Assembly (NCBI GenBank): GCA_017516785.1
Contig: JAFXAV010000036.1
Coordinates: forward strand, 1 to 64,000
Length of the DNA: 64,000 nt
Origin: Oscillospiraceae bacterium
GTDB lineage: Bacteria > Bacillota_A > Clostridia > Oscillospirales > Oscillospiraceae
Direction of reading: 5' to 3'
The position numbers and the translations under genes were made by a program. Each line of letters begins with the position of its first letter. The first letter of the stretch is position 1. The notes below the pieces were generated by a model that did no database searches, had not been told where the DNA came from, and saw only the letters and a list, made by a program, of their open reading frames with translations. Below are positions 1 through 64,000 of this stretch, one piece after another.

Positions 1-324
1 ATAGAAGCCGTACCAGAGGTAGCGCACCAGCGGATGGGTCACGCTGCCGGTGAAATCCCATTTGACAATTTTGTCAATGAGCCAGAACAGGAGCAGGCAG
101 CCCACCATCAGCATCAGCCGCCGTACATTTTTGTTGACCAGTCTGCGCTGCACGGAGACCACCCAGGAAAACAGCAGGGAAATATGAATTGTGTCCCGGA
201 TCAGGCACATGACGCTCTGGAGCATCGCATTGGGGAGATCTTCATATAGCTCCCGCATCACAAAGGCGATTGCCATCAGAACAGCAGCCAGAAAAGCGAT
301 TCTCGTTTTGTTCTGTTTCGGCAT
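1..324 (-). CDS. Membrane protein N-terminus (partial), possibly a sensor kinase
   Basis: Only the first 108 codons are inside the window. The gene runs off the left edge. The ATG at 324 follows a good GAGGTG ribosome site. Three hydrophobic stretches are visible, at about residues 9-24, 36-58 and 68-86, separated by short basic loops. This fits a multi-pass membrane sensor domain of the kind placed in front of histidine kinases in Clostridia, but no kinase domain can be seen here, so that is a guess. It could equally be another polytopic membrane protein. The nearest upstream gene on this strand is a small Cys-rich ORF 150 bases away. Confidence 0.55.
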   Translation of the reverse strand, partial: MPKQNKTRIAFLAAVLMAIAFVMRELYEDLPNAMLQSVMCLIRDTIHISLLFSWVVSVQRRLVNKNVRRLMLMVGCLLLFWLIDKIVKWDFTGSVTHPLVRYLWYGFY

Positions 325-477
325 GGTATGACACCTCTTTTATGATGGATTTGTCAGGACATACTCTAACAGGTTACATTGTATCACAAATCCCGATAAA
401 ATACCATACATTTTGGCTGGAAACATGAAACCGATATATAAACATTTTATCAAGATATTTGAAACAGGCGACTGCCT

Positions 478-663
478 TTATTGGGTTGGTAATGAAATCC
501 GTAAGACAATTGTATGGTAGGATGTATATGGCTTACCCCAACAGATCGATACTGTACTCGGGTAAGGACATCCATCACATGGATTATCTGACTCCATACA
601 GTCTGAATCCTCTGGTGGTGGACGGCACTCTCCGCTGCATTCATTGGGAAATTTGCTTTCCAT
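478..663 (-). CDS. Small Cys-rich hypothetical protein (61 aa)
   Basis: I do not recognise this protein. It is 61 residues long and its N-terminal half is acidic and Cys/Pro-rich, with Cys in the patterns CSGEC and CDGC. No signal peptide or membrane segment is visible. The start at 663 was chosen because an AAAGGAGG ribosome site lies nine bases upstream, which is the main argument that it is real. An in-frame ATG 12 codons further upstream has no such site. The C-terminal third looks less protein-like, so the frame may be decayed. It could encode a small metal-binding or secreted-modified peptide, but nothing nearby confirms that. Confidence 0.4.
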   Translation of the reverse strand: MESKFPNECSGECRPPPEDSDCMESDNPCDGCPYPSTVSICWGKPYTSYHTIVLRISLPTQ

Positions 664-956
664 ATTTTCACGCCTCCTTTCATCGCCCTTTTTGAGCAAA
701 AAAATGCAGGGACTCTTAAGGCAATTTCTGCCCCAGGAATCCCGGCAAATCTATTAAGTATGTTAGCGCCCTTTTTGAAATTCTCAGTAAATGAAAAAGG
801 GCGCTGGATATTATGTTCTGTCAGTCGAGCTATCTGCGGTTCGAATCTCTTTAGCATCCATCGAAGTCTGCTTTGCATCTATGGAACCACAGAAAACTGT
901 GTTAATATTTTATTGCAATACTCAGAACTTTTTCTCCCCATATCTTTCGTTTATAA
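664..956. other. Non-coding stretch with one inverted repeat
   Basis: I see no convincing gene here. Overlapping frames on both strands lack ribosome sites and good composition. The one clear structure is a 12-bp perfect inverted repeat (AGCGCCCTTTTT at 765-776 and its complement at 794-805, 17-base loop). A related sequence, CGCCCTTTTTGA, also occurs near 685, so a short repeat family or decayed insertion end is possible. Confidence 0.4.
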
Positions 957-1006
957 AAAGAAAACACTTTAGATTGCAACTTTTAGCGAGTTGCATCTAA
1001 AGTGTT
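957..1006 (-). terminator. Intrinsic terminator of tRNA-Ser(UGA)
   Basis: Long stem with one bulged base (963-980 with 990-1006), followed on the minus strand by a T-rich run. It lies just past the CCA end of the tRNA. Confidence 0.75.
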
Positions 1007-1015
1007 CGTGAAATA

Positions 1016-1104
1016 TGGCGGAGAGTGTGAGATTCGAACTCACGGTGGGTTACCCCATCACCAGTTTTCAAGACTGGCTCCTTAAACCGCTCGGACAACT
1101 CTCC
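1016..1104 (-). tRNA. tRNA-Ser(UGA)
   Basis: The minus strand folds as a class II tRNA with a long variable arm. The 5' end is GGAGAGTTG, the 3' end CTCTCC-G-CCA (CCA is encoded), the T-loop is GTTCGAATC, and the anticodon loop CTTGAAA gives UGA. It has its own promoter between it and sigE, and its own terminator. Confidence 0.96.
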
Positions 1105-1114
1105 ATTGCCCTAA

Positions 1115-1143
1115 ACTATACCATTTTCACAGGCAAAAGTCAA
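1115..1143 (-). promoter_or_regulatory. Promoter of tRNA-Ser(UGA)
   Basis: TTGACT (1138-1143), 17-base spacer, TATAGT (1115-1120), about ten bases before the tRNA 5' end. The -35 box sits four bases beyond the sigE stop codon. Confidence 0.8.
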
Positions 1144-1146
1144 GCT

Positions 1147-1857
1147 TCAGGCGCAGCTGGTCTTCGTCAGGATCTCCCGTCGCAGACGCAGCATGATCCG
1201 CTTTTCGAGCCTTGAAATATAGGACTGGGAAATACCCATCCGCTGGGCAACCTCCTTCTGCGTAAGTTCTTTCCTGCCTTCCAGACCATAGCGCATCAGC
1301 ACAATTTCCCGCTCCCGATTGGGAAGTTCCCACAGCGCCTGCCGCAAAAGGTGCAAATCCACATCCTCTTCCAATTTTCCAGTGACCACATCCTCATCGG
1401 TACCCAAAATATCCGACAGAAGCAGTTCGTTGCCATCATAGTCCATATTGATGGGCTCATCCAGAGAAATCTCTGCCTTTTGATTGGAAATCTTCCGGAT
1501 GTGCATCAAGATCTCGTTTTCAATGCATCGGGATGCGTAGGTTGCCAGCTTGATATTGCGGTCTCTGCGGTAGGTCCCGATTGCCTTGATCAGGCCGATG
1601 GTACCGATGGAAATCAGGTCTTCCAGATTTACCCCGGTATTTTCAAACCGCCGTGCGATGAACACCACCAGTCTGAGATTATGCTCAATGAGCCGCTGCT
1701 TTGCCTGTTCCTCCCCCGCTTCCAGCTCTTCCAGCGCAGTTTGCTCATCCTGTCCTTTCAGGGGCGCCGGAAGAATGTCGCTGCCTCCGATGTAGAAAAT
1801 GCCCTTCTCCGGAAGTAACCCAATCCATGCAAGAAAATCCATCACTTTGCTCATCAT
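1147..1857 (-). CDS. sigE: RNA polymerase sporulation sigma factor SigE
   Basis: This is a sigma-70 family factor of 236 residues, the usual length for sigma-E, which directs early mother-cell gene expression in sporulation. Region 2 contains the NLEDLISIGTIGLIKAIGTY core-binding and -10 recognition stretch. Region 4 carries a helix-turn-helix (QKEVAQRMGISQSYISRLEKR). The N-terminal extension of about 25 residues, including WIGLLPEKGIFYIGG, matches the pro-sequence that SpoIIGA removes. The start overlaps the spoIIGA stop (ATGATGA), so the two are translationally coupled. Adjacency to spoIIGA separates it from SigK, SigF and SigG. No sigG follows; a tRNA gene does. Confidence 0.95.
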   Translation of the reverse strand: MMSKVMDFLAWIGLLPEKGIFYIGGSDILPAPLKGQDEQTALEELEAGEEQAKQRLIEHNLRLVVFIARRFENTGVNLEDLISIGTIGLIKAIGTYRRDRNIKLATYASRCIENEILMHIRKISNQKAEISLDEPINMDYDGNELLLSDILGTDEDVVTGKLEEDVDLHLLRQALWELPNREREIVLMRYGLEGRKELTQKEVAQRMGISQSYISRLEKRIMLRLRREILTKTSCA

Positions 1858-2627
1858 ACCGTTCCTCCTGTCAGCATCTGATATACCGCCCCTTTTGCAA
1901 TTGCCTCCGGCGCAAATGCCACCAGAGGATTTCCGTATGTATTCCCAATCTTTGCGCCCTCAAAACGCACCGCCAGAAGTATTCCTCCTGGCTGTCCCAC
2001 GGCTGTATACGGAATCAGCCGCATTCCTGGCAGAACGCACGATGCCAATGTCTCCACCGGATGGCGTATCTGATGTTCGGAAAGATCCAGAAGTTCTTTC
2101 CCAACATCTGCTCCTGCCACCAACACCTGTTCCCCGGTCAGGGGATCCCGCAGGGTGTTTCCCGTATCTCTCAGGGCAATCAGGCTGATTTTTCTACCTT
2201 CCCAGGAAAGCTCAACCGGAACATATTCCCGCTGTCCCAGACTTCCCCGGAAGCTGACACGACAAAGTAACCACAGTGCCATGGCTGAGGCAAGCAAAAT
2301 CCAGAAACTACCTTTCCCAAACCCAACTGAGATACCCCCCAGTGCCATGCTCAAAAGCACAAACACTGCGCCCCGCTGCATTGCACTTCGATTCCAGCCA
2401 AATGCGATAACAGCCATCATCCAGAGGAATACAATTCTCCATAAACCATTTCCGAGAAATACCATTCCCGGCAGCATGCAGGCACCACTGTAGGCCGCCC
2501 CAAGCACCGATGCTGCAGCAGCTTTTCCGTAAGCAGGTGGATATCCTGCCAGGCGGTTTGTCCCCATCAGAAGCAGAAAATCCACGAGAAAATTAAGCAG
2601 CATCACAAGATCCAGATATACTTTCAT
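1854..2627 (-). CDS. spoIIGA: Sigma-E processing peptidase SpoIIGA
   Basis: This 257-residue protein has the expected two-part layout. The N-terminal half has about five hydrophobic membrane segments (residues 1-125). The cytoplasmic C-terminal half carries the aspartic protease motif LRDTGNTL, whose Asp is the catalytic residue in this family. It cleaves pro-sigma-E at the septal membrane after activation by SpoIIR from the forespore. The ATG at 2627 is preceded by GGGGGAG. It is the promoter-proximal gene of the spoIIG operon, overlapping sigE by four bases. Both the motif and the gene order support the call. Confidence 0.93.
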   Translation of the reverse strand: MKVYLDLVMLLNFLVDFLLLMGTNRLAGYPPAYGKAAAASVLGAAYSGACMLPGMVFLGNGLWRIVFLWMMAVIAFGWNRSAMQRGAVFVLLSMALGGISVGFGKGSFWILLASAMALWLLCRVSFRGSLGQREYVPVELSWEGRKISLIALRDTGNTLRDPLTGEQVLVAGADVGKELLDLSEHQIRHPVETLASCVLPGMRLIPYTAVGQPGGILLAVRFEGAKIGNTYGNPLVAFAPEAIAKGAVYQMLTGGTV

Positions 2628-2658
2628 CAGCTCCCCCTTCCCTGTTCTTCATGGCCCA

Positions 2659-2692
2659 AGTATACCAGCACCATCGGAAAAATCCCTTCGAA
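2659..2692 (-). promoter_or_regulatory. Possible spoIIG promoter with Spo0A-like site
   Basis: TATACT lies at 2659-2664 on the minus strand. No -35 box sits 17 bases upstream. Instead TTTCGAA, which matches the Spo0A box TGTCGAA at six of seven bases, ends 22 bases upstream of it. The known spoIIG promoter of Bacillus has this long-spacer, Spo0A-driven layout. The site was found by eye only. Confidence 0.35.
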
Positions 2693-2763
2693 AAGATGCT
2701 GTGGTTTTGAAGCAGGTTTCCCGAGAAAGCCAGTCTCATACCTCATAGATTTGGAAAGTGCGC

Positions 2764-2796
2764 AAAAAAGCGGCAGCTGAGAAAGTCAGCTGCCGC
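2764..2796 (-). terminator. Intrinsic terminator after DUF951 gene
   Basis: Perfect 11-bp stem GCGGCAGCTGA/TCAGCTGCCGC with a five-base loop, then TTTTTT on the minus strand. Confidence 0.9.
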
Positions 2797-2809
2797 TATA
2801 GAAAGTCGA

Positions 2810-2995
2810 TTATTTCTGGGGACGCTCCACGGAGCGGATGTTCTTTTCTGCTTTGTGCCGGGGCTGCATGACCTCATGGCCGCAACCGAGGCATTTCATC
2901 CGAAAGTCCGCGCCGGTACGCATCACCAGCCAGCGCTTCTCGCCGCAGGGATGGGGTTTCTTCATCACAAGGATGTCGCCTAACTGAATGTCCAT
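2810..2995 (-). CDS. DUF951 family protein
   Basis: This 61-residue protein begins MDIQLGDILVMKKPHPCG, carries RTGADFRMKCLGCGHEVM and has a basic C-terminus, which is the whole DUF951 pattern. Three Cys residues (CG and CLGC) could bind a metal or nucleic acid, but the function is not known. The gene ends at a strong terminator and starts nine bases after rarA, so it is probably the last gene of a rarA-DUF951 transcript. The family recognition is firm; the function is open. Confidence 0.85.
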   Translation of the reverse strand: MDIQLGDILVMKKPHPCGEKRWLVMRTGADFRMKCLGCGHEVMQPRHKAEKNIRSVERPQK

Positions 2996-3004
2996 GTCTG
3001 CCTC

Positions 3005-4264
3005 CTATTTCTTCACGGTATCCCAGTACTGCTTCGCAGCCTGTTCCAGCTTATTGGGACCGTACTCATAATATCGGGTACCAACCAGATCGTCAGGCAG
3101 ATACTGCTGCCGGACCCAGTGGTTGGGAAAATCGTGGGGATAGAGATAACCCTGCTCCCGCTCCATGGTGTAGGAATCGGCGTGGACGTTCTGCAGATGT
3201 CTGGGGAAATCGCCGCCTCTTCCCTTCCGGATATCCGCCATAGCTGCATCCAGTGCAATATGGCCGGAATTGGACTTAGGAGAGGTCGCCATCAGCACCG
3301 CCGCATCGCCCAGAGGGATTCTGGCTTCCGGCATGCCAAGCTTCAGAGCCATGTCAACACAGGCATTGACGATGGGAATGATCTGCGGAAAAGCCAGTCC
3401 CACATCCTCCGCTGCGATAACCATCAGACGGCGGCAGGCGGACTGCATCTGTCCCGCTTCCAGAAGTCGTGCCAGATAATGACAGGCGGCATCCGGGTCA
3501 GAACCGCGGATGGATTTCTGAAGAGCAGACAGCAAATCATAGAAATTGTCGCCGTCCCTGTCAGCACGGAGCGCACTCTTCTGGGTAACCGCTTTGGCAT
3601 CAGCATAGGTAAGGGGAATCGTATCTCCCTCCACCACACCGGCGGAGAACAGTACCTCAATGGCGTTCATGGCCTTCCGGAGATCGCCGCCGCAGGCTCC
3701 GGCGATGTATTCGAGTGCACCTTCTTCGGGAACTGCCTTCAGTGCGGTGCGCTCTTCCATAAATCTCACTGCCCGCTTCACTGCCTGGAGGGCAGCGGGA
3801 GCATCAATCTGCTTGAATTCGAAAATGGTGGAGCGGCTGAGGATTGCGTTAAACACATAGAAATAGGGGTTCTCCGTGGTGGAGGCGATCAGGGTGATCT
3901 TGCCGTTTTCGATGTGTTCCAGCAGGCTCTGCTGCTGCTTTTTGTTAAAGGACTGAATCTCGTCCAAGTACAGCAGCACCCCGTTGGGAGCCATGAAGGT
4001 ATCCAGTTGGGATACGATCTCCCGGATGTCCGCCGTGGAGGCCGTGGTGGCGTTGAGCTTGTAGAGTGTCCGGTTGGTCTGTTTGGCAATGATGTTGGCA
4101 ACGGTGGTTTTGCCGGTGCCGCTGGGGCCGTAGAAGACCATGTTAGGCACTTTTCCCGAATCAATCAGTCGGCGCAGTACCGCGCCCTTGCCCAGAATAT
4201 GCTCCTGTCCGTAGACCTCATCCAGTGTGGTGGGCCGCAGCAGGTCGGCCAGTGGCTGATACAT
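3005..4264 (-). CDS. rarA: Replication-associated recombination protein RarA (MgsA)
   Basis: AAA+ ATPase of 419 residues, usual for the family, thought to act at stalled replication forks. Visible are the N-terminal MYQPLADLLRPTTLDEVYGQ box, Walker A GPSGTGKTT, Walker B LLYLDEIQ and sensor-1 TLIASTTENP. The C-terminal tetramerisation region includes DFPNHWVRQQYLPDDL. The start at 4264 was chosen because GAGGAGGG lies seven bases upstream and the conserved family N-terminus begins there. An earlier in-frame ATG has no ribosome site. A promoter (TTGCAT-17-TATACT) lies just upstream. Confidence 0.93.
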   Translation of the reverse strand: MYQPLADLLRPTTLDEVYGQEHILGKGAVLRRLIDSGKVPNMVFYGPSGTGKTTVANIIAKQTNRTLYKLNATTASTADIREIVSQLDTFMAPNGVLLYLDEIQSFNKKQQQSLLEHIENGKITLIASTTENPYFYVFNAILSRSTIFEFKQIDAPAALQAVKRAVRFMEERTALKAVPEEGALEYIAGACGGDLRKAMNAIEVLFSAGVVEGDTIPLTYADAKAVTQKSALRADRDGDNFYDLLSALQKSIRGSDPDAACHYLARLLEAGQMQSACRRLMVIAAEDVGLAFPQIIPIVNACVDMALKLGMPEARIPLGDAAVLMATSPKSNSGHIALDAAMADIRKGRGGDFPRHLQNVHADSYTMEREQGYLYPHDFPNHWVRQQYLPDDLVGTRYYEYGPNKLEQAAKQYWDTVKK

Positions 4265-4292
4265 ATGCAGCCCTCCTCTCATACTTACGGGT

Positions 4293-4321
4293 AGTATATC
4301 ACAGAGATAAACAAAATGCAA
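4293..4321 (-). promoter_or_regulatory. rarA promoter
   Basis: TTGCAT (4316-4321), 17-base spacer, TATACT (4293-4298), about 30 bases before the rarA start. The DNA just upstream repeats CGTTCGTTTGTTCGTT. Confidence 0.65.
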
Positions 4322-4355
4322 ACGGTATTTCGTTCGTTTGTTCGTTAATCAATAT

Positions 4356-4380
4356 CCGGTGCAGAAATTTTCTGCACCGG
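4356..4380 (-). terminator. Hairpin after the G3E GTPase pair
   Basis: Perfect 12-bp stem CCGGTGCAGAAA/TTTCTGCACCGG with a one-base centre, six bases past the stop at 4387. The T-run on the minus strand is weak, so termination may be partial. Confidence 0.55.
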
Positions 4381-4386
4381 AGACTT

Positions 4387-5331
4387 TTAGAAAGTAGCCA
4401 CGTCGGGATCGGCGGGTTCTGCACCCTTGCTAACCTCAATGGCAGTCAGCACAGGACCCACATCGCCCTTATAGAGGCGGTGCTTCTCTGCATTGACCTT
4501 GGCGGTGACCATGACCCAGCTGCGGGATTCCAACTCCTGGGCCTTTGCATAGCGGCAGGGAATGCCGCAGAACTGAATGTCCTCCACGCAGCAGGTCATG
4601 ACGAACCGGCCGGGGGCGAACATGCCGTTCTTGTCCCGGCGGAGCATGGCGACCTGAGCCTTGAAGTGGACAGTCTTGCCGTCGTACTTCTCAGGTTCCT
4701 CGCTGCAGTCCCGGTACCAGATGGCATAATCATCATCCTTGATCTCAATGACAGGAGCATTGATGTCAAAGGGCAGAGGATCTTCGATATCATCGAAGGC
4801 AGTGGAGCCGTCGGTGTAATCGTAGAGAATATCGATCTTTCGGTTGGCGGCACGGGCAATCTTGTGGTAAGGCATAATGTCAGCGCCCTTTTCCAGACGG
4901 TTGAACACCACCATCTGGGCACCCACCAGCTTATCCATGGTCAGGTTTCTCATGTTGGCATTGTAGGCCATGAAGGTCTCGGCATCGGCAAACATGACCT
5001 CCTGAGCAACCACCCACTCTTCAGGGAAGCGCATGTAGAGGTCACCCACCTGATGCATGCCGTTGAGCTCCGCAACGATACGGTCTGCCTTATACTTCTT
5101 GGTCAGGGCAGCCAGTTCCTTGGTGGTGACGGTCTGCTGGTTCAGAACTTCCATATAGACACTCTGGCAGGGATAGGTGGAGAAATCGTACTCCTCCTCA
5201 CCCTCTTCAAAGACCAGAAGCAGGGTACGCTCGCCGTCATTGAAGCGGGAATCCTCCAGAGTCTCCTGGATAAACTTGGTCTTGCCGGAATCCAGGAATC
5301 CGGTGAACACATAAACAGGAATCTGCTGCAT
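4387..5331 (-). CDS. G3E-family GTPase with TIGR03943-like C-terminal domain
   Basis: A 314-residue COG0523/CobW-type protein. The P-loop is GFLDSGKT (residues 10-17), and residues 1-190 form the GTPase half (VFNRLEKG resembles the G4 region). Unlike its neighbour it lacks the CxCC metal motif of the family. The C-terminal third (from about residue 200) has a beta-rich region with FVMTCCVEDIQFCGIPC, resembling the OB-like TIGR03943 domain seen with metal-homeostasis proteins. The gene starts three bases after its His-rich paralogue, so both are one operon. A role in metal delivery or sensing is inferred from family only. Confidence 0.75.
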   Translation of the reverse strand: MQQIPVYVFTGFLDSGKTKFIQETLEDSRFNDGERTLLLVFEEGEEEYDFSTYPCQSVYMEVLNQQTVTTKELAALTKKYKADRIVAELNGMHQVGDLYMRFPEEWVVAQEVMFADAETFMAYNANMRNLTMDKLVGAQMVVFNRLEKGADIMPYHKIARAANRKIDILYDYTDGSTAFDDIEDPLPFDINAPVIEIKDDDYAIWYRDCSEEPEKYDGKTVHFKAQVAMLRRDKNGMFAPGRFVMTCCVEDIQFCGIPCRYAKAQELESRSWVMVTAKVNAEKHRLYKGDVGPVLTAIEVSKGAEPADPDVATF

Positions 5332-5334
5332 GGC

Positions 5335-6687
5335 TTACACCCCGAACAGTGCGGCAACACCGGCTTCGTCCAGCTTGGAGCCGATGACGCAGAGCTTACC
5401 GGTAATATCGGCGGAACCGACGCGGATGTCGATTTCCTCGGGAACCATATCGAAGTGGATCCAGGTGCCGTCCACACAGGGCAGGATGCCCTTGGCGCGC
5501 AGAACCATGCCATACTTGCCGGAATCCAGCTCTTTCAGAGCATTCTCGATGGCAGCCCGTTCAAACTTCAGGTGGGTCTCACGGCCGAAGGAAGTGAAAA
5601 CTTCGTCGGCATGATGATGGTGATGATCATGGCAGCCGCAGGTGCAGTGCTCGTCATGCTCGTGATGGTGCTCATGATGATGGTGATGTTCGTGGTCATG
5701 ATCGTGGCCGCAGCAGCAGTGCTCATCATGGTCATGATGGTGATGATGCTCATGCTCCTCGTGATCATGATGATGGTGGTGCTCGTGCTCCTCATGATGG
5801 TGCTCACAGCAGTGATGCTCGTCCTCATGACCGTGGTGGTGCTCGTGGCAGCCCTCATCGCCGTGATGGTGGCCATGCTCGCAGTGGTCATGGTGATGAT
5901 GTTCATGCTCGTGGTCATGACCGCAGCAATGTTCATCATGCTCATGGTGGTGATGATGCTCATGTTCTTCATAATCATGATCGTGACAGCCGCAGGTGCA
6001 GTGCTCATCATGCTCATGATGGTGATGGTGGTGATGCTCTTCAGCAGCCAGGCGCTCCTTCTCCAGACGGGCCAGTTCAGCAGCCAGAGTAGCCTTACCT
6101 TCCATGGCGGCAATCAGCTGCTCGCCGGTCAGCTCGCCCCAGGGGGTGGTGACCAGGGTGGCAACCTGGTTGTGCTCCCGGATCAGAGTAACAGAGGCAT
6201 CCAGCTTCTTCTGAGGCACGGAATCGGTGCGGGACAGAATGATGGTGGAAGCAGTTTCGATCTGGTTGTTGTAGAACTCGCCAAAGTTCTTCATATAGAC
6301 CTTGACCTTGCCGGAGTCCACAACCGCAACGGTGTAGCCCAGAGTCACTTCGTCGTTGGTGACCTTTTCAACAGCGGCGATCACATCGGACAGCTTGCCA
6401 ACGCCGGAAGGTTCGATGATGATGCGGTCGGGGTTATACTCGGAGATCACCTGAGTCAGAGCCTTGCCGAAATCGCCCACCAGGGAGCAGCAGATGCAGC
6501 CGGAGTTCATTTCAGTGATGTTGATGCCGGCATCCTGCAGGAAGCCGCCGTCAATACCGATTTCGCCGAACTCATTTTCGATCAAAACAAGCTTCTGGCC
6601 CTTGTAGGCCTCCTGGATCATCTTCTTGATCAGAGTGGTCTTGCCGGCGCCCAGGAAACCGGAATAAATATCAATCTTGGTAGACAT
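5335..6687 (-). CDS. G3E-family (CobW/COG0523) GTPase with giant His-rich metal-binding insert
   Basis: 450 residues. The N-terminal GTPase domain shows Walker A GFLGAGKTT (about residues 10-18), the Zn/metal motif GCICC (about residue 64) and IIEPSGVG. Between residues 218 and 359 lies a 142-residue segment with about 75 His and 15 Cys, the rest mostly Glu and Asp. After it comes a normal CobW C-terminal domain (KGILPCVDGTWIHFDMV). COG0523 proteins hand metals to client enzymes using GTP, and His-rich stretches store metal (HypB and CobW-like precedents). The metal cannot be read from sequence. The start at 6687 was chosen for MSTKIDIYSGFLG and GAAGGTG upstream; an in-frame ATG 12 codons earlier lacks a site. 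Confidence 0.88.
   Translation of the reverse strand: MSTKIDIYSGFLGAGKTTLIKKMIQEAYKGQKLVLIENEFGEIGIDGGFLQDAGINITEMNSGCICCSLVGDFGKALTQVISEYNPDRIIIEPSGVGKLSDVIAAVEKVTNDEVTLGYTVAVVDSGKVKVYMKNFGEFYNNQIETASTIILSRTDSVPQKKLDASVTLIREHNQVATLVTTPWGELTGEQLIAAMEGKATLAAELARLEKERLAAEEHHHHHHHEHDEHCTCGCHDHDYEEHEHHHHHEHDEHCCGHDHEHEHHHHDHCEHGHHHGDEGCHEHHHGHEDEHHCCEHHHEEHEHHHHHDHEEHEHHHHHDHDEHCCCGHDHDHEHHHHHEHHHEHDEHCTCGCHDHHHHHADEVFTSFGRETHLKFERAAIENALKELDSGKYGMVLRAKGILPCVDGTWIHFDMVPEEIDIRVGSADITGKLCVIGSKLDEAGVAALFGV
5611..6036 (-). repeat. Low-complexity CAT/CAC/GAA-type coding repeat
   Basis: This DNA encodes the His-rich insert. It is made of near-repeated CATGATGG/TGGTGATG blocks, with an imperfect 30-40 base unit encoding EHDEHC(T)CGC at both ends and EHDEHCC in the middle. 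Such DNA is prone to length change by slippage or unequal recombination. Confidence 0.85.
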
Positions 6688-6725
6688 ATGAAAATACACC
6701 TTCTGTATATAAAATTTCAGCATAT

Positions 6726-6754
6726 ATTATAGCACCGGGAATCCCTATTTACAA
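6726..6754 (-). promoter_or_regulatory. Promoter of the G3E operon
   Basis: TTGTAA (6749-6754), 17-base spacer, TATAAT (6726-6731), about 40 bases before the start at 6687. An imperfect inverted repeat overlaps the -35 (GATTCCCTTATTT upstream, AAATAGGGATTC over the -35 and spacer), a candidate repressor site. Confidence 0.75.
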
Positions 6755-6765
6755 GCAAAAAATAA

Positions 6766-6786
6766 GGGAATCTTCGACAGATTCCC
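6766..6786 (-). terminator. Hairpin with T-rich tail upstream of G3E promoter
   Basis: Perfect 8-bp stem GGGAATCT/AGATTCCC with loop TCGAC. On the minus strand it is followed by TTATTTTTT, so it can stop transcription coming from the SPOCS gene. It also shares the GATTCCC motif with the promoter repeat. Confidence 0.55.
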
Positions 6787-6861
6787 CTAGGTTTTCCGGC
6801 TATATATGAGTTAAGCTAATTGCAGGCAGATATTTCCCCCGTCTGCGACACTCTGCCATTG

Positions 6862-6901
6862 CCGCCGCTTCGGCTCTCCCCCGAAGCGGCGGTATTTTTT
6901 T
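6862..6901 (+). terminator. Strong hairpin with plus-strand T-run
   Basis: Perfect 12-bp stem CCGCCGCTTCGG/CCGAAGCGGCGG, seven-base loop, then TATTTTTTT on the plus strand. No plus-strand gene precedes it, so it either works mainly as a minus-strand hairpin after the SPOCS gene or ends an unannotated plus-strand RNA. Confidence 0.6.
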
Positions 6902-8384
6902 ATGGAATCGGAATCAGGATAATCCGGTCAGACGGCATTTCCTCCGGAAGATTATTTGCCTTTCGGATTGCTCCCGCGGTGGAGCCTGTACGTTTTGCAA
7001 GTTCCCACATGTTTTCCCCACCCGGTCGGCAGAGAATCAGAGAAGGTCTGTCCTCATCCGCCTCCTGCATTTCCCCCAGTTCCAGTCCCGTCACCATAGG
7101 AAGACCTGCATCAGAAGTTGTACGGAGTTTCAGTCCCATCTGAGCACTGAGATTAAATCCATCTGCGGCAGGAATTGCCTGGGGTTCGCCCTGAGGATAA
7201 ACAGCTGCATCAATCCGGCATCCTTCACCTGCGGGAAGTTCCATCCTGGTTTCCCAGCGGGTATTGGCCGACTGCAAAGACCCATTCTCCCCATAATAGA
7301 GAGTCTGGAACATTCCCGGCATTTCCAGTTCCACCCCGTCAACAGTCCGCCGCTCTCTTGGAAAATCCGGCAGTATATTCACGTCCACCACTTCCCCGCT
7401 GTGTCCCTGCGCAGTCTGGGATACTTCAATACCCTCGCTTCGGTCTTCCAAGATAGACGGAAGCATCAGATTCTCAGGCTGAACAATTACTTCCCGCCGG
7501 GGACTGTAGGCATCCTCCACAATTTCAATCAACTCCCGGTCATCCACCAGATACTGGGCAACCAGACCGCATTTGAGACGAAGCTTCCCATCTTCCATGT
7601 CCAGCTCCAGAAGTGTGGTGCCAAAGCAGATATCCGCCCGTGCATCAGGACTGTAGGCATTTTCCAGCTCCGCAAACTGGGAAAAAGGTACTTCAAAATC
7701 GGATGTATGAATCCTGCCTTCGGTGCAGCAATAGACAAGATGAAGTTTTCCAAACCCGCGGAAGACTACCTTATTGGCCAGTACTCTGCAATCGGTGATT
7801 TCTGGACGAAGGGTATAACTCATCAGCTTGTTGATATCATTCAGACTCAGCTCCTCGTCTATCTGGAAAATTTTCTCCCCTGCCTCTTTGGGAAGCCGCA
7901 CCGGATAAATCCGTTTCAGAAGCTCCACATCCTCCGGCATTTCATCGGGACTGTACAGCAGTGCTTCACCAGGGCACAAAGCTTCTGCCATAGCCGCTGC
8001 ACCGGCTCGAACCATGAGTTTCCGGGCGGAAACCGTCCGGGCATCCACAAACCGCAGCAACGGACTGATCCGCAAGGGACCTTCCCGGTCAGCATCCATA
8101 TGTTCCCAGCGCAGCTGATAGGGAATCCAGGCATTCATGCACCGGGGTTCACTTCCATCCTCCGGTGCATAGAGAACCCATACCATTGCACCGCCCACCA
8201 CGGTTATGGTATCGCCCCGCCATTCCTTGCTGCGGATAATCATCTGACCCCAGCAGCAAAGGACACGGCCAATATCCGGCATTTCATCTGTCAGACGTAC
8301 TTCCTGAGTCAGTTCCTGGACGGCAGGTTCCCGTTTGACCCGCCGCAGACATGGTAGGCTTCTTTTCTTGAACTGCAATTCCAT
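6900..8384 (-). CDS. SipL-like spore protein (SPOCS/DUF3794 repeats plus LysM)
   Basis: 494 residues. The N-terminal and central parts contain repeated SPOCS (DUF3794) domains, recognisable from VQELTQEVRLTDEMPDIGRVL, the DINKLMSYTLRPEITDCRVLANKVVFRG block and VVDVNILPDFP. The last about 45 residues are a LysM domain (WELAKRTGSTAGAIRKANNL ... ILIPIP). This layout and length match SipL of Clostridioides difficile, which binds SpoIVA and anchors the spore coat through its LysM domain; other SPOCS-LysM coat proteins are also possible. AAGGAGTG precedes the ATG. A small membrane-protein gene lies 65 bases upstream on the same strand. Confidence 0.75.
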   Translation of the reverse strand: MELQFKKRSLPCLRRVKREPAVQELTQEVRLTDEMPDIGRVLCCWGQMIIRSKEWRGDTITVVGGAMVWVLYAPEDGSEPRCMNAWIPYQLRWEHMDADREGPLRISPLLRFVDARTVSARKLMVRAGAAAMAEALCPGEALLYSPDEMPEDVELLKRIYPVRLPKEAGEKIFQIDEELSLNDINKLMSYTLRPEITDCRVLANKVVFRGFGKLHLVYCCTEGRIHTSDFEVPFSQFAELENAYSPDARADICFGTTLLELDMEDGKLRLKCGLVAQYLVDDRELIEIVEDAYSPRREVIVQPENLMLPSILEDRSEGIEVSQTAQGHSGEVVDVNILPDFPRERRTVDGVELEMPGMFQTLYYGENGSLQSANTRWETRMELPAGEGCRIDAAVYPQGEPQAIPAADGFNLSAQMGLKLRTTSDAGLPMVTGLELGEMQEADEDRPSLILCRPGGENMWELAKRTGSTAGAIRKANNLPEEMPSDRIILIPIP

Positions 8385-8449
8385 AAAGAATCACTCCTTC
8401 ATATGCTTCGTTACAAAAGCATATGAGTCTGTGGACAGGTTTATGCCTG

Positions 8450-8599
8450 CTATTTCCTGCCCAGGATGCAGATTCCCAGAATCAGCAGACAAAGACCGCC
8501 GCATGTGCATAGAAGCCATGATTCGAGACACTTTCCGATCAGCAAACCAAGCCCAAAGCCCAGAAGAAGAGATCCTCTCAGGTGATTTTTCCTGCACAT
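8450..8599 (-). CDS. Small hydrophobic protein (49 aa)
   Basis: 49 codons, beginning MCRKNHLRGSLLLGFGLGLL and ending ILGICILGRK. It holds two short hydrophobic stretches (about residues 10-20 and 27-46) separated by GKCLES, with several Cys and Gly, so it is probably a small membrane hairpin. GGGGGTG lies five bases upstream of the ATG. It precedes the SipL-like gene by 65 bases on the same strand, suggesting a sporulation transcript. Its ribosome site lies in the 3' arm of the liv terminator stem and its ATG follows the T-run directly. I know similar short Gly/Leu/Cys proteins near SPOCS genes, but no assigned function. Confidence 0.6.
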   Translation of the reverse strand: MCRKNHLRGSLLLGFGLGLLIGKCLESWLLCTCGGLCLLILGICILGRK

Positions 8600-8634
8600 A
8601 AAAACACCCCCTGCACAACATATGCAGAGGGTGT
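8600..8634 (-). terminator. Terminator of the liv operon
   Basis: 12-bp stem with one mismatch (8604-8615 with 8623-8634), seven-base loop, then TTTTT on the minus strand running straight into the ATG of the 49-residue gene. Confidence 0.8.
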
Positions 8635-8645
8635 GTTTCGTTTTC

Positions 8646-9347
8646 TTAACCGCCCAGATAAGCCTTCTTAACTTCGTCAGAGGCAGCCAGTTCCTTGCCA
8701 GTACCGGTCAGGGTCACGCTGCCGGTTTCCAGAACGTATGCACGGTCTGCAATCTGCAGGGCCTTGGATGCGTTCTGCTCGACCAACAGGATAGTAGTGC
8801 CGTCAGCATGGAGCTGCTTGATAATGTCGAAAATCTGGTCAACCAGAATGGGAGCCAGGCCCATGGAGGGTTCATCCAGCATCATGAGTTTCGGATGACT
8901 CATCAGTGCACGGCTCATGGCCAGCATCTGCTGCTCACCGCCGGAGAGGGTGCCGGCAATCTGCTTGCGACGCTCCTTCAGACGGGGGAAATAGTTGAAA
9001 ACCCGCTCCAGGTCATCCTTGGAGACATCCTTGCGGATATAGGCGCCCATTTCCAGGTTTTCCTGGACAGACATCTGCAGGAAAATCCGGCGTCCCTCGG
9101 GAACGTGAGCCAGGCCGTAGCGCAGCAGCTTGTAGGCATCGGTATGGGAGATATCCTCACCCATGAACTCGATCTTACCGCTTCTGGGATGCATCAGGCC
9201 GGAGACAGTCTTCAAAATGGTGCTCTTACCGGCGCCATTGGCACCGATCAGGGCGACGATCTCACCCTCGCCAACTTCAAAGGAAACGCCTTTGATGGCA
9301 TGGATAGCGCCATAATAAACATGAATATCATCGATTTTCAGCATCAT
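8646..9347 (-). CDS. livF: Branched-chain amino acid ABC transporter, ATPase LivF
   Basis: 233-residue ATPase, the normal LivF length. Walker A GANGAGKST, the Q-loop, signature LSGGEQQM, Walker B MMLDEPSMGLAP and switch His (LLVEQNASKAL, where Asn-Ala replaces a plain His as is typical for LivF) are all present. It pairs with LivG on the cytoplasmic face of the LivHM channel and powers uptake. It is the last gene of livJHMGF, five bases after livG. The start has two adjacent ATG codons; the upstream one was taken. Confidence 0.93.
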   Translation of the reverse strand: MMLKIDDIHVYYGAIHAIKGVSFEVGEGEIVALIGANGAGKSTILKTVSGLMHPRSGKIEFMGEDISHTDAYKLLRYGLAHVPEGRRIFLQMSVQENLEMGAYIRKDVSKDDLERVFNYFPRLKERRKQIAGTLSGGEQQMLAMSRALMSHPKLMMLDEPSMGLAPILVDQIFDIIKQLHADGTTILLVEQNASKALQIADRAYVLETGSVTLTGTGKELAASDEVKKAYLGG

Positions 9348-9352
9348 TGCGC

Positions 9353-10178
<826 letters not shown>

Positions 10179-10186
<8 letters not shown>

Positions 10187-11255
10187 TGGTTCCTGCCTCC
10201 TTTCTCTTGCCGGTCATCTTTTCTTTAATTCTTCCCATCAGCATCTGAATGTAGCCCTTGATCTTGGGAGACCAGGTGCAGAGCATAACAACGATCAGAA
10301 CGATGGCATACAGGATCATACGGTAGTCTTCCAGGCCACGCATTGCTTCCGGCAGAATGTACAGTACCGTAGCGGAAATAACGCTGCCCAGAATATTGCC
10401 CATGCCGCCCAGAACCACGAAGACCAGAATGTTGATGGAGGTGTTAAAGTTGAACTTGGTTGCGGTGATGGAAGAATAGTTCAGGCCGAACAGGGCGCCT
10501 GCCATACCGGCCAGCACTGCGGAGACCACGAAAGCCTTCATGCGGAATGCGGTGACATTGATACCCACAGACTCAGCAGCAATGCGGTTATTCTTGATGG
10601 CCTTGATGGCGCGGCCTTCCTTGGAATTAATCAGATTCAAAACCACAAACAGAGTGAAGATGATAAGTGCAAAACCCATGGGGAAGCTTGCCAGCTTTTC
10701 GACGCCGGTAGCACCCTTGGGGCCTGCAATGATGTACTTGCCGCCTTCCAGCAGATCCATCTTGCTGGTGGAGATGGCGAAGTGGAAACCCTTGGAATCG
10801 GTGCCCACGTACATATTGCCAATGATGTTCTTCAGGATTTCACCGAAGGCCAGGGTAACGATAGCCAGGTAGTCGCCCCGCAGACGCAGAACAGGGATAC
10901 CGATCAGGAAACCCATGCCACCGGCGAGAATACCGCCAAAGATCATGGCAATCAGCAGACGGATCACTTCATTGGGAATCAGATTCTTCAGAAGGGCGGC
11001 GATCACAATACCGGAGAAAGCGCCGATGCCCATGAAACCCGCATGGCCCAGGCTCAGCTCACCGCAGACACCGACCAGCAGGTTCAGGGAAACTGCCAGA
11101 ACAATGTATGCACAGACAGGCACCAGATAGCCGTTGACAGAACTCTTCAGCATACCCTGAGAAGACATGACCTGCAGGATGATAAAGGCCACAGTGACCA
11201 TCAGATAGGTGGATGCGTTCTTGATGTTGTTTTTGTTTCGAAGCATGTTTTTCAT
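10179..11255 (-). CDS. livM: Branched-chain amino acid ABC transporter, permease LivM
   Basis: Membrane permease of 358 residues with about eight to ten hydrophobic segments and the LivM hallmarks GELSLGHAGFMGIGAFSG and LRLRGDYLAIVTLAFGEI. It forms the channel with LivH. The start at 11255 (MKNMLRNKN) was chosen because GAGGTG lies seven bases upstream; a GTG nine bases earlier is part of that site. Compared with E. coli LivM it lacks the N-terminal extension, as is usual in Firmicutes. Confidence 0.92.
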
Positions 11256-11265
11256 ATCCGTCACC

Positions 11266-12147
11266 TCACACCTTCTCCTGGACCTGCTTGCCCAAAAGAC
11301 CGGCCGGCTTAACCAACAGGATAATGATCAGAACACTGAACACCACGGCATCAGAGAACTGGGTAGAAATGTACTTCTTTGCAAAGGTCTCGATGATGCC
11401 GATCAGAATGCCGCCGATCATGGCGCCGGGGATGGAACCGATGCCGCCAAAGACAGCAGCAGTGAAAGCACGAATGCCAGGCATGGAACCGGTGGTGGGC
11501 TGCAGAGTGGGCACAGTGGAGCACAGCAGAACACCTGCCACTGCTGCCAGGGCAGAACCAATCGCAAACGTGGTGGAAATGGTCTGGTTAACGTTGATGC
11601 CCATCAGCTGAGCAGCATCACGGTCTTCAGATACAGCGCGCATGGCCTTGCCGGTACGGGTGGAGCCGGTGAACCAGGTCAGAACCACCATGACCAGAAT
11701 GGAAACCAGAACAGTGACCAGAACCTCGCCGGTGATGACCAGCTGGCCATTAAACAGGTGGATGGGTTCAAAGGTGACGATACTGGTAAAGTTCTTGGGA
11801 GCGGAGGACCAGATCAGTTGTGCTGCATTCTGCAAGAAATAGCTGACACCGATGGCGGTAATCAGAACGGCAAGGCTGGGAGTACCGCGCAGAGGCTTGT
11901 AAGCAAGACCCTCAATCAGAATACCCAGCAGAGTGCAGACGGCCATTGCAGCAACAATGGACACGATTGCAGGAAGTCCCAGGTAGCTGGTAACGCAGAA
12001 GGAAATATAGGCGCCCACCATGATGACGTCGCCGTGGGCAAAGTTCAGCATCTTTGCGATGCCATAGACCATGGTATAACCCAGCGCAATGATGGCATAC
12101 ACGGAGCCAATGCTGAGACCATTGATCAGATACTGTAACAGTTGCAT
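11266..12147 (-). CDS. livH: Branched-chain amino acid ABC transporter, permease LivH
   Basis: 293-residue permease with about eight hydrophobic segments. Family motifs: IGSVYAIIALGYTMVYGIAKMLNFAHGD near the N-terminus, AVSEDRDAAQLMGINV (the loop that contacts the ATPases) and FGGIGSIPGAMIGG. The ATG at 12147 follows AGAGAGGTAAGAT. The gene starts 114 bases after livJ, with a long hairpin in between, and ends ten bases before livM. Confidence 0.93.
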   Translation of the reverse strand: MQLLQYLINGLSIGSVYAIIALGYTMVYGIAKMLNFAHGDVIMVGAYISFCVTSYLGLPAIVSIVAAMAVCTLLGILIEGLAYKPLRGTPSLAVLITAIGVSYFLQNAAQLIWSSAPKNFTSIVTFEPIHLFNGQLVITGEVLVTVLVSILVMVVLTWFTGSTRTGKAMRAVSEDRDAAQLMGINVNQTISTTFAIGSALAAVAGVLLCSTVPTLQPTTGSMPGIRAFTAAVFGGIGSIPGAMIGGILIGIIETFAKKYISTQFSDAVVFSVLIIILLVKPAGLLGKQVQEKV

Positions 12148-12221
12148 ATCTTACCTCTCTTTCTCGACAGCCTATGACGGCGGCCGGATACAGCCGCTCT
12201 CATGGACTGTCGAACAGCGGT

Positions 12222-12253
12222 TTTGGGATGGGCAGATTTCTGCCCATCCCAAA
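12222..12253 (-). terminator. livJ-livH intercistronic hairpin
   Basis: Perfect 15-bp stem (12222-12236 with 12239-12253) eight bases past the livJ stop. No T-run follows on the minus strand, so it is more likely an RNA-stabilising or partial-termination element that keeps the binding-protein mRNA in excess. Confidence 0.6.
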
Positions 12254-12261
12254 GTGAAATT

Positions 12262-13425
12262 TTAAGCCATGGGAACGTAGACACCGTCAGTGATGACCAC
12301 TGCTGCAGGAGCCTTGGAGATCATGCCTTCCTCGTCCCAGGTCATGCCCTTGCCGGTCAGGCCGTCGAAGGTCAGGGAGCCAAATGCTTCGATCAGAGCG
12401 GCGCAGACATCAGCGGGAGCGGTGGTACCGTCGATACCAGCCTCGACGCATGCATTGTAGACAGCATAGACGCAGTCATAAGCATCGGCAGCAAACTGGT
12501 TGGGGATGCCACCGGTCTTTTCCTGATACTTGGCAACGAAGGACTTGGTAGCCTCATCGGAAGCGTTTGCATCGAAGGGAGTCATCAGTGCCAGACCTTC
12601 AGCCAGAGCAGTGTCGAAGCCTTCCACGGTCAGGATGCCGTCCATGCCGTCGCAGCCAAAGAAGCTGGGAGCGAAGCCGATCTTATTGGCGTAGGTCAGG
12701 ATCTGGGATGCCTCGGTGTAATAGATGGGCAGGAACACCATGGTAGTACCAGCGTCCTTGCACTGGGTAACCTGGGTGGACAGGTCGGACTTGGTATCGG
12801 CAGTGAAAGAAGTCTCAACAGCAATATTCAGGCCCAGCTCTTCAGCCTTACCCATGAAGCCTTCGTACAGGCCGGAGGAGTAGTCGTCGGAAGAGTCGTA
12901 GATGACACCGATAACTGCATCGGCCCAGTTGGAGGCGATGACCTCAGCAGCGGATGCACCCTGGTTGGGGTCGGTGAAGCACATCTGGAAGGTGGTGGGG
13001 CCGGCGGTTGCGACTTCCACAGCGGATGCGGAGGGAGTCAGCAGGAAGATTTCGTCATTGACGGTTTCGGGAGCAACAGCGTTGCAAGCGCCGGAGGTAA
13101 CGGTGCCGATGAAAACCTGCATGCCCCAGTCCTTCAGGATGTTGTAGCCGGAGATGGCCTTTTCGCCGTCGGCTTCGTCATCTTCGGACTTGAACTCAAT
13201 CTGCAGGCCGCCCAGAGCGTTGATCTCTTCGACAGCGATCTCGATACCTGCTTCAACAGCGGTGCCGTAAACAGCTGCGCCACCAGTCAGAGGGCCGGTC
13301 ATGCCGATCTTCAGGGCAGCTGCGCTGCCGTCAGCAGCGGGTTCGTTGCTGTTGCTGCCGCCGCAGCCAGCAAACATGGTGACTACCATCATAGCAGCCA
13401 GAATCAGTGCGATTGTCTTTTTCAT
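12262..13425 (-). CDS. livJ: Branched-chain amino acid ABC transporter, substrate-binding lipoprotein
   Basis: 387 residues. The N-terminus is a lipoprotein signal (MKKTIALILAAMMVVTMFAGCGG, Cys 21 lipidated), followed by a Ser/Asn/Glu-rich linker. The two-lobed periplasmic-binding fold of the Leu/Ile/Val family is recognisable from KIGMTGPLTGGAAVYGTAVEAGIEIAVEEINA and the FFGCDGMDG region. It captures amino acids outside the membrane for LivHM. AAAAGGAG precedes the ATG. Its leader carries a peptide rich in Ile/Leu/Val codons and an attenuator, which supports branched-chain amino acids as substrate rather than urea or amides. Confidence 0.92.
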   Translation of the reverse strand: MKKTIALILAAMMVVTMFAGCGGSNSNEPAADGSAAALKIGMTGPLTGGAAVYGTAVEAGIEIAVEEINALGGLQIEFKSEDDEADGEKAISGYNILKDWGMQVFIGTVTSGACNAVAPETVNDEIFLLTPSASAVEVATAGPTTFQMCFTDPNQGASAAEVIASNWADAVIGVIYDSSDDYSSGLYEGFMGKAEELGLNIAVETSFTADTKSDLSTQVTQCKDAGTTMVFLPIYYTEASQILTYANKIGFAPSFFGCDGMDGILTVEGFDTALAEGLALMTPFDANASDEATKSFVAKYQEKTGGIPNQFAADAYDCVYAVYNACVEAGIDGTTAPADVCAALIEAFGSLTFDGLTGKGMTWDEEGMISKAPAAVVITDGVYVPMA

Positions 13426-13460
13426 GTAAAAGTCTCCTTTTCCATTTCTTACAGATTATG

Positions 13461-13489
13461 AAAAAAGCGGCTACGTTTCCGTAACCGCC
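13461..13489 (-). terminator. liv attenuator terminator
   Basis: On the minus strand GGCGGTTACG-GAAA-CGTAGCCGC with one G-U pair, then TTTTTT, located between the leader peptide stop and livJ. The left arm (13480-13489) can instead pair with GTAACCG just after the leader stop (within 13509-13518), forming an antiterminator. Confidence 0.8.
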
Positions 13490-13521
13490 TGATCATACTA
13501 TGTATGTCCCGGTTACACTTT

Positions 13522-13662
13522 TCAGTCTGCCAGTAGGATGCGGACAAAAAGAGACACTACCTCATTGGCAGTGTCCAACCGGTTGATAATTCGCGCAGAG
13601 GAAGAAGCCGCTGCGGAGCAGTGGCAGAAAAACTGAGAAGAACTGTTATTTCTGGCAGTCAT
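13522..13662 (-). CDS. liv leader peptide (46 aa), branched-chain attenuation
   Basis: 46 codons beginning MTARNNSSS and ending EVVSLFVRILLAD. Ten of the last 22 codons encode Ile, Leu or Val (residues 25, 26, 29, 35, 36, 38, 40, 42, 43, 44), including an uncommon CTA. GGGAGG lies eight bases before the ATG, and the reading frame starts about 30 bases after a strong promoter. Codons 27-31 contain CCGGTTGGACAC, which can pair with GTGTAACCGG just after the stop, the classic segment 1:2 of an attenuator. Charged-tRNA shortage would stall the ribosome here and free the antiterminator. Known in principle from ilv/leu leaders; this instance is read directly from the sequence. Confidence 0.75.
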   Translation of the reverse strand: MTARNNSSSQFFCHCSAAASSSARIINRLDTANEVVSLFVRILLAD

Positions 13663-13692
13663 CTTCAATAACCTCCCTGACGAATTGAGGCT

Positions 13693-13730
13693 ATTGTATC
13701 TCACAGACGGACAAATGTCAATCTGTGAGA
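13693..13730 (-). promoter_or_regulatory. liv promoter with overlapping operator dyad
   Basis: TTGACA (13716-13721), 17-base spacer, TACAAT (13693-13698). A perfect 9-bp inverted repeat TCTCACAGA/TCTGTGAGA with 14-base spacing (13699-13707 and 13722-13730) brackets the -35 box, so a dimeric repressor site is likely in addition to attenuation. Confidence 0.8.
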
Positions 13731-13784
13731 TTACAAAAGATTGCCAAATGTATACAAGTTTTTTTGTGCAGTGTATACAACGAT

Positions 13785-15158
13785 TCACTCAGAATCCATC
13801 AAGTTTTTGCATGCGGCCAGGACTTTGCTAAGGATGGGAACGCAGGTGGAACTGCCATATCCGCCATTTTCCACAACAACCATGAACGCCAGAGGATATT
13901 CTTCGTCAGCTACAAAGCCTGCAAACATGGCATTGGGTTCCTGGTCCCCGCCCAGCTGGCTGGTGCCGGACTTGGCGCAGACCGTCAGACCGGGAAAATT
14001 CTTGGCGCCGTAGTTGTTTTCCACGTTATTGCGCATATATTCCCGCAAAATGACTGCAATTTCCTCAGACATAATGCGCTCAGACATCTGAGGCGCAGCT
14101 TCGTAGTTGATTTCGCCGTCACAGGTAACTGTGGATACCAAATGAGGCATTGCTGCCTGTCCGCCTCCAGCAATCATACCCATGAAGGTCATATAGCGGC
14201 AGGGATTGACCAGGTCGGTGTGCTGACCGATGGCACTCCAGGCAACCTGTACCTTGGATGCGCCTTCCAGATCGTAATTACCTCTTGCGGTGGTAATTCC
14301 GTCAAAACTGACAGGCTCCGTCACCTGAAACTGCTTCACGTATTCTTTCAGGGTGGATACACCCAGCTGATCGGCAATCTGAGCAAAAGCACAGTTGCAG
14401 GATCTCTGAAGGGCAGTTTTCAGGCTCAGATTACCATGGGCCTTTTCGCAGGTAACGTCATATGCGCCATACTCATAGTGACCGGTGCATTTGAAGCTCT
14501 GCTCCAGGATGTCCGGAATCGCATCCAGCGCTGCTGCGGTGGTTACCACCTTGAAAATAGAACCAGGCACATAGGCAGACTGGGTAAAGCGGTTTAAGTA
14601 CACACCCTCCCACTTACCGGAGGATTCATTTTCAATATCCGGAACATTGTCCGGGTCATAGTTGGGGGTTGTGACCGCGCAGAGAATCTCACCGGTTTTG
14701 TAATTGTACACAGCAACGGTTCCCTTCCGGTCACCCATCGCTTTCAGCGCGGCTTTCTGAACCTCAGAAGAGACTGTGAGAATTGCCTGCCCGCCGGCAC
14801 CGCCGTAGGAATAAAGACCGTCCACCAAATCGTAGCCGGTCATCTCCTTGGCATAATGGGATACCGCCGGAGCGCTGATGCGGCCTTCCCGGTCGCCCAA
14901 CCAATGGAGTGTGGCTTTCCGGATATCCGCATTCTCTGCATAGACGCGGTTCTCCGTAAGATCCAGAAGCATGCTGCCGTCCCGGTCCACCACCTGACCG
15001 CAGCCGATGTTGGAGCTGTTGTACACATGGGGAGAACCGGCAGAAATCACCCAGTCGTCAGCATAGACCACATATTCATAAAGGAAGAAACCCATGCCGC
15101 CCAGCAGCAGAACAACCAGTAGGAACAGGGCCCCGGCACGATTGGATATTCTATTCAT
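13785..15158 (-). CDS. Class B penicillin-binding protein (transpeptidase)
   Basis: 457 residues. An N-terminal membrane anchor (about 10-30) is followed by the pedestal and a C-terminal transpeptidase domain with SxxK (PGSIFK), SxN (SCN in QRSCNCAFAQ) and KSGT. It cross-links peptidoglycan outside the membrane. It is short for FtsI or PbpA types and has no PASTA domains. It overlaps the FHA-FtsW gene by eight bases; SEDS polymerase plus class B PBP is the standard functional pair. Whether it serves division, elongation or the spore cortex cannot be settled from sequence. Confidence 0.88.
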   Translation of the reverse strand: MNRISNRAGALFLLVVLLLGGMGFFLYEYVVYADDWVISAGSPHVYNSSNIGCGQVVDRDGSMLLDLTENRVYAENADIRKATLHWLGDREGRISAPAVSHYAKEMTGYDLVDGLYSYGGAGGQAILTVSSEVQKAALKAMGDRKGTVAVYNYKTGEILCAVTTPNYDPDNVPDIENESSGKWEGVYLNRFTQSAYVPGSIFKVVTTAAALDAIPDILEQSFKCTGHYEYGAYDVTCEKAHGNLSLKTALQRSCNCAFAQIADQLGVSTLKEYVKQFQVTEPVSFDGITTARGNYDLEGASKVQVAWSAIGQHTDLVNPCRYMTFMGMIAGGGQAAMPHLVSTVTCDGEINYEAAPQMSERIMSEEIAVILREYMRNNVENNYGAKNFPGLTVCAKSGTSQLGGDQEPNAMFAGFVADEEYPLAFMVVVENGGYGSSTCVPILSKVLAACKNLMDSE

Positions 15159-16872
15159 CTGCTTCTCCCCTTTCCTTTTTCACGGTACGCACCGCAAAGC
15201 TTGCGTTCTGACGGGTATCCGCTGCCTTGATAAAGGCCAGCAGTCCCCAGGCACCGATCATGCTGGAACCGCCGTTGCTGAGGAAAGGGAAGGTCACACC
15301 AGTCAGCGGCAGCACATCCACCGTACCCAGAACATTCAGAATCGTCTGAGTCACAAGAATCGCTGCTGCGGTGCAGCCGCCGATGGCATAGAAGCTGCTT
15401 CGGGCCATAACTGTGGTGCGTACAGAAAAGATTGCCAGCACTGCAATGCAGATAACAGTCATCAGCGCCATAACAAGGCCCCATTCCTCTGCGACAGAAG
15501 CAAAAATCACATCGGAGTCAGCGGCAAAGACTTTTCTCATGAGACCTCTGCCGGCACCCAGACCAAACAATCCGCCGGCTGACAGGCACATGATGGCTCT
15601 GGTCTGCTGGAAACCCATATCATAGGGGTCTTCCCAGATATGCCGCCAGATGGTAAAGCGGCGCAGGGCATGGGGGGCAATCTTCACGGCGATGACACCC
15701 GCAAAACCCAGAGATGTGCAGGCAAGACCAACAGTGCCCACGCTGCCGGAGCGCATATAGGCAATGACCAGGAACGCAGCGAAGAAAATCAGCGCCGTAC
15801 CAAAGTCGTTCATCAGCGCCAGACAGCCGCAGATCACGATGGAGTAGCCGATAAACAGGATCAGATTCCGCTTGTTCATCAACCGGTCCATGGTAGAAGC
15901 GCCTGCATAGACAAAGCATACCTTGCTCAGTTCAGAAGGCTGAATGGTCATACCTGCCAGCCGAATCCAGGCCTTGGCGCCGTGCTGCTCTTCACCGATG
16001 AGCAGGGTAATCACCAGAAAACCTACGCCCAGAATCACCGCCAGATAACGGAATCTCTTTGCCCGTTCCAGATCCCGCAGGGACCAGCCAACAACCAGAA
16101 ATACCACAATGCCCAGCATCAGGGCAAAGAGCTGCTTGTTTGTTTCATGGGGCTTCTGGGATGCAATTACCGCCATACCCATGGTGCAGAGGAAAAAAGC
16201 AACCGTTTCCACATCAAAGGAACTGCGGCGGATAAGGCTGTAGAAAATCAGCAGCGCCCACTGGCAGACCACGATTCCGCCGAATCCCTGGACAATGGAC
16301 AGAGCATACTCCTGTTTTCCGCCCATGAGAAAACCAAGGCAGATCAGGCACTGAAGAATGGTCAGAAGCAGCAGATTCACAACGCCGGAAGAACCTTCCG
16401 CCCGGGTACGAAGCTGCGCCTGCAGGACCTCCTGCTTTTTGGTAACGGGAAGCAGTCTCATTTCGATGCCGCCGATGTTGATAACATCCTCTTCTTCCAG
16501 GGCGCAGATCATCACACGCCTGTCATTGACCATAACGCCGTTTTTAGAGTTTGCATCGGAGATGGACCAGCTTCCGTCGTCATAACGGGTCAGAACTGCG
16601 TGGTTGCGGGACACCGCAGGAGAATCAATGCACACATCGCTGGATTTGCTGCGGCCGATGACATTTTCCCAATGGGTCAGGGCATATTTCTTTCCGTCAT
16701 TCATGACAATCCAGGCCCAGATTTCAGGCTCCTGCCTGAAAGTCAGCATCGGCTTTAGACAACGCCACAACAAAATGGCAGCCAGCAGCGGTGCAAGATA
16801 GCGCAGCATACCGATATATGTATCCACATGGGATACCTGCGCCTCAGACATCCATTGCAGCAATTCTTCCAC
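15151..16872 (-). CDS. FtsW/RodA/SpoVE-family (SEDS) protein with N-terminal FHA domain
   Basis: 573 residues, about 180 longer than a plain SEDS glycosyltransferase. A first membrane segment lies at about 22-40. An FHA domain follows at about 55-140, with VIGRSKSSDVCIDSPAVSRNHAVL and NSKNGVMVNDRRV, the phosphothreonine-binding Arg, Ser and Asn loops. The rest has about ten membrane segments with SEDS motifs GMTIQPSELSKV, MNDFGTALIFF and FPFLSNGGSSMIGAWG. It polymerises glycan strands for the partner PBP. The GTG start follows CAGGAGGTGATAAC. The FHA domain implies control by a Ser/Thr kinase such as PrkC (inference). Confidence 0.9.
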   Translation of the reverse strand: MEELLQWMSEAQVSHVDTYIGMLRYLAPLLAAILLWRCLKPMLTFRQEPEIWAWIVMNDGKKYALTHWENVIGRSKSSDVCIDSPAVSRNHAVLTRYDDGSWSISDANSKNGVMVNDRRVMICALEEEDVINIGGIEMRLLPVTKKQEVLQAQLRTRAEGSSGVVNLLLLTILQCLICLGFLMGGKQEYALSIVQGFGGIVVCQWALLIFYSLIRRSSFDVETVAFFLCTMGMAVIASQKPHETNKQLFALMLGIVVFLVVGWSLRDLERAKRFRYLAVILGVGFLVITLLIGEEQHGAKAWIRLAGMTIQPSELSKVCFVYAGASTMDRLMNKRNLILFIGYSIVICGCLALMNDFGTALIFFAAFLVIAYMRSGSVGTVGLACTSLGFAGVIAVKIAPHALRRFTIWRHIWEDPYDMGFQQTRAIMCLSAGGLFGLGAGRGLMRKVFAADSDVIFASVAEEWGLVMALMTVICIAVLAIFSVRTTVMARSSFYAIGGCTAAAILVTQTILNVLGTVDVLPLTGVTFPFLSNGGSSMIGAWGLLAFIKAADTRQNASFAVRTVKKERGEADE

Positions 16873-16947
16873 GTTATCACCTCCTGATTATTATTGTTTT
16901 GCTATTAAAATGACACAAAACATCCTGAAAGTCAAATAAACAAATTA

Positions 16948-17775
16948 TTAAGAATGAAAGCTTCTCAGAAGTTCAATCTCTTTCTGGTATCCCGGCAGCT
17001 CGTTGGGGGTTTCCAGAATCATGGATTTACCCACAAGAAGCGGATGGTTGACAATGGTTTTAAATGTCTCAATACCGAGACTTCCCTCACCGATGCATTC
17101 ATGGCGGTCTTTGTGGCTGGCAAAGGGATTCTTGGAATCGTTCAGATGCAGCGCCTTCAGCCGGTCAAGACCCACGATCCGGTCAAACTCCGAAAGGACA
17201 CCGTCCAGATCGTTCACAATATCGTAGCCGCCGTCATAGACATGGCAGGTATCGAGACACACGCCGATTTTGTCGCTGCCCACCGCATCGATGATTGCCT
17301 TCAGTTCTTCAAACTTACCGCCGATTTCGCTGCCCTTACCCGCCATGGTTTCCAGCAGCACCGTTACAGGATAATCGGGTTCCAGGGCTTTTTTCAGAGC
17401 CTTGGAAATATATTCGATGCCGGCCTCCACGCCCTGGCCCACATGGCTGCCGGGGTGGAAATTATAGTACTGTCCGGGCAGCGCTGCCATGCGCCGCAGG
17501 TCATCGCAGAGAACTTCGCAGGCAAAATCCCTTGCATCCGGGTCAGCGGTACACAGATTCATGGTATAAGCGCCGTGGGCAACCAGCTTGCCGAACTGAT
17601 GCTCTTCCAGCAGCTTCATGGCTGACGCAGCATCAGCGGGGTCCTCCTTTTTCGCTTTGGAACCTCTGGGGTTTCGGGTAAAAAAGGCAAAGGTGTTGGC
17701 GCCGATTTTCAGAGCAGTTTTCATCATGGCAACATTGCCGCCGGAAGCAGACAGATGACATCCCAAATAAAGCAT
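16948..17775 (-). CDS. nfo: Endonuclease IV (AP endonuclease)
   Basis: 275 residues, the standard size. AP endonuclease family 2 TIM-barrel zinc sites can be seen: FHPGSHVG, LLETMAGKG, IGVCLDTCHVY, LHLNDSKNPFASHKDRHECIGEG. It cuts DNA 5' to abasic sites in base-excision repair. A -10 TATAAT with TTGCTT 17 bases upstream and AAGGAGTG before the ATG supports the start. It is divergent from the WYL regulator gene, with a dyad between them. Confidence 0.94.
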   Translation of the reverse strand: MLYLGCHLSASGGNVAMMKTALKIGANTFAFFTRNPRGSKAKKEDPADAASAMKLLEEHQFGKLVAHGAYTMNLCTADPDARDFACEVLCDDLRRMAALPGQYYNFHPGSHVGQGVEAGIEYISKALKKALEPDYPVTVLLETMAGKGSEIGGKFEELKAIIDAVGSDKIGVCLDTCHVYDGGYDIVNDLDGVLSEFDRIVGLDRLKALHLNDSKNPFASHKDRHECIGEGSLGIETFKTIVNHPLLVGKSMILETPNELPGYQKEIELLRSFHS

Positions 17776-17831
17776 AAAATCACTCCTTCATAAATTTTAA
17801 TTATAACACATACTCCCCGGAAAAGCAAACC

Positions 17832-17856
17832 GGCCGCATTCATTCTGAATGCGGCC
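17832..17856. promoter_or_regulatory. Dyad in nfo-WYL divergent region
   Basis: Perfect 11-bp inverted repeat GGCCGCATTCA/TGAATGCGGCC with a three-base centre. It sits between two divergent starts, where a terminator has little purpose, so an operator for the WYL protein is possible. A T-run on either side is weak. Confidence 0.4.
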
Positions 17857-17922
17857 AAAAATCTCTTTTCATGTATTAAAAGGTGTGATATAATGGACTG
17901 AAAGAAAGAGGAGGTCCGTGCT

Positions 17923-18900
17923 ATGCCCAAATCCGATAATCAAAAACTGAAGATCTTCTATATCCTGGACTATCTCCAGCGGTATTCCCACGAAAAGCAC
18001 CCTGTCCGGGCCGCAGAACTGATTGAAATGCTGGACCGGCAGAAAGGTATTCTCTGCGAGCGGAAGACCATTTACTCGGACATTGCCGCTTTGCAGGATT
18101 ACGGTGTGGATATCGTGTCCATCCCCGGCAAGAACGGCGGCTACTATATCGCCTCCCGGAATTTTGAACTGCCGGAGCTGAAACTGCTCATCGATGCCGT
18201 TCAGTCAAGCCGTTTCCTGACCGAGAAGAAATCCCGGGAACTGATTGAAAAACTCTGCAATCAGTGCAGTGTCCATGACGCCAAACTGATGCGCCGGGAT
18301 GTGCTGGTTTCCGGCAGAGTCAAAAATATGAATGAGACCATCTATTATAATGTGGACACCATTCAGGAAGCCATCGCCCAGAATGTTCAGATTACCTTCC
18401 GGTATTTCGACTGGGGCATTGACGGGAAACGGCACTACCGTGACAAGTCCTATGAGGCAAGTCCCTACGGTCTGTGTCAGGACAATGAGAACTGCTATCT
18501 GCTGGCACACTCCCCCCGCCACGGCGTGACTTCATACCGTGTGGACCGGATGAGCGATATTCAGCTGGCAACCGATGCCCGCACGCCCTGTCCGGAACTT
18601 ACCGGCAAGGCCCTCATCGAACACGCCAACCGGCTGTTCCATATGTATTCCGGCGAAGCATCCAATGTCAAACTCCGGTTCCATAAGAGCCTTGTGAACG
18701 TGGTCATCGACCGCTTCGGCAAGGAGACCATGCTGATTCCCGACGGAGACGAGCATTTCGTTTTTACCGTCAATGTGGCGGTTTCCCCCATGTTCTTAAG
18801 CTGGGTCATCGGCTTCGGCAATAAGGCAAAAGTACTCCATCCCCAGAGCGTCATCGATGCCTGCCGGAAGATGTGCCTGGATTCTCTGGAGCAGTATTAA
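17923..18900 (+). CDS. WYL-domain transcriptional regulator
   Basis: 325 residues. An N-terminal winged helix (about 5-65: RAAELIEMLDRQKGILCERKTIYSDIAALQ) is followed by a WYL ligand-sensing domain (about 130-210; ANVQITFRYFDWG-like core, SPYGLCQDNENCYLLAHSP, SYRVDRM) and a C-terminal WCX extension. WYL regulators often sense nucleic acid or second messengers in repair and defence settings. AGGAGG precedes the ATG and TATAAT lies at 17889-17894. It is divergent from nfo, which could be its target. The stop overlaps the convergent lipoprotein gene by four bases. Confidence 0.88.
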   Translation: MPKSDNQKLKIFYILDYLQRYSHEKHPVRAAELIEMLDRQKGILCERKTIYSDIAALQDYGVDIVSIPGKNGGYYIASRNFELPELKLLIDAVQSSRFLTEKKSRELIEKLCNQCSVHDAKLMRRDVLVSGRVKNMNETIYYNVDTIQEAIAQNVQITFRYFDWGIDGKRHYRDKSYEASPYGLCQDNENCYLLAHSPRHGVTSYRVDRMSDIQLATDARTPCPELTGKALIEHANRLFHMYSGEASNVKLRFHKSLVNVVIDRFGKETMLIPDGDEHFVFTVNVAVSPMFLSWVIGFGNKAKVLHPQSVIDACRKMCLDSLEQY

Positions 18901-19385
18901 GCCAGGGAAAAGGATTCAAACATTCCGTTCCAGATTTCCTGATATTCTTCGATGAGATCTGCACCGATCATGGCAGTGAGGACATAATGGAAATTGCCGT
19001 CATCCAGAATCATACATCGGCATACCTGCTCCTTCCACTCCCCGGCTGAGGTCCAGACAAATTCATAGCAATTGGCATCCGTCAGGGCAGTCTCCATGAT
19101 GGTCAGATCATCCGGATCGAATCCGCTGACGGACCGAACGGTTTCTTCCAGATCACCGCTTTCCAGGGTCTGGACGGACACATCATAGTCTTTGCAGATG
19201 TAGATCGTCCCATTGTCCGTCTCCATGGCAGGAAGCACCGCTTCCTCCGGCAATTCCAGCCTCACTTCCCTGGGCTGCGCCATAACGGACTGAAGCATCT
19301 CATCCGCCACCGTTTCAAAGACCTCTGCCCTGCCGCAGCCGGCAAGGCTCACCGCCAGTACCAGAAAAACAAGCATTTTCTTCAT
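18897..19385 (-). CDS. Hypothetical lipoprotein (162 aa)
   Basis: The start at 19385 follows a clear CAGGAGGGG site and gives a lipoprotein signal, MKKMLVFLVLAVSLAGCG, with Cys 17 as the lipid site. The mature part is acidic, about 145 residues, with no motif I recognise; TIYICKDYDV and NCYEFVWTSAGEWKEQVCRCMILD suggest a small alpha-beta fold. It would be tethered to the outer face of the membrane. It overlaps the end of the convergent WYL gene by four bases, and a divergent DUF1294 gene starts 28 bases from its own start. Confidence 0.75.
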   Translation of the reverse strand: MKKMLVFLVLAVSLAGCGRAEVFETVADEMLQSVMAQPREVRLELPEEAVLPAMETDNGTIYICKDYDVSVQTLESGDLEETVRSVSGFDPDDLTIMETALTDANCYEFVWTSAGEWKEQVCRCMILDDGNFHYVLTAMIGADLIEEYQEIWNGMFESFSLA

Positions 19386-19413
19386 ATTACCCCTCCTGAA
19401 AGGAACTGATATT

Positions 19414-19677
19414 TTGCAATACCTGCTTTTGTACTTACTGATAATCAATGCAGCCGGCTTCCTCCTTATGCTTGCGGACAAGCAAAAGGCAAAGCGGGGT
19501 GCATGGCGCATCCCGGAGGCAACCCTCATGTGGGTGGCCGCCCTCGGTGGCAGCATTGGATCCCTTGCCGGGATGTATACCTTCCGCCACAAGACCAAGC
19601 ACCCCAAATTCACCATCGGCATTCCGGTGATTCTGGCCATTCAGATCATTGCCGCCGGTGCGCTGCTGCAAATATAA
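19414..19677 (+). CDS. DUF1294 membrane protein
   Basis: 87 residues with the DUF1294 pattern: membrane segment 1 (about 3-20), DKQKAKRGAWRIPEATL, GGSIGSLAGMYTFRHKTKHPKF and a final membrane segment (about 67-85). The start is TTG, with AAGGA nine bases upstream. Function is unknown. It ends at a bidirectional terminator shared with the convergent CPBP gene. Confidence 0.88.
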   Translation: MQYLLLYLLIINAAGFLLMLADKQKAKRGAWRIPEATLMWVAALGGSIGSLAGMYTFRHKTKHPKFTIGIPVILAIQIIAAGALLQI

Positions 19678-19681
19678 GAAA

Positions 19682-19705
19682 AACCGGGAGCTTTGGCTCC
19701 CGGTT
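19682..19705. terminator. Bidirectional terminator
   Basis: Perfect 10-bp stem AACCGGGAGC/GCTCCCGGTT, four-base loop, with T-rich tails on both strands, between convergent genes. Confidence 0.88.
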
Positions 19706-19712
19706 CTTTTAT

Positions 19713-20642
19713 TCAGTAATAGAATGGCGTGATGATCATGAACAAAGACATGATGATGTTGATGAGCATCAGCACCATCAGGGTGATCATACCACCGCTT
19801 ACAAAGAAGCTGTGCAGATAATCGCCGCTGAGCTTCTCGGAAGAAGCATAGGCTCTGATGTCCTTCCACTTCCGGATCAGGACAACAACTGCTCCAATGG
19901 CAAAAAGGCCGATAATAACGGTAACGATGATACCCGATACCATCGGATCCAGTCCCATGGTCAGCCGGGTCAGCATATCCGCAATGACCAGATTATTGAT
20001 CATGTGCAGCACCATGGCCCAGCCGATGTTGTATTCCAGCGCCACATAGCCAAGAATCAGACCCACAAGGAACGCATAGGGGGTCTGCATCAGATTGCCG
20101 TGGAAAATACCGAAGGTAAAGGCAGAACCCAGGATGGCAAACTTTTTGCCGTAGGGCAACAGGGTTCTCTGGATGAATCCCCGGAAGATAATCTCCTCCG
20201 CAATGGGAGCTGCAATGCCCGCATAAAGGAACATACTGAAGCTGCTGGGATCAGGGGCCATGGCTTCCAGGCCTTCCATCATGGTAAAGCCATAGGAGTT
20301 GAGAAACACCTCAATGGAGGTAGTCAGAGTCTGATAGACCGACTGGGCACCCAGAAAAACACAGAGAATGCCAAAGAACGCCCCAGCTTTCATGGGCTTT
20401 CCCTTTGCAAAGATTTCATCCGCCCAGAACCGCGGTTTCTTCCAAATCAGCAGAATCAGAAGGCCAAGAACCGTGGCAATGAGATAACCCCAGCCTTCGC
20501 CCTCAGTAGTTCCGGAGACGAAAGCCGCGGCCACAACCACAATGTTCATCAACGCATAGTAACCTACCAGCGACCAGCTTACCGGACGGAAGCAGCGGCG
20601 CAGATGTTTGCGAAGCAGATGCTGCTCATTGAACTGTTCCAT
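19713..20642 (-). CDS. CPBP-family intramembrane protease (CAAX-like)
   Basis: 309 residues with about eight hydrophobic segments. The catalytic EExxxR motif is EEIIFRG at about residue 165, followed by the FxxxH motif FGIFHGNLMQ, and a later HMINN near 230. Members cleave within membranes or support bacteriocin immunity; the substrate here is unknown. It begins one base after the stop of the FAD oxidoreductase gene upstream, so it is probably cotranscribed with it. Confidence 0.88.
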   Translation of the reverse strand: MEQFNEQHLLRKHLRRCFRPVSWSLVGYYALMNIVVVAAAFVSGTTEGEGWGYLIATVLGLLILLIWKKPRFWADEIFAKGKPMKAGAFFGILCVFLGAQSVYQTLTTSIEVFLNSYGFTMMEGLEAMAPDPSSFSMFLYAGIAAPIAEEIIFRGFIQRTLLPYGKKFAILGSAFTFGIFHGNLMQTPYAFLVGLILGYVALEYNIGWAMVLHMINNLVIADMLTRLTMGLDPMVSGIIVTVIIGLFAIGAVVVLIRKWKDIRAYASSEKLSGDYLHSFFVSGGMITLMVLMLINIIMSLFMIITPFYY

Positions 20643-20643
20643 C

Positions 20644-22224
20644 CTATTCCCCCTTCAGCGCGGCAATCAGCGCCTCGGCAGACTGAATGCCATCGATGGC
20701 GGCGGACATGATGCCGCCGGCATAGCCTGCGCCCTCTCCGGAAGGGTAGAGTCCCTTCACTTGGGACTGACGATTCTCCCCACGGATGATCCGCACAGGA
20801 GAGGAACTTCTGGTCTCCGGAGCAGTCAGCACGGCATCAGGATCGGAGAATCCCTTCAGATTCCGGTCCAGCAGCGGAATGGCTTCCTTCAGACTCCGGC
20901 TGATTTTCTCAGGCAGTACTCTGTTCAAATCGGTCCACACCACACCGGGACGATAGGTAGGCCGTACATCACCCGCCCCATCGCTTGACTTTCCTGCCAG
21001 GAAATCGCCAACTTTCTGAGCGGGCGCTTTATAGCTTCCGCTGACATTGTAGGCAGCTTCCTCGATTTCCCTCTGCCACTTCATGCCGCCTAGGGTTCCC
21101 TCATAGGGGAACTCCTGGGGATTGACGGTGACAAGCAATGCTGCATTGGCATTCTCGCCGTCCCGGTCAGCATAGCTCATGCCGTTGGTAACAACTCTTC
21201 CCTCTTCGGATGCAGCCGCCACCACATGACCGCCGGGACACATACAGAACGTGTAAACTGTGCCGTCCTCCAGATGCTTCACCAGCTTATAGTCAGCGGG
21301 AGGCAACACCGGATTCAATCCGCCATACTGGGCGGTATCAATGGTAGTCTGCTTATGTTCAATCCGGACACCCATGGCAAAGGGTTTGGGTTCCATTGGG
21401 ATATTCTTCTCATGGAGCATCTCAAAAGTGTCTCTTGCGCTGTGACCGATAGCAAAAATTGCATGATCGCAGTCAATTGTCTCGCCATTTTCCAGAACCA
21501 GTCCCGTGAGCTTTCCGTTCTCGCTTATGATATCCGTCACCTGTGTATTAAACCTAACTTCACCGCCGAGGCTGATGATCCAGCCCCGAAGATTCTGCAC
21601 CACATTCAGCAGTACATCGGTACCCACATGAGGTTTTGCATCATAGAGAATATTCTCTCTGGCACCGCATTTTACGAACTGCTCCAGAATCCAGCCGATT
21701 CTGGGATTGTTGACACCGGTATTCAGCTTGCCGTCGGAAAAGGTTCCGGCGCCGCCTTCACCGAACTGCACATTGCTGCGGGTATCCAGCATTCCGGTTT
21801 CCCAGAATTTCTGAACCTTTTCATGGCGGGACTGAGCATCTTCACCCCGTTCCAGAACCAGAGGTTTGAGGCCGGCTTTTGCAAGAATCAGAGCCGCAAA
21901 CATACCTGCAGGACCAAAACCAACCACAACAGGCCGCTTTTCCGGAACAATGTCGCATTTGGGAACCTTATAGTAAGATATAGGCGCAATGGATGCCCGC
22001 TTGCAGCCGGACTTTCGGATGAGCTTTTCCTCATTGCCGTCCACCGCTACATCCACGGTGTAGATGATTTTCACATCCGGCTTTTTCCGGGCATCCACAG
22101 ACCGCTTGACAATCTTCAGGCCCCGGACTTTGGAATTGGATACTTTTAAAAGCTGCGCCGCTTCAAACTGGAGCTGACTGACGTTGTGCTCCGGGGGTAG
22201 CGCGATATCCCGAATTCTGATCAT
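20644..22224 (-). CDS. FAD-dependent oxidoreductase (NAD(P)/FAD-binding, Rossmann type)
   Basis: 526 residues. After an about 85-residue N-terminal domain (IRIRDIALPPEH...; KIIYTVDVAVDG) comes an FAD site, VVVGFGPAGMFAALILAKAGLKPLVLERGE. VQFGEGGAGTFSDGKLNTG and C-terminal YPSGEGAGYAGGIMSAAIDG are typical of COG2509 dehydrogenase-like proteins. The reaction is not known. The start at 22224 follows GCAGGAGG and overlaps the stop of the next oxidoreductase gene by four bases. Two flavoproteins in one operon suggest linked redox steps, but this is only context. Confidence 0.85.
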   Translation of the reverse strand: MIRIRDIALPPEHNVSQLQFEAAQLLKVSNSKVRGLKIVKRSVDARKKPDVKIIYTVDVAVDGNEEKLIRKSGCKRASIAPISYYKVPKCDIVPEKRPVVVGFGPAGMFAALILAKAGLKPLVLERGEDAQSRHEKVQKFWETGMLDTRSNVQFGEGGAGTFSDGKLNTGVNNPRIGWILEQFVKCGARENILYDAKPHVGTDVLLNVVQNLRGWIISLGGEVRFNTQVTDIISENGKLTGLVLENGETIDCDHAIFAIGHSARDTFEMLHEKNIPMEPKPFAMGVRIEHKQTTIDTAQYGGLNPVLPPADYKLVKHLEDGTVYTFCMCPGGHVVAAASEEGRVVTNGMSYADRDGENANAALLVTVNPQEFPYEGTLGGMKWQREIEEAAYNVSGSYKAPAQKVGDFLAGKSSDGAGDVRPTYRPGVVWTDLNRVLPEKISRSLKEAIPLLDRNLKGFSDPDAVLTAPETRSSSPVRIIRGENRQSQVKGLYPSGEGAGYAGGIMSAAIDGIQSAEALIAALKGE

Positions 22225-23432
22225 GTATTTCCTCCTGCATGGGTACCGGCAAGTCTGCCGGAACTCCATGCCCACTGTAAATTATAGCCGCCGCAGAAGC
22301 CGTCGATGTCCAGCACCTCGCCGCAGGCATAGAGACCTGGAACCAGCTTGCTTTCCATGGTTTCCGGGTTAAACTCTGCGGTCACGATGCCGCCGGCGGT
22401 GACCTGGGCGCTGTCCATGCCCATAGGCTCCGTCAGGCTCACTTCAAAAGACTTCACCGTTTTGGCAAGGTCAGATATCTCAAATTCTTCCAGCTGGGCA
22501 ATGGGCACATAGCCGGAAATACCCGCAGCCTGAGTCAGAACCCGTCCCAGACGGTTGTGGAGAATTCCGGTGAAAAGGTCCTCTGCCTTCCAGGAAGTAG
22601 CCCGTCTTACGATCAGCATTTCGGTCAGTTTATCTGTAGACAGATTCGGCAGGAAGTCCATCCGGCAGGTCCAGTCTCCGCTGCCTTGACAGGCATCCCG
22701 GGAGACCTCAAAAATCACCGGGCCGGAAAGGCCGTACTCCGTAAACTGCATCTCGCCGGTACTCTCACTATGAAGCTGACCGTTGTGGATAATTTCCGCA
22801 TGGCAGTTGGCACGAACGCCCTTCAGGGATGCGCAGCCCTTCCAGTCGGATTTCAGCTGCACCAGTGTGGGGCGGAGCTTGGTACATTTGTGACCGAAGC
22901 TTCGAAGAAGCTTATAGCCTGCCATAGAGCCTCCCAGCTTGGTGCCTGCGAGGCCTCCGCAGGCAATGATGAGCCTGTCCACAAAGATGGATTCCTCGGC
23001 GCTGTCCACCTTGAAACCATCATCGGTCTTTTTGACTTTGGTAACCTCAAATCCGGTCAGAACCTGAATATTCGGTTTTTCCAGCGCAAACCGCAGCACA
23101 TCCACCACGGAGTTTGCCTGGTCGGAGTAGGGATAAACTCTTCCGGAGTCCTCCGCCACGGTGTAAAGGCCCAATTTGCCAAACCAGTCCAGGGTATCAT
23201 TCACATCATATTTCTTCAGGGCAAAGTCCGCAAAAGCGGCGTCATCGCCGTAGTAGCCGCCCTCCATAGCATGAAGATTGGTTAAATTACAGCGTCCGTT
23301 GCCGGTGGCAGAAAGCTTCTTGCCAACTCTCGCCTGCCGCTCCATCAGAATAACCTGATTGTTTTCATTTTCCGCTGCGGCAAGCGCTGCTGCCATACCG
23401 GAAGCGCCGCCGCCAATGATTCCAATCACCAT
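22221..23432 (-). CDS. HI0933/YhiN/BaiN-family flavoprotein
   Basis: 403 residues. N-terminal dinucleotide fold GIIGGGASGMAAALAAAE, then MERQARVGKKLSATGNGRCNLTN, the signature of this family, and C-terminal GLYACGEVLDIDGFCGGYNLQWAWSSG. BaiN from gut Clostridia reduces bile-acid intermediates, but most members are uncharacterised, so I do not assign that role. First gene of a three-gene operon with the FAD oxidoreductase and CPBP protease. Confidence 0.85.
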   Translation of the reverse strand: MVIGIIGGGASGMAAALAAAENENNQVILMERQARVGKKLSATGNGRCNLTNLHAMEGGYYGDDAAFADFALKKYDVNDTLDWFGKLGLYTVAEDSGRVYPYSDQANSVVDVLRFALEKPNIQVLTGFEVTKVKKTDDGFKVDSAEESIFVDRLIIACGGLAGTKLGGSMAGYKLLRSFGHKCTKLRPTLVQLKSDWKGCASLKGVRANCHAEIIHNGQLHSESTGEMQFTEYGLSGPVIFEVSRDACQGSGDWTCRMDFLPNLSTDKLTEMLIVRRATSWKAEDLFTGILHNRLGRVLTQAAGISGYVPIAQLEEFEISDLAKTVKSFEVSLTEPMGMDSAQVTAGGIVTAEFNPETMESKLVPGLYACGEVLDIDGFCGGYNLQWAWSSGRLAGTHAGGNT

Positions 23433-23480
23433 AAAATCACCTGCTTTCCTTCATAACATTATACCCTAAGAAAAAGCTAT

Positions 23481-23508
23481 TTGCAACTGTGGGAATATGT
23501 GCTATAAT
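23481..23508 (+). promoter_or_regulatory. ylmH promoter
   Basis: TTGCAA (23481-23486), 16-base spacer, TATAAT (23503-23508). Transcription should start near 23515, only about nine bases before the chosen ATG at 23524. Confidence 0.65.
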
Positions 23509-23523
23509 ACTTCCGGTGATACT

Positions 23524-24309
23524 ATGGATCGCAGTAATATTGAAAAAATCGCCCACAATCCGCAAGACAGAGTGCTTCTAGCAAAGCTGTGGGACAAAAT
23601 AAACGCAGGCTTCCGCCGGGACATCATGGCGAACACCTGCTTCCTCTCCCCCAGAGAACTGGAAATGGCCCGATACCTCTTCGGTGAGGTTCCGGGACTT
23701 CATGCCTTCGGGGGCTATGCCGATGCCGAACGGAAGATGCTTGTCTATCTTCCCGACTATCTGGAAGAGAATTCCCTCTACGAGGAGGATTCCCCTCTTG
23801 TCTGTCTGCGGGCAACTTTCTTTGAAAACGACACTCTCAGCCACCGGGATTTTCTTGGTGCGCTGATGGGCGCAGGCATCGGGCGGGAAACCGTCGGTGA
23901 TATCTGCGTGGGCAAAGGCTGCTGCGACTTTTTCGTCACAGCGGAAATTGCCCCCTATATTATCCAGAATTTCCTCTCCGCCGGACGCACCAGACTCCAT
24001 ATCTCTCAGCTTCCCCTTCGGGAGGCTCAGATTCCGGAACCGGAGGTAAAGGAAATCAAAGATACCCTAGCATCTCTCCGGCTGGACAGTGTCATTTCTT
24101 CAGGATTCCGCATCGGTCGCAGTTTAGCCGCCCAGCATATCATTGCGGGCAAAGCAGCCATCGATGGTCTGCCCTGCGAAAAACCAGATAAGATGGTTTC
24201 TGAAGGTGTGAAAATTTCCGTCCGGGGACTGGGAAAAATCAAACTGCAATCCGTCAATGGCCAGACGAAAAAAGGCCGCATTTCCGTAACAATTCATCGC
24301 TATGTGTGA
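23524..24309 (+). CDS. ylmH: YlmH-family S4-domain RNA-binding protein
   Basis: 261 residues. An N-terminal YlmH-type domain (AYFL/GYADAERKM..., ATFFENDTLSHRDFLGALMGAGIGRETVGDI) leads to a C-terminal S4 RNA-binding domain (LRLDSVISSGFRIGRSLAAQHIIAGKAAIDG). YlmH proteins bind ribosomal RNA and are linked to rescue of stalled ribosomes. The start was set at 23524 because the promoter would put any earlier ATG outside the transcript; only a weak GGTGAT site precedes it. DUF896 follows eleven bases downstream. Confidence 0.88.
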   Translation: MDRSNIEKIAHNPQDRVLLAKLWDKINAGFRRDIMANTCFLSPRELEMARYLFGEVPGLHAFGGYADAERKMLVYLPDYLEENSLYEEDSPLVCLRATFFENDTLSHRDFLGALMGAGIGRETVGDICVGKGCCDFFVTAEIAPYIIQNFLSAGRTRLHISQLPLREAQIPEPEVKEIKDTLASLRLDSVISSGFRIGRSLAAQHIIAGKAAIDGLPCEKPDKMVSEGVKISVRGLGKIKLQSVNGQTKKGRISVTIHRYV

Positions 24310-24319
24310 GGTAAATACT

Positions 24320-24523
24320 ATGAACATGAACGAAGTAATCGCCAGAATCAATGAACTGGCAGCAAAGAACAAGGCCGAGGGTCTGACCGCCGAAGAACTG
24401 GCCGAGCGCGACAAGCTGAGAAGAATTTACATTGATTCCGTCAAGGCCAATCTGGTTGGCCAGCTGGAGCACACCACCATTGTCTACCCCGACGGCTCCA
24501 AGAAGAAGGTTACGCACAAGTAA
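24320..24523 (+). CDS. DUF896 (YnzC-like) protein
   Basis: 67 residues matching DUF896: MNEVIARINELAAKNKAEGLTAEE, RDKLRRIYIDSVKANL, then a short basic tail. It is a small helical-hairpin protein; Bacillus YnzC is linked to the SOS response, but the general role is unknown. GTGAGGT lies before the ATG. It follows ylmH by ten bases and ends at a strong terminator. Confidence 0.88.
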   Translation: MNMNEVIARINELAAKNKAEGLTAEELAERDKLRRIYIDSVKANLVGQLEHTTIVYPDGSKKKVTHK

Positions 24524-24531
24524 ATCATAAT

Positions 24532-24571
24532 CCCGGGTTGCATATTGCCGTGCAACCCGGGCCTTCTTTTT
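24532..24571 (+). terminator. Terminator after ylmH-DUF896
   Basis: Perfect 11-bp stem CCCGGGTTGCA/TGCAACCCGGG, eight-base loop, then CCTTCTTTTT. Confidence 0.9.
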
Positions 24572-24597
24572 GCCCCCGGGTGAAAGGGGCTGAAACA

Positions 24598-24777
24598 ATG
24601 AGCAAAATCTGGTATCTGATTCCCTCTGATCTGATATACGATGTAACCGAGCATCTGGACCGGGCGGGAGTCAGTTTTCATGTTGCCGACCGGGAGGAAC
24701 TGGCAGCGGCAATTTCCAAATTCATCATCGCCTTCGACGGAAAAGAATTCGTTCCCACGGGAGGTGAAAAATCATGA
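24598..24777 (+). CDS. Small hypothetical protein upstream of holin (59 aa)
   Basis: I do not recognise this protein. It is 59 residues, soluble and mixed alpha-beta (SKIWYLIPSDLIYDVTEHL, then VSFHVADREELAAAISKFII). The ATG follows GAAAGGGG. It overlaps the holin ATG by four bases (ATGA), so the two are translationally coupled, and strong terminators enclose them as a two-gene unit. This suggests a partner or antiholin-like role (inference). Confidence 0.65.
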   Translation: MSKIWYLIPSDLIYDVTEHLDRAGVSFHVADREELAAAISKFIIAFDGKEFVPTGGEKS

Positions 24778-25178
24778 AACAGTATATCTGTACCGCACTG
24801 GGTATGCTTGGTGCTGCCATCAGTTGGGCCTTCGGCGGCTGGGATGCAGCCATGGCCGCGCTTGTGATCTGCATCAGCGTGGACTATATCTCCGGCAGTA
24901 TCGTAGCCCTGGTATTTCACAAAAGTACCAAAAGCGAAACCGGAGCATACAATTCTGCCTACGGCCTCAAGGGCCTGTGCAAAAAAGGGCTGATGCTGAT
25001 GTTTGTTCTGGTGGCAGTTCAGATTGACAGGCTGCTGGGCAGCGAGTATGTCCGGGATGCGGTTTGCATCGGCTTCTGTTCCAACGAGGTTCTGTCCATT
25101 ACCGAAAACCTGGGCCTTGCCGGGGTACCCATGCCCCAGGCAATAACCAGGGCGCTGGAACAGTTGCAGAAAAAATAA
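24774..25178 (+). CDS. Phage-type holin (toxin-secretion/lysis holin family)
   Basis: 134 residues of the Bacteriophage_holin_4 kind: two or three hydrophobic segments (about 5-20, 24-48, 75-90), the DYISGSIVALVFHKS motif and ENLGLAGVPMPQAITRALEQL at the C-terminus. Such holins make membrane pores for endolysin or toxin release. No endolysin, tail or capsid gene is nearby, so it is an orphan between housekeeping genes. Confidence 0.82.
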   Translation: MKQYICTALGMLGAAISWAFGGWDAAMAALVICISVDYISGSIVALVFHKSTKSETGAYNSAYGLKGLCKKGLMLMFVLVAVQIDRLLGSEYVRDAVCIGFCSNEVLSITENLGLAGVPMPQAITRALEQLQKK

Positions 25179-25184
25179 ACATCA

Positions 25185-25213
25185 GGCGTGCCTGTTTGGC
25201 ACGCCATTTTTTT
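25185..25213 (+). terminator. Terminator after holin
   Basis: Perfect 8-bp stem GGCGTGCC/GGCACGCC, five-base loop, then ATTTTTTTG. Confidence 0.88.
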
Positions 25214-25276
25214 GCTCTTTTCTTTCTTCGTCAGTTCTGATATAATAAACAAAATATTGTTATCAGGAGGTAGAAT

Positions 25277-27226
25277 ATGTCTTTTCTGCCCATTTGCAAA
25301 CAGGATATGATCGACCGCGGCTGGGAATGCTGTGACTTTGTCTATGTCATCGGCGACGCCTATGTGGATCACCCTTCCTTCGGCCCTGCCATCATCAGCA
25401 GAGTCCTCGAAAGCCATGGCTATACCGTGGGCATGATTTCCCAGCCTGACTGGAAAAATCCCAAGTCCATCGACATCTACGGCCGTCCCAGACTGGGCTT
25501 CCTGGTCTCCGGCGGCAATATGGACTCCATGGTCAACCACTACTCCGTCACCAAGCACCGCCGCAAGACCGATGCCTTCACCCCCGGCGGCGAAATGGGC
25601 AAGCGGCCCGACTATGCCACCATCGTTTACTGCAATCTGATCCGTCAGACCTATAAGGATGTTCCCATTCTCATCGGCGGCATCGAAGCATCCCTTCGCC
25701 GTCTGGCCCATTATGACTATTGGTCCGAGAGCATGAAACGTTCCATCCTGCTGGATTCCCAGGCTGACATTCTGATGTACGGCATGGGCGAAAAGTCCAT
25801 TGTGGAACTGGCAGAAGCCCTGAACGCCGGCATGGAAGCAAAAGACATTACCTACATCGACGGCACCGTGTTCAAAACCACCGAACTGGACGAGAGCCTG
25901 CCCACCATCGTTCTGCCCAGCTTTGAGGAAGTGAAGTCCAACAAGCGCAAGTATGCCGAGTCTTTCAAGATTCAGTACGGCAACTGTGACCCCTTCACCG
26001 CCAAGCGGCTGGCTGAGCCCTACGGCAAGGAATATGTTGTTCAGAATCCTCCTCAGAAGCCTCTGACCACCGAGGAAATGGATGCCGTATACGACCTGCC
26101 CTACGAGCGAACCTGGCATCCCAGCTATGCCAAGAAGGGCGGTGTACCCGCCATTGAAGAGGTCAAATTCAGCCTGGTCAGCAATCGCGGCTGTTTCGGC
26201 GCCTGCTCTTTCTGCGCCCTGACCTTCCATCAGGGCAGAATCATCCAGACCCGCTCCCATGAGTCCATCCTGGCTGAAGCCGAACTGATGGTCAAAGACA
26301 AGGACTTCAAGGGTTATATCCATGACGTTGGCGGCCCCACCGCCAATTTCCGCCACCCTGCCTGCGAAAAGCAGCTGAGCAAGGGAGCCTGCGGCGGACG
26401 TCAGTGCCTCTTCCCCACTCCCTGCAAGAACATGCGGGCAGACCATTCCGACTACATCGCATTGCTTCGCAAGCTCCGAAAGATTCCCGGCGTCAAGAAA
26501 GTCTTTGTCCGCAGCGGCATCCGCTTTGACTATCTGCTGGCCGACAAGAAGGACACCTTCTTCAAGGAACTGGTTCAGTACCACATCTCCGGACAGCTGA
26601 AGGTGGCTCCCGAGCATGTGTCCGATGCAGTTCTCGCCCGAATGGGCAAGCCCAAGAACGCCGTCTACAATAAGTTTGTGGACAAGTACTTTGCCCTCAA
26701 CAAGCAGTACGGCATGAACCAGTTCCTGGTTCCCTACCTGATGTCCAGCCATCCAGGCTCCACCATGAAGGAAGCCGTGGAACTGGCAGAATATATCCGT
26801 GACATGGGTTACAATCCCGAGCAGGTGCAGGATTTCTATCCCACTCCCTCTACTCTTTCTACGGTCATGTACTACACCGGCCTGGATCCCAGAACCATGG
26901 ACCGAGTCTATGTTCCCACCGATCCCCATGAAAAGGCCATGCAGCGTGCCCTGATCCAGTACCGCAATCCCAAGAACTATTACCTGGTCAAGGAAGCCCT
27001 CATCGCTGCCCACCGGGAGGATCTGATCGGTTCCGGTCCCAAGTGTCTGATCCGGGCTATTCCCCCTCGTCAAGGTAAACCTCTGGCTCCCCCTCCCAAG
27101 CTGCCCGCCAAGCTTCCCCCCAAGGGCAAGAAGGTATTCGAAAAGCCTGGCTTCAAGCCGAAGCCTCCCAAGGCTGAGGTCAAGGGAAAGAATCCCGCCG
27201 CCAAAGGTAAGTCCGGCAGAAAGTGA
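25277..27226 (+). CDS. ygiQ: YgiQ-family radical SAM protein
   Basis: 649 residues. The radical SAM cluster motif is CFGACSFC (about residue 305-312), preceded by the YgiQ N-terminal region ([35 protein letters not shown]) and followed by the family's Cys-containing insert ([16 protein letters not shown]). The substrate is unknown. The last about 60 residues are Pro/Lys/Gly-rich and basic ([17 protein letters not shown]), a likely nucleic-acid-binding or disordered tail. AGGAGGT precedes the ATG. A nitroreductase gene starts eight bases downstream. Confidence 0.9.
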
Positions 27227-27234
27227 GATTTCCC

Positions 27235-27762
27235 ATGAATGTTTTTGAAGTCTGTGCAGAGCGGTACAGTTACCGTAAGAGCTATCTCCCCACTCCCGTT
27301 CCCAGAGAGCATCTGACCGCCATTATGCAGGCCGGTCTAGATGCCCCCTCCGGCTGCAACAAGCAGACCACCAGTCTGATTGCTGTGGATGACCCGGAAG
27401 TTCTTGCAAAACTCCATGCTGTCATGGATCCTCCCCTGGGCGAAACCGCCCCGGCTATGATCTGCGTTCTCACCCGGAAAATCATCGCTTACCGGGACCG
27501 GACTTTCTATGTTCAGGATTACAGCGCCGCCATCGAGAACATGCTCCTGGCTATCCAGGCTCTGGGTTATGCCAGCTGCTGGATTGAAGGCTATGTGACG
27601 GATACAAACCGAATCGGCGACAAGATGGCTGAAATTCTGGGTGTGCCCGAGGACTATGAGCTGGTCGCCTACCTGCCTGTGGGTATTCCCGCAGAAACTG
27701 CCAAACGGGTCAGAAAGCACCCCTTTGAAGAGCGGGCCTGGTTCAATGGGTTCGGAAAATAA
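27235..27762 (+). CDS. Nitroreductase-family protein
   Basis: 175 residues with the FMN-binding nitroreductase pattern: ERYSYRKSY near the N-terminus (R-S-R-type flavin contact), DAPSGCNKQTTSLI, and MLLAIQALGYASCWIEGY. Members reduce nitroaromatics or quinones with NAD(P)H; the substrate here is unknown. The ATG at 27235 was preferred over an in-frame GTG four codons upstream that overlaps the ygiQ stop; neither has a strong ribosome site, so translation may be coupled to ygiQ. Confidence 0.85.
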   Translation: MNVFEVCAERYSYRKSYLPTPVPREHLTAIMQAGLDAPSGCNKQTTSLIAVDDPEVLAKLHAVMDPPLGETAPAMICVLTRKIIAYRDRTFYVQDYSAAIENMLLAIQALGYASCWIEGYVTDTNRIGDKMAEILGVPEDYELVAYLPVGIPAETAKRVRKHPFEERAWFNGFGK

Positions 27763-27772
27763 GCAAAACACC

Positions 27773-27793
27773 CACGCAACCGAAAGTTGCGTG
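27773..27793 (+). terminator. Hairpin after nitroreductase
   Basis: Perfect 8-bp stem CACGCAAC/GTTGCGTG with a five-base loop, ten bases past the stop. There is no T-run, so terminator strength is doubtful. Confidence 0.4.
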
Positions 27794-27819
27794 ATAGTTG
27801 GTGGAGTCAACTGCTGATT

Positions 27820-27842
27820 TTTGGTATTTTAAAGGTACCAAA
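27820..27842 (+). promoter_or_regulatory. Possible operator before HTH-pyrophosphatase operon
   Basis: Perfect 7-bp inverted repeat TTTGGTA/TACCAAA with nine-base spacing, ending 20 bases before the HTH start. A site for the HTH protein itself is plausible. Confidence 0.4.
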
Positions 27843-27862
27843 TTTCAGAAAGGAGAAAAGAT

Positions 27863-28207
27863 ATGATCAACACAATCATTATGTTTATTCTTATGATCAT
27901 CTTTTTCTGGGGCCCCATCATTTTCCTGTTTGTTCTTCTGGTGAAGGCGCTGCTGAAGTACCTCCGTTCCGGTGACGTGCGGAAGGAAAAAGCCACAACC
28001 CGCAGAAGTCTCGGCGAAGCCCTGAAAGAACACCGCCTCCGCTGCCAGATGACCCAGGAGTTTGTAGCCGAGCGGCTGAGTGTCAGCCGTCAGGCAGTGA
28101 GCAAATGGGAAAACGGCACCTCCGACCCCTCCACCTCGAACCTGCTGGCTCTTGCAAAGCTCTACGGCGTCAGCGCCGAGGAGCTGCTGAAGGAAGTGGC
28201 ACAATGA
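27863..28207 (+). CDS. Membrane-anchored XRE-family HTH protein
   Basis: 114 residues. The N-terminus is a long hydrophobic segment (about 3-29), followed by a basic linker and an XRE helix-turn-helix (about 50-110: LKEHRLRCQMTQEFVAERLSVSRQAVSKWENG). AAAGGAGAAAAG precedes the ATG. Its stop overlaps the start of the pyrophosphatase gene by four bases. A DNA-binding domain tied to the membrane suggests signal-dependent regulation at the envelope (inference). Confidence 0.85.
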   Translation: MINTIIMFILMIIFFWGPIIFLFVLLVKALLKYLRSGDVRKEKATTRRSLGEALKEHRLRCQMTQEFVAERLSVSRQAVSKWENGTSDPSTSNLLALAKLYGVSAEELLKEVAQ

Positions 28208-28527
28208 TAGATAAAACCGTAACCGTCACCATTGACCGCCCTCTGGGAAGTTCCCACCCCAATCACCCGGATATGGTGTACCCTGTCAACTATGGATATA
28301 TTGAGGGCATCATCGCCCCCGATGGCGAAGAACAGGATGCGTATATTCTTGGTGTCCATGTGCCCGTGGATACTTTCACCGGAATCGTCATAGCCGTCAT
28401 TCACCGCCATGACGATATTGAGGACAAATGGGTTGTTGCACCTGAGGGTATGACCTTTACACAGGAAGAAATTGAAGCCGCTGTTTACTTTCAGGAGCAG
28501 TACTTCGATATTGAGATTATCATATAA
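28204..28527 (+). CDS. Inorganic pyrophosphatase-family protein (short)
   Basis: 107 residues. MVYPVNYGYIEG and APDGEEQDAYILG match the family I inorganic pyrophosphatase core, including the acidic metal-binding signature (D-G-E-x-x-D). It is about 65 residues shorter than canonical enzymes, so catalytic completeness is uncertain. It overlaps the membrane-HTH gene by four bases and ends at a terminator. It may hydrolyse pyrophosphate or act on another phospho-compound. Confidence 0.75.
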   Translation: MIDKTVTVTIDRPLGSSHPNHPDMVYPVNYGYIEGIIAPDGEEQDAYILGVHVPVDTFTGIVIAVIHRHDDIEDKWVVAPEGMTFTQEEIEAAVYFQEQYFDIEIII

Positions 28528-28540
28528 CCATACCCCGCCA

Positions 28541-28567
28541 GCACCGGCGGTGCATCTTTTTTTATTT
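28541..28567 (+). terminator. Terminator after pyrophosphatase gene
   Basis: GCACC-GGC-GGTGC hairpin, which can alternatively pair as CCGCC/GGCGG, then ATCTTTTTTT. Confidence 0.75.
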
Positions 28568-28611
28568 TCCGCATAGGATGTTCCATACTACGATGCTTTG
28601 AGGTGGAACAT

Positions 28612-29211
28612 ATGGAAAATCAGATTACGCTTCGGGGGAGCCTGCAGCAGCTTCCCCAGTTTTCCCACGAAAATCACGGAAAGCGGTTTTTCAGATTCAT
28701 TCTGGAGGTCCCGAGACTTTCCGGCACAGTTGATTTGCTGCCGGTTGTGGCGGAGGAAAGCATTCTTCACTCCCTTGACCCCACCGCCGGAGACATGCTA
28801 ACGGTCTACGGTCAGGTTCGCTCCCACAACATCCGGGAAGGCGGCGCCAGGAAACTGCTGATCTTTGTTTTTGCATCTGCCATTGTCTGCGAGGATGGAG
28901 AACCTATCAATGATGTTGTCATCGAGGGACCTCTCTGCCGGGAGCCTACTTACCGCCGGACACCCCTGGGCCGGGAAATCTGCGATGCTATGCTGGCAGT
29001 TCCCAGAGCCTTCAAGCGCGCTGACTATCTTCCCTGCATCCTCTGGGGCAGAACGGCACTGGAAGTATCCGACTGTCACACCCGGGACAAAATCCGCATT
29101 GTCGGGAGACTTCAGAGCCGTGTCTATACCAAAATGACCGATGAAGGTCCTCAGGAGCGGACAGCCTATGAGATTTCTGCCCTGACGGCAGAGATTCTGG
29201 AGGACGAATAA
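28612..29211 (+). CDS. Single-stranded DNA-binding (OB-fold) family protein
   Basis: 199 residues resembling a double OB-fold SSB-like protein: ITLRGSLQQLPQFSHE, KRFFRFILEVPRLSGTVDLLPV, then a second half with VIEGPLCREPTYRRTPLGREICDAMLAV and ADYLPCILWGRTALE, which are typical SSB strands. It lacks the acidic C-terminal tip of housekeeping SSB. It may be an SSB paralogue used in recombination or competence. GAGGTGG precedes the ATG. A self-complementary terminator follows. Confidence 0.75.
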   Translation: MENQITLRGSLQQLPQFSHENHGKRFFRFILEVPRLSGTVDLLPVVAEESILHSLDPTAGDMLTVYGQVRSHNIREGGARKLLIFVFASAIVCEDGEPINDVVIEGPLCREPTYRRTPLGREICDAMLAVPRAFKRADYLPCILWGRTALEVSDCHTRDKIRIVGRLQSRVYTKMTDEGPQERTAYEISALTAEILEDE

Positions 29212-29215
29212 GATG

Positions 29216-29241
29216 AGCGGCGGATATCCGCCGCTTTTTTT
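29216..29241 (+). terminator. Terminator after SSB-like gene
   Basis: Fully palindromic stem AGCGGCGGATATCCGCCGCT followed by a run of seven T. Confidence 0.85.
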
Positions 29242-29299
29242 CTGCTTTGATTTTGTCGGTTCTTGTGGTAAGATGGTGAAAACGAAAGGAGTCAGACCT

Positions 29300-29926
29300 A
29301 TGAAAGAAAAAGTGAACTCCATTATTGACATTCTGAAGGCCCGGTATCCCGATGCCCTCTGTGCCCTACACTACTCCAAGGACTATGAGCTGATGATTGC
29401 CGTGCGGCTGTCCGCCCAGTGTACCGACGCCCGGGTGAATATGATCACCCCCGCCCTCTTTGAAGCCTACCCCACTCTGGAAGCCATGGCTGCTGCCGAT
29501 ATTACGGATGTGGAAAACTATGTCCGCTCCTGCGGTTTCTATAAGCACAAAGCAAGAGATATCGTCCTGGGCTGCCAGATGCTGCTGACCGATTACAATG
29601 GAAAAGTTCCCGGCACCATGGAAGAGCTTCTGCGGATTCCCGGCGTTGGCAGAAAAACCGCCAATCTCCTGCTGGGTGATCTTTATGCCGTTCCCGGAAG
29701 CGTGGTCTGCGACACCCACTGCATCCGCATCTGCGGACGGCTGGGTCTGAGCCAGGGTAAAGAACCTGAAAAGGTGGAAAAGCAGCTTCGTGAAATTCTG
29801 CCCCCCGAGGAAAGTAATGATTTCTGCCACCGCATCGTCCTCTTCGGCAGAGACTGCTGCACCGCCCGAAATCCCAAATGCGGCGAATGTCCCCTGGTGA
29901 TGCATTGTAAGGAGTATAATCCGTAA
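29300..29926 (+). CDS. nth: Endonuclease III
   Basis: 208 residues, the standard length. Helix-hairpin-helix LLRIPGVGRKTANLLL carries the catalytic Lys, VCDTHCIRICGRLGL carries the catalytic Asp, and the iron-sulfur loop is C-x6-C-x2-C-x5-C (CCTARNPKCGECPLVMHC). It removes oxidised pyrimidines and cuts at abasic sites in base-excision repair. The ATG at 29300 has AAAGGAG upstream and begins the family N-terminus. Confidence 0.95.
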   Translation: MKEKVNSIIDILKARYPDALCALHYSKDYELMIAVRLSAQCTDARVNMITPALFEAYPTLEAMAAADITDVENYVRSCGFYKHKARDIVLGCQMLLTDYNGKVPGTMEELLRIPGVGRKTANLLLGDLYAVPGSVVCDTHCIRICGRLGLSQGKEPEKVEKQLREILPPEESNDFCHRIVLFGRDCCTARNPKCGECPLVMHCKEYNP

Positions 29927-29977
29927 GTTCTATCCCCTTCTTGTCCTCATAGACTGTGGACAAGGGGGGGATTTCTT

Positions 29978-31477
29978 TTGCCCAGAAAATTACCGATCTT
30001 TTATTCTGCCCTGCTGCTCACAGGTGTTAATCTGCTGCTGCGGCTGGTGGGGACATCCTTTCAAGTCTACCTGTCGGGCCGTATCGGTGCGGCGGGAATC
30101 GGTCTTCTGCAGCTGGTGCTTTCTGTTGGGAGTCTTGCCATGGTTGCAGGCATCGGCGGTATCCGTACCGCTGCCATGTACCTCACCGCTGAGGAACTGG
30201 GCAAAGGAAAATCCCGCAACGTCACATGGGTACTCTCCGGTTGTTTTCTTTACAGCATCCTCTTCAGCGGCTCTGTCGGCACAGCACTTTATCATTTCGC
30301 CCCCTGGATTGCGGAAAACTGGATCGGAGATATCAGAACCATCGATGCCCTGCGGCTTTTTGCCTCTTTTCTTCCAGTCTGCTGTCTCAGCGGCGTAATG
30401 ACAGGCTACTTTACCGCCGCAAACCGCATTGGCACTCTTGCTGCTGTGGAGGTAGCGGAGCAGCTGGTATCTATGGCAATCACCATGGCAGCGCTGACCT
30501 TTTGGGCTGGGCATGACCCGGGACGAGCCTGTTTATCGGTGATCATCGGAAGTTCTCTGGGAGCCTGCCTGACCCTTGGGTGTCTTGCGGTTCTCCGATT
30601 AAGAGAAAATCCTGTCTATGGAGAAAGGATACCTGTCCGGCATCGGCTTCTGGAAGCTGCCCTTCCACTGGCTTTGGCGGATGACCTGAAATCGGGCATC
30701 AACACTGTGGAAAACCTGATGGTTCCAAAACGTCTGGCATTGAACACTGCAACGGAAAGTCCATTGGCAGCCTTCGGCCTAGTCAGTGGGATGGTGTTCC
30801 CGGTCATCATGTTTCCAGCGGCAATCCTCTTCGGCCTGACCGAGCTTCTGATTCCCGAACTTGCCCGATGTGCCGCCGCAGGAAGCAGGCAGCGCATCAA
30901 CTATCTGGTACACAAAAGCTTGCGGGTTGCCATGGTATATGGAATACTCTTCTGCGGGCTGCTGTTTCTTTTATCGGACGAACTTTGTCTGTCCCTGTAT
31001 AAAAGCCTCGATGCTGCGAAATTTCTGCGCTGGTATGCCCTGCTCATTCCCATGCTCTACTGCGACATTATCACCGATGCCATGACCAAGGGACTGGGGC
31101 AGCAGAAAATCTGCGTTCGGTACAACATTCTGACTTCTGTACTGGATGTGATTTTTCTGTATCTGCTGCTTCCCGAATACGGAATGGAAGGGTATTTCGT
31201 TAGTTTCTTCATTACCCATCTCCTGAATTTCTGGCTGAGCCTGAAAAGACTTCTGAAAATCACAAAGCAGCATATTCCTTTTTACATCCCCGCTCTGTCC
31301 GCCGCTGCTACCCTTTTTTCCATATGGTCAGCATCCTTTGCAGGTACTGCGGTTCAGAAAGGCATATCCTATCCGCTGATTCTGGGAAGTCTGCTGTTCC
31401 TCCTGAAAATCCTCAACCGAAGTGACATTCGCTGGATTTTGGGCCTGATACGAAAAAATGACCTCACCAAAAGGTGA
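29978..31477 (+). CDS. SpoVB/MurJ-like lipid flippase (MOP superfamily)
   Basis: 499 residues with about 14 hydrophobic segments, the polysaccharide-export or SpoVB layout: early LTGVNLLLRLVGTSFQVYLSGRIGAAGIGL, GGIRTAAMYLTAEELGKG and AAILFGLTELLIPELAR. Such proteins flip lipid-linked sugar precursors; SpoVB acts in cortex synthesis. The start is TTG with AAGGGGGGG upstream. The terminator stem at the 3' end includes its stop codon. Confidence 0.82.
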   Translation: MPRKLPIFYSALLLTGVNLLLRLVGTSFQVYLSGRIGAAGIGLLQLVLSVGSLAMVAGIGGIRTAAMYLTAEELGKGKSRNVTWVLSGCFLYSILFSGSVGTALYHFAPWIAENWIGDIRTIDALRLFASFLPVCCLSGVMTGYFTAANRIGTLAAVEVAEQLVSMAITMAALTFWAGHDPGRACLSVIIGSSLGACLTLGCLAVLRLRENPVYGERIPVRHRLLEAALPLALADDLKSGINTVENLMVPKRLALNTATESPLAAFGLVSGMVFPVIMFPAAILFGLTELLIPELARCAAAGSRQRINYLVHKSLRVAMVYGILFCGLLFLLSDELCLSLYKSLDAAKFLRWYALLIPMLYCDIITDAMTKGLGQQKICVRYNILTSVLDVIFLYLLLPEYGMEGYFVSFFITHLLNFWLSLKRLLKITKQHIPFYIPALSAAATLFSIWSASFAGTAVQKGISYPLILGSLLFLLKILNRSDIRWILGLIRKNDLTKR

Positions 31478-31484
31478 GGTCATT
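31451..31484. terminator. Bidirectional terminator overlapping the flippase stop
   Basis: Perfect 12-bp stem AATGACCTCACC/GGTGAGGTCATT, loop AAAA (31457-31484). On the minus strand it is followed by TTTTTT, serving the convergent HTH gene. The flippase TGA lies inside the right arm. Confidence 0.85.
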
Positions 31485-31491
31485 AGCTTAT

Positions 31492-31968
31492 TTACTCCCT
31501 CTTTTTGCAAAGCCAGCGAATCAACAGAACCACGATGCCCAGAGTCAGTGCTAAGTTTACAATCTGCGCCACCGCTGTGGCAGGATTGATTGCAAACAGA
31601 GTATTCTCTCTTTGCAGGTACATGTTAATAAGCGGAACGGCCAGTGCCACAGTAACAGATACTGCCCAAATAATCCACCAGATTTTATTGCTGGATTTCT
31701 TTGGCTGTGCAGGCTCATCCTGAACAAGATCCTCTGCTTCCATGGATGGCTCCGGCTCATTGACTGAGATTCTGTCAGCTTTCAACAGGTCATCCAGTGC
31801 CACACCGAACAATTCGCTGATGGCGATGAGATTCTCAATATCCGGCATAGCAGAACCCATTTCCCAGCGGGAAACCGCTTGCCGGGAGACGTTCAGCTTT
31901 TCGGCCAGTTCCGTCTGGGTCATGCCGGAACTTTTGCGGATACTCTGGAGTTTTTCATGAAATGTCAT
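31492..31968 (-). CDS. XRE-family HTH protein with C-terminal membrane segments
   Basis: 158 residues. An XRE helix-turn-helix (about 6-60: MTQTELAEKLNVSRQAVSRWEMG), an acidic Pro-rich linker, then two membrane segments (about 95-113 and 130-150) and a basic tail. This is the reverse arrangement of the protein at 27863. Many Clostridia have such regulators of unknown signal. It stands alone and is convergent with the flippase gene. Confidence 0.85.
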   Translation of the reverse strand: MTFHEKLQSIRKSSGMTQTELAEKLNVSRQAVSRWEMGSAMPDIENLIAISELFGVALDDLLKADRISVNEPEPSMEAEDLVQDEPAQPKKSSNKIWWIIWAVSVTVALAVPLINMYLQRENTLFAINPATAVAQIVNLALTLGIVVLLIRWLCKKRE

Positions 31969-32066
31969 ACATAACTCCCCTTTCTGCCATCATGATAGCA
32001 TATCTGGGGTATAAAAGGAACCGCAGGGGCGTTACATTCTTGTCAACCATTGGTTGCGCAGCCAAA

Positions 32067-33509
32067 TTACAGCGCTTTCAGAGTTTCCAGCAGGAAATTC
32101 CAGGTACGCTCGGTGGAAGCGATGTTCAGACGCTCGCGGCTGGTGTGGATGTCGTGCATCTGAGGTCCGATGGAGACGCAGTCGAGACCGGGAACCTTCT
32201 CGCTCAGCAGACCGCACTCGAGGCCAGCGTGGATTGCCAGCACCTTGGGTGCCTTGCCGAACATGTCGGTGTAAGTCTTCACCATCACATCCCGCAGCCT
32301 GGAATCGGCCTTGTACTCCCATGCGGGGTACTCGCCCAGCTGGGTATACTCGCCGCCGTAGAACTCAGCCAGCTCCTTCAGCTTGCCAAGCAGCTCCTGC
32401 TTTTCAGCATTGACGGAGCTTCGAACGGAGAAAGACATGTTCATGGTGTTGCCCAGCTTTGCAATACCCAGGTTCAGGCTGGTCTGGACCAGACCTTCAA
32501 TGTCCTGGCTCCATGCCTGGACGCCGTTGGGTGCGGTACACAGCAGACCGATGACCTTGGAGGTTGCCTCGGTGGTCAGAGCGTTGCCGCCCAGGGCATC
32601 CACATCGAAGGCCTGTACGGTAACTTCCGGCTCATCGTACTGCTCCCGGATTTCAGCCTGGAGCTTTTCAGCAACGCCGTTGATCCGCTCCAGATTGATG
32701 CCCATGGCAACCACGTTAGCGGTGCAGGAACGGGTGATAGCATTGTCCTTGGAACCGCCGGCAAAGGAAGTCAGGCACAGAGGCATCATGGCCTGGATAC
32801 GGCTCATGAATTCGCCCATGACCTTGTTGGCGTTGGCCCGGTTCATGTGGATTTCTACACCGGAATGACCGCCCTGAAGGCCGTCCACAACCAGACGAAC
32901 ACAGGGACCATAAACTGCACGACGTTCCGCAGGCAGACTGATGGTGGCGGTGGCGCCTCCGGCGCAGGATACGGTAAATACGCCCTCTTCCTCGGAGTCG
33001 ATGTTCAGCAGAACCCGGCCCTTGATGTCACTGAGGTCAATACCTGCCGCACCATACATGCCGGTCTCTTCATCAACAGTGATGATGACTTCCAGAGGAG
33101 GATGGGGAATCGTAGTATCATCCAGAATTGCCAGAGCATAGGCAACGGCAATGCCGTCATCGCCGCCCAAGGTGGTGCCCTTGGCAAAAACATACTGACC
33201 GTCGTGGGTCACATTCAGGCCGTCCACAGCCATATCAAGAGGACAGGACGCATCCTTCTCGCAGACCATGTCCATGTGGCCCTGAATGATCACAGGTTCG
33301 TGGTCTTCATAGCCGCAGGTGCCTTCCTGGAAAATGATGACATTGTTCAGCTCATCCTGGACATAAAGCAGATTCCGCTCCTTGGCGAAATTCACCAGAT
33401 AGTCACTGATGGCCTTGGTATTTCCGGAGCCATGGGGAATGGCGCAGATCTCTTCAAAAAATCCAAATACGGCAGCAGGCTGCAGGCCTGCAAGTTTCAC
33501 AGCATTCAT
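32067..33509 (-). CDS. pepD: Aminoacyl-histidine dipeptidase (Xaa-His dipeptidase, M20)
   Basis: 480 residues. Zinc-binding motifs of M20 are visible: IQGHMDMVCEKD, LGGDDGIAVAYAL, ITVDEETGMYGA, and AIHAGLECGLL near the C-terminus. It cleaves dipeptides and carnosine-like substrates in the cytosol. The start at 33509 follows AAGGAGTG; a GTG three codons earlier falls inside that site. It stands as a single transcription unit. Confidence 0.92.
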   Translation of the reverse strand: MNAVKLAGLQPAAVFGFFEEICAIPHGSGNTKAISDYLVNFAKERNLLYVQDELNNVIIFQEGTCGYEDHEPVIIQGHMDMVCEKDASCPLDMAVDGLNVTHDGQYVFAKGTTLGGDDGIAVAYALAILDDTTIPHPPLEVIITVDEETGMYGAAGIDLSDIKGRVLLNIDSEEEGVFTVSCAGGATATISLPAERRAVYGPCVRLVVDGLQGGHSGVEIHMNRANANKVMGEFMSRIQAMMPLCLTSFAGGSKDNAITRSCTANVVAMGINLERINGVAEKLQAEIREQYDEPEVTVQAFDVDALGGNALTTEATSKVIGLLCTAPNGVQAWSQDIEGLVQTSLNLGIAKLGNTMNMSFSVRSSVNAEKQELLGKLKELAEFYGGEYTQLGEYPAWEYKADSRLRDVMVKTYTDMFGKAPKVLAIHAGLECGLLSEKVPGLDCVSIGPQMHDIHTSRERLNIASTERTWNFLLETLKAL

Positions 33510-33589
33510 TTGAAACACTCCTTATCTTGAACTTATTTTTTATCATACCACATTCTGATAAAAAAGTCCATCCCGAGAAAACGCCCATA

Positions 33590-33621
33590 AAAACAAAGGC
33601 CGCAGAACTCTTTCTGCGGCC
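33590..33621 (-). terminator. secG terminator
   Basis: Perfect 10-bp stem GGCCGCAGAA/TTCTGCGGCC, four-base loop, then TTTGTTTTT on the minus strand. Confidence 0.88.
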
Positions 33622-33644
33622 GTCGTTTTATGGTTGTCAGGTGA

Positions 33645-33875
33645 TTACACCAGGCTCATAGCCAGGATCAGCAGGATCCAGACCAGAGCGATCCACTTGG
33701 TGGAAGAAGCCAGGACCTGGTCCAGGTTCTTGCTCTTACCCTTGCTCAGGTAGGTATCGGTGTTGCCAGCCAGAGCGCCGGACAGGCCAGCCTCCTTGCC
33801 GGACTGCATCAGAACAACAGCGATCAGAGCAATGCTGGCCAGAGAGACCAGAACAGCGATAATCGTTTCCAACAT
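33645..33875 (-). CDS. secG: Preprotein translocase subunit SecG
   Basis: 76 residues, the usual size. Two membrane segments (about 3-22 and 57-75) flank the conserved loop VVLMQSGKEAGLSGALAG and DTYLSKGKSKNLD. It supports the SecYE channel during protein export. The ATG follows GGGAGGTTAATT. A terminator follows, so it is the end of its transcript. Confidence 0.95.
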   Translation of the reverse strand: MLETIIAVLVSLASIALIAVVLMQSGKEAGLSGALAGNTDTYLSKGKSKNLDQVLASSTKWIALVWILLILAMSLV

Positions 33876-33996
33876 ACTAATTAACCTCCCTCCGCTTTTT
33901 AGGCGGCAACCGCCTATGGGCGGGTACAGACCGAATTTCCGCCTGCCGATAAGCAGGCCACAATATATGGGATTATAACATGCCTATCAGGAAAAT

Positions 33997-34239
33997 TCAA
34001 GAGTCAATTTCGACTTTTTGGTATTTTCCGGTGCCTTTGCGGAACTGTTTCCGCCAGGATGCATACAGGACAATGGCCGTCGCAATAGCGCAGATACAGG
34101 CAGATGCTGCCAGCACCGTAAAGGGTGCGCCAACCAGAAATCCCATCATGGGATTTCTGCGGTCCAGGTAAATGACAATCAGCAGCGCGATGTTCAGACT
34201 GATGGTCAGATTGGGAAGAAATGCTCTTAAAAATCTCAT
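33997..34239 (-). CDS. Small membrane protein (80 aa)
   Basis: Two hydrophobic segments (about 9-24 and 35-58) with a basic C-terminal tail (WRKQFRKGTGKYQKVEID). I do not recognise the family. The ATG shares its A with the TGA of the upstream glycosidase-like gene (TGATG), so translation is coupled; it may be a membrane partner of that secreted enzyme. Confidence 0.7.
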   Translation of the reverse strand: MRFLRAFLPNLTISLNIALLIVIYLDRRNPMMGFLVGAPFTVLAASACICAIATAIVLYASWRKQFRKGTGKYQKVEIDS

Positions 34240-35315
34240 CACTCTTCCTCCTGCACAGTGTAATAGGAATCCCGGATCACCAGGATATCGCCCAGAGCCC
34301 GGTCGCCGCCGTTGCTCTGCTGGCTGTAGCGTTCATGGTTGTAGACCATCACGGCGCTGCCGCCGCCGTCCAGATTGTAGGCAGTGGTGCATCCCAGATC
34401 CTCAAAAACCTTTGCCAGTTCGCTGATCTTCATACCCTTGGAGTATCCCTCCTGTCGGCCGTCCACCAGCACGAAGCAATAGTGACCCGGCTCAAAATAG
34501 CCTATGGCGCTTCTCGGATTGGGATAGCTGACGGCGGTGGACACATCGTAGTGATCCTTTACTTTGCCATTTTCATCCAGCAGCGGGGGGCCGAAGCTCC
34601 AGACCTGAACGGCGTCTGCTGCGATGATGTCATCAATTTTATATTCGCCGGGTTCGTAAGTAACAAGGCTGCCGTCAGAATACAGGACACAGATGCTCTT
34701 CAGGTTGGTGGTGGCAGCATAAACCTGACCGTTTCTCATCAGGAAGCCGCCCTTCTGATAGGTCAGGAAGTCGCCGCTGAGGGTCAGGATGGCATTGGCT
34801 GCCGCATCCATTTCCATCACATCCTGCGTGCCGAAATAGCGCATCTCGTTATTGGCGGTGTAGGTGGTGAAATTATCCAGGCTGGCAACATAGATGTCGG
34901 CAATATGGTAAGTAATCTTTCCGCTGCCCTCACCGGTGGAAATGGTCTGCAGGGTGATGGAAACCTCAGGGCTTCTGTAGCTGTTTTCGGTAATCTCCAC
35001 TTCCTCGGAGAACTTGTCTTCAAACTTCTTCTGCCACTCGGTGCGGTTGTCCGGTTCTGTGGGTGCTTCCGTTGCCTGGGTCTCGGCCTCTGTTGCAGCA
35101 ACAGTTTCTTCAGGCTCCGTGGGTGCTTCCGTTTCAGGTGCATCCGTGGGAGGAACTGTCTGCTCCATGGCTTCCAGTCGCTGCTGCTCGCTGATGATGG
35201 CAGGAATCACATGATGGAAGCTGGCAAAAATCAGCAAAATAATGCCCACCAGCAGAATATCCACCACAATCAGCTTCGGAAGAGACATAACCTTTCTGGT
35301 TTTCTTTCTGTTCAC
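34239..35315 (-). CDS. Phosphodiester glycosidase (NAGPA-like) family, membrane-anchored
   Basis: 358 residues. A single N-terminal membrane anchor (about 14-35), then a low-complexity Thr/Glu/Pro/Ala linker built on TEAPTEPE units (about 52-90), then a C-terminal NAGPA domain with ITYHIADIYV, GDFLTYQKGGFLMRNGQVY and NLDGGGSAVMVY. Relatives act on phosphodiester-linked sugars in envelope polymers. The catalytic region would lie outside the membrane, held by the linker. It is coupled to a small membrane protein downstream. Confidence 0.85.
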   Translation of the reverse strand: MNRKKTRKVMSLPKLIVVDILLVGIILLIFASFHHVIPAIISEQQRLEAMEQTVPPTDAPETEAPTEPEETVAATEAETQATEAPTEPDNRTEWQKKFEDKFSEEVEITENSYRSPEVSITLQTISTGEGSGKITYHIADIYVASLDNFTTYTANNEMRYFGTQDVMEMDAAANAILTLSGDFLTYQKGGFLMRNGQVYAATTNLKSICVLYSDGSLVTYEPGEYKIDDIIAADAVQVWSFGPPLLDENGKVKDHYDVSTAVSYPNPRSAIGYFEPGHYCFVLVDGRQEGYSKGMKISELAKVFEDLGCTTAYNLDGGGSAVMVYNHERYSQQSNGGDRALGDILVIRDSYYTVQEEE

Positions 35316-35336
35316 GATATCATCTCCATAGTATAA

Positions 35337-35369
35337 AATTCCGGTGTCAGTTCAATTGACACCGGAATT
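35337..35369 (-). terminator. prfB terminator
   Basis: Perfect 13-bp stem AATTCCGGTGTCA/TGACACCGGAATT, seven-base loop, with a short T-run on the minus strand. Confidence 0.75.
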
Positions 35370-35381
35370 TGGGGTTCTTTA

Positions 35382-36506
35382 TTATTTCTGCACCCAGTTG
35401 CCGGTAGCCAGGCAGTTCAGGTAGCTCTCGATGAAGGGATCCAGAGCGCCGTCCATAACGCCGTTGACGTTGGAAGTTTCACAGCCGGTGCGGGTATCTT
35501 TGACCAGGGTATAGGGCATAAAGACGTAGTTGCGGATCTGGCTGCCCCACTCGATCTTCTGCTGAACGCCCTTGATGTCGGCAATATTTGCCAGATGCTC
35601 ACGCTCACGGATCTCAACCAGCTTGGAGCGCAGCATACGAAGACAGGTTTCCTTGTTCTGGAACTGGGAACGTTCGGTCTGGCAGGAAACAACGATGCCG
35701 GACTTGTGGATCAGACGGACAGCGGAGGAAGTCTTGTTGACCTTCTGACCACCGGCGCCGGAGGAACGGTAGACCTGCATTTCGTAGTCTTCGGGACGGA
35801 TTTCGAAGTCTTCGGACTCGTCTTCGATTTCGGGAATGACTTCGATTGCGGAGAAGGAAGTCTGACGGCGGGCATTGGCATCAAAGGGAGACACGCGGAC
35901 CAGACGGTGAACGCCGTTCTCACCCTTCAGGAAGCCGTAGGCATTCTCGCCCTCGATCATGATATCTGCGGACTTCAGGCCTGCTTCGTCGCCTTCCTGG
36001 TAGTCCATGATCTTATAGGTGAAGCCATGGCGCTCTGCCCAGCGGGTGTACATGCGGTACAGCATCTGGCACCAGTCCTGTGCCTCAGTGCCGCCGGCAC
36101 CTGCGTGGAAGCTCATCAGAGCATTGTTCTTGTCATACTTGCCGGTGAGCAGGGTCTGCAGACGGCAGGCTTCCATGGCAGCGACCAGAGCCTCGTAACC
36201 TTCCTTCAGCTCGTCCAGCATGGAGTCGTCATCTTCCTCGGCGGCCATTTCGCAGATGGTCATCAGATCATCCCAGGAAGCGCACATGTCCTCGTAGCGC
36301 TCAATCTTGGTTTCGGTCTGCTTGGCCTTCACCACGATCTTCTGGCTCTTGTCGGGATCATCCCAGAAACCGGGAGCTTCCTGCATGGCAGTCAGACGCT
36401 CCATCTCGTTTTTCAGGCCTTCCAGGTTCAGAGAATCAGCCAGGCCATCCAGGGCAGGCTTGCACTCATTCAGCTTCTGCTTGTAAACATCAAATTCAAT
36501 ATTCAT
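35382..36506 (-). CDS. prfB: Peptide chain release factor 2
   Basis: 374 residues. RF2 identity comes from the SPF stop-recognition tripeptide (VRVSPFDANARRQ), and hydrolysis from GGQ (SSGAGGQKVNKT). It ends translation at UGA and UAA. The frame is open from the ATG to the end with no in-frame UGA and no CTTTGA slippery site near codon 25, so it lacks the programmed frameshift that regulates most prfB genes. Confidence 0.95.
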   Translation of the reverse strand: MNIEFDVYKQKLNECKPALDGLADSLNLEGLKNEMERLTAMQEAPGFWDDPDKSQKIVVKAKQTETKIERYEDMCASWDDLMTICEMAAEEDDDSMLDELKEGYEALVAAMEACRLQTLLTGKYDKNNALMSFHAGAGGTEAQDWCQMLYRMYTRWAERHGFTYKIMDYQEGDEAGLKSADIMIEGENAYGFLKGENGVHRLVRVSPFDANARRQTSFSAIEVIPEIEDESEDFEIRPEDYEMQVYRSSGAGGQKVNKTSSAVRLIHKSGIVVSCQTERSQFQNKETCLRMLRSKLVEIREREHLANIADIKGVQQKIEWGSQIRNYVFMPYTLVKDTRTGCETSNVNGVMDGALDPFIESYLNCLATGNWVQK

Positions 36507-36600
36507 AACAAAAATCTCTCATTTCGTTAAATTTACATAGTTTTTTTCATTATATCCCAATATAGCGATTCTGTAAAGAGGAAAATCAAATTTTCACAGC

Positions 36601-36629
36601 AAAAAACACCATCCCGAGGGATGGTGTTT
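36601..36629 (-). terminator. Terminator of tRNA-Arg
   Basis: Perfect 12-bp stem (36604-36615 with 36618-36629), tight loop, then TTTTTT on the minus strand. Confidence 0.85.
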
Positions 36630-36634
36630 CCTGT

Positions 36635-36711
36635 TGGCACGCCCGGCGCGATTCGAACGCGCGACCTTCCGCTTAGGAGGCGGATGCTCTATCCAGCTGA
36701 GCTACGGGCGC
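36635..36711 (-). tRNA. tRNA-Arg(CCU)
   Basis: The minus strand gives GCGCCCGTAGCTCAG... with anticodon loop CTCCTAA (anticodon CCU), T-loop GTTCGAATC and encoded CCA. Terminator directly after. Confidence 0.95.
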
Positions 36712-36779
36712 ATAAATTAACTTTTATATTTTACCCATTTTTTGTGCATGTGTCAAGAACAGTATTTACACTTTTGTCA

Positions 36780-36808
36780 TAGACAAAGAAACTTCCCTAT
36801 GATATAAT
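36780..36808 (+). promoter_or_regulatory. hyd operon promoter
   Basis: TAGACA (36780-36785), 17-base spacer, TATAAT (36803-36808), about 136 bases ahead of the first start codon, leaving a long structured leader. Confidence 0.75.
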
Positions 36809-36814
36809 ACTTCC

Positions 36815-36930
36815 AGAACCTGACATTAAGCAAGGCGCTGCGTGAAAGGTGCGAATATGGTCATTTCTGCCCACAGGGGCATTCTATCGTTTTTCCATTG
36901 CCGCACCATCACAGGTGCGGCAATTTTTAT
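36815..36930 (+). ncRNA. Structured hyd leader with terminator/antiterminator switch
   Basis: The leader contains a terminator (TTGCCGCACC/GGTGCGGCAA at 36898-36907 and 36914-36923, then TTTTT). Upstream GGTGCGAATATGG (36848-36860) is complementary, in 6 + 4 base pairs, to CCATTGCCGCACC (36895-36907), so it can form an antiterminator excluding the terminator. A further TGCCC/GGGCA hairpin (36868-36881) lies between. This is the expression platform of a riboswitch or protein-controlled attenuator. I do not recognise the aptamer as a known class. Confidence 0.65.
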
Positions 36931-36944
36931 TTGGAGGTAATGCC

Positions 36945-37202
36945 ATGGAAACTCGCGTCGCCGTTATGAGCATCATCGTGGAAAATCCCGATATGGTGGA
37001 AAAGGTCAATTCCATTCTCCATGACTACAGTGACTACATCATTGGAAGAATGGGGCTTCCCTACCGCAAGCGGAGCATCAGCATCATCGCCATCGCTCTG
37101 GACGCACCCCAAAACACCATCTCCGCTCTTTCCGGCAAAGTAGGCAAGCTGGAAGGCATCAGTGTCAAGACCGCCTACTCCGGAGTTTTTTCCAATGAAT
37201 AA
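36945..37202 (+). CDS. TM1266-family iron-only hydrogenase system regulator
   Basis: 85 residues, ferredoxin-like (ACT-type) fold: METRVAVMSIIVENPDMVEKVN, IIGRMGLPY, ISIIAIALDAPQNTISALSGKVGKLEGISVKT. This family is found with hydEFG and is believed to regulate them. GGAGGT precedes the ATG. It overlaps hydE by eight bases and heads the hyd operon, directly after the leader switch. Confidence 0.92.
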   Translation: METRVAVMSIIVENPDMVEKVNSILHDYSDYIIGRMGLPYRKRSISIIAIALDAPQNTISALSGKVGKLEGISVKTAYSGVFSNE

Positions 37203-38235
37203 GCTGATTGAAAAACTGGCAAAAACTCACAGCCTGACGCTGGAGGAATACCGTTATCTGATTGACAACCGCACACCGGAAGCCGCGGAAAAACTCGCGC
37301 AGCTTGCCGTGAAAGTCCGGCAGGAAATCTATGGCAACGCGGTCTTTATCCGAGGGCTCATTGAGGTCAGCAACATCTGCAAAAATGACTGCCTCTACTG
37401 CGGCATCCGCAACGGCAATCACAGCTGCCAACGCTACCGCCTCACCCCTGAAGAAATTCTCTCCTGCTGCGCGGAAGGTTATGAACTGAGTTTTCGCACC
37501 TTCGTCCTTCAGGGCGGCGAGGATGGCTGGTTCACCGATGACCGGCTCTGCGACCTGCTCCATGCCATCAAGAGGCAATTCCCCGACTGTGCCGTAACCC
37601 TCAGTTTGGGTGAACGGAGCAGAGAGAGCTACCAGCGGCTCTATGATGCCGGTGCGGACCGTTATCTGCTGCGGCACGAAACCGCTGACAGCCAGCATTA
37701 CAGCAAACTGCACCCCAAGCAACTGACCCTTGAAAATCGGATGCAGTGTCTTCGGGATCTGAAGGACATCGGATATCAGGTTGGCTGTGGCTTCATGGTT
37801 GGTTCTCCCTATCAGACCACCGCAGAACTTGCAAAGGATCTGAAATTCATTGAAGAATTTCAGCCGGATATGTGCGGCATCGGCCCCTTTATTCCCCATA
37901 AGGACACGGTTTTCGCCCGTGAATCTGCAGGAACTCTGGAGCTGACCACCTATCTGCTTTCCATCATCCGTCTCATCAAACCTAACATCCTGCTCCCCGC
38001 CACCACGGCCCTGGGAACCATCGACCCCATCGGACGGGAAAAGGGAATTCTCTCCGGCGCAAACGTCGTTATGCCGAACCTCTCCCCTGTCTCCGTCCGA
38101 AAAAAATACAATCTTTACGACAACAAAGCCACCGACGGCGCCGAATCCGCCCAGTGCCGGGATGCGCTGGCTCAGAGGATGGCATCCATTGGATACCGCA
38201 TTGTCACCGATCGGGGCGACATCAAAACAATCTGA
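37195..38235 (+). CDS. hydE: [FeFe]-hydrogenase maturase HydE (radical SAM)
   Basis: 346 residues. Radical SAM cluster motif CKNDCLYC (about residue 61-68) and FRTFVLQGGEDGWFTDD follow. HydE works with HydG to build the dithiomethylamine bridge of the H-cluster [2Fe] unit. It starts inside the end of the TM1266 gene, so it is translationally coupled. MNKLIEKLAKTHSLTLEE is the family N-terminus. Confidence 0.95.
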   Translation: MNKLIEKLAKTHSLTLEEYRYLIDNRTPEAAEKLAQLAVKVRQEIYGNAVFIRGLIEVSNICKNDCLYCGIRNGNHSCQRYRLTPEEILSCCAEGYELSFRTFVLQGGEDGWFTDDRLCDLLHAIKRQFPDCAVTLSLGERSRESYQRLYDAGADRYLLRHETADSQHYSKLHPKQLTLENRMQCLRDLKDIGYQVGCGFMVGSPYQTTAELAKDLKFIEEFQPDMCGIGPFIPHKDTVFARESAGTLELTTYLLSIIRLIKPNILLPATTALGTIDPIGREKGILSGANVVMPNLSPVSVRKKYNLYDNKATDGAESAQCRDALAQRMASIGYRIVTDRGDIKTI

Positions 38236-38279
38236 AGAGGAAGATTCATCTGACTCAAAAGAAAAGGAGTAAACCAATC

Positions 38280-39737
38280 ATGAGCATCTACAATCCCAAA
38301 TCTCTGAAAGCTGAGGAATTCATCCACGACGGTGAAATTCGCGAGACTCTTGCCTGGGCAGAAGCCAACAAGAATAACATGGAGCTGGTCAACGAGATCC
38401 TGGAAAAGGCCCGCCCCAGAAAGACTGAAACCGGCTGGACCTGCGCCGGTCTTTCCCACCGTGAAGCTTCCGTTCTGCTGGCCTGTGAGGATCCCGAAGT
38501 TCTGCAGAAGATCTATGCCATCGCTGAAGAGATCAAGCTGGCCTTCTACGGCAACCGTATTGTCATCTTTGCTCCCCTGTACCTGAGCAATTACTGCATC
38601 AACGGCTGTGTCTACTGCCCCTACCACCGCCAGAACAAGACCATTCCCCGCAAGAAGCTGACACAGGAAGAGGTTCGTGCCGAGGTCATCGCCCTGCAGG
38701 ACATGGGCCACAAGCGTCTGGCCATCGAAGCAGGCGAAGACCCCAAGAACAATCCCATTGAATACATTCTGGAGTGTATCAACACCATTTACTCCGTCCA
38801 TCACAAGAACGGCGATATCCGCCGTGTCAACGTCAACATCGCTGCCACCACCGTTGAAAATTACCGGAAGCTGAAGGAAGCCGGCATTGGCACCTATATC
38901 CTGTTCCAGGAGACCTACCACAAGGAAAGCTACGAGCAGCTCCATCCCACCGGTCCCAAGCACGACTATGCTTACCACACCGAGGCCATGGACCGTGCCA
39001 TGGAAGGCGGCATTGACGATGTGGGTCTGGGCGTTCTCTTTGGTCTTGAAATGTACAAGTATGAGTTCGCTGGCCTGATGATGCACGCAGAGCATCTGGA
39101 AGCTGTTCATGGTGTCGGCCCCCACACCATCTCCGTGCCCCGTCTGAAGCGGGCCGATGACATTGATCCCGATCAGTTCGACAATGGCATCGACGACGAG
39201 ACCTTCGCAAAGATCACTGCCTGCATCCGTCTGGCAGTTCCCTATACCGGCATTATTATTTCCACCCGTGAGACCGAAGCCACCCGCAGCAAGCTGCTGA
39301 GACTGGGCGTTTCCCAGGTTTCCGGCGGCAGCCGTACCTCTGTCGGCGGCTACGCAGGATATACCAACGACGAGCGGCCCCATGACACCGAGCAGTTCGA
39401 TGTTTCCGATCAGCGGAGCCTGGACGAAGTTGTCCGCTGGCTGATGGAAAACGGCCATATCCCCTCCTTCTGCACCGCCTGCTACCGGGAAGGCCGTACC
39501 GGCGACCGGTTCATGAGCCTGTGCAAGACCGGCCAGATCGGCAACTGCTGCCACCCCAATGCTCTGATGACCCTGACCGAATACCTGGTGGACTACGCCA
39601 GCGAGGAAACCAAGGCCATCGGCTTCCCCATGGTGGAGCGGGAACTGCAGAACATTCCCAGAGAAAAGAACCGTCAGATTGCCGCACGGCACATTGAAGA
39701 CATCAAGAACAACAATGGCCGTGACTTCCGTTTTTAA
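38280..39737 (+). CDS. hydG: [FeFe]-hydrogenase maturase HydG (radical SAM tyrosine lyase)
   Basis: 485 residues. The N-terminal radical SAM motif is CINGCVYC (about residue 103-110). The C-terminal second cluster motif is CTAC-x22-C (CTACYREGRTGDRF...GNC), which distinguishes HydG from ThiH. It splits tyrosine into CO and cyanide ligands for the H-cluster. AAAAGGAG precedes the ATG at 38280. Confidence 0.96.
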   Translation: MSIYNPKSLKAEEFIHDGEIRETLAWAEANKNNMELVNEILEKARPRKTETGWTCAGLSHREASVLLACEDPEVLQKIYAIAEEIKLAFYGNRIVIFAPLYLSNYCINGCVYCPYHRQNKTIPRKKLTQEEVRAEVIALQDMGHKRLAIEAGEDPKNNPIEYILECINTIYSVHHKNGDIRRVNVNIAATTVENYRKLKEAGIGTYILFQETYHKESYEQLHPTGPKHDYAYHTEAMDRAMEGGIDDVGLGVLFGLEMYKYEFAGLMMHAEHLEAVHGVGPHTISVPRLKRADDIDPDQFDNGIDDETFAKITACIRLAVPYTGIIISTRETEATRSKLLRLGVSQVSGGSRTSVGGYAGYTNDERPHDTEQFDVSDQRSLDEVVRWLMENGHIPSFCTACYREGRTGDRFMSLCKTGQIGNCCHPNALMTLTEYLVDYASEETKAIGFPMVERELQNIPREKNRQIAARHIEDIKNNNGRDFRF

Positions 39738-39746
39738 GGAGTGCCT

Positions 39747-40952
39747 ATGAGTCTGAATGATGTTGTTTCCGCCGAGCGGCTCCACATCGGTTTCTTCGGC
39801 ATGCGAAACGCCGGCAAATCCAGTCTGGTGAATGCCGTCACCGGTCAGCAGCTGGCGGTGGTATCTGATGTGAAAGGCACCACCACCGACCCTGTCCGCA
39901 AAGCCATGGAGCTGCTGCCCCTGGGACCTGTGGTGATCATCGACACCCCCGGTCTTGATGACGAGGGTGAACTGGGTCTGATGCGTGTGAAAAAGGCCAA
40001 GGAAGTTCTCGCCAAAACCGACATTGCCGTTCTGGTCGTGGACGGAACCGTTGGACTGAGCGCACTGGATGAAGAACTGGTTGCCAGCTTCAAGACCCGC
40101 AAGGTTCCTTATGTGATTGTTTATAACAAGGCTGATCTTCTTTCTGATCGTCCTGATGCCGGGAAAAACGGATGCTATGCCAGCGCACTGAACGGTGAAG
40201 GCATCCACGAACTGAAAGAAACCCTGGGCCGCTTTGCCCAGCAGAAGAAAAATCCCAAGCTGATCGTTTCCGATCTTCTGGAACCGGGGGATCTGGTGGT
40301 GCTGGTGGTTCCCATTGATGAATCCGCCCCCAAGGGCCGCCTGATTCTGCCCCAGCAGCTGACCATCCGGGATATTCTGGATCATCACGCCATCGCCGTG
40401 ACCTGTCAGGATACAGAACTGAAAGCAACCTTGACGGCCCTTGCAAAGAAGCCGAAGCTGGTCATCACGGACTCCCAGGCTTTTGCAAGAGTCAGCAAAG
40501 ATACACCCGATGACATTTCCCTCACCTCTTTCTCCATTCTTATGGCCCGGTACAAGGGCGATCTGAAGACTCTGGCAGAAGGCGCTGCCACCCTGGCAAG
40601 ACTCAAGGACGGCGATAAAGTGCTTATCTCCGAAGGCTGCACCCACCACCGCCAGTGCAACGACATCGGTACCGTGAAGATGCCCCACTGGATCGAATCC
40701 TTCTCCGGCGCAAAACCTCAGTATGTATTTACCTCCGGCGGCGAATTCCCTGATGATCTTTCAGAATTTGCCCTGGTTGTCCACTGCGGCGGCTGTATGC
40801 TGAATGAAGCAGAGATGAAGCACCGTATTGAAAAGGCAAATGCAGCAGGTATTCCCATCGTCAATTATGGCCTTGCCATTGCCCAGATTCACGGAATCCT
40901 GAAGCGCAGTGTTGCCCCTTTCCCCCAGATTGCAAAACTTCTCGATAACTGA
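39747..40952 (+). CDS. hydF: [FeFe]-hydrogenase maturase HydF (GTPase scaffold)
   Basis: 401 residues. N-terminal GTPase: P-loop GMRNAGKSS, DTPGLDD, NKAD. C-terminal iron-sulfur motif C-x-H...HCxxC (GCTHHRQ and VVHCGGCM). HydF holds the assembled [2Fe] unit and passes it to HydA. AAGGAG lies nine bases before the ATG. No hydrogenase structural gene follows; the operon ends at a bidirectional terminator. Confidence 0.96.
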   Translation: MSLNDVVSAERLHIGFFGMRNAGKSSLVNAVTGQQLAVVSDVKGTTTDPVRKAMELLPLGPVVIIDTPGLDDEGELGLMRVKKAKEVLAKTDIAVLVVDGTVGLSALDEELVASFKTRKVPYVIVYNKADLLSDRPDAGKNGCYASALNGEGIHELKETLGRFAQQKKNPKLIVSDLLEPGDLVVLVVPIDESAPKGRLILPQQLTIRDILDHHAIAVTCQDTELKATLTALAKKPKLVITDSQAFARVSKDTPDDISLTSFSILMARYKGDLKTLAEGAATLARLKDGDKVLISEGCTHHRQCNDIGTVKMPHWIESFSGAKPQYVFTSGGEFPDDLSEFALVVHCGGCMLNEAEMKHRIEKANAAGIPIVNYGLAIAQIHGILKRSVAPFPQIAKLLDN

Positions 40953-40997
40953 AAAAGAGGACGTACCGAATCCGAATCCGGTACGTCCTCTTTTTTT
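40952..40997. terminator. Bidirectional terminator after hydF
   Basis: Long stem (AAAAAGAGGACGTACCG with CGGTACGTCCTCTTTTT), loop about ten bases, with T-runs on both strands, between convergent hydF and the LCP gene. Confidence 0.92.
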
Positions 40998-42075
40998 ATT
41001 CGGTTTCTTCGGTTCCGTAGAGAAATTCATGGAGGATGGGCAGATTCACCTCATAGTCGATGGCAAAACCAACTTTATCTCCCATGATATCCACGCCGCC
41101 ATAGGTTCCCGGCTGGGGAATGGTCATCTGATCAAACTCAGCGGACAAGAAATTGGGAGCATAGAGCACCAGTTCCGCAATTTCCAGCTTACTGAGATTC
41201 GTCTGAATCAGAGGCAGCACTGTGTCCGCCAGAGTGTTCAGCTCTGTCAGACTGGAGCCTTTCAGCTTATCCACAACGGCCAGGATCACCTTCCGCTGAC
41301 GCTCCACCCGCTGCCAGTCGCTGTCGATTTCACGAAGCCGTGCATAGCTTAATGCCCTTGCGCCGTTCAAATGATTCAAACCGGATTTCAGCCGTTCCTC
41401 GCCATCCTTCAATCCCAGATTCAGATACCATGCCTCATTCTGAGACAGATCTATTTCAATTCCGCCGATAGCATCCACTACCTGTCTGACAGAATTGAAA
41501 TTCACACGGACATAATGGTCCACATCAATCTTGAACATGTGCTCCACAGTCTTGGCCAGCAGTTCCGAGCCGCCATAGCGGAAAATGTGCGTCAGCCAGT
41601 CATACTGACCTTCATATTTTCCTTCCAGAACGGGGGCAGCAACGCCGCGCTCCAGACTCACCAGCTTGACGGTATTCTTTGCCCGGTCAATGGAAACCAG
41701 AATCATGCTGTCGCTGCGGGCGCTGACATTGAATTCCTTCGTCCGTTCATCGGTGCCGATCAGAAGAATATTCAGAACATTTTCCTCGTCAAACACTTCC
41801 AGTTCCGGAATAGGCGGTGCAGTTTCCACCATTTCCAGGCCGGAGATATCCACCAGCTGACCTTCTTCCTCTTCCGGTTCAGTGGTAGCATTTTTCTCAG
41901 ATTCTGTGTAGTAGACACTGTTGTCGATTTCATCTTCAAACTGGATCAGATCCAGCTTGGCCCACAAAAACCAGACGACCGCGCCAACCAGAAGGATCAG
42001 TACCAGCAGGATGACCAGAATCACTTTCAGGATTACAGGCTTTTTCTTTTTGGGTTTATTTGAATATTTTCCCAT
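40996..42075 (-). CDS. LytR-CpsA-Psr (LCP) family cell-wall ligase
   Basis: 359 residues. A basic N-terminus (MGKYSNKPKKKKP), one membrane anchor (about 15-37) and an extracellular LCP domain: LLIGTDERTK, SDSMILVSIDRAKNTVKLVSLERG and ARALSYARLREIDSDWQRVERQRKV. LCP enzymes attach lipid-linked glycopolymers to peptidoglycan or teichoic acid. The start at 42075 has GGAAGG upstream; an earlier in-frame ATG lacks one. Confidence 0.9.
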   Translation of the reverse strand: MGKYSNKPKKKKPVILKVILVILLVLILLVGAVVWFLWAKLDLIQFEDEIDNSVYYTESEKNATTEPEEEEGQLVDISGLEMVETAPPIPELEVFDEENVLNILLIGTDERTKEFNVSARSDSMILVSIDRAKNTVKLVSLERGVAAPVLEGKYEGQYDWLTHIFRYGGSELLAKTVEHMFKIDVDHYVRVNFNSVRQVVDAIGGIEIDLSQNEAWYLNLGLKDGEERLKSGLNHLNGARALSYARLREIDSDWQRVERQRKVILAVVDKLKGSSLTELNTLADTVLPLIQTNLSKLEIAELVLYAPNFLSAEFDQMTIPQPGTYGGVDIMGDKVGFAIDYEVNLPILHEFLYGTEETE

Positions 42076-42172
42076 TTCGTTACCTTCCAATAAATATATA
42101 GTATGCTTATTATACCCCAATATTTCAAATAAGCCAATATCCGGGAATACTCACGCATCCCCGGATCATTTT

Positions 42173-45100
42173 TTAGAAGAAACTGACCTGGCTTGTATCC
42201 GGCATATCGCCGAAGGCACCAGCCTCTTTCAGCATCTGAATATGGGTTTTGGAAACCTTGGGACATGCAGCGGACACTTCCTCGATGGACAAAAACTGCT
42301 TACCCTCTCTGCCCTTCATAAGGTCCCATGCGGCGTTTTCGCCGAGACCCGAGATGGCAACAAAGGGAGGCAGGAGCTTTCCGTCTTTGATGAGGAACTT
42401 GGTGGCATGACTTTCATAAATACTGATGGGCAAAAATTCCAGACCGCGGAGATAGAACTCATAGGCCACTTCAAGAGTGGTCAGCAGATCCTCATCCTTG
42501 GCGGTGGCGTTTTCATTGTGCTCGATGGCATCGATGTTGGCAAGAACGGACTCCATACCCCTGGTCATCAGCACTGCGTCAAAGCCACCCTTCTGACTGC
42601 GGCGATAGAAGTAAGCCGCATAGAATGCAAGAGGATGATACACCTTGAACCAGGCAATGCGGAAGGCCATCATAACGTAGGCCACAGCATGGGCCTTGGG
42701 GAACAGGTACTTGATCTTCTTGCAGGAACCAATATACCAGTCGGGAACACCTGCAGCAATCATCTCTTCCTCCGCACCGGGGGGCAGGCCTCTGCCCTTT
42801 CGGACGGACTCCATGATCTTGAAGGCCCGCTTTTCCGGCATACCGCAGGAAATCAGGTAGATCATGATATCATCTCGACAGCCGATGGTGCCGTCCACGG
42901 TGGCGGTCTTGGAGGTGATCAGATCTCTTGCATTGCCCAGCCACACGTCGGTGCCGTGGGTATAACCGGAGATTCGCACCAGGAAATCGAACTTGGTGGG
43001 CATGGTATCCAGCAGAACACCTCTCGTAAACCGAGTGTTGAACTCCGGCACCGCAACAGCGCCGGTGGGGCCCAGAATCTTGTCATTCTCATAGCCCAGC
43101 ACCTTGGAAGAAGTGAAGATAGACATAGTCTTCTTGTCATCCAGAGGGATCGTCTTGGCATCCACACCGGTCATATCCTCCATCATGCGGATCATGGTGG
43201 GGTCATCATGGCCCAGCATATCCAGCTTCAGGAGGTTTTCCTCCATGGAGTGGTATTCGAAATGGGTGGTAATTTGATCGGAATGGGGGTCATCCGCAGG
43301 ATGCTGGACGGGACAGAAATCCCAGATTTCATTTTCCTGGGGAATAACCACCAGGCCGCCGGGATGCTGACCGGTGGTACGGCGGACACCGACACAGCCG
43401 GAAGCCAGCCGTGCTTCCTCTGCCTTGGAAGCGGTCTTTTCCCGCTCCTGAAGATACTTCTTGACATAGCCGAAGGCAGTCTTTTCCGCAACAGTACCGA
43501 TGGTGCCCGCGCGGAACACATGGGAGGCGCCGAACATGGAAATACAGTATTTGTGGGCCTCTGCCTGATATTCACCGGAGAAGTTCAGGTCGATATCGGG
43601 CACCTTATCGCCGCCGAAACCCAGGAAAGTTTCGAAGGGGATGTTGAAGCCGTCCTTTTCCAGCTGAGCGCCGCACTTGGGACATACCGCATCCGGCAGG
43701 TCCGCGCCGCAGTTGAATTCCTTGGGCACATCCAGAATGGTGTGCTTACAGTCGGGATTCGGACAGCGGTAGTGAGGCGGGAAGGAGTTGACCTCCGTGA
43801 TGCCGGACATAAAGGCCACGATGGAGGAACCAACGGAACCTCGGGAACCGACCAGATAGCCGTTTTCCAGACTGTTCTGTACCAGCCGCTGAGCGGACAT
43901 GTAGATGACGTCATAGTGACAGGTGATGATGTCGTTGAGCTCCGTGTCTACGCGCTTGACAAAGGACTCAGGAGGATTATCGCCGTAAAGACGGTGAAGC
44001 TTGCCGTAGACCAGATTCTTCAGGTCTTCGACAGAGTTTTCAATCTTGGGCGCAAACAGATTATGGGGCACGGGACGGAGTGTCTCACACATATCGGCAA
44101 TGAGATTGGGATTTTTGATGACAATCTCATAGGCCTTCTCTTCTCCTAAGTAGGAGAATTCCGCCATCATCTCATCAGTGGTGCGCAGATACAAAGGATT
44201 GTCCTTGTCCGCATCCTTAAAGCCCTTGGTGGCAAGGAGGATATGGCGGAAAATCTCATCCTCCGGATTCAGGAAGTGGACATCGCCGGTGGCAACAACC
44301 ATCTTGCCCATTTCCTCACCCAGCCGCACGATGGTACGGTTCAGATTCCGAAGATCCTCATCGTTATGGACAGGGATCTTCTCCTCCGCAATCATAAAGC
44401 GGTTGTTGGAGATGGGCTGGACTTCCAGATAGTCATAGAAAGATGCGATGCGCTTCAGCTCCTCATCGCTTCTACCCTTCAGCACCGCCTGGAACAGTTC
44501 GTTGTTTTCACAGGCAGAACCGATGATCAGACCTTCCCGGTGCTTGATCAGCTCAGACTTCAGGATACGGGGAACGCGCTTGAAATGGTACAGATTGGCT
44601 TCGGAAATCAGCTGATAGAGATTCCGAAGACCGATCTGGTTCTTTGCAAAGAGGATAATATGCTGAGCATAGCGCTCGTCCTTACGGAGTTCTGCGCGAA
44701 TCTTCTCCATGGCAGGATTCACTGCCCGGAGGGTGTCAATACTCATTTCCTTCATCATGTCCATGAACTTTGCCATGATGAGGCCGCAGGTCACCGCATC
44801 GTCAGCGGCTCTGTGGTGGTTGAATTCGGGCAGACTCAGGGCGTTGGCCACAATGTTCAGCTTATGCTTGTTGAGCTTGGTCATCAGATTCTGGGACAGA
44901 ACAAGAGTGTCCGCAGAAGTGTAATTGTACTCATAACCCAGCTGTTGGCAAGCCTCGCGGATAAATGCGGTATCGAAGTCTGCATTGTGGGCAACCAGTA
45001 CCCGGCCTCCAACAAATTCCAGGAATTCCGGAAGAGCTGTTTCAATGCTGGGAGCACCTTCCAACATATCGTCGGTAATGCCTGTCAGCTCCGTAGTTAC

Positions 45101-46486
45101 CTTCTGAAGGCTCTGATGGGGATCCACAAAGGTCTGGTAGCGGCTGACTTCTATGCCGTTTTTCATGATAACCGCACCGATTTCGATGATCTTGTCGGTT
45201 CTGGGGGAAAGACCGGTGGTTTCCAGGTCGAAGGCAACGAATTCATCCTCAAAGGACATGTCCTGAGTGCCGTGGACAGCAATCTTATCGTCCACGTCAT
45301 TGACATAATAACCTTCGCAGCCGTAGAGGATCTTGATGGTCTCGTCGGTGCCCGCAATCTTGGGAGCGCCCTTCCAGTCCTCCACTACGTGCAAGGCATC
45401 CGTAAAGGACTGAACGCAGCCGTGGTCTGTGATGGCGATGGCCTTGTGACCCCAGGCAGCTGCCTGCTTGATGGCAGCCTTGGTGGAGGTCAGGGCATCC
45501 ATGTTGCTCATGGCGGTGTGCATATGAAGCTCCACACGCTTGCCGCCGTCATAGGTATCCTTCCGCTTGGGCAGGCTTCCGGGCATCATGGCAAAAGGCT
45601 TCAGCACCAGCTCGTTATCGTAACGGTTGATTTCCAGCTTACCCTGAATTTTCAGGACATTGCCGATCTTGATATGCTCCAGCAGGGGCAGGGCATCCTT
45701 TTCGTCCATGTAGCGGTTGATCCGGACGGAGCCGGTATTATCCGTCATGTCGAAATTCAGAACCCAGGCTTTGTTCTTTTTCAGTTCCTTGTGTTCAGCA
45801 GCAAAAATCTTACCTTCCACAATGATCAGACCCATGTCGAGGTCCAAATCCTTCATGGGAACAGGATCACCCTTGAAAGGCTTTCCGAAGAAGGTTTCAC
45901 TGGGAGGCGGTGCAGATGCCTTTTCTTCCTTCTTGGGTTCGGCAACAGGGATTTTTTCCATCAGTTCGGACCGCATGGACTCCATGGCATCGTAAAGCGC
46001 CTGACCGTCCAGAGCCTGTCCTGCTTCAATTTTGATTGTCACAGGTGCTGCAAACCGCTCCCGCAGCTGCCGCTGAACAGAGGGTACCAACTCTTCCAGA
46101 TCCTTCTTGCCATTGCCCAGCAGCTGAATGGTCAGTTCATATCCATTCCACAGCCATTTGGCACCGGCAAGACTTCCCCGGGTCATGGAATTCTGATCCA
46201 CGAACATAAACATCAGTTCCATTGGTTCGATCTTTTGAATTTCAGACTCCGGGTGTGTTGCGGTAATTTCCAGACGGCGAAGACCGTACAGCTTGCCGGT
46301 TTCCGCTGCCGCCTGATCCAGAAACCGCTTGGGAATATAGTTTTCCGAATGAATGACCACACTGACTTCCCAGATTTCCGGATCAATATCCGCAGCTACA
46401 ATCGCCGCCTGATGGAATGCTTCGCAAAGCTCCTCAGGCGGTTCATAGTCCGGGAACATATTATATAAATAGACTTGTTCGCTCAT
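42173..46486 (-). CDS. polC: DNA polymerase III PolC-type alpha subunit
   Basis: 1437 residues. The layout is PolC, not DnaE: N-terminal domain, OB-fold about 220-310, PHP start (VELHMHTAMSNMDAL about 325), inserted 3'-5' exonuclease (FVAFDLETTGLSPRTDKIIEIG about 415 onward; VAHNADFDTAFI), then the rest of PHP and the polymerase core, where VPDIDLNFSGEYQ carries catalytic Asp residues. It is the main replicative polymerase of low-GC Firmicutes. It follows ispG after a hairpin. Confidence 0.97.
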   Translation of the reverse strand: MSEQVYLYNMFPDYEPPEELCEAFHQAAIVAADIDPEIWEVSVVIHSENYIPKRFLDQAAAETGKLYGLRRLEITATHPESEIQKIEPMELMFMFVDQNSMTRGSLAGAKWLWNGYELTIQLLGNGKKDLEELVPSVQRQLRERFAAPVTIKIEAGQALDGQALYDAMESMRSELMEKIPVAEPKKEEKASAPPPSETFFGKPFKGDPVPMKDLDLDMGLIIVEGKIFAAEHKELKKNKAWVLNFDMTDNTGSVRINRYMDEKDALPLLEHIKIGNVLKIQGKLEINRYDNELVLKPFAMMPGSLPKRKDTYDGGKRVELHMHTAMSNMDALTSTKAAIKQAAAWGHKAIAITDHGCVQSFTDALHVVEDWKGAPKIAGTDETIKILYGCEGYYVNDVDDKIAVHGTQDMSFEDEFVAFDLETTGLSPRTDKIIEIGAVIMKNGIEVSRYQTFVDPHQSLQKVTTELTGITDDMLEGAPSIETALPEFLEFVGGRVLVAHNADFDTAFIREACQQLGYEYNYTSADTLVLSQNLMTKLNKHKLNIVANALSLPEFNHHRAADDAVTCGLIMAKFMDMMKEMSIDTLRAVNPAMEKIRAELRKDERYAQHIILFAKNQIGLRNLYQLISEANLYHFKRVPRILKSELIKHREGLIIGSACENNELFQAVLKGRSDEELKRIASFYDYLEVQPISNNRFMIAEEKIPVHNDEDLRNLNRTIVRLGEEMGKMVVATGDVHFLNPEDEIFRHILLATKGFKDADKDNPLYLRTTDEMMAEFSYLGEEKAYEIVIKNPNLIADMCETLRPVPHNLFAPKIENSVEDLKNLVYGKLHRLYGDNPPESFVKRVDTELNDIITCHYDVIYMSAQRLVQNSLENGYLVGSRGSVGSSIVAFMSGITEVNSFPPHYRCPNPDCKHTILDVPKEFNCGADLPDAVCPKCGAQLEKDGFNIPFETFLGFGGDKVPDIDLNFSGEYQAEAHKYCISMFGASHVFRAGTIGTVAEKTAFGYVKKYLQEREKTASKAEEARLASGCVGVRRTTGQHPGGLVVIPQENEIWDFCPVQHPADDPHSDQITTHFEYHSMEENLLKLDMLGHDDPTMIRMMEDMTGVDAKTIPLDDKKTMSIFTSSKVLGYENDKILGPTGAVAVPEFNTRFTRGVLLDTMPTKFDFLVRISGYTHGTDVWLGNARDLITSKTATVDGTIGCRDDIMIYLISCGMPEKRAFKIMESVRKGRGLPPGAEEEMIAAGVPDWYIGSCKKIKYLFPKAHAVAYVMMAFRIAWFKVYHPLAFYAAYFYRRSQKGGFDAVLMTRGMESVLANIDAIEHNENATAKDEDLLTTLEVAYEFYLRGLEFLPISIYESHATKFLIKDGKLLPPFVAISGLGENAAWDLMKGREGKQFLSIEEVSAACPKVSKTHIQMLKEAGAFGDMPDTSQVSFF

Positions 46487-46511
46487 AAGTACCTCGCTTG
46501 ATACGGGGTGA

Positions 46512-46537
46512 AAACGGGGCGAATCATCGCCCCGTTT
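46512..46537 (-). terminator. Hairpin between ispG and polC
   Basis: Perfect 11-bp stem AAACGGGGCGA/TCGCCCCGTTT with a four-base loop. The T-run on the minus strand is short, so partial readthrough into polC is likely. Confidence 0.65.
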
Positions 46538-46544
46538 GTATATG

Positions 46545-47582
46545 TTACATGGCTTCGATGCGCTTCAGGAGTGCAGGAAGCAGCTCGTCATAGGGAAGCT
46601 TCTCTTTCTGCTCGCCCTTTTCGAAAATCATGCCCCAGCCGTCGCCGCCGGCGATGCCGATGTCGGCTTCTCTTGCCTCACCGGGACCGTTGACCACACA
46701 GCCCATAACCGCAACAGTAATGGGCTTTTCACATTCCTTCAGTGCCTCGTCAACCTGGTTCACAAGACCGATCAGGTCGATGCGGGTTCTGCCACAGGTG
46801 GGACAGGAGACGATATTGACACCTTCCTTCCGAAGACCCGCAGCCTTCAGAATATCCTTGGCGGCATAGACTTCCTCCACAGGGTCATCAGTCAGGGAGA
46901 CACGGATGGTGTCGCCGATGCCGTCCAGCAACAGGCTTCCGATGCCCATGGCAGACTTGATGAGCCCCTGCTTCACAGGACCGGTTTCGGTGACGCCGAT
47001 GTGCAGAGGATAGTCGCACTTGCTGCGGAACAGCCGTGCAGCAGCCACCATGGTGGGAACAGTGGAGGACTTCATGGACAGGCAGGTGTCATAGAAGCCA
47101 TACTTTTCCAGCAGCGCCAGATGCTCAAAGGCGCTTTCTACCAGAGCTTCCGCAGTGGGATGGCCGTACTTTTCCAGCAACCGCTTGTCAAGGCTGCCGC
47201 CGTTGACGCCGATGCGGATGGGAATCTTCTTATCCTTGCAGATATCCACAACAGCCTTGACCCGGTCTTCACCGCCGATGTTGCCGGGATTGATGCGAAT
47301 CTTGGATGCGCCGCCTTCGGCAGCTGCGATGGCCAGCTTGTAGTCAAAATGGATGTCAGCCACCAGGGGCAGAGGACTCTCCTTGCAGATTTCTGCAAAT
47401 CCCCGGGCAGCTTCCATATTGGGAACTGCCAGGCGGGCAATCTGGCAGCCGGCAGCCTTCAGCTGCTCGATCTGAGTCAAAGAGCCAGCCACATCGGTGG
47501 TTTTGGTATTCAGCATGGACTGGATGACCACAGGGGCGCCGCCGCCGATGATCACACCGCCAACATTTATTTGTCTGGTCAT
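46545..47582 (-). CDS. ispG: 4-hydroxy-3-methylbut-2-enyl diphosphate synthase IspG
   Basis: 345 residues, the normal bacterial length. Start motif MTRQINVGGVIIGGGAPVVIQSM, iron-sulfur residues in VSCPTCGRTRIDL and the C-terminal GCVVNGPGEAREADIGIAGG. It makes HMBPP in the MEP isoprenoid pathway, two steps from the end. GAGGT precedes the ATG, four bases after the rseP stop. dxr of the same pathway is two genes upstream. Confidence 0.96.
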   Translation of the reverse strand: MTRQINVGGVIIGGGAPVVIQSMLNTKTTDVAGSLTQIEQLKAAGCQIARLAVPNMEAARGFAEICKESPLPLVADIHFDYKLAIAAAEGGASKIRINPGNIGGEDRVKAVVDICKDKKIPIRIGVNGGSLDKRLLEKYGHPTAEALVESAFEHLALLEKYGFYDTCLSMKSSTVPTMVAAARLFRSKCDYPLHIGVTETGPVKQGLIKSAMGIGSLLLDGIGDTIRVSLTDDPVEEVYAAKDILKAAGLRKEGVNIVSCPTCGRTRIDLIGLVNQVDEALKECEKPITVAVMGCVVNGPGEAREADIGIAGGDGWGMIFEKGEQKEKLPYDELLPALLKRIEAM

Positions 47583-47586
47583 GTGT

Positions 47587-48648
47587 TTACCTCTTGATAA
47601 TGACAAAAATATCTTTAAACATAATTACCGCCATCAGGCCCAGCAGTAGAATCATGCCGGCGCCGTGGAGGTAACCTTCGTATTTGGGATTGATCTTCTT
47701 CCGGGTAATGCCCTCCACCGCCGCGGTGATCAGCAGGCAGACAGCTCTGCCGCCGTCGAGAGCAGGAATGGGAAGCAGGTTCATCACCGCCAGGTTGATG
47801 GCAATGAAACCGCCGAAATAGAGCATATTCAGGAAAGCATCAAAGGCAGTGGGAGACGCAGCAGCCACCTGATTCATCTGATCCACGATCATCACAGGGC
47901 CGCCCATATCCTGGATACCAGCCTGACCGGAAATCAGCATTTCCACACTGAGCTTCACCAGCTGGACATTGCTCATGGCGACATTCCATACATAGGCAAT
48001 TTTTCTTCCAAAAGTTGCATCCTCCAGGGAGAAATTGAAGCCATAGCGGACACTGGTGCCGCCGTTGGGATCAGGAAACTCAGCCTTGACCATGTTGAAG
48101 TCATCGAGAATGACCTTTTCGCCGTTTCTTTCCACCACCAGGTCATGGATATCGCCGGGGTTCAGGGAAAGAATGGTAGAAAAATCGGAAGCAGTGAAAA
48201 CCCGGTCGCCGTCGACCTTCAGAATCCGGTCCCCGGGCTGCAGGCCGTCTTCTGCCTGCAGGACACAGCCTTCTTCGAAGTAGTCGATGACAGGAACCGC
48301 ATACTGCTGCATGGGGGCATAGCAAATCAGGAAGATCAGCAGACCGGTGATGAAATTCATGAAAGCACCAGCAAGCAGAATGATCAGCCGCTTCCACCAG
48401 GCTGCTTTCTGGAAGGAACGGGGATTGTCCGTATCCTCATCCTCGCCCTCCATGGCGCAGTAGCCGCCTATGGGCACGCAGCGGATGGAATAGAGGGTCT
48501 CCCCAACCTGCTTTTTGAAAATTGCCGGGCCCATGAACATGGAAAATTCATTGACCTGGACATCGGAAAGTTTTGCAGCAATGAAATGGCCAAACTCGTG
48601 AACAAAAATCAGAATACTAAAGAGTAAAATTGCGAAAACAATGGACAT
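47587..48648 (-). CDS. rseP: Site-2 protease RseP family zinc metalloprotease
   Basis: 353 residues. The active site HEFGH lies at about residue 17-21 in the first membrane segment, a PDZ domain occupies about 120-200 (GLQPGDRILKVDGDRVF), and the second zinc region LLPIPALDGGRAV lies near residue 300. It cuts membrane-bound regulators and signal-peptide remnants. It has one PDZ domain, as in Firmicutes. It lies between dxr and ispG in the conserved block. Confidence 0.93.
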   Translation of the reverse strand: MSIVFAILLFSILIFVHEFGHFIAAKLSDVQVNEFSMFMGPAIFKKQVGETLYSIRCVPIGGYCAMEGEDEDTDNPRSFQKAAWWKRLIILLAGAFMNFITGLLIFLICYAPMQQYAVPVIDYFEEGCVLQAEDGLQPGDRILKVDGDRVFTASDFSTILSLNPGDIHDLVVERNGEKVILDDFNMVKAEFPDPNGGTSVRYGFNFSLEDATFGRKIAYVWNVAMSNVQLVKLSVEMLISGQAGIQDMGGPVMIVDQMNQVAAASPTAFDAFLNMLYFGGFIAINLAVMNLLPIPALDGGRAVCLLITAAVEGITRKKINPKYEGYLHGAGMILLLGLMAVIMFKDIFVIIKR

Positions 48649-48660
48649 AGGATTCCTCGC

Positions 48661-49815
48661 TTAATTTTTAGATAACCGTCTGACAGCCTCACGGGCAAGA
48701 CGGTCGGTTTCCAGAATCTCCTCCAGAGTGGGGTTCTGGATAAAGGGCACTTCCTCCACCGCATCGCGCACCAGACGATAAATATCGTAGAAACCGATTT
48801 CATCGTGAAGGAACATGGCAACGGCTTCCTCATTGGCGCCGTTCATGGCAGGGCAGGATGTGCCGCCGCGCTTGGCGCAGTCCATGGCAAGCTGCAGACA
48901 GGGGAAGCAGTCCAGGTCAGGCTCCACAAAAGTCAGAGCGCCGCAGCGGATCAAATCCAGAGGATCCACAGGGCAGATGACCCGATCGGGGTAGGTCAGC
49001 GCCAGCTGAATGGGCAGGCGCATATCAGGGGTGCCCATCTGGGCCATGACAGCGCCGTCGACGAATTCCACCATGCTGTGGACAACACTCTGGCGGTGGA
49101 CAACCACATCCACCTGCTCCAGAGGCAGTTCATAAAGCCGCATGGCTTCAATGACTTCCAGTCCCTTGTTCATGAGGGTGGCGCAGTCGGTGGTGATCTT
49201 GGCGCCCATCTTCCAGTTGGGATGGCGCAGGGCATCAGCCTTGGTGACCTTTTTCAGCTGCTCCTTGGTCATGCCATAGAAGGGACCGCCGGAGCAAGTC
49301 AGGATGATCCGCTTGACTTCCTTCCGCTCGCCGGAGCCCATCAGGCACTGGAAAATTGCGGAATGCTCGGAATCAACAGGAATGATCTCGGCATTGTGAG
49401 CCTTGGCTTCCGCCATGACCAGTTCACCGGCGCAGACCATGGTCTCCTTATTGGCAAGACCGATCCGCTTGCCAAGCTTCAGGGCAGCAAGAGTAGGCTT
49501 CAGGCCCACCATACCCACAACAGCGGTGATGACACAGTCCGCTTCTTCCATGGTGGCAGCCTCGATGAGACCTTCTTCACCCCAGGAAATACGGATGGGC
49601 AGATCAGAAATCTGATCTTTCAGCTGTGCAGCAGCTTCTTCCGTTGCCATAACAGCCAGTTTAGGGCTGAACTCACGGCACTGCTGAGCCATCAGCTCCA
49701 CGCTGGAGCCTGCGGTCAGAGCCACCACCCGGATCTCGGGCAGGCGGCTGATAATATCCAGGCTCTGCCGGCCGATGGAGCCGGTAGAGCCTAACACAGA
49801 AACATTTTTAACCAT
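48661..49815 (-). CDS. dxr: 1-deoxy-D-xylulose 5-phosphate reductoisomerase
   Basis: 384 residues. NADPH site VLGSTGSIGRQSLDII at the N-terminus, and catalytic-domain motifs ANKETMVCAGE, PVDSEHSAIFQ and TCSGGPFYG. It catalyses the first committed step of the MEP pathway. AAAGGTAAG precedes the ATG. It is part of the uppS-cdsA-dxr-rseP-ispG run that feeds isoprenoid carrier synthesis. Confidence 0.97.
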   Translation of the reverse strand: MVKNVSVLGSTGSIGRQSLDIISRLPEIRVVALTAGSSVELMAQQCREFSPKLAVMATEEAAAQLKDQISDLPIRISWGEEGLIEAATMEEADCVITAVVGMVGLKPTLAALKLGKRIGLANKETMVCAGELVMAEAKAHNAEIIPVDSEHSAIFQCLMGSGERKEVKRIILTCSGGPFYGMTKEQLKKVTKADALRHPNWKMGAKITTDCATLMNKGLEVIEAMRLYELPLEQVDVVVHRQSVVHSMVEFVDGAVMAQMGTPDMRLPIQLALTYPDRVICPVDPLDLIRCGALTFVEPDLDCFPCLQLAMDCAKRGGTSCPAMNGANEEAVAMFLHDEIGFYDIYRLVRDAVEEVPFIQNPTLEEILETDRLAREAVRRLSKN

Positions 49816-49827
49816 AATTTCTTACCT

Positions 49828-50649
49828 TTAACGCACCATGGGCAGCAGCAGAACCAGAGCTTCGATCAGAGGAGCAACCATCATCATGGAATCAAAACGG
49901 TCCAGCACACCGCCATGACCGGGGATCAGATTGCCGTAGTCTTTGATACCAGTCTGCCGCTTCACAACGGAGAAGCACAGATCGCCAAAGACACCTGCAG
50001 CACTGCCCACCAGGCCGTAAAGCATGGCATTGAGATAATTGACATTGAAATTGAAGGGTTCAAAGGGCAGATCCAGGATCACCGCATAGATCAGCATGCC
50101 CAAAATGGCAGCAACAACGCCGCCGATGGCGCCTTCCACGGTCTTATGCTGGCTGATCACAGGAGCGAGCTTCCGCTGACCGAAGAAACGTCCTGCAAAG
50201 TAAGCGCCGGAATCGGACATGAATGCCACAATAAAGGGAATCAGCACCAGATAACGGCCGATCTTCATGCCCAGAATCCGCATCAAACTGCTCAGCAGGA
50301 AAGGAACCAGCAGACCTGCAAAGAAGCACATGGCCACCTTGTCGAAGGTGATCTTCACATGGGACATCATCATCTCTGTGAAATAAACCACCACGAAAAG
50401 CAGGATACCCAGCTGACCATAAGCATGGATGGCATCAAAATAGCTCCACATGGTTGTAGAAAATGCCATGATGCAGGCATAGATCACCAACCGGGGTTCG
50501 GTAACCAGACCGGTGCGGAACAGCATCTCATAGGCACCGATGGCAAGGCACAGACCCCAGATGACTGCTGCAACAGACTTGGGGACCACCAGCAGGATAA
50601 TCAGCAGCGCAGGGATCGCCACCGCTGCCGTAATCAATCTAGTTTTCAT
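49828..50649 (-). CDS. cdsA: Phosphatidate cytidylyltransferase
   Basis: 273 residues, with about seven or eight membrane segments. The C-terminal family signature is SVVKRQTGIKDYGNLIPGHGG followed by LDRFDS. It makes CDP-diacylglycerol for phospholipid synthesis. Its start lies six bases after the uppS stop and its end twelve bases before dxr. Confidence 0.95.
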   Translation of the reverse strand: MKTRLITAAVAIPALLIILLVVPKSVAAVIWGLCLAIGAYEMLFRTGLVTEPRLVIYACIMAFSTTMWSYFDAIHAYGQLGILLFVVVYFTEMMMSHVKITFDKVAMCFFAGLLVPFLLSSLMRILGMKIGRYLVLIPFIVAFMSDSGAYFAGRFFGQRKLAPVISQHKTVEGAIGGVVAAILGMLIYAVILDLPFEPFNFNVNYLNAMLYGLVGSAAGVFGDLCFSVVKRQTGIKDYGNLIPGHGGVLDRFDSMMMVAPLIEALVLLLPMVR

Positions 50650-50655
50650 TTTTCT

Positions 50656-51366
<711 letters not shown>

Positions 51367-51399
51367 GATTCAACCTCTTTTATAGATTGATGAACAGTT

Positions 51400-51424
51400 G
51401 TTGGGGGCGCAACGCGCCCCCAAC
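51400..51424 (-). terminator. GC-rich hairpin between frr and uppS
   Basis: Perfect 11-bp stem GTTGGGGGCGC/GCGCCCCCAAC with a three-base loop. There is no T-run on the minus strand, so it may adjust mRNA stability rather than end transcription. Confidence 0.5.
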
Positions 51425-51439
51425 TCCGGAAGCTACCAC

Positions 51440-51994
51440 TTAGATAGCCATCAGTTCCTTTTCCTTGGCTGCCAGAGCGGCATCCACCTTCTTGATGTTC
51501 TTGTCCAGCAGATCCTGCAGATCCTTCTCTGCCTTCTTCTGGTCATCTTCGGTGATTTCGCTGCTCTTCTTCAGCTTCTTGACGTAGTCCATGCCGTCGC
51601 GGCGGATGTTGCGCATTGCAACCTTGGCCTCTTCGGCGTACTTCTTAACCTGCTTGGTCAGATCCTTACGACGCTCCTCAGTCAGCTGGGGGAAGGTCAG
51701 GCGGATGACACGGCCGTCGTTCTGGGGGTTGATGCCCAGATCGGACATCTGAATAGCCTTGCCGATATCCTTCAGCAGCTTGGTGTCCCAGGGCTGAATG
51801 ACCAGGGTTCGTGCATCGGGGGAAGAAATGGTGGCAACACCGTTCAGGGGAGTCTCGCTGCCATAATATTCAACAGTGATACGGTCCAGAACCTTGGCAT
51901 TGGCACGGCCGGCGCGGACAGCGCCGAATTCTTCCTGCAGATGGTCCAGAGCACGGTCCATTCTTCTAGAGTAATCCTTAAAATCAACGGGCAT
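51440..51994 (-). CDS. frr: Ribosome recycling factor
   Basis: 184 residues, standard length. RAGRANAKVLDRITVEYYG, INPQNDGRVIRLTFPQLTEERRKDL and RNIRRDGMD are typical. It splits post-termination ribosomes together with EF-G. TTAGGAGG precedes the ATG. Downstream of pyrH, as in most bacteria. Confidence 0.97.
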   Translation of the reverse strand: MPVDFKDYSRRMDRALDHLQEEFGAVRAGRANAKVLDRITVEYYGSETPLNGVATISSPDARTLVIQPWDTKLLKDIGKAIQMSDLGINPQNDGRVIRLTFPQLTEERRKDLTKQVKKYAEEAKVAMRNIRRDGMDYVKKLKKSSEITEDDQKKAEKDLQDLLDKNIKKVDAALAAKEKELMAI

Positions 51995-52021
51995 AATTAT
52001 AGTCCTCCTAATTAAACTTGA

Positions 52022-52744
52022 TTAAAACTTGTTTTGAACGGTGGTTCCGATTGCTTCGCCGCGAACCACACGGACGATACTGTTTTCTTCAGCCAGGCCG
52101 AAGCAGACCATGGTCATGTCATTGTCCATAGCCAGAGCCATGGCAGTGATATCGGTGGCTTTCAGGTTCTGCTCCAGAACCTCGTTATAGGTCAGCTTGG
52201 TGTAGCGGACGGCATTGGGATCCTTGTTGGGATCGGCAGAGTAAATGGCATCCACGTTCTTGGCCATCAGGATGGCATCAGCCTCGATTTCCACACCGCG
52301 CAGCACAGCGCCGGTATCGGTGGAGAAATAGGGGTTGCCGGTGCCTGCGGCAAACAGGACGACCTTGCCGTCATTCAGGTAACGCTCGGCGGTATCCCGG
52401 GTGAAATACTCGGCGAACTTATTCATTTCCACAGCGGTAAGTACACGGGCATCCACGCCATGCTGGCCCAGAACGTCGGCCACAGCGATGGCATTCATAA
52501 CGGTAGCCAGCATGCCCATGGCATCGCCGTGGGAGCGCTGGAGCTTGCCTGCACCGTTTTTGACGCCGCGCCAGAAGTTGCCGCCGCCGATGACCAGACC
52601 TACCTGCACGCCCATATCAACGCACTCCTTGATGGAAGCGCAGACATCATGCAGGACGGTAAAGTCCAGGCCGTGGCCTTCTTCGCCGGCAAGGGCTTCG
52701 CCGCTTACCTTCAGCAGGATTCTCTTGTATTTGATTTCAGACAC
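52022..52744 (-). CDS. pyrH: UMP kinase
   Basis: 240 residues. KRILLKVSGEALAG, GLVIGGGNFWRG, and DATAIxxx-like LMAKNVDAIYSADPNKDP identify the bacterial UMP kinase. It forms UDP for nucleotide pools and is usually allosteric. The start is GTG with AGAGGATC upstream. It heads the pyrH-to-polC block; rpsB and tsf, its usual upstream neighbours, are absent here. Confidence 0.96.
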   Translation of the reverse strand: MSEIKYKRILLKVSGEALAGEEGHGLDFTVLHDVCASIKECVDMGVQVGLVIGGGNFWRGVKNGAGKLQRSHGDAMGMLATVMNAIAVADVLGQHGVDARVLTAVEMNKFAEYFTRDTAERYLNDGKVVLFAAGTGNPYFSTDTGAVLRGVEIEADAILMAKNVDAIYSADPNKDPNAVRYTKLTYNEVLEQNLKATDITAMALAMDNDMTMVCFGLAEENSIVRVVRGEAIGTTVQNKF

Positions 52745-52815
52745 AGTTGATCCTCTCTTTCCGGGCAGACCGCAAAATACTATTTTGGGATCATACCTCT
52801 TATGTATCTTCCCCT

Positions 52816-52844
52816 ATTTTATAATAAGACAGTCAAATTGACAA
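52816..52844 (-). promoter_or_regulatory. pyrH operon promoter
   Basis: TTGTCA (52839-52844), 17-base spacer, TAAAAT (52816-52821), giving a leader of about 65 bases. Confidence 0.6.
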
Positions 52845-52959
52845 CCACAATTTTAAGTTTTCGGCGAATGTTTTCCAAAATTTCATAGTTTCTTCCCTTC
52901 TGTACAAATTGAACACAGGCTAAGTTTCCAAAGAAAACGGATTTGGGCGTGATTTTCGG

Positions 52960-52988
52960 TTGCAAATCCGGATTCATTGGGTTATAAT
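52960..52988 (+). promoter_or_regulatory. glnS promoter
   Basis: TTGCAA (52960-52965), 17-base spacer, TATAAT (52983-52988), 41 bases before the glnS start. The DNA at 52860-52950, between the two divergent promoters, shows no other feature to me. Confidence 0.7.
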
Positions 52989-53028
52989 GAGACAATCTGG
53001 AAAAATACACAAGAGAGGAAGTTTTATT

Positions 53029-54708
53029 ATGGCTGAAATTACTGAAAGCAAAAACTTCATTCAGAGCTTCATCGAAGAAGACATCGGTCCCGGTGGCCAG
53101 TACGAGGGCATGACCGTTCATACCCGTTTCCCTCCGGAGCCCAACGGTTATCTGCACATCGGTCACTGCAAGGCCCTGATCATCGACTTCGGCACCGCCG
53201 AGAAGTTCGGCGGCCTGTGCAACCTGCGTATGGACGACACCAACCCCACCAAGGAAGACGTGGAGTTCGTTGAGGCCATCAAGGAAGACATCCACTGGCT
53301 GGGCTTTGACTGGGGCGACCGTTTCTACTATGGCTCCGACTACTTTGAGAAGGACTACGAGTATGCCGTGGAACTGATCAAGAAGGGCCTTGCCTACGTC
53401 TGCGAGCTGACCCCCGAGCAGGCCAAGGAATACCGCGGCGACCTGAACACCCCCGCCATCTCCCCCTGGCGTGACCGCCCCATCGAGGAGAGCCTGGATC
53501 TGTTCCAGCGCATGCGCAACGGTGAATTCGAGGATAACAAGTACACCCTGAGAGCCAAGATCGATCTGGCCTCCGGCAACTTCAATATGCGCGACCCCGT
53601 CATTTACCGCATCCGTCATATGCACCATCACCGCCAGGGTGACAAGTGGTGCATCTACCCCATGTATGACTTTGCCCATCCCATCCAGGACGCCCTGGAG
53701 GGCATCACCCACTCCCTGTGCTCCCTGGAGTTCGAGAACCATCGCCCCCTGTACAACTGGGTGGTTGAGAATGTCTCCGTGCCCCATCGCCCCCGCCAGA
53801 TCGAGTTCGCCCGTCTGGGCATCGACCACACCGTGCTGTCCAAGCGCAAGCTGAGAAACCTGGTGGAAAACGGCTACGTCTCCGGCTGGGATGATCCCAG
53901 AATGCCCACTCTGTGCGGCCTGCGCCGCCGCGGCTACACCCCCAACGCCATCCGCAATTTCTGCGACCGCGTGGGCGTTGCCAAGAGCCCCAACACCATC
54001 CCCTTCGCATTCCTGGAGTTCTGCCTGCGTGAGGACCTGAATGATACCGCTCAGCGTGTCATGGCTGTTCTGAAGCCCGTGAAGCTGACCATCACCAACT
54101 ATCCCGAGGGCCAGGTTGAGACCATGGTCGTGGAGAACAACCCCAACCATCCCGAGGACGGCACCCGTGAAGTCTCCTTCTCCCGCAATCTGTGGATTGA
54201 AGCTGACGACTTCCTGGCACAGCCCATTCCCAAGTACAAGCGTCTGTATCCTGACGGCCCCGAGTGCCGCCTGAAGGGTGCTTACCTGATCAAGTGCACC
54301 GGCTGCGTCACCGATGAGAATGGCAACGTGGTGGAAGTTCTGGCAACCTATGATCCCGAGTCCCGCGGCGGCGATCCCGCTGACGGCCGCAAGGTCAAGG
54401 GCGCAACCATCCACTGGGTGGATGCAGAAACCTGTGTGGACGCCGAGGTCCGTCAGTACTCCAACCTGTTTGACGATCCCGATCCCGATGCAGCAGGCAA
54501 GGATTACCTGGCATGCATGAACCCCAACTCCCTGGAAGTGCTCACCGGCTGCAAGGTCGAAGCATTCCTGAAGAACGCCAAGGCTCCCGCTTCCTATCAG
54601 TTCATGAGAATCGGCTATTTCTGCCCCGATTCCAAGGACTCCTCCCCCGATCACCTGGTGTTCAACCGCTCTGTCAGCCTGAAGGACTCCTTCAAGCCCG
54701 GCAAGTAA
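53029..54708 (+). CDS. glnS: Glutaminyl-tRNA synthetase
   Basis: 559 residues. Class I motifs: HIGH-type PPEPNGYLHIGHCK and KMSKS-type VLSKRKL. DDTNPTKED and IYPMYDFAHPIQDALEGITHSLCSLEF distinguish GlnRS from GltX, along with the C-terminal anticodon-binding beta-barrel. It charges tRNA-Gln directly; many Firmicutes instead use GatCAB, so this is a lineage feature or an old transfer. The start at 53029 has AGAGGAAG upstream and a promoter fixes it. Codon usage is strongly biased, typical of a highly expressed gene. Confidence 0.96.
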   Translation: MAEITESKNFIQSFIEEDIGPGGQYEGMTVHTRFPPEPNGYLHIGHCKALIIDFGTAEKFGGLCNLRMDDTNPTKEDVEFVEAIKEDIHWLGFDWGDRFYYGSDYFEKDYEYAVELIKKGLAYVCELTPEQAKEYRGDLNTPAISPWRDRPIEESLDLFQRMRNGEFEDNKYTLRAKIDLASGNFNMRDPVIYRIRHMHHHRQGDKWCIYPMYDFAHPIQDALEGITHSLCSLEFENHRPLYNWVVENVSVPHRPRQIEFARLGIDHTVLSKRKLRNLVENGYVSGWDDPRMPTLCGLRRRGYTPNAIRNFCDRVGVAKSPNTIPFAFLEFCLREDLNDTAQRVMAVLKPVKLTITNYPEGQVETMVVENNPNHPEDGTREVSFSRNLWIEADDFLAQPIPKYKRLYPDGPECRLKGAYLIKCTGCVTDENGNVVEVLATYDPESRGGDPADGRKVKGATIHWVDAETCVDAEVRQYSNLFDDPDPDAAGKDYLACMNPNSLEVLTGCKVEAFLKNAKAPASYQFMRIGYFCPDSKDSSPDHLVFNRSVSLKDSFKPGK

Positions 54709-54716
54709 AAAGTATT

Positions 54717-54748
54717 GCTCCGCACCAAAATTGGTGCGGAGCTTTTTT
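54717..54748 (+). terminator. glnS terminator
   Basis: Perfect 12-bp stem GCTCCGCACCAA/TTGGTGCGGAGC, two-base centre, then TTTTTT. Confidence 0.92.
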
Positions 54749-54757
54749 ATTCTTTTT

Positions 54758-54817
54758 TGCAAAGCAGACTTGACAAATTTTGCAAAGTTTGCTATGCTAT
54801 TTATGCAAAGTTAACTT
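54758..54817 (+). promoter_or_regulatory. HTH operon promoter with three 23-bp-spaced TGCAAAG repeats
   Basis: TTGACA (54770-54775), 17-base spacer, TATGCT (54793-54798). TGCAAAG occurs at 54758, 54781 and 54804, exactly 23 bases apart, flanking and overlapping the promoter. The last copy merges into the palindrome AAGTTAACTT (54808-54817). This looks like a cooperative operator for the small HTH protein that follows. Confidence 0.7.
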
Positions 54818-54866
54818 AGCATTTGATCTCTATGGACGCATGGGGATCAAGAAAAGGAGAATCCCT

Positions 54867-55070
54867 ATGAAAACGAAAATCCGCGAGCTCCGAAAGATGC
54901 GGAAGCTCTCTCAGGAGGAACTGGCCGAGGCTGTCGGTACCACACGCCAGACCATCACCTCCATCGAGGTGGGAAAGTACACCGCTTCCTTGCCCCTTGC
55001 ATACAAAATCGCACATTATTTTGGACTTACCATCGAGGAAGTCTTCGACTTCTCTGATTTGGAGGATTAA
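54867..55070 (+). CDS. Small XRE-family HTH regulator (YgzD-like)
   Basis: 67 residues, almost only a helix-turn-helix: KIRELRKMRKLSQEELAEAVGTTRQTITSIEVGKYTASLPLAYKIAHYFGLTIEEVF. AAAAGGAGA precedes the ATG. It is followed two bases later by a membrane protein gene; such HTH/membrane-protein pairs are common in Firmicutes and often autoregulated. The repeat array upstream is the likely binding site. Confidence 0.9.
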   Translation: MKTKIRELRKMRKLSQEELAEAVGTTRQTITSIEVGKYTASLPLAYKIAHYFGLTIEEVFDFSDLED

Positions 55071-55072
55071 TT

Positions 55073-55540
55073 ATGGAACAGTTTAAGGATGAATTGAAAG
55101 TACAAGTTCGCATTACTGCTGTTTTTTGCGTCATTCTCGCCATTTTCAGTGTTCTGGGCTTTGCAGCGGAGGCAGGTCTTGTGGAGCTGACCCCTGTCGG
55201 AGGCGACAGCCATTGGCAGAGCATGTGGCGCGGAATGATTTCCGGCGCATCCTTCGGCTTGCTGGCTCTGATGGTCTATGGTCTTATCCGCGGAATCCGC
55301 GCCCTGAAAGACGACAAGAAGCTGAAAAAGCTCTATGTGGAAGCCAATGACGAGCGCTCCATCAAAATATGGACTTCCGCCCGCTCCGCTTCCATGCAGA
55401 TCACCTTGCTGCTGGGTCTGGTTGCCGGTATGATCATCAGCTATTTCCACATGACTGTCGGCATTACCATTCTGGCTGTGGAAACCATTCAGGCATTCAT
55501 TGGTTTCGGCTGCAAGCTCTACTACAGCAAGAAGTTCTGA
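55073..55540 (+). CDS. Membrane protein paired with HTH regulator (155 aa)
   Basis: I do not recognise a named family. Four hydrophobic segments are visible (about 14-35, 55-72, 107-125 and 128-147), with a basic central loop (RGIRALKDDKKLKKLYVEANDERSIKIW). The start follows the HTH stop by two bases. The central loop faces the cytosol if the N-terminus does, which could allow contact with the regulator (inference). Confidence 0.75.
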   Translation: MEQFKDELKVQVRITAVFCVILAIFSVLGFAAEAGLVELTPVGGDSHWQSMWRGMISGASFGLLALMVYGLIRGIRALKDDKKLKKLYVEANDERSIKIWTSARSASMQITLLLGLVAGMIISYFHMTVGITILAVETIQAFIGFGCKLYYSKKF

Positions 55541-55546
55541 ACACAA

Positions 55547-55576
55547 AAACTCCGTACCGGAATCGGTACGGAGTTT
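55547..55576. terminator. Bidirectional terminator
   Basis: Perfect 13-bp stem AAACTCCGTACCG/CGGTACGGAGTTT with a four-base loop, between convergent genes. Confidence 0.88.
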
Positions 55577-55580
55577 CAAT

Positions 55581-56216
55581 TTACTTCTTTTCCTTGATCT
55601 GGGTCTTCAGGTGCATACTCAGCACCGCAAGAGACGTTGCCATATTCTCATAGTGAACCAGAATATGGTCGGGCACTTCCAGATGGGTAGATGCAAAGGT
55701 CCAGATTGCCTTGATGCCGCAGGCGATCAGCTGATCGCAAACATCCTGGGCGTGCTCCTTGGGCACGGTGATGATGGCCATCAGGATTTTGTTGGTGTGG
55801 CAGAACTGCTCCAGCTTGTCCATGTGCATGATGGGCTTACCGTCTTCGGTATGCTCCATGGTGGGATTTACATCGAAACCTGCCAGAATGTTCAGACCGA
55901 ATTCATCGAAGCCCTTGTAGTCAAGCAACGCCTGACCCAGCTTGCCGGTACCGATAATGACGGCGTCGGTGGTATTATCATAACCCAGGAACTGCTCAAG
56001 ATCTTCAATCAGGCCTTCACGCATATAGCCGATCTTGGGTCTGCCGCCGTCGGAGACCATGGCAAGGTCCTTGCGAACCTGCACTTCGCCCATGCCCAAA
56101 GCATTGGCAAGAGAGGTTGCAGAGATATAGGGTGTCTCTGCATCCTGAATTCCCTTCAGGTAAGCAAGATACACAGGCAAACGTTTCAACACAGATTTGG
56201 ACACTTTCTTTTCCAT
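55581..56216 (-). CDS. rex: Redox-sensing transcriptional repressor Rex
   Basis: 211 residues. N-terminal winged helix (LPVYLAYLKGIQDAETPYISATSLANALGMGEVQVRKDLAMVS) and C-terminal NAD(H)-binding Rossmann domain (VIIGTGKLGQALLDY). The tail helix swaps in the dimer. Rex releases DNA when NADH is high and controls fermentation and hydrogen genes. GTGAGGAATT precedes the ATG. A strong palindrome at its own promoter suggests autoregulation. Confidence 0.95.
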   Translation of the reverse strand: MEKKVSKSVLKRLPVYLAYLKGIQDAETPYISATSLANALGMGEVQVRKDLAMVSDGGRPKIGYMREGLIEDLEQFLGYDNTTDAVIIGTGKLGQALLDYKGFDEFGLNILAGFDVNPTMEHTEDGKPIMHMDKLEQFCHTNKILMAIITVPKEHAQDVCDQLIACGIKAIWTFASTHLEVPDHILVHYENMATSLAVLSMHLKTQIKEKK

Positions 56217-56248
56217 GGCAATTCCTCACTCAATCGATACAATATCTT

Positions 56249-56297
56249 ATCGATATATTCTTATATCGATTGTATCATAGCAAATTGGCAAATGCAA
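56249..56297 (-). promoter_or_regulatory. rex promoter and palindromic operator
   Basis: TTGCAT (56292-56297), 17-base spacer, TACAAT (56269-56274). A perfect 9-bp inverted repeat ATCGATATA/TATATCGAT with four-base centre (56249-56270) begins at the -10 and covers the likely start site. The 4-base centre matches the spacing of Rex sites, but the arms are not the TTGTTAA consensus. Confidence 0.65.
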
Positions 56298-56312
56298 GAA
56301 AATTCTGAATAA

Positions 56313-56798
56313 TTACATATTTTCAAAGCGAATTCGTTTCCATTCCTCTGTCAATCGATCCAAAGGCCAGGATGCGTTGGCAGGGGACGTGGAAGGAAGG
56401 CAAATTCCTTTCCTGTTCAGAACCGGCTGAAGATGCTTGCGGTAATATTTCTCCGCCGTCCTGCCGTTGATAAAAATCTTTTCAATGGGCGCATATTTCA
56501 GAATTCTGCCCACGTCATTGGGCATCACGTTTTTGATGGAACTGTCAGAACTGCCCGAAATTTCACAGGAAGCAATCACATCCCAAAGTGCAATGTTGTG
56601 CTTGAGCAGCATCTGCTTCTTCTCTTCCACTGTTTTCGGCTCTTCTGCTTCAAGAACAGCCGCCAGAACTTTCCAGAACCGATTTCTAGGATGTCCGTAA
56701 AAAAACATCTCTTCCCTCGATTTTACAGAAGGAAAGCTTCCCAGAATCAGGATGCGGGAATACTCGTTGAATACAGGTTCAATCGGGTGCTTCGTCAT
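56313..56798 (-). CDS. DNA-deoxyinosine glycosylase (UDG superfamily family 6)
   Basis: 161 residues. UDG-fold motif GSFPSVKSREEMFFYGHPRNRFW (site I and flanking), IALWDVIASCEISGSSDSSIKN, and FINGRTAEKYY, with the C-terminal STSPANAS. This matches the family that removes hypoxanthine from DNA after adenine deamination. The start at 56798 has GGAGTG upstream. It lies 100 bases from rex on the same strand. Confidence 0.88.
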   Translation of the reverse strand: MTKHPIEPVFNEYSRILILGSFPSVKSREEMFFYGHPRNRFWKVLAAVLEAEEPKTVEEKKQMLLKHNIALWDVIASCEISGSSDSSIKNVMPNDVGRILKYAPIEKIFINGRTAEKYYRKHLQPVLNRKGICLPSTSPANASWPLDRLTEEWKRIRFENM

Positions 56799-56878
56799 AA
56801 AAATCACTCCATTTCCGGAATCATTTTACCAAAGATCTTGTTCACAGTCAATTGAGTGTCTTTTCCTGATTTTTATGC

Positions 56879-56907
56879 TTGACAAGTAGGCCTGTTTGTG
56901 CTAGACT
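56879..56907 (+). promoter_or_regulatory. Promoter of tRNA-Ser(GCU)
   Basis: TTGACA (56879-56884), 17-base spacer, TAGACT (56902-56907), 30 bases before the tRNA. Confidence 0.8.
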
Positions 56908-56937
56908 ATCCTAGTCAGCTTAATACAGGACTGATTC

Positions 56938-57029
56938 GGAGTGATACCCAAGAGGCCGAAGGGGCTCCCCTGCTAAGGGAGTAGGCGGTCAAAAGCCGCG
57001 CGAGGGTTCAAATCCCTCTCACTCCGCCA
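56938..57029 (+). tRNA. tRNA-Ser(GCU)
   Basis: Class II tRNA with long variable arm; 5' GGAGTGA, 3' TCACTCC-G-CCA, anticodon loop CTGCTAA (GCU), T-loop GTTCAAATC. Confidence 0.95.
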
Positions 57030-57061
57030 AAGACCACATCTTTCCAGATGTGGTCTTTTTT
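57030..57061 (+). terminator. Terminator of tRNA-Ser(GCU)
   Basis: Perfect 12-bp stem AAGACCACATCT/AGATGTGGTCTT, four-base loop, then TTTT. The downstream stretch 57090-57120 has another weak GC-rich hairpin. Confidence 0.9.
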
Positions 57062-57153
57062 CTATCTAAATCATCAAACTGCGTAAAAACCCACCCAGCC
57101 TAATGACTGAGTGGGGGTTGTAATTCTTTTATAAACCGCTGGCCTGCATCCAT

Positions 57154-57194
57154 ATAAAAAAGAACACCCCATCCTTTCGGATGAGGTGTTCTTT
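57154..57194 (-). terminator. Terminator of tRNA-Ser(GGA)
   Basis: 16-bp stem with one mismatch (57159-57174 with 57179-57194), four-base loop, then a T-run on the minus strand. Confidence 0.88.
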
Positions 57195-57195
57195 C

Positions 57196-57287
57196 TGGCG
57201 GAGAAGGAGGGATTTGAACCCTCGATACCCTTTTGGGGTATACACGATTTCCAATCGTGCGCGCTCGGCCAGCTACGCGACTTCTCC
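57196..57287 (-). tRNA. tRNA-Ser(GGA)
   Basis: Class II tRNA on the minus strand; 5' GGAGAAGT, 3' CTTCTCC-G-CCA, anticodon loop TTGGAAA (GGA), long variable arm, T-loop GTTCAAATC. Confidence 0.95.
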
Positions 57288-57401
57288 ATGCGCATCAGCT
57301 CTTGCCGACTTGCATATAATACACCACGATCCCTTTTTTGTCAACCCCTTTTTTCAGAAATTATAAAAATTTTTTGAAGGGTTTTTGAGGGTCAAAATAC
57401 A

Positions 57402-59153
57402 TCAGTGAGCAAACTGGCTGGTGTAGAGTTCTGCGTAGAATCCCCGTTTGCGGAGCAGCTCTTCGTGGCTTCCCTGCTCCACAATGTGGCCGTCCCGCAT
57501 CACCAGAATCAGGTCAGCCTCCCGGATGGTGGACAGGCGATGGGCAACGATAAAGGATGTCCTCCCCTTCATCATGGAATTGAAAGCCTGCTGGATCTGA
57601 ATCTCCGTACGGGTATCGATGGAAGAAGTTGCTTCGTCCAGAATCAGCATGGGCGGCAGACACAGCATCACCCGGGCAATGCACAGCAGCTGCTTCTGTC
57701 CCTGAGACAGATTGCCGCCGGATTCGGAAATGACCGTTTCATAACCGTTGGGCAGCCGTTTGATAAAGCCGTGGGCATGAGCCTGCATAGCAGCAGCGAT
57801 GACTTCTTCGTCTGTTGCGTCTGGCTTGCCCATGGTAATGTTTTCCCGGATAGTTCCGGCTTTCAGCCAGGTATCCTGAAGCACCATGCCCACACTGCGC
57901 CGCAGTTCGCCCCGTTCCATATCCCGGGTGTTAATGCCGTCCAAAAGAATATCGCCGCCCTGGGGATCGTAGAAGCGCATCAAAAGGTTAATGAAGGTTG
58001 TCTTGCCGCAGCCGGTGGGACCGACAATAGCCACACGCTGACCGGGATTAACAGAAAGATTGAAATCTTCAATGAGGGGCTTTTCAGGTACATAGTAGAA
58101 ACAGAGATCCTTGATCTCCATGGCACCTTCCACCTTCTCAGGCCGCTGAGGGTTCTCTGGCTCGGGCGTTCTGGCAGGAGCATCCATCAGCTGGAAGACC
58201 CGGTCGGCGCAGACCAGGGCGTTCTGGAGTTCCGTGATGACGCCGGAGATCTCGTTGAAGGGTTTGGTATACTGATTGGCGTAGTTGAGGAACGCGGTCA
58301 GATTACCCACGGAGAAGTATCCCGCGCCACTGATGCACATCAGGGCGCCGGTGAGGGCTACGGCTGCGTAAACCACAGAGTTGACAAACCGGGTGCATGG
58401 ATTGGTCAGGCTGGAGAAGAAGATGGCTTTGAGGGATACCTTTTCCAGCCGGTGGTTGATCTCATCGAAGGTTTCCATGGACTCGCCTTCATGGCCGAAG
58501 GCCTGAACCAGCTTCATATTGCCGATGGTCTCGTCGACGAGAGCAGTCTGCTCGCCCCGGGTGACAGACTGGAGGGAGAACATGGAATGGGTGCGGCTGG
58601 CGATGAAATTGGCAACTACCAGAGAAAGAGGCGTGATCACAATGACCACCAGAGCGATCTGCCAGGAAATGCGCAGCATGAAGAACAGGGTGCCGAGGAT
58701 TGTCATCAGGCCGGTGAACAGCTGGGTAAAGCCCATCAGTAGGCCGTCCGCAAAGGTATCCACATCGCTCACCACGCGGCTCACCAGATCACCCTGGGGA
58801 TGCCGGTCCAGGTAAGACAGAGGTAGCACCTGAATATGCCGGAAGGCTGCATTTCGGATGTCCCGGGTCACCCGGAAGGTGACAAAATTGTTGATCTCGC
58901 TCATGAGCCACTGGGATACAGCAGCAATGGCGGTGCAGATGCAGACAATCATCAGGCTCTGAGCCACCCACTCAAACTGAACACTTCCCTTGCCGATGAT
59001 GCCGTCAATGGCAGTACCCACAGCGATGGGGATATACAGGGTCATAGCCACATAGAGAAGCGCCAGCAGCAGAGATCCTGCCAGAGCAAACCAGTAGGGC
59101 CGTACATAGCGAAGAACCCGGGAAATCACTGCTTTCTGATTGGTTTTAGCCAT
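57402..59153 (-). CDS. Heterodimeric ABC exporter, catalytically canonical half
   Basis: 583 residues: six membrane segments (about 15-310), then an ATPase domain. Walker A GPTGCGKTT, signature LSQGQKQLLC, Walker B MLILDEATSSIDT with the catalytic Glu, and switch His in FIVAHRLSTIREAD. It overlaps its partner gene by eight bases. The partner has Asp in place of the catalytic Glu, so the pair forms a typical heterodimeric exporter (LmrCD/BmrCD/TM287-288 kind), pumping drugs, lipids or peptides. The substrate is unknown. Confidence 0.9.
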   Translation of the reverse strand: MAKTNQKAVISRVLRYVRPYWFALAGSLLLALLYVAMTLYIPIAVGTAIDGIIGKGSVQFEWVAQSLMIVCICTAIAAVSQWLMSEINNFVTFRVTRDIRNAAFRHIQVLPLSYLDRHPQGDLVSRVVSDVDTFADGLLMGFTQLFTGLMTILGTLFFMLRISWQIALVVIVITPLSLVVANFIASRTHSMFSLQSVTRGEQTALVDETIGNMKLVQAFGHEGESMETFDEINHRLEKVSLKAIFFSSLTNPCTRFVNSVVYAAVALTGALMCISGAGYFSVGNLTAFLNYANQYTKPFNEISGVITELQNALVCADRVFQLMDAPARTPEPENPQRPEKVEGAMEIKDLCFYYVPEKPLIEDFNLSVNPGQRVAIVGPTGCGKTTFINLLMRFYDPQGGDILLDGINTRDMERGELRRSVGMVLQDTWLKAGTIRENITMGKPDATDEEVIAAAMQAHAHGFIKRLPNGYETVISESGGNLSQGQKQLLCIARVMLCLPPMLILDEATSSIDTRTEIQIQQAFNSMMKGRTSFIVAHRLSTIREADLILVMRDGHIVEQGSHEELLRKRGFYAELYTSQFAH

Positions 59154-60873
59154 GATCCTTCACCTCCCGCTCAAACTGGGAATAATAGATTTCCTGATAG
59201 ACAGGACAGCTTTCCAGAAGCATTTCGTGAGTGCCGATGCCCACCATATCACCTTCGTCCAATACAATGATCTGATCTGCATATCTTACAGATGCGGCGC
59301 GCTGAGAGACAATGAACGTAGTGGGCGAATCAGGCATGTTCCGGATGGCCATGCGAAGTTTTGCATCGGTGGCGTAGTCCAGCGCAGAAGCGCTGTCGTC
59401 CAGAATCAGAATGGCAGGCTTTCTCACCAGGGCTCTGGCGATGGCAAGACGCTGGCGCTGACCACCGGAGAAATTCACGCCGCCCTGCTCTACCTCTGCT
59501 TCCAGTTCGCCTTCCTTGCTCTTGACCACTTCCCGGGCCTGGGCAGTATCGAGAGCGGCCCACAGTTCATCGTCGGAGGCTTCTTCCCTGCCCCAGAGCA
59601 GATTCTTTCGGATGCTTCCTTTGAAGAGGACACTCTTCTGGGGTACCACGCCGATCTGCTGCCGAAGGGAATTGAACTCGTAATCATGAACATTGATGCC
59701 GTCGATGAGCACTTCACCCTCGAAGGCATCGTAAAGTCTGGGAATCAGATTTACCAAAGTGGTCTTGCCGGAACCGGTGCCGCCGATGATGCCGATGGTT
59801 TCACCCGGAGCGGCAGTGAAGCTGATCTTTTCCAGGGATGCTTCGCGGGCACCGTGGTATTTTGCGGTCACATTCCGAAATTCCACTTCGCCCCGGAGCT
59901 TTTGGGGGACGATGGAGCCGTTTTTCTGGGAGGATTCAATTTCCAGCACGCTTTCCACTCTCTGGGCGCAGGCGGCTGCCTTCGTCATGGAGATGATCAG
60001 ATTGGCCATCTTGATCAGCTCCACCAGGATCTGAGTCATGTAGTTGTAGAGGGCAATCACAAGGCCCTGGGTCAGAATGCCCTGCTGCACCTTGACCGCG
60101 CCCACATTGATCAGAACAATCACAGCCAGGTTCACAATCACAAAGGTCAGAGGATTCATCAGGTTGGAAATCCGTCCTGCCTTCCGCTGGCCTGCCATCA
60201 GAGAAGCGGTGTGATTTTCAAAATCCTCCACTTCCTCATCTTCTCTGGTAAATGCCCGCAGCACCCTGACACCGGCAAGATTCTGCCGTGTGGCAGAGGT
60301 GACCTTGTCAAGGCTGCCCTGCACCCGCTTGTACATGGGCATGGTGATCAGCATGATGCCGAAAACCACCAGGCAAAGCACTGGAATCAATCCCACAAAT
60401 ACCAGCGCAGCCTGAAAATCGATGGTAAAGGCCATGATCATTGCACCGAAAACAACGAAGGGAGACCGCAGCAGCAGCCGGAGGGTCAGATTTACGCCGT
60501 TCTGGACCTGATTGATGTCGGAGGTCATGCGGGTAATCATGGTGGAAGTACCGAGGGTATCAATTTCCGTGTAGGAAAGGCCCAGAATGTGCTTCATCAC
60601 CGCATGGCGCAAGCGAGTGGCAAAACCGACAGCGGCTTTGGCTGCGAAGTACTGAGCGGTAACCGCGCAAACCAGACCGATGATGCCGAGAGAAATCATC
60701 ACTAGGCACATTTTTACAACATACCCATTGTCCGCGGCGCCAATACCCGCATCTACAATTTTTGCTACCACCAGAGGAATCAGCAGTTCAAAGCTGGCTT
60801 CCAGTAGTTTAAAAAGCGGGCCAAGGACACATTCTCTGCCATAGCCACGCATATATTTCAGAAGTTTCTTCAT
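59146..60873 (-). CDS. Heterodimeric ABC exporter, degenerate-site half
   Basis: 575 residues with six membrane segments followed by an ATPase domain. Walker A GGTGSGKTT, signature FSGGQRQRLAIARAL, Walker B ILILDDSASALDYATD in which Asp replaces the catalytic Glu, and Gln replaces the switch His (FIVSQRAASVRYAD). Such degenerate halves bind ATP without efficient hydrolysis. It is the first gene of the operon. The start at 60873 has GAGGTG upstream; a GTG three codons earlier overlaps that site. Confidence 0.9.
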   Translation of the reverse strand: MKKLLKYMRGYGRECVLGPLFKLLEASFELLIPLVVAKIVDAGIGAADNGYVVKMCLVMISLGIIGLVCAVTAQYFAAKAAVGFATRLRHAVMKHILGLSYTEIDTLGTSTMITRMTSDINQVQNGVNLTLRLLLRSPFVVFGAMIMAFTIDFQAALVFVGLIPVLCLVVFGIMLITMPMYKRVQGSLDKVTSATRQNLAGVRVLRAFTREDEEVEDFENHTASLMAGQRKAGRISNLMNPLTFVIVNLAVIVLINVGAVKVQQGILTQGLVIALYNYMTQILVELIKMANLIISMTKAAACAQRVESVLEIESSQKNGSIVPQKLRGEVEFRNVTAKYHGAREASLEKISFTAAPGETIGIIGGTGSGKTTLVNLIPRLYDAFEGEVLIDGINVHDYEFNSLRQQIGVVPQKSVLFKGSIRKNLLWGREEASDDELWAALDTAQAREVVKSKEGELEAEVEQGGVNFSGGQRQRLAIARALVRKPAILILDDSASALDYATDAKLRMAIRNMPDSPTTFIVSQRAASVRYADQIIVLDEGDMVGIGTHEMLLESCPVYQEIYYSQFEREVKDHG

Positions 60874-60959
60874 ATGGTTCACCTCTTGCGTTTCTATGGA
60901 GAATTATACCATCATTCCTATGGTAAATCAACGGAATTTGAAGCTATCAGAAAATAGTG

Positions 60960-60988
60960 TTGACAATTTGAAACAATCCAGATATAAT
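60960..60988 (+). promoter_or_regulatory. Promoter of tRNA-Thr(CGU)
   Basis: Perfect consensus: TTGACA (60960-60965), 17-base spacer, TATAAT (60983-60988), 14 bases before the tRNA. Confidence 0.92.
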
Positions 60989-61002
60989 ATCAAGGTTAAT
61001 AT

Positions 61003-61078
61003 GCTAGTGTAGCACAGTCGGTAGTGCATCTCACTCGTAATGAGAAGGTCGCCTGTTCGAGTCAGGTCACTAGCTCCA
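61003..61078 (+). tRNA. tRNA-Thr(CGU), likely integration site
   Basis: 5' GCTAGTG, 3' CACTAGC-T-CCA, anticodon loop CTCGTAA (CGU), T-loop GTTCGAGTC. It directly precedes an integrase gene facing it, so its 3' half probably serves as the attachment site of the element that follows. Confidence 0.94.
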
Positions 61079-61081
61079 TCG

Positions 61082-61119
61082 AAACACCCGGTTTCGTAAA
61101 GATTCCGGGTGTTTTTCTA
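61082..61119 (+). terminator. Terminator of tRNA-Thr
   Basis: 10-bp stem AAACACCCGG/CCGGGTGTTT, 13-base loop, then TTTTT. Confidence 0.82.
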
Positions 61120-61135
61120 ACTTTTATAGGCAGCA

Positions 61136-61186
61136 AAAACCCGCCCCGATTTCAAATGATGGACATTTGATGACCGGAGCGGGGAT
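61136..61186 (-). terminator. Terminator of the integrase gene
   Basis: Nested stems: outer CCCCG/CGGGG and inner TCAAATG/CATTTGA, then GGGTTTTTG on the minus strand. The motif TCAAATGATGG recurs near 62634 on the far side of the integrase. Confidence 0.7.
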
Positions 61187-61194
61187 TTTTATTT

Positions 61195-62475
61195 TCATGC
61201 CCGTTTTACAAGTATATTTTCCAGTGCGTTGGCTGCCTTCTGGTCTGCTTCCTGAAGGGCGTGGGCGTAGATGTTCATGGTGGTAGAGGTCTGTGCATGG
61301 CCCAGTCTGCTGGATACACTCCGAACATCCTGCTTCGCTGCGATCAGTAGTGTAGCCGAGGTGTGACGGAGGCCATGGAAAGGGATTAGGGGTAATTCGT
61401 CATCGTGGGAATCGTTATATCTCTTGAGGATCTTCACCATGGTCTGATTCGGTGTGCAGTAATTCATCTGGCGCCCATTCTCCTGAATGAATACCCAGTC
61501 CGCGCCCTGCCAGTAATCTCCCAGGCTAAGCCGGTATGCGATCCGGGAGGTTTTCAAGGCCCTCAGACGAAGTGTGAGGAATCGAGGGATTGACACAAGC
61601 CGATTGGATGTTTTTGTCTTGGGGCATTTCGTCACCTGTTGACCCATTACGACAGAGCATGACTTCGACACCTTGACGGTATTGTTCTCGAAGTCGATGT
61701 CCGCCCATTCCAGAGCCAGCAGCTCACCCTTACGCAGGCCGGTGTAGATAGCCAGATTGTAAAGGACACGATACTGCTCCGGGACTTCCTTCGTGATCTC
61801 GTAATCACCTACGGTGTACTGAATTCCGGTATCGTCGGTTCGGTTATGTCCCTTGACTTTGACCGTCTGAGGTTGTTCCAGATATTCTAAGAAGGTTGCT
61901 GCCTGATCCGGTGTGAAGAATTTGATTTTGTCGGCGGCTATCTCTCCGACAGTGCGAACCTTGTCCATGGGATTCTTTTCGATGATCTCCCATTCTGCAG
62001 CGGTTCTCAGGACAGAGGATAAAACGTCCTGTGTCTTTTTGATGGTGGCCTTGCTGTACCCTCCGGGTCTTCCGTCGGCTCTGGCACCGTCTTTCGTCAT
62101 GGAGACGAAGAATGAATTCAGGTTTGCAGGCCGCAGCTCTGTCAGCTTCAGGTGGCCCAGCTTGGGTAGCACTTTATCCAGCTCTTTCCGGTACGCTTCC
62201 ACAGTGCCCGCCTGGAGCTTCTGAGGAGCATATTCCTTTAACCATCGGTCGGAGAATTCCTTCAGGGTGGTCTTGCCACCCTCCAGAACCTGGCCATTCT
62301 TTACCCGGCGTTCAAAATCGGCTGCAAATTCAGCAACGGCCTTCTCCCGCTTCTTTGGGGTTAGCGCTGGATCTGGCGTGAATGTGGTTGTCTCCCGGAT
62401 CTTCTTTCCGAAGATGTCCCGGCCACATGAAACGGCAATCTGGTAGCTGCCGTTTCTCTCGGTGATGGATGCCAT
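61195..62475 (-). CDS. int: Tyrosine recombinase / phage-type integrase
   Basis: 426 residues. N-terminal arm-binding domain (about 1-60), SAM-like core-binding domain (about 65-170: LKEFSDRWLKEYAPQKL...), and a catalytic domain with R (YTGLRKGELLALEW), HxxR (FHGLRHTSATLL), H (LGHAQTSTTMNIYAH) and the final Tyr in NIYAH. It inserts and excises the element at a tRNA gene. AAAGGAGG precedes the ATG. Its orientation toward the tRNA-Thr supports the site assignment. Confidence 0.94.
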   Translation of the reverse strand: MASITERNGSYQIAVSCGRDIFGKKIRETTTFTPDPALTPKKREKAVAEFAADFERRVKNGQVLEGGKTTLKEFSDRWLKEYAPQKLQAGTVEAYRKELDKVLPKLGHLKLTELRPANLNSFFVSMTKDGARADGRPGGYSKATIKKTQDVLSSVLRTAAEWEIIEKNPMDKVRTVGEIAADKIKFFTPDQAATFLEYLEQPQTVKVKGHNRTDDTGIQYTVGDYEITKEVPEQYRVLYNLAIYTGLRKGELLALEWADIDFENNTVKVSKSCSVVMGQQVTKCPKTKTSNRLVSIPRFLTLRLRALKTSRIAYRLSLGDYWQGADWVFIQENGRQMNYCTPNQTMVKILKRYNDSHDDELPLIPFHGLRHTSATLLIAAKQDVRSVSSRLGHAQTSTTMNIYAHALQEADQKAANALENILVKRA

Positions 62476-62493
62476 TGTTACCTCCTTTCAGTC

Positions 62494-62606
62494 TTGCGCC
62501 GATCCATTTATTGTGCTATAATAATTCTGTAGATCGACTAGTTCTGGGTGTCATTAGTGATTTACGCTTACCGCCATCGTGGTTGCCGCCACGGTGGCGG
62601 TTTTTT
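62494..62606 (+). ncRNA. Candidate small RNA unit between int and repressor
   Basis: Plus-strand promoter TTGCGC (62494-62499), 17-base spacer, TATAAT (62517-62522), and 48 bases later a strong terminator: 12-bp stem (62571-62582 with 62589-62600, one G-U) and TTTTTT (62601-62606). The predicted RNA is about 75-80 bases and runs from about 62529. No start codon with a ribosome site lies between. It would be antisense to any minus-strand transcript reading from repressor into int. Confidence 0.5.
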
Positions 62607-62671
62607 ATTTGCCATTTGTTACAAAACTCGATATCAAATGATGGTGATGGTTCTGTATAAGATCGTATCGA
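62607..62671. other. Short spacer with TCAAATGATGG repeat
   Basis: Holds TCAAATGATGG, also found in the integrase terminator near 61153. It may be an integrase arm site or chance. Confidence 0.3.
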
Positions 62672-63445
62672 TTAACGCATTGGCTCTATCACATCTTCAG
62701 GAAGAATGCCAAGAGTCCCTTTCTCAACCGCGTGATGCCTGATGGATTCCATCAGCGAGGAGAAGTCTCTATTTACACGGAATTCAGGGAGATCGCTCAC
62801 ATTGAATCCCTCCGCACCCATGAGGACATCAACGAGGCGGGAATCTCCAAGATTCTGGCGGCTCCACAGGTCATTAGTGGCGGCAAGGTAATCTCGGATT
62901 TCGTTAGGAATGGAATGTGCTTCCAAAATATGATGGATCTTTGTACGGAATTTGTCACCCATGTCCTGTGTAACGAAATCTTCATCGCCTTCCATCTGTG
63001 GGAACGCAAGATCAAATAGATAGTTGTAAATCGCCTCCGCTCTACTGGAATAGTAGAATTCACAGAGATTGTAGAAAAACAGCTGGAAGTTTATGTTCTC
63101 TAGAAGGTAGTTGAGAACATAGATTCGATCATCATGATCGATACAAGGAGCTTTCTTGTCAAGTTTTTCAATCCACTCAATTGCTTTCGGAGACAAACCA
63201 AGATCATCGACAGCAGTTTTTTGAATCCCTGGATCATCAGTAATACCAAGTAAATAGTCGGTGGTAGTGTTGAGCGTTTCGGCAATTTTGGGAAGTTGCT
63301 CTAACTGAGGCCCCCGTACACCTTTGCAATAATAGGAAATAGTGTTGTCCTGTACTCCTAAAACCTTGGCAAGATCTTTTTGAAGCATATCGCACCTAGC
63401 AAGGGATGAATTGATACGCATTCCAATCATTTTTTTGATGTCCAT
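62672..63445 (-). CDS. Element repressor (XRE family)
   Basis: 257 residues. N-terminal helix-turn-helix (MIGMRINSSLARCDMLQKDLAKVLGVQDNTISYYCKGVRGPQLEQLPKIAETL) followed by TTDYLLGIT, the standard XRE linker, and a long C-terminal helical domain without peptidase or LexA motifs. The start at 63445 follows TAGGAGGT. Divergent from a Cro-like gene with two identical operators between, so it is the lysogeny-type repressor. Lower GC than its neighbours. Confidence 0.87.
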   Translation of the reverse strand: MDIKKMIGMRINSSLARCDMLQKDLAKVLGVQDNTISYYCKGVRGPQLEQLPKIAETLNTTTDYLLGITDDPGIQKTAVDDLGLSPKAIEWIEKLDKKAPCIDHDDRIYVLNYLLENINFQLFFYNLCEFYYSSRAEAIYNYLFDLAFPQMEGDEDFVTQDMGDKFRTKIHHILEAHSIPNEIRDYLAATNDLWSRQNLGDSRLVDVLMGAEGFNVSDLPEFRVNRDFSSLMESIRHHAVEKGTLGILPEDVIEPMR

Positions 63446-63475
63446 CTTTTGTGTACCTCCTAAAATAGCTGGTTT

Positions 63476-63547
63476 GTTATGTTTGGAAATGAGCATAACA
63501 AAAACGGTTGCTAACATCAAGATGTTATGTTATAAATATAGCATAAC
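63476..63547. promoter_or_regulatory. Paired repressor operators and divergent early promoter
   Basis: Two copies of GTTATG-N12-CATAAC (63476-63499 and 63524-63547), centres 48 bases apart. The second overlaps a plus-strand promoter TTGCTA (63508-63513), 17-base spacer, TATAAA (63531-63536). This is a lambda-like switch region. Confidence 0.8.
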
Positions 63548-63589
63548 GAATTCGCTATTTCAACTACTTTTTATAGGGAGGTAATATTT

Positions 63590-63769
63590 ATGGAAAATAT
63601 CGAAATTCGATTTGCCTGTATGCGAGCCGGTGTCAAACAGTGGCAGTTGGCGAAGGCCCTTGGCCTTTCGGAGACACACTTTTCAAAAAAGCTTCGTCAA
63701 GAACTTCCCGAGGAGGAAAAGGAGAAGATCTTGGAGGTGATCGAGGAGATGGAAAAGGAGGCGATCTGA
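63590..63769 (+). CDS. Cro-like small HTH protein (59 aa)
   Basis: 59 residues: a short helix-turn-helix (CMRAGVKQWQLAKALGLSETHFSKKLRQEL) then a Glu/Lys-rich helix (EEEKEKILEVIEEMEKEAI). AGGGAGGTAATATTT precedes the ATG. It is divergent from the repressor and first in the early operon, the position of cro or an early activator. It overlaps the next ATG by one base. Confidence 0.75.
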   Translation: MENIEIRFACMRAGVKQWQLAKALGLSETHFSKKLRQELPEEEKEKILEVIEEMEKEAI

Positions 63770-63993
63770 TGCCCGACATCGTTACTATTAGACAGGCCGC
63801 AGCTAGAGCTAAAAGTGATGGCCTTGCTATTTCTGAATACGCCATCCGCCAGTGGGTTCGCCTGGGCGTTGTCCCAGTACGTAAGGCTGGTAGCAAGAGC
63901 CTGCTCAGTTATACAAATTTGGTTAGTTTTCTGCGGTGTGAGAATGGTCAAGATAACATGCCCCCGGCGACGCTCCATCGGGTAGAGTTGTGA
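63769..63993 (+). CDS. Excisionase/AlpA-like HTH protein (74 aa)
   Basis: 74 residues with a winged MerR/Xis-like helix-turn-helix: TIRQAAARAKSDGLAISEYAIRQWVRLGVVPVRKAGSKSLLSYTNLVSFL. Such proteins bend DNA for excision or activate early genes. The ATG shares its A with the TGA of the Cro-like gene (TGATG). The last seven bases of the window could begin another gene. Confidence 0.75.
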   Translation: MPDIVTIRQAAARAKSDGLAISEYAIRQWVRLGVVPVRKAGSKSLLSYTNLVSFLRCENGQDNMPPATLHRVEL

Positions 63994-64000
63994 GGTGGCG

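Follow-up and report, generated by a model that had tools for sequence, protein, structure and literature searches.

A probable leader-peptide attenuator rich in branched-chain codons ahead of a livKHMGF importer operon in an Oscillospiraceae bacterium

What controls the importer operon encoded on the reverse strand of a 64,000-nucleotide stretch of Oscillospiraceae DNA (the window)? The livKHMGF operon (8646..13425) looks complete from its gene content, and by homology we infer that its substrate is branched-chain amino acids. The best NCBIfam match of LivK was a branched-chain binding protein (E 1.9e-29), all matches being under the curated cut-offs, and the proteins of solved structure most similar to it are binding proteins for branched-chain amino acids. 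The initial annotation had claimed, for the DNA ahead of livK, a 46-codon leader ORF with a ribosome site, ten Ile/Leu/Val codons among its last 22, and a segment past the stop codon that can alternatively pair with the left arm of a terminator ending in TTTTTT. All these elements were found again (Table 1). The last base of the GGGAGG of the Shine-Dalgarno sequence lies 9 bases 5' of the leader ATG, and the antiterminator also has an inner stem, CATAC/GTATG, which the initial annotation had left out. The leader (13687-13455) folds better than 200/200 dinucleotide shuffles (z = -5.28). Hairpin P2, a second strong hairpin, within the ORF and likewise absent from the initial annotation, is possibly a polymerase pause hairpin.

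Table 1. Features of the liv leader and operon in the window
Feature	Position	Strand	Basis or remark
Promoter-like site, TTGACA-17-TACAAT, 11/12 matches	13721-13693	-	Promoter scan
Shine-Dalgarno AGGGAGG of the leader ORF	13672..13678	-	Sequence reading; relatives too
Leader ORF, 46 codons, MTARNNSSSQFFCHCSAAASSSARIINRLDTANEVVSLFVRILLAD	13522..13662	-	10/22 last codons Ile/Leu/Val
Segment 1, CCGGTTGGACAC, in codons 27-31, can pair with segment 2	13571..13582	-	Sequence reading, fold
Hairpin P2 within the ORF	13552..13576	-	Hairpin scan and comparison
Segment 2, GTGTAACCGG, 4-13 bases past the stop codon	13509..13518	-	Sequence reading
Antiterminator 2:3, GTAACCG (13516-13510) with CGGTTAC (13487-13481)	13481..13516	-	Fold and comparison
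Intrinsic terminator 3:4, stem 13489-13465, TTTTTT 13466-13461	13461..13489	-	Hairpin scan and comparison
LivK-type branched-chain amino acid binding protein, first gene of the operon	12262..13425	-	Homology
livH	12147-11266	-	NCBIfam, below curated cut-off
livM	11264-10179	-	NCBIfam, below curated cut-off
livG	10186-9353	-	NCBIfam, below curated cut-off
livF-like ATPase	9347-8646	-	Name from position and sequence only

The promoter scan of 12500-15000 gave one such site against 1.8 in shuffles, so that the match alone proves nothing; TTGACAAATGT...GAGATACAAT of the site recurs among relatives. The block TTGACAAATGTCC...GAGATACAAT (13693-13721) is almost invariant among relatives, including several without the leader, and contains an inverted repeat, GACA-N2-TGTC, which could be a candidate operator. 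Directly upstream of the leader lies a penicillin-binding-protein-like gene (13785-15158, minus strand; matches below cut-offs), and in many relatives a similar protein, as judged by eye, ends ahead of the promoter.

The principle of attenuation has been known since the trp operon. We consider it very probable, from sequence comparison, that the leader is a ribosome-mediated transcription attenuator of the livKHMGF importer and responds to charged tRNA-Leu, tRNA-Ile and tRNA-Val. It has a predicted translated ORF with initiation signals (Shine-Dalgarno, ATG and frame-specific codons), regulatory codons that fit the predicted substrate of the operon, and an intrinsic terminator before the first gene; since CGGTTAC is part of the left arm of this terminator, antiterminator and terminator are mutually exclusive. 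The leader RNA would be transcribed and translated concurrently. When branched-chain amino acids are ample, the ribosome would arrive at the stop codon, beside or within segment 2, and mask that segment, leading to terminator 3:4. When any of Leu, Ile or Val is short, it would halt in the branched-chain run and leave segment 2 free; the free segment would pair with segment 3 ahead of the synthesis of segment 4, allowing readthrough into livK. With no ribosome, segment 1 of the window could sequester segment 2, again leading to termination. The stalling, its timing and the response to starvation are predictions from the anatomy and its conservation, both of which were observed directly.

Conservation was examined in 80 loci with related SBPs (L001-L080) obtained by a genome scan. 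Promoter, Shine-Dalgarno sequence, ORF (39-55 codons) and terminator were present in 17/17 relatives with a 61-77% identical SBP (L001-L018 minus L010, which starts too near a contig end), and antiterminator and terminator could be drawn in all 18 leaders, the window included. A peptide profile built from these 18 leaders gave one strong match per genome (E 5.1e-9 or better), adjoining liv, in 12/12 genomes; it found no second member of a regulon in the 12 genomes, the other matches being weak (best E 0.006). Within the genus to which G004 belongs (L005 comes from this genome, which is labelled Candidatus Faecousia), the profile matched in 43 of 136 genomes, namely the 17 close relatives and 26 further ones.

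A LivK relative at E<=1e-60 was present in 80 of the 136 genus genomes, and in 55 of these 80 at E<=1e-90, a cut chosen after the list was seen; two of the 55 (G290, G307) lacked usable upstream DNA, leaving 53 readable. ORF, antiterminator and terminator occurred together in 46 of the 53, of which 41 were recognised by profile and five by reading (L172, L179, L193, L187, L195). The claim of leader-peptide attenuation of liv is thus upheld by relatives that retain ORF, branched-chain codons, antiterminator and terminator together, and the attenuator is probably real because its layout recurs in dozens of related species. The leader was absent from the other seven. Nothing of it remains in L166 and L190, L191 has a weak stem only, L189 has a stem with an interrupted T-run, and the sisters L188 and L192 have a different stem and T-run without the leader. 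In L167 the orthologous terminator is intact (-11.7 kcal/mol), without leader ORF or antiterminator. Such a case, a terminator kept where the ORF is lost, had been named in advance as evidence against attenuation; it occurs in this one genome of 53, the whole layout being kept in 46, and looks like decay of an attenuator.

Among the 25 genus genomes with a weaker LivK, a profile match adjoins LivK in two (G285, G332), and no leader was found in the eight loci of this group that were read (L199-L206; L199 short). L166, L190, L200, L201, L202, L204 and L205 have a like promoter and a short 5' UTR with no attenuator, having either lost the switch or branched off before it was gained. In a 200-genome sample of the family of G001, the profile was found in G001 itself alone (1/200); G092, G138 and G186, whose numbers fall within the range of this sample, have leaders of other sequence that are invisible to the profile.

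For codon content we used 49 leaders: the window, the 17 relatives, the 26 further profile matches and the five read by eye. The 26 were found via similarity to the first 18 and are therefore not independent. Removal of seven near-duplicates left 42 leaders, and 39-leader sets also omit L172, L179 and L193. In the 49-leader set the T-run was placed a few bases late in L150 and L179; the placement was narrower in the 42-leader analysis. Ile/Leu/Val made up 47.5% (0.475) of the last 22 codons in frame (mean over 49 leaders; Leu 19.5%, Val 16.4%, Ile 11.6%), as compared to 15.6% and 17.7% in the other frames and 9.0% in the N-terminal part, and the in-frame share was above all three comparisons in 49/49 leaders. 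In the N-terminal part (13591-13662 in the window) Ala, Ser and Cys abound and Ile/Leu/Val codons are scarce (9%), as though to keep ribosomes from stalling too soon. Sensing of cysteine, considered for the Cys-rich N-terminal half, was rejected: the last 22 codons are free of Cys in the window, L007, L008, L012, L013 and L017. Ile/Leu/Val codons are always present there, also in the Cys-free leaders.

The presence of strong, conserved hairpins would also suit a switch made of RNA only (riboswitch, T-box or protein-bound leader), perhaps of an undescribed RNA family, with the ORF as a by-product, and we hold this to be very improbable, since the codon pattern is specific to the reading frame and no liv leader reached an Rfam gathering score, neither that of the window, which gave two sub-threshold matches only, nor those in the 60 of 80 loci scanned.

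The position of the branched-chain codons follows that of segment 2. The antiterminator could be drawn in 49/49 leaders, and its segment 2 then begins within the range stop-10 to stop+13. Where segment 2 starts at or before the stop codon (24/42), the last four codons held 0.79 branched-chain codons, and where it starts at least 3 bases after the stop (18/42) they held 2.06 (Mann-Whitney p=0.0005; Spearman 0.57, p=8e-5; 42 leaders, kinship ignored, as in all statistics here). Branched-chain codons would thin near a segment 2 that overlaps the stop codon because a ribosome halted there would cover segment 2; pairing constraints could explain the thinning in the last codon or two. Thirteen overlapping close pairs showed 71 nonsynonymous changes (1360 sites) and 23 synonymous ones (483 sites), a dN/dS of about 1.1. 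A ratio of about 1 is expected if the codons and pairing of the leader matter more than the peptide product. The Ile/Leu/Val class was kept in 30 of 65 changes against 21.7 expected, weakly above chance (17 overlapping close pairs).

These figures also bear on whether the leader could encode a functional small membrane protein, with its hydrophobic end transmembrane and the terminator incidental. Such a protein would account for the hydrophobic C-terminal part and for the well conserved position of the ORF. It would, however, hardly be expected to evolve at a dN/dS of about 1.1 in close pairs, to hold only 4.5% Phe, Met and Trp against 47.5% Ile/Leu/Val in its last 22 codons, to place arginine at 5.6% of the same codons, or to let the end of its Ile/Leu/Val run track segment 2. 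We therefore give this explanation very little weight.

Much the same low standing falls to a sequence-specific arrest peptide, on which the ribosome would stall in response to a small molecule instead of an uncharged tRNA. A motif like CxAAACxSARI..LDTA..VVSI is indeed found in many leaders. However, its LDTA/VVS part doubles as the two arms of hairpin P2, and Ile/Leu/Val codons and switch are kept in leaders that lack either half: L007 and L008 are without most of the N-terminal motif, and L172, L179 and L193 without the LDTA/VVS part. The latter three, which were missed by the profile, have different peptides that are still 50-55% Ile/Leu/Val at the end; they keep this end without hairpin P2, which is present in the other 39 of the 42 non-redundant leaders.

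We determined how far the pairings of the proposed attenuator are conserved, using an alignment of the 42 leaders (A2) for terminator and antiterminator. The terminator forms in 96% of cells, with double changes in 5/10 pairs; none of 500 shuffles reached its double-change count, and it exceeded all 500 on four of five measures (kinship ignored). The antiterminator forms in 83% of cells as against 25-41% when slid. Its five measures were reached by 17, 370, 8, 444 and 8 of 500 shuffles; the covariation score was reached by 8/500 and the counts of pairs and of types by 370 and 444. Pairing of segments 1 and 2 gave p=0.009 over 18 leaders (with L017 mis-anchored), 0.09 over 39, and 0.0001 over 39 with a gapless score, the score being lowest in L013. 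Terminator pairs thus covary, whereas covariation in the antiterminator is moderate and exceeds shuffles on some measures only. The pairing of codons 27-31 with the segment after the stop, also proposed earlier, is possible in the window and has mixed comparative support; it is partly supported and is the least secure element of the scheme.

The terminator nearly always wins at equilibrium, and therefore the decision must be kinetic. In a folding model, ribosome positions were swept over 18 leaders and the probability of the antiterminator was obtained before segment 4 exists. A ribosome placed at the stop codon gave a modelled antiterminator below 0.3 in 15/18 leaders, the exceptions being L003, L013 and L017 (about 0.5, 0.8 and 0.4). 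For ribosomes further upstream it was mostly high, though weak or intermittent across much of the ORF in L002, L005 and L014. Without a ribosome it was above 0.7 in 13/18 leaders before segment 4 is made; a third, ribosome-free terminating state is therefore not general. In the window the model gave 0.30 without a ribosome, about 0.9 with the ribosome stalled in the branched-chain run and 0.2 at the stop, three states as in the classical attenuation model.

Comparison with known systems revealed likeness in layout and difference in target. In the passages of the review used here (PMC6123439), the E. coli ilvGMEDA, ilvBN and leuABCD attenuators also combine a branched-chain-rich leader with an antiterminator/terminator choice; they control synthesis, whereas the leader of the window precedes an importer. 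The same passages regard ribosome-mediated attenuation of branched-chain synthesis as backed by evidence in S. aureus and L. monocytogenes and as a prediction for other Gram-positives. The S. aureus ilv-leu attenuator peptide (Kaiser 2018, PMC5794164) is likewise from a Firmicute, with branched-chain codons and a terminator/antiterminator choice; unlike that of the window, it is, according to the consulted part of the paper, a 26-residue Leu-rich peptide of a biosynthetic operon on which CodY also acts. The attenuator motifs of a 2021 survey (PMC8632094) likewise place a uORF that carries regulatory codons ahead of an intrinsic terminator; those in the excerpt at hand precede cysS, hflX, aroF and odc1, with no liv among them. 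Titles and abstracts of the open-access literature, a scope outside which subscription journals mostly lie, yielded no leader peptide of a Firmicutes Liv importer. In E. coli, transcription was reportedly found in older work to end prematurely within the livJ leader. The initial annotation had called peptide attenuation of a Liv importer notable, since Firmicutes usually control branched-chain genes with T-boxes or CodY; for branched-chain genes as such, peptide attenuation is already known in Firmicutes, and what is unusual is an importer as its target in genomes that carry T-boxes. Attenuation, best known from biosynthetic operons, would thereby gain an importer in a T-box-carrying lineage. 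The 49 leaders form a natural series whose stop codons, control codons and antiterminators move in concert, so that the geometry of attenuation becomes testable, and the series offers a route to predicting regulation by amino-acid supply in uncultured gut bacteria.

Beyond the genus, a fixed rule (Shine-Dalgarno ORF and terminator with at least 36% Ile/Leu/Val) was applied to liv and control genes. It was met by 21/77 liv genes as compared to 1/90 control genes; 14 of the 21 loci are close relatives, L038 and L039 hardly differ from each other, and the hit in L047 may belong to a coding region. L001, L008 and L009 were just under the threshold, L053 was among three unusable loci, and L059 failed. 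Leaders of different sequence and the same layout precede liv SBPs in L038/L039, L045, L068, L070 and L076, the last labelled Erysipelotrichaceae, and by eye in L053 and L059 as well. L034 and L019 have, by eye, a terminator-like stem and no such ORF.

T-box leaders also sense tRNA charging and act through a terminator/antiterminator choice; the tRNA is bound directly by the RNA, and a leader ORF is unneeded. RF00230 had no match at the liv leader of the window, which is thus not assigned to the T-box class, though the genomes of its relatives carry T-boxes. T-box matches numbered 8-15 per genome in 12/12 relatives, with at least one over the cut-off in each, and 3-15 per genome in 7/7 distant genomes; of 14 control genomes, five had matches and two had them over the cut-off. 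All seven ValS-looking proteins downstream of T-boxes proved on testing to be valine-tRNA ligases. Both ilvC and ilvD were present in 9/12 genomes of the relatives and in 14/14 controls. Eight of the nine ilvC-bearing genomes have, on the contig and strand of ilvC, a T-box match 8.0-8.4 kb upstream of that gene; all eight matches fall short of the gathering score (76-92 bits, the threshold being 93; E 8e-17 or better). Both regions that were read show the match followed by a run of genes ending in ilvC and ilvD, the others being ilvA/leu/ilvBN-like (named by eye). Neither ilvC nor ilvD was found in G009, G010 and G011, reflecting loss or incomplete assembly, yet their liv leader is kept. Uptake and synthesis appear to have separate modes of sensing, since a T-box match heads ilv-leu (in the two regions read) and a leader peptide heads liv. 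We lean slightly towards the broader proposal that Clostridial gut bacteria split their sensing, with T-boxes for ilv-leu synthesis and valS and leader peptides for uptake, and that liv attenuators are widespread and unrecognised beyond one genus. In two loci labelled Lachnospiraceae, T-boxes (L049:803-1009 and L054:1030-1228) head a prolyl-tRNA-synthetase-like gene, identified by eye, that adjoins liv.
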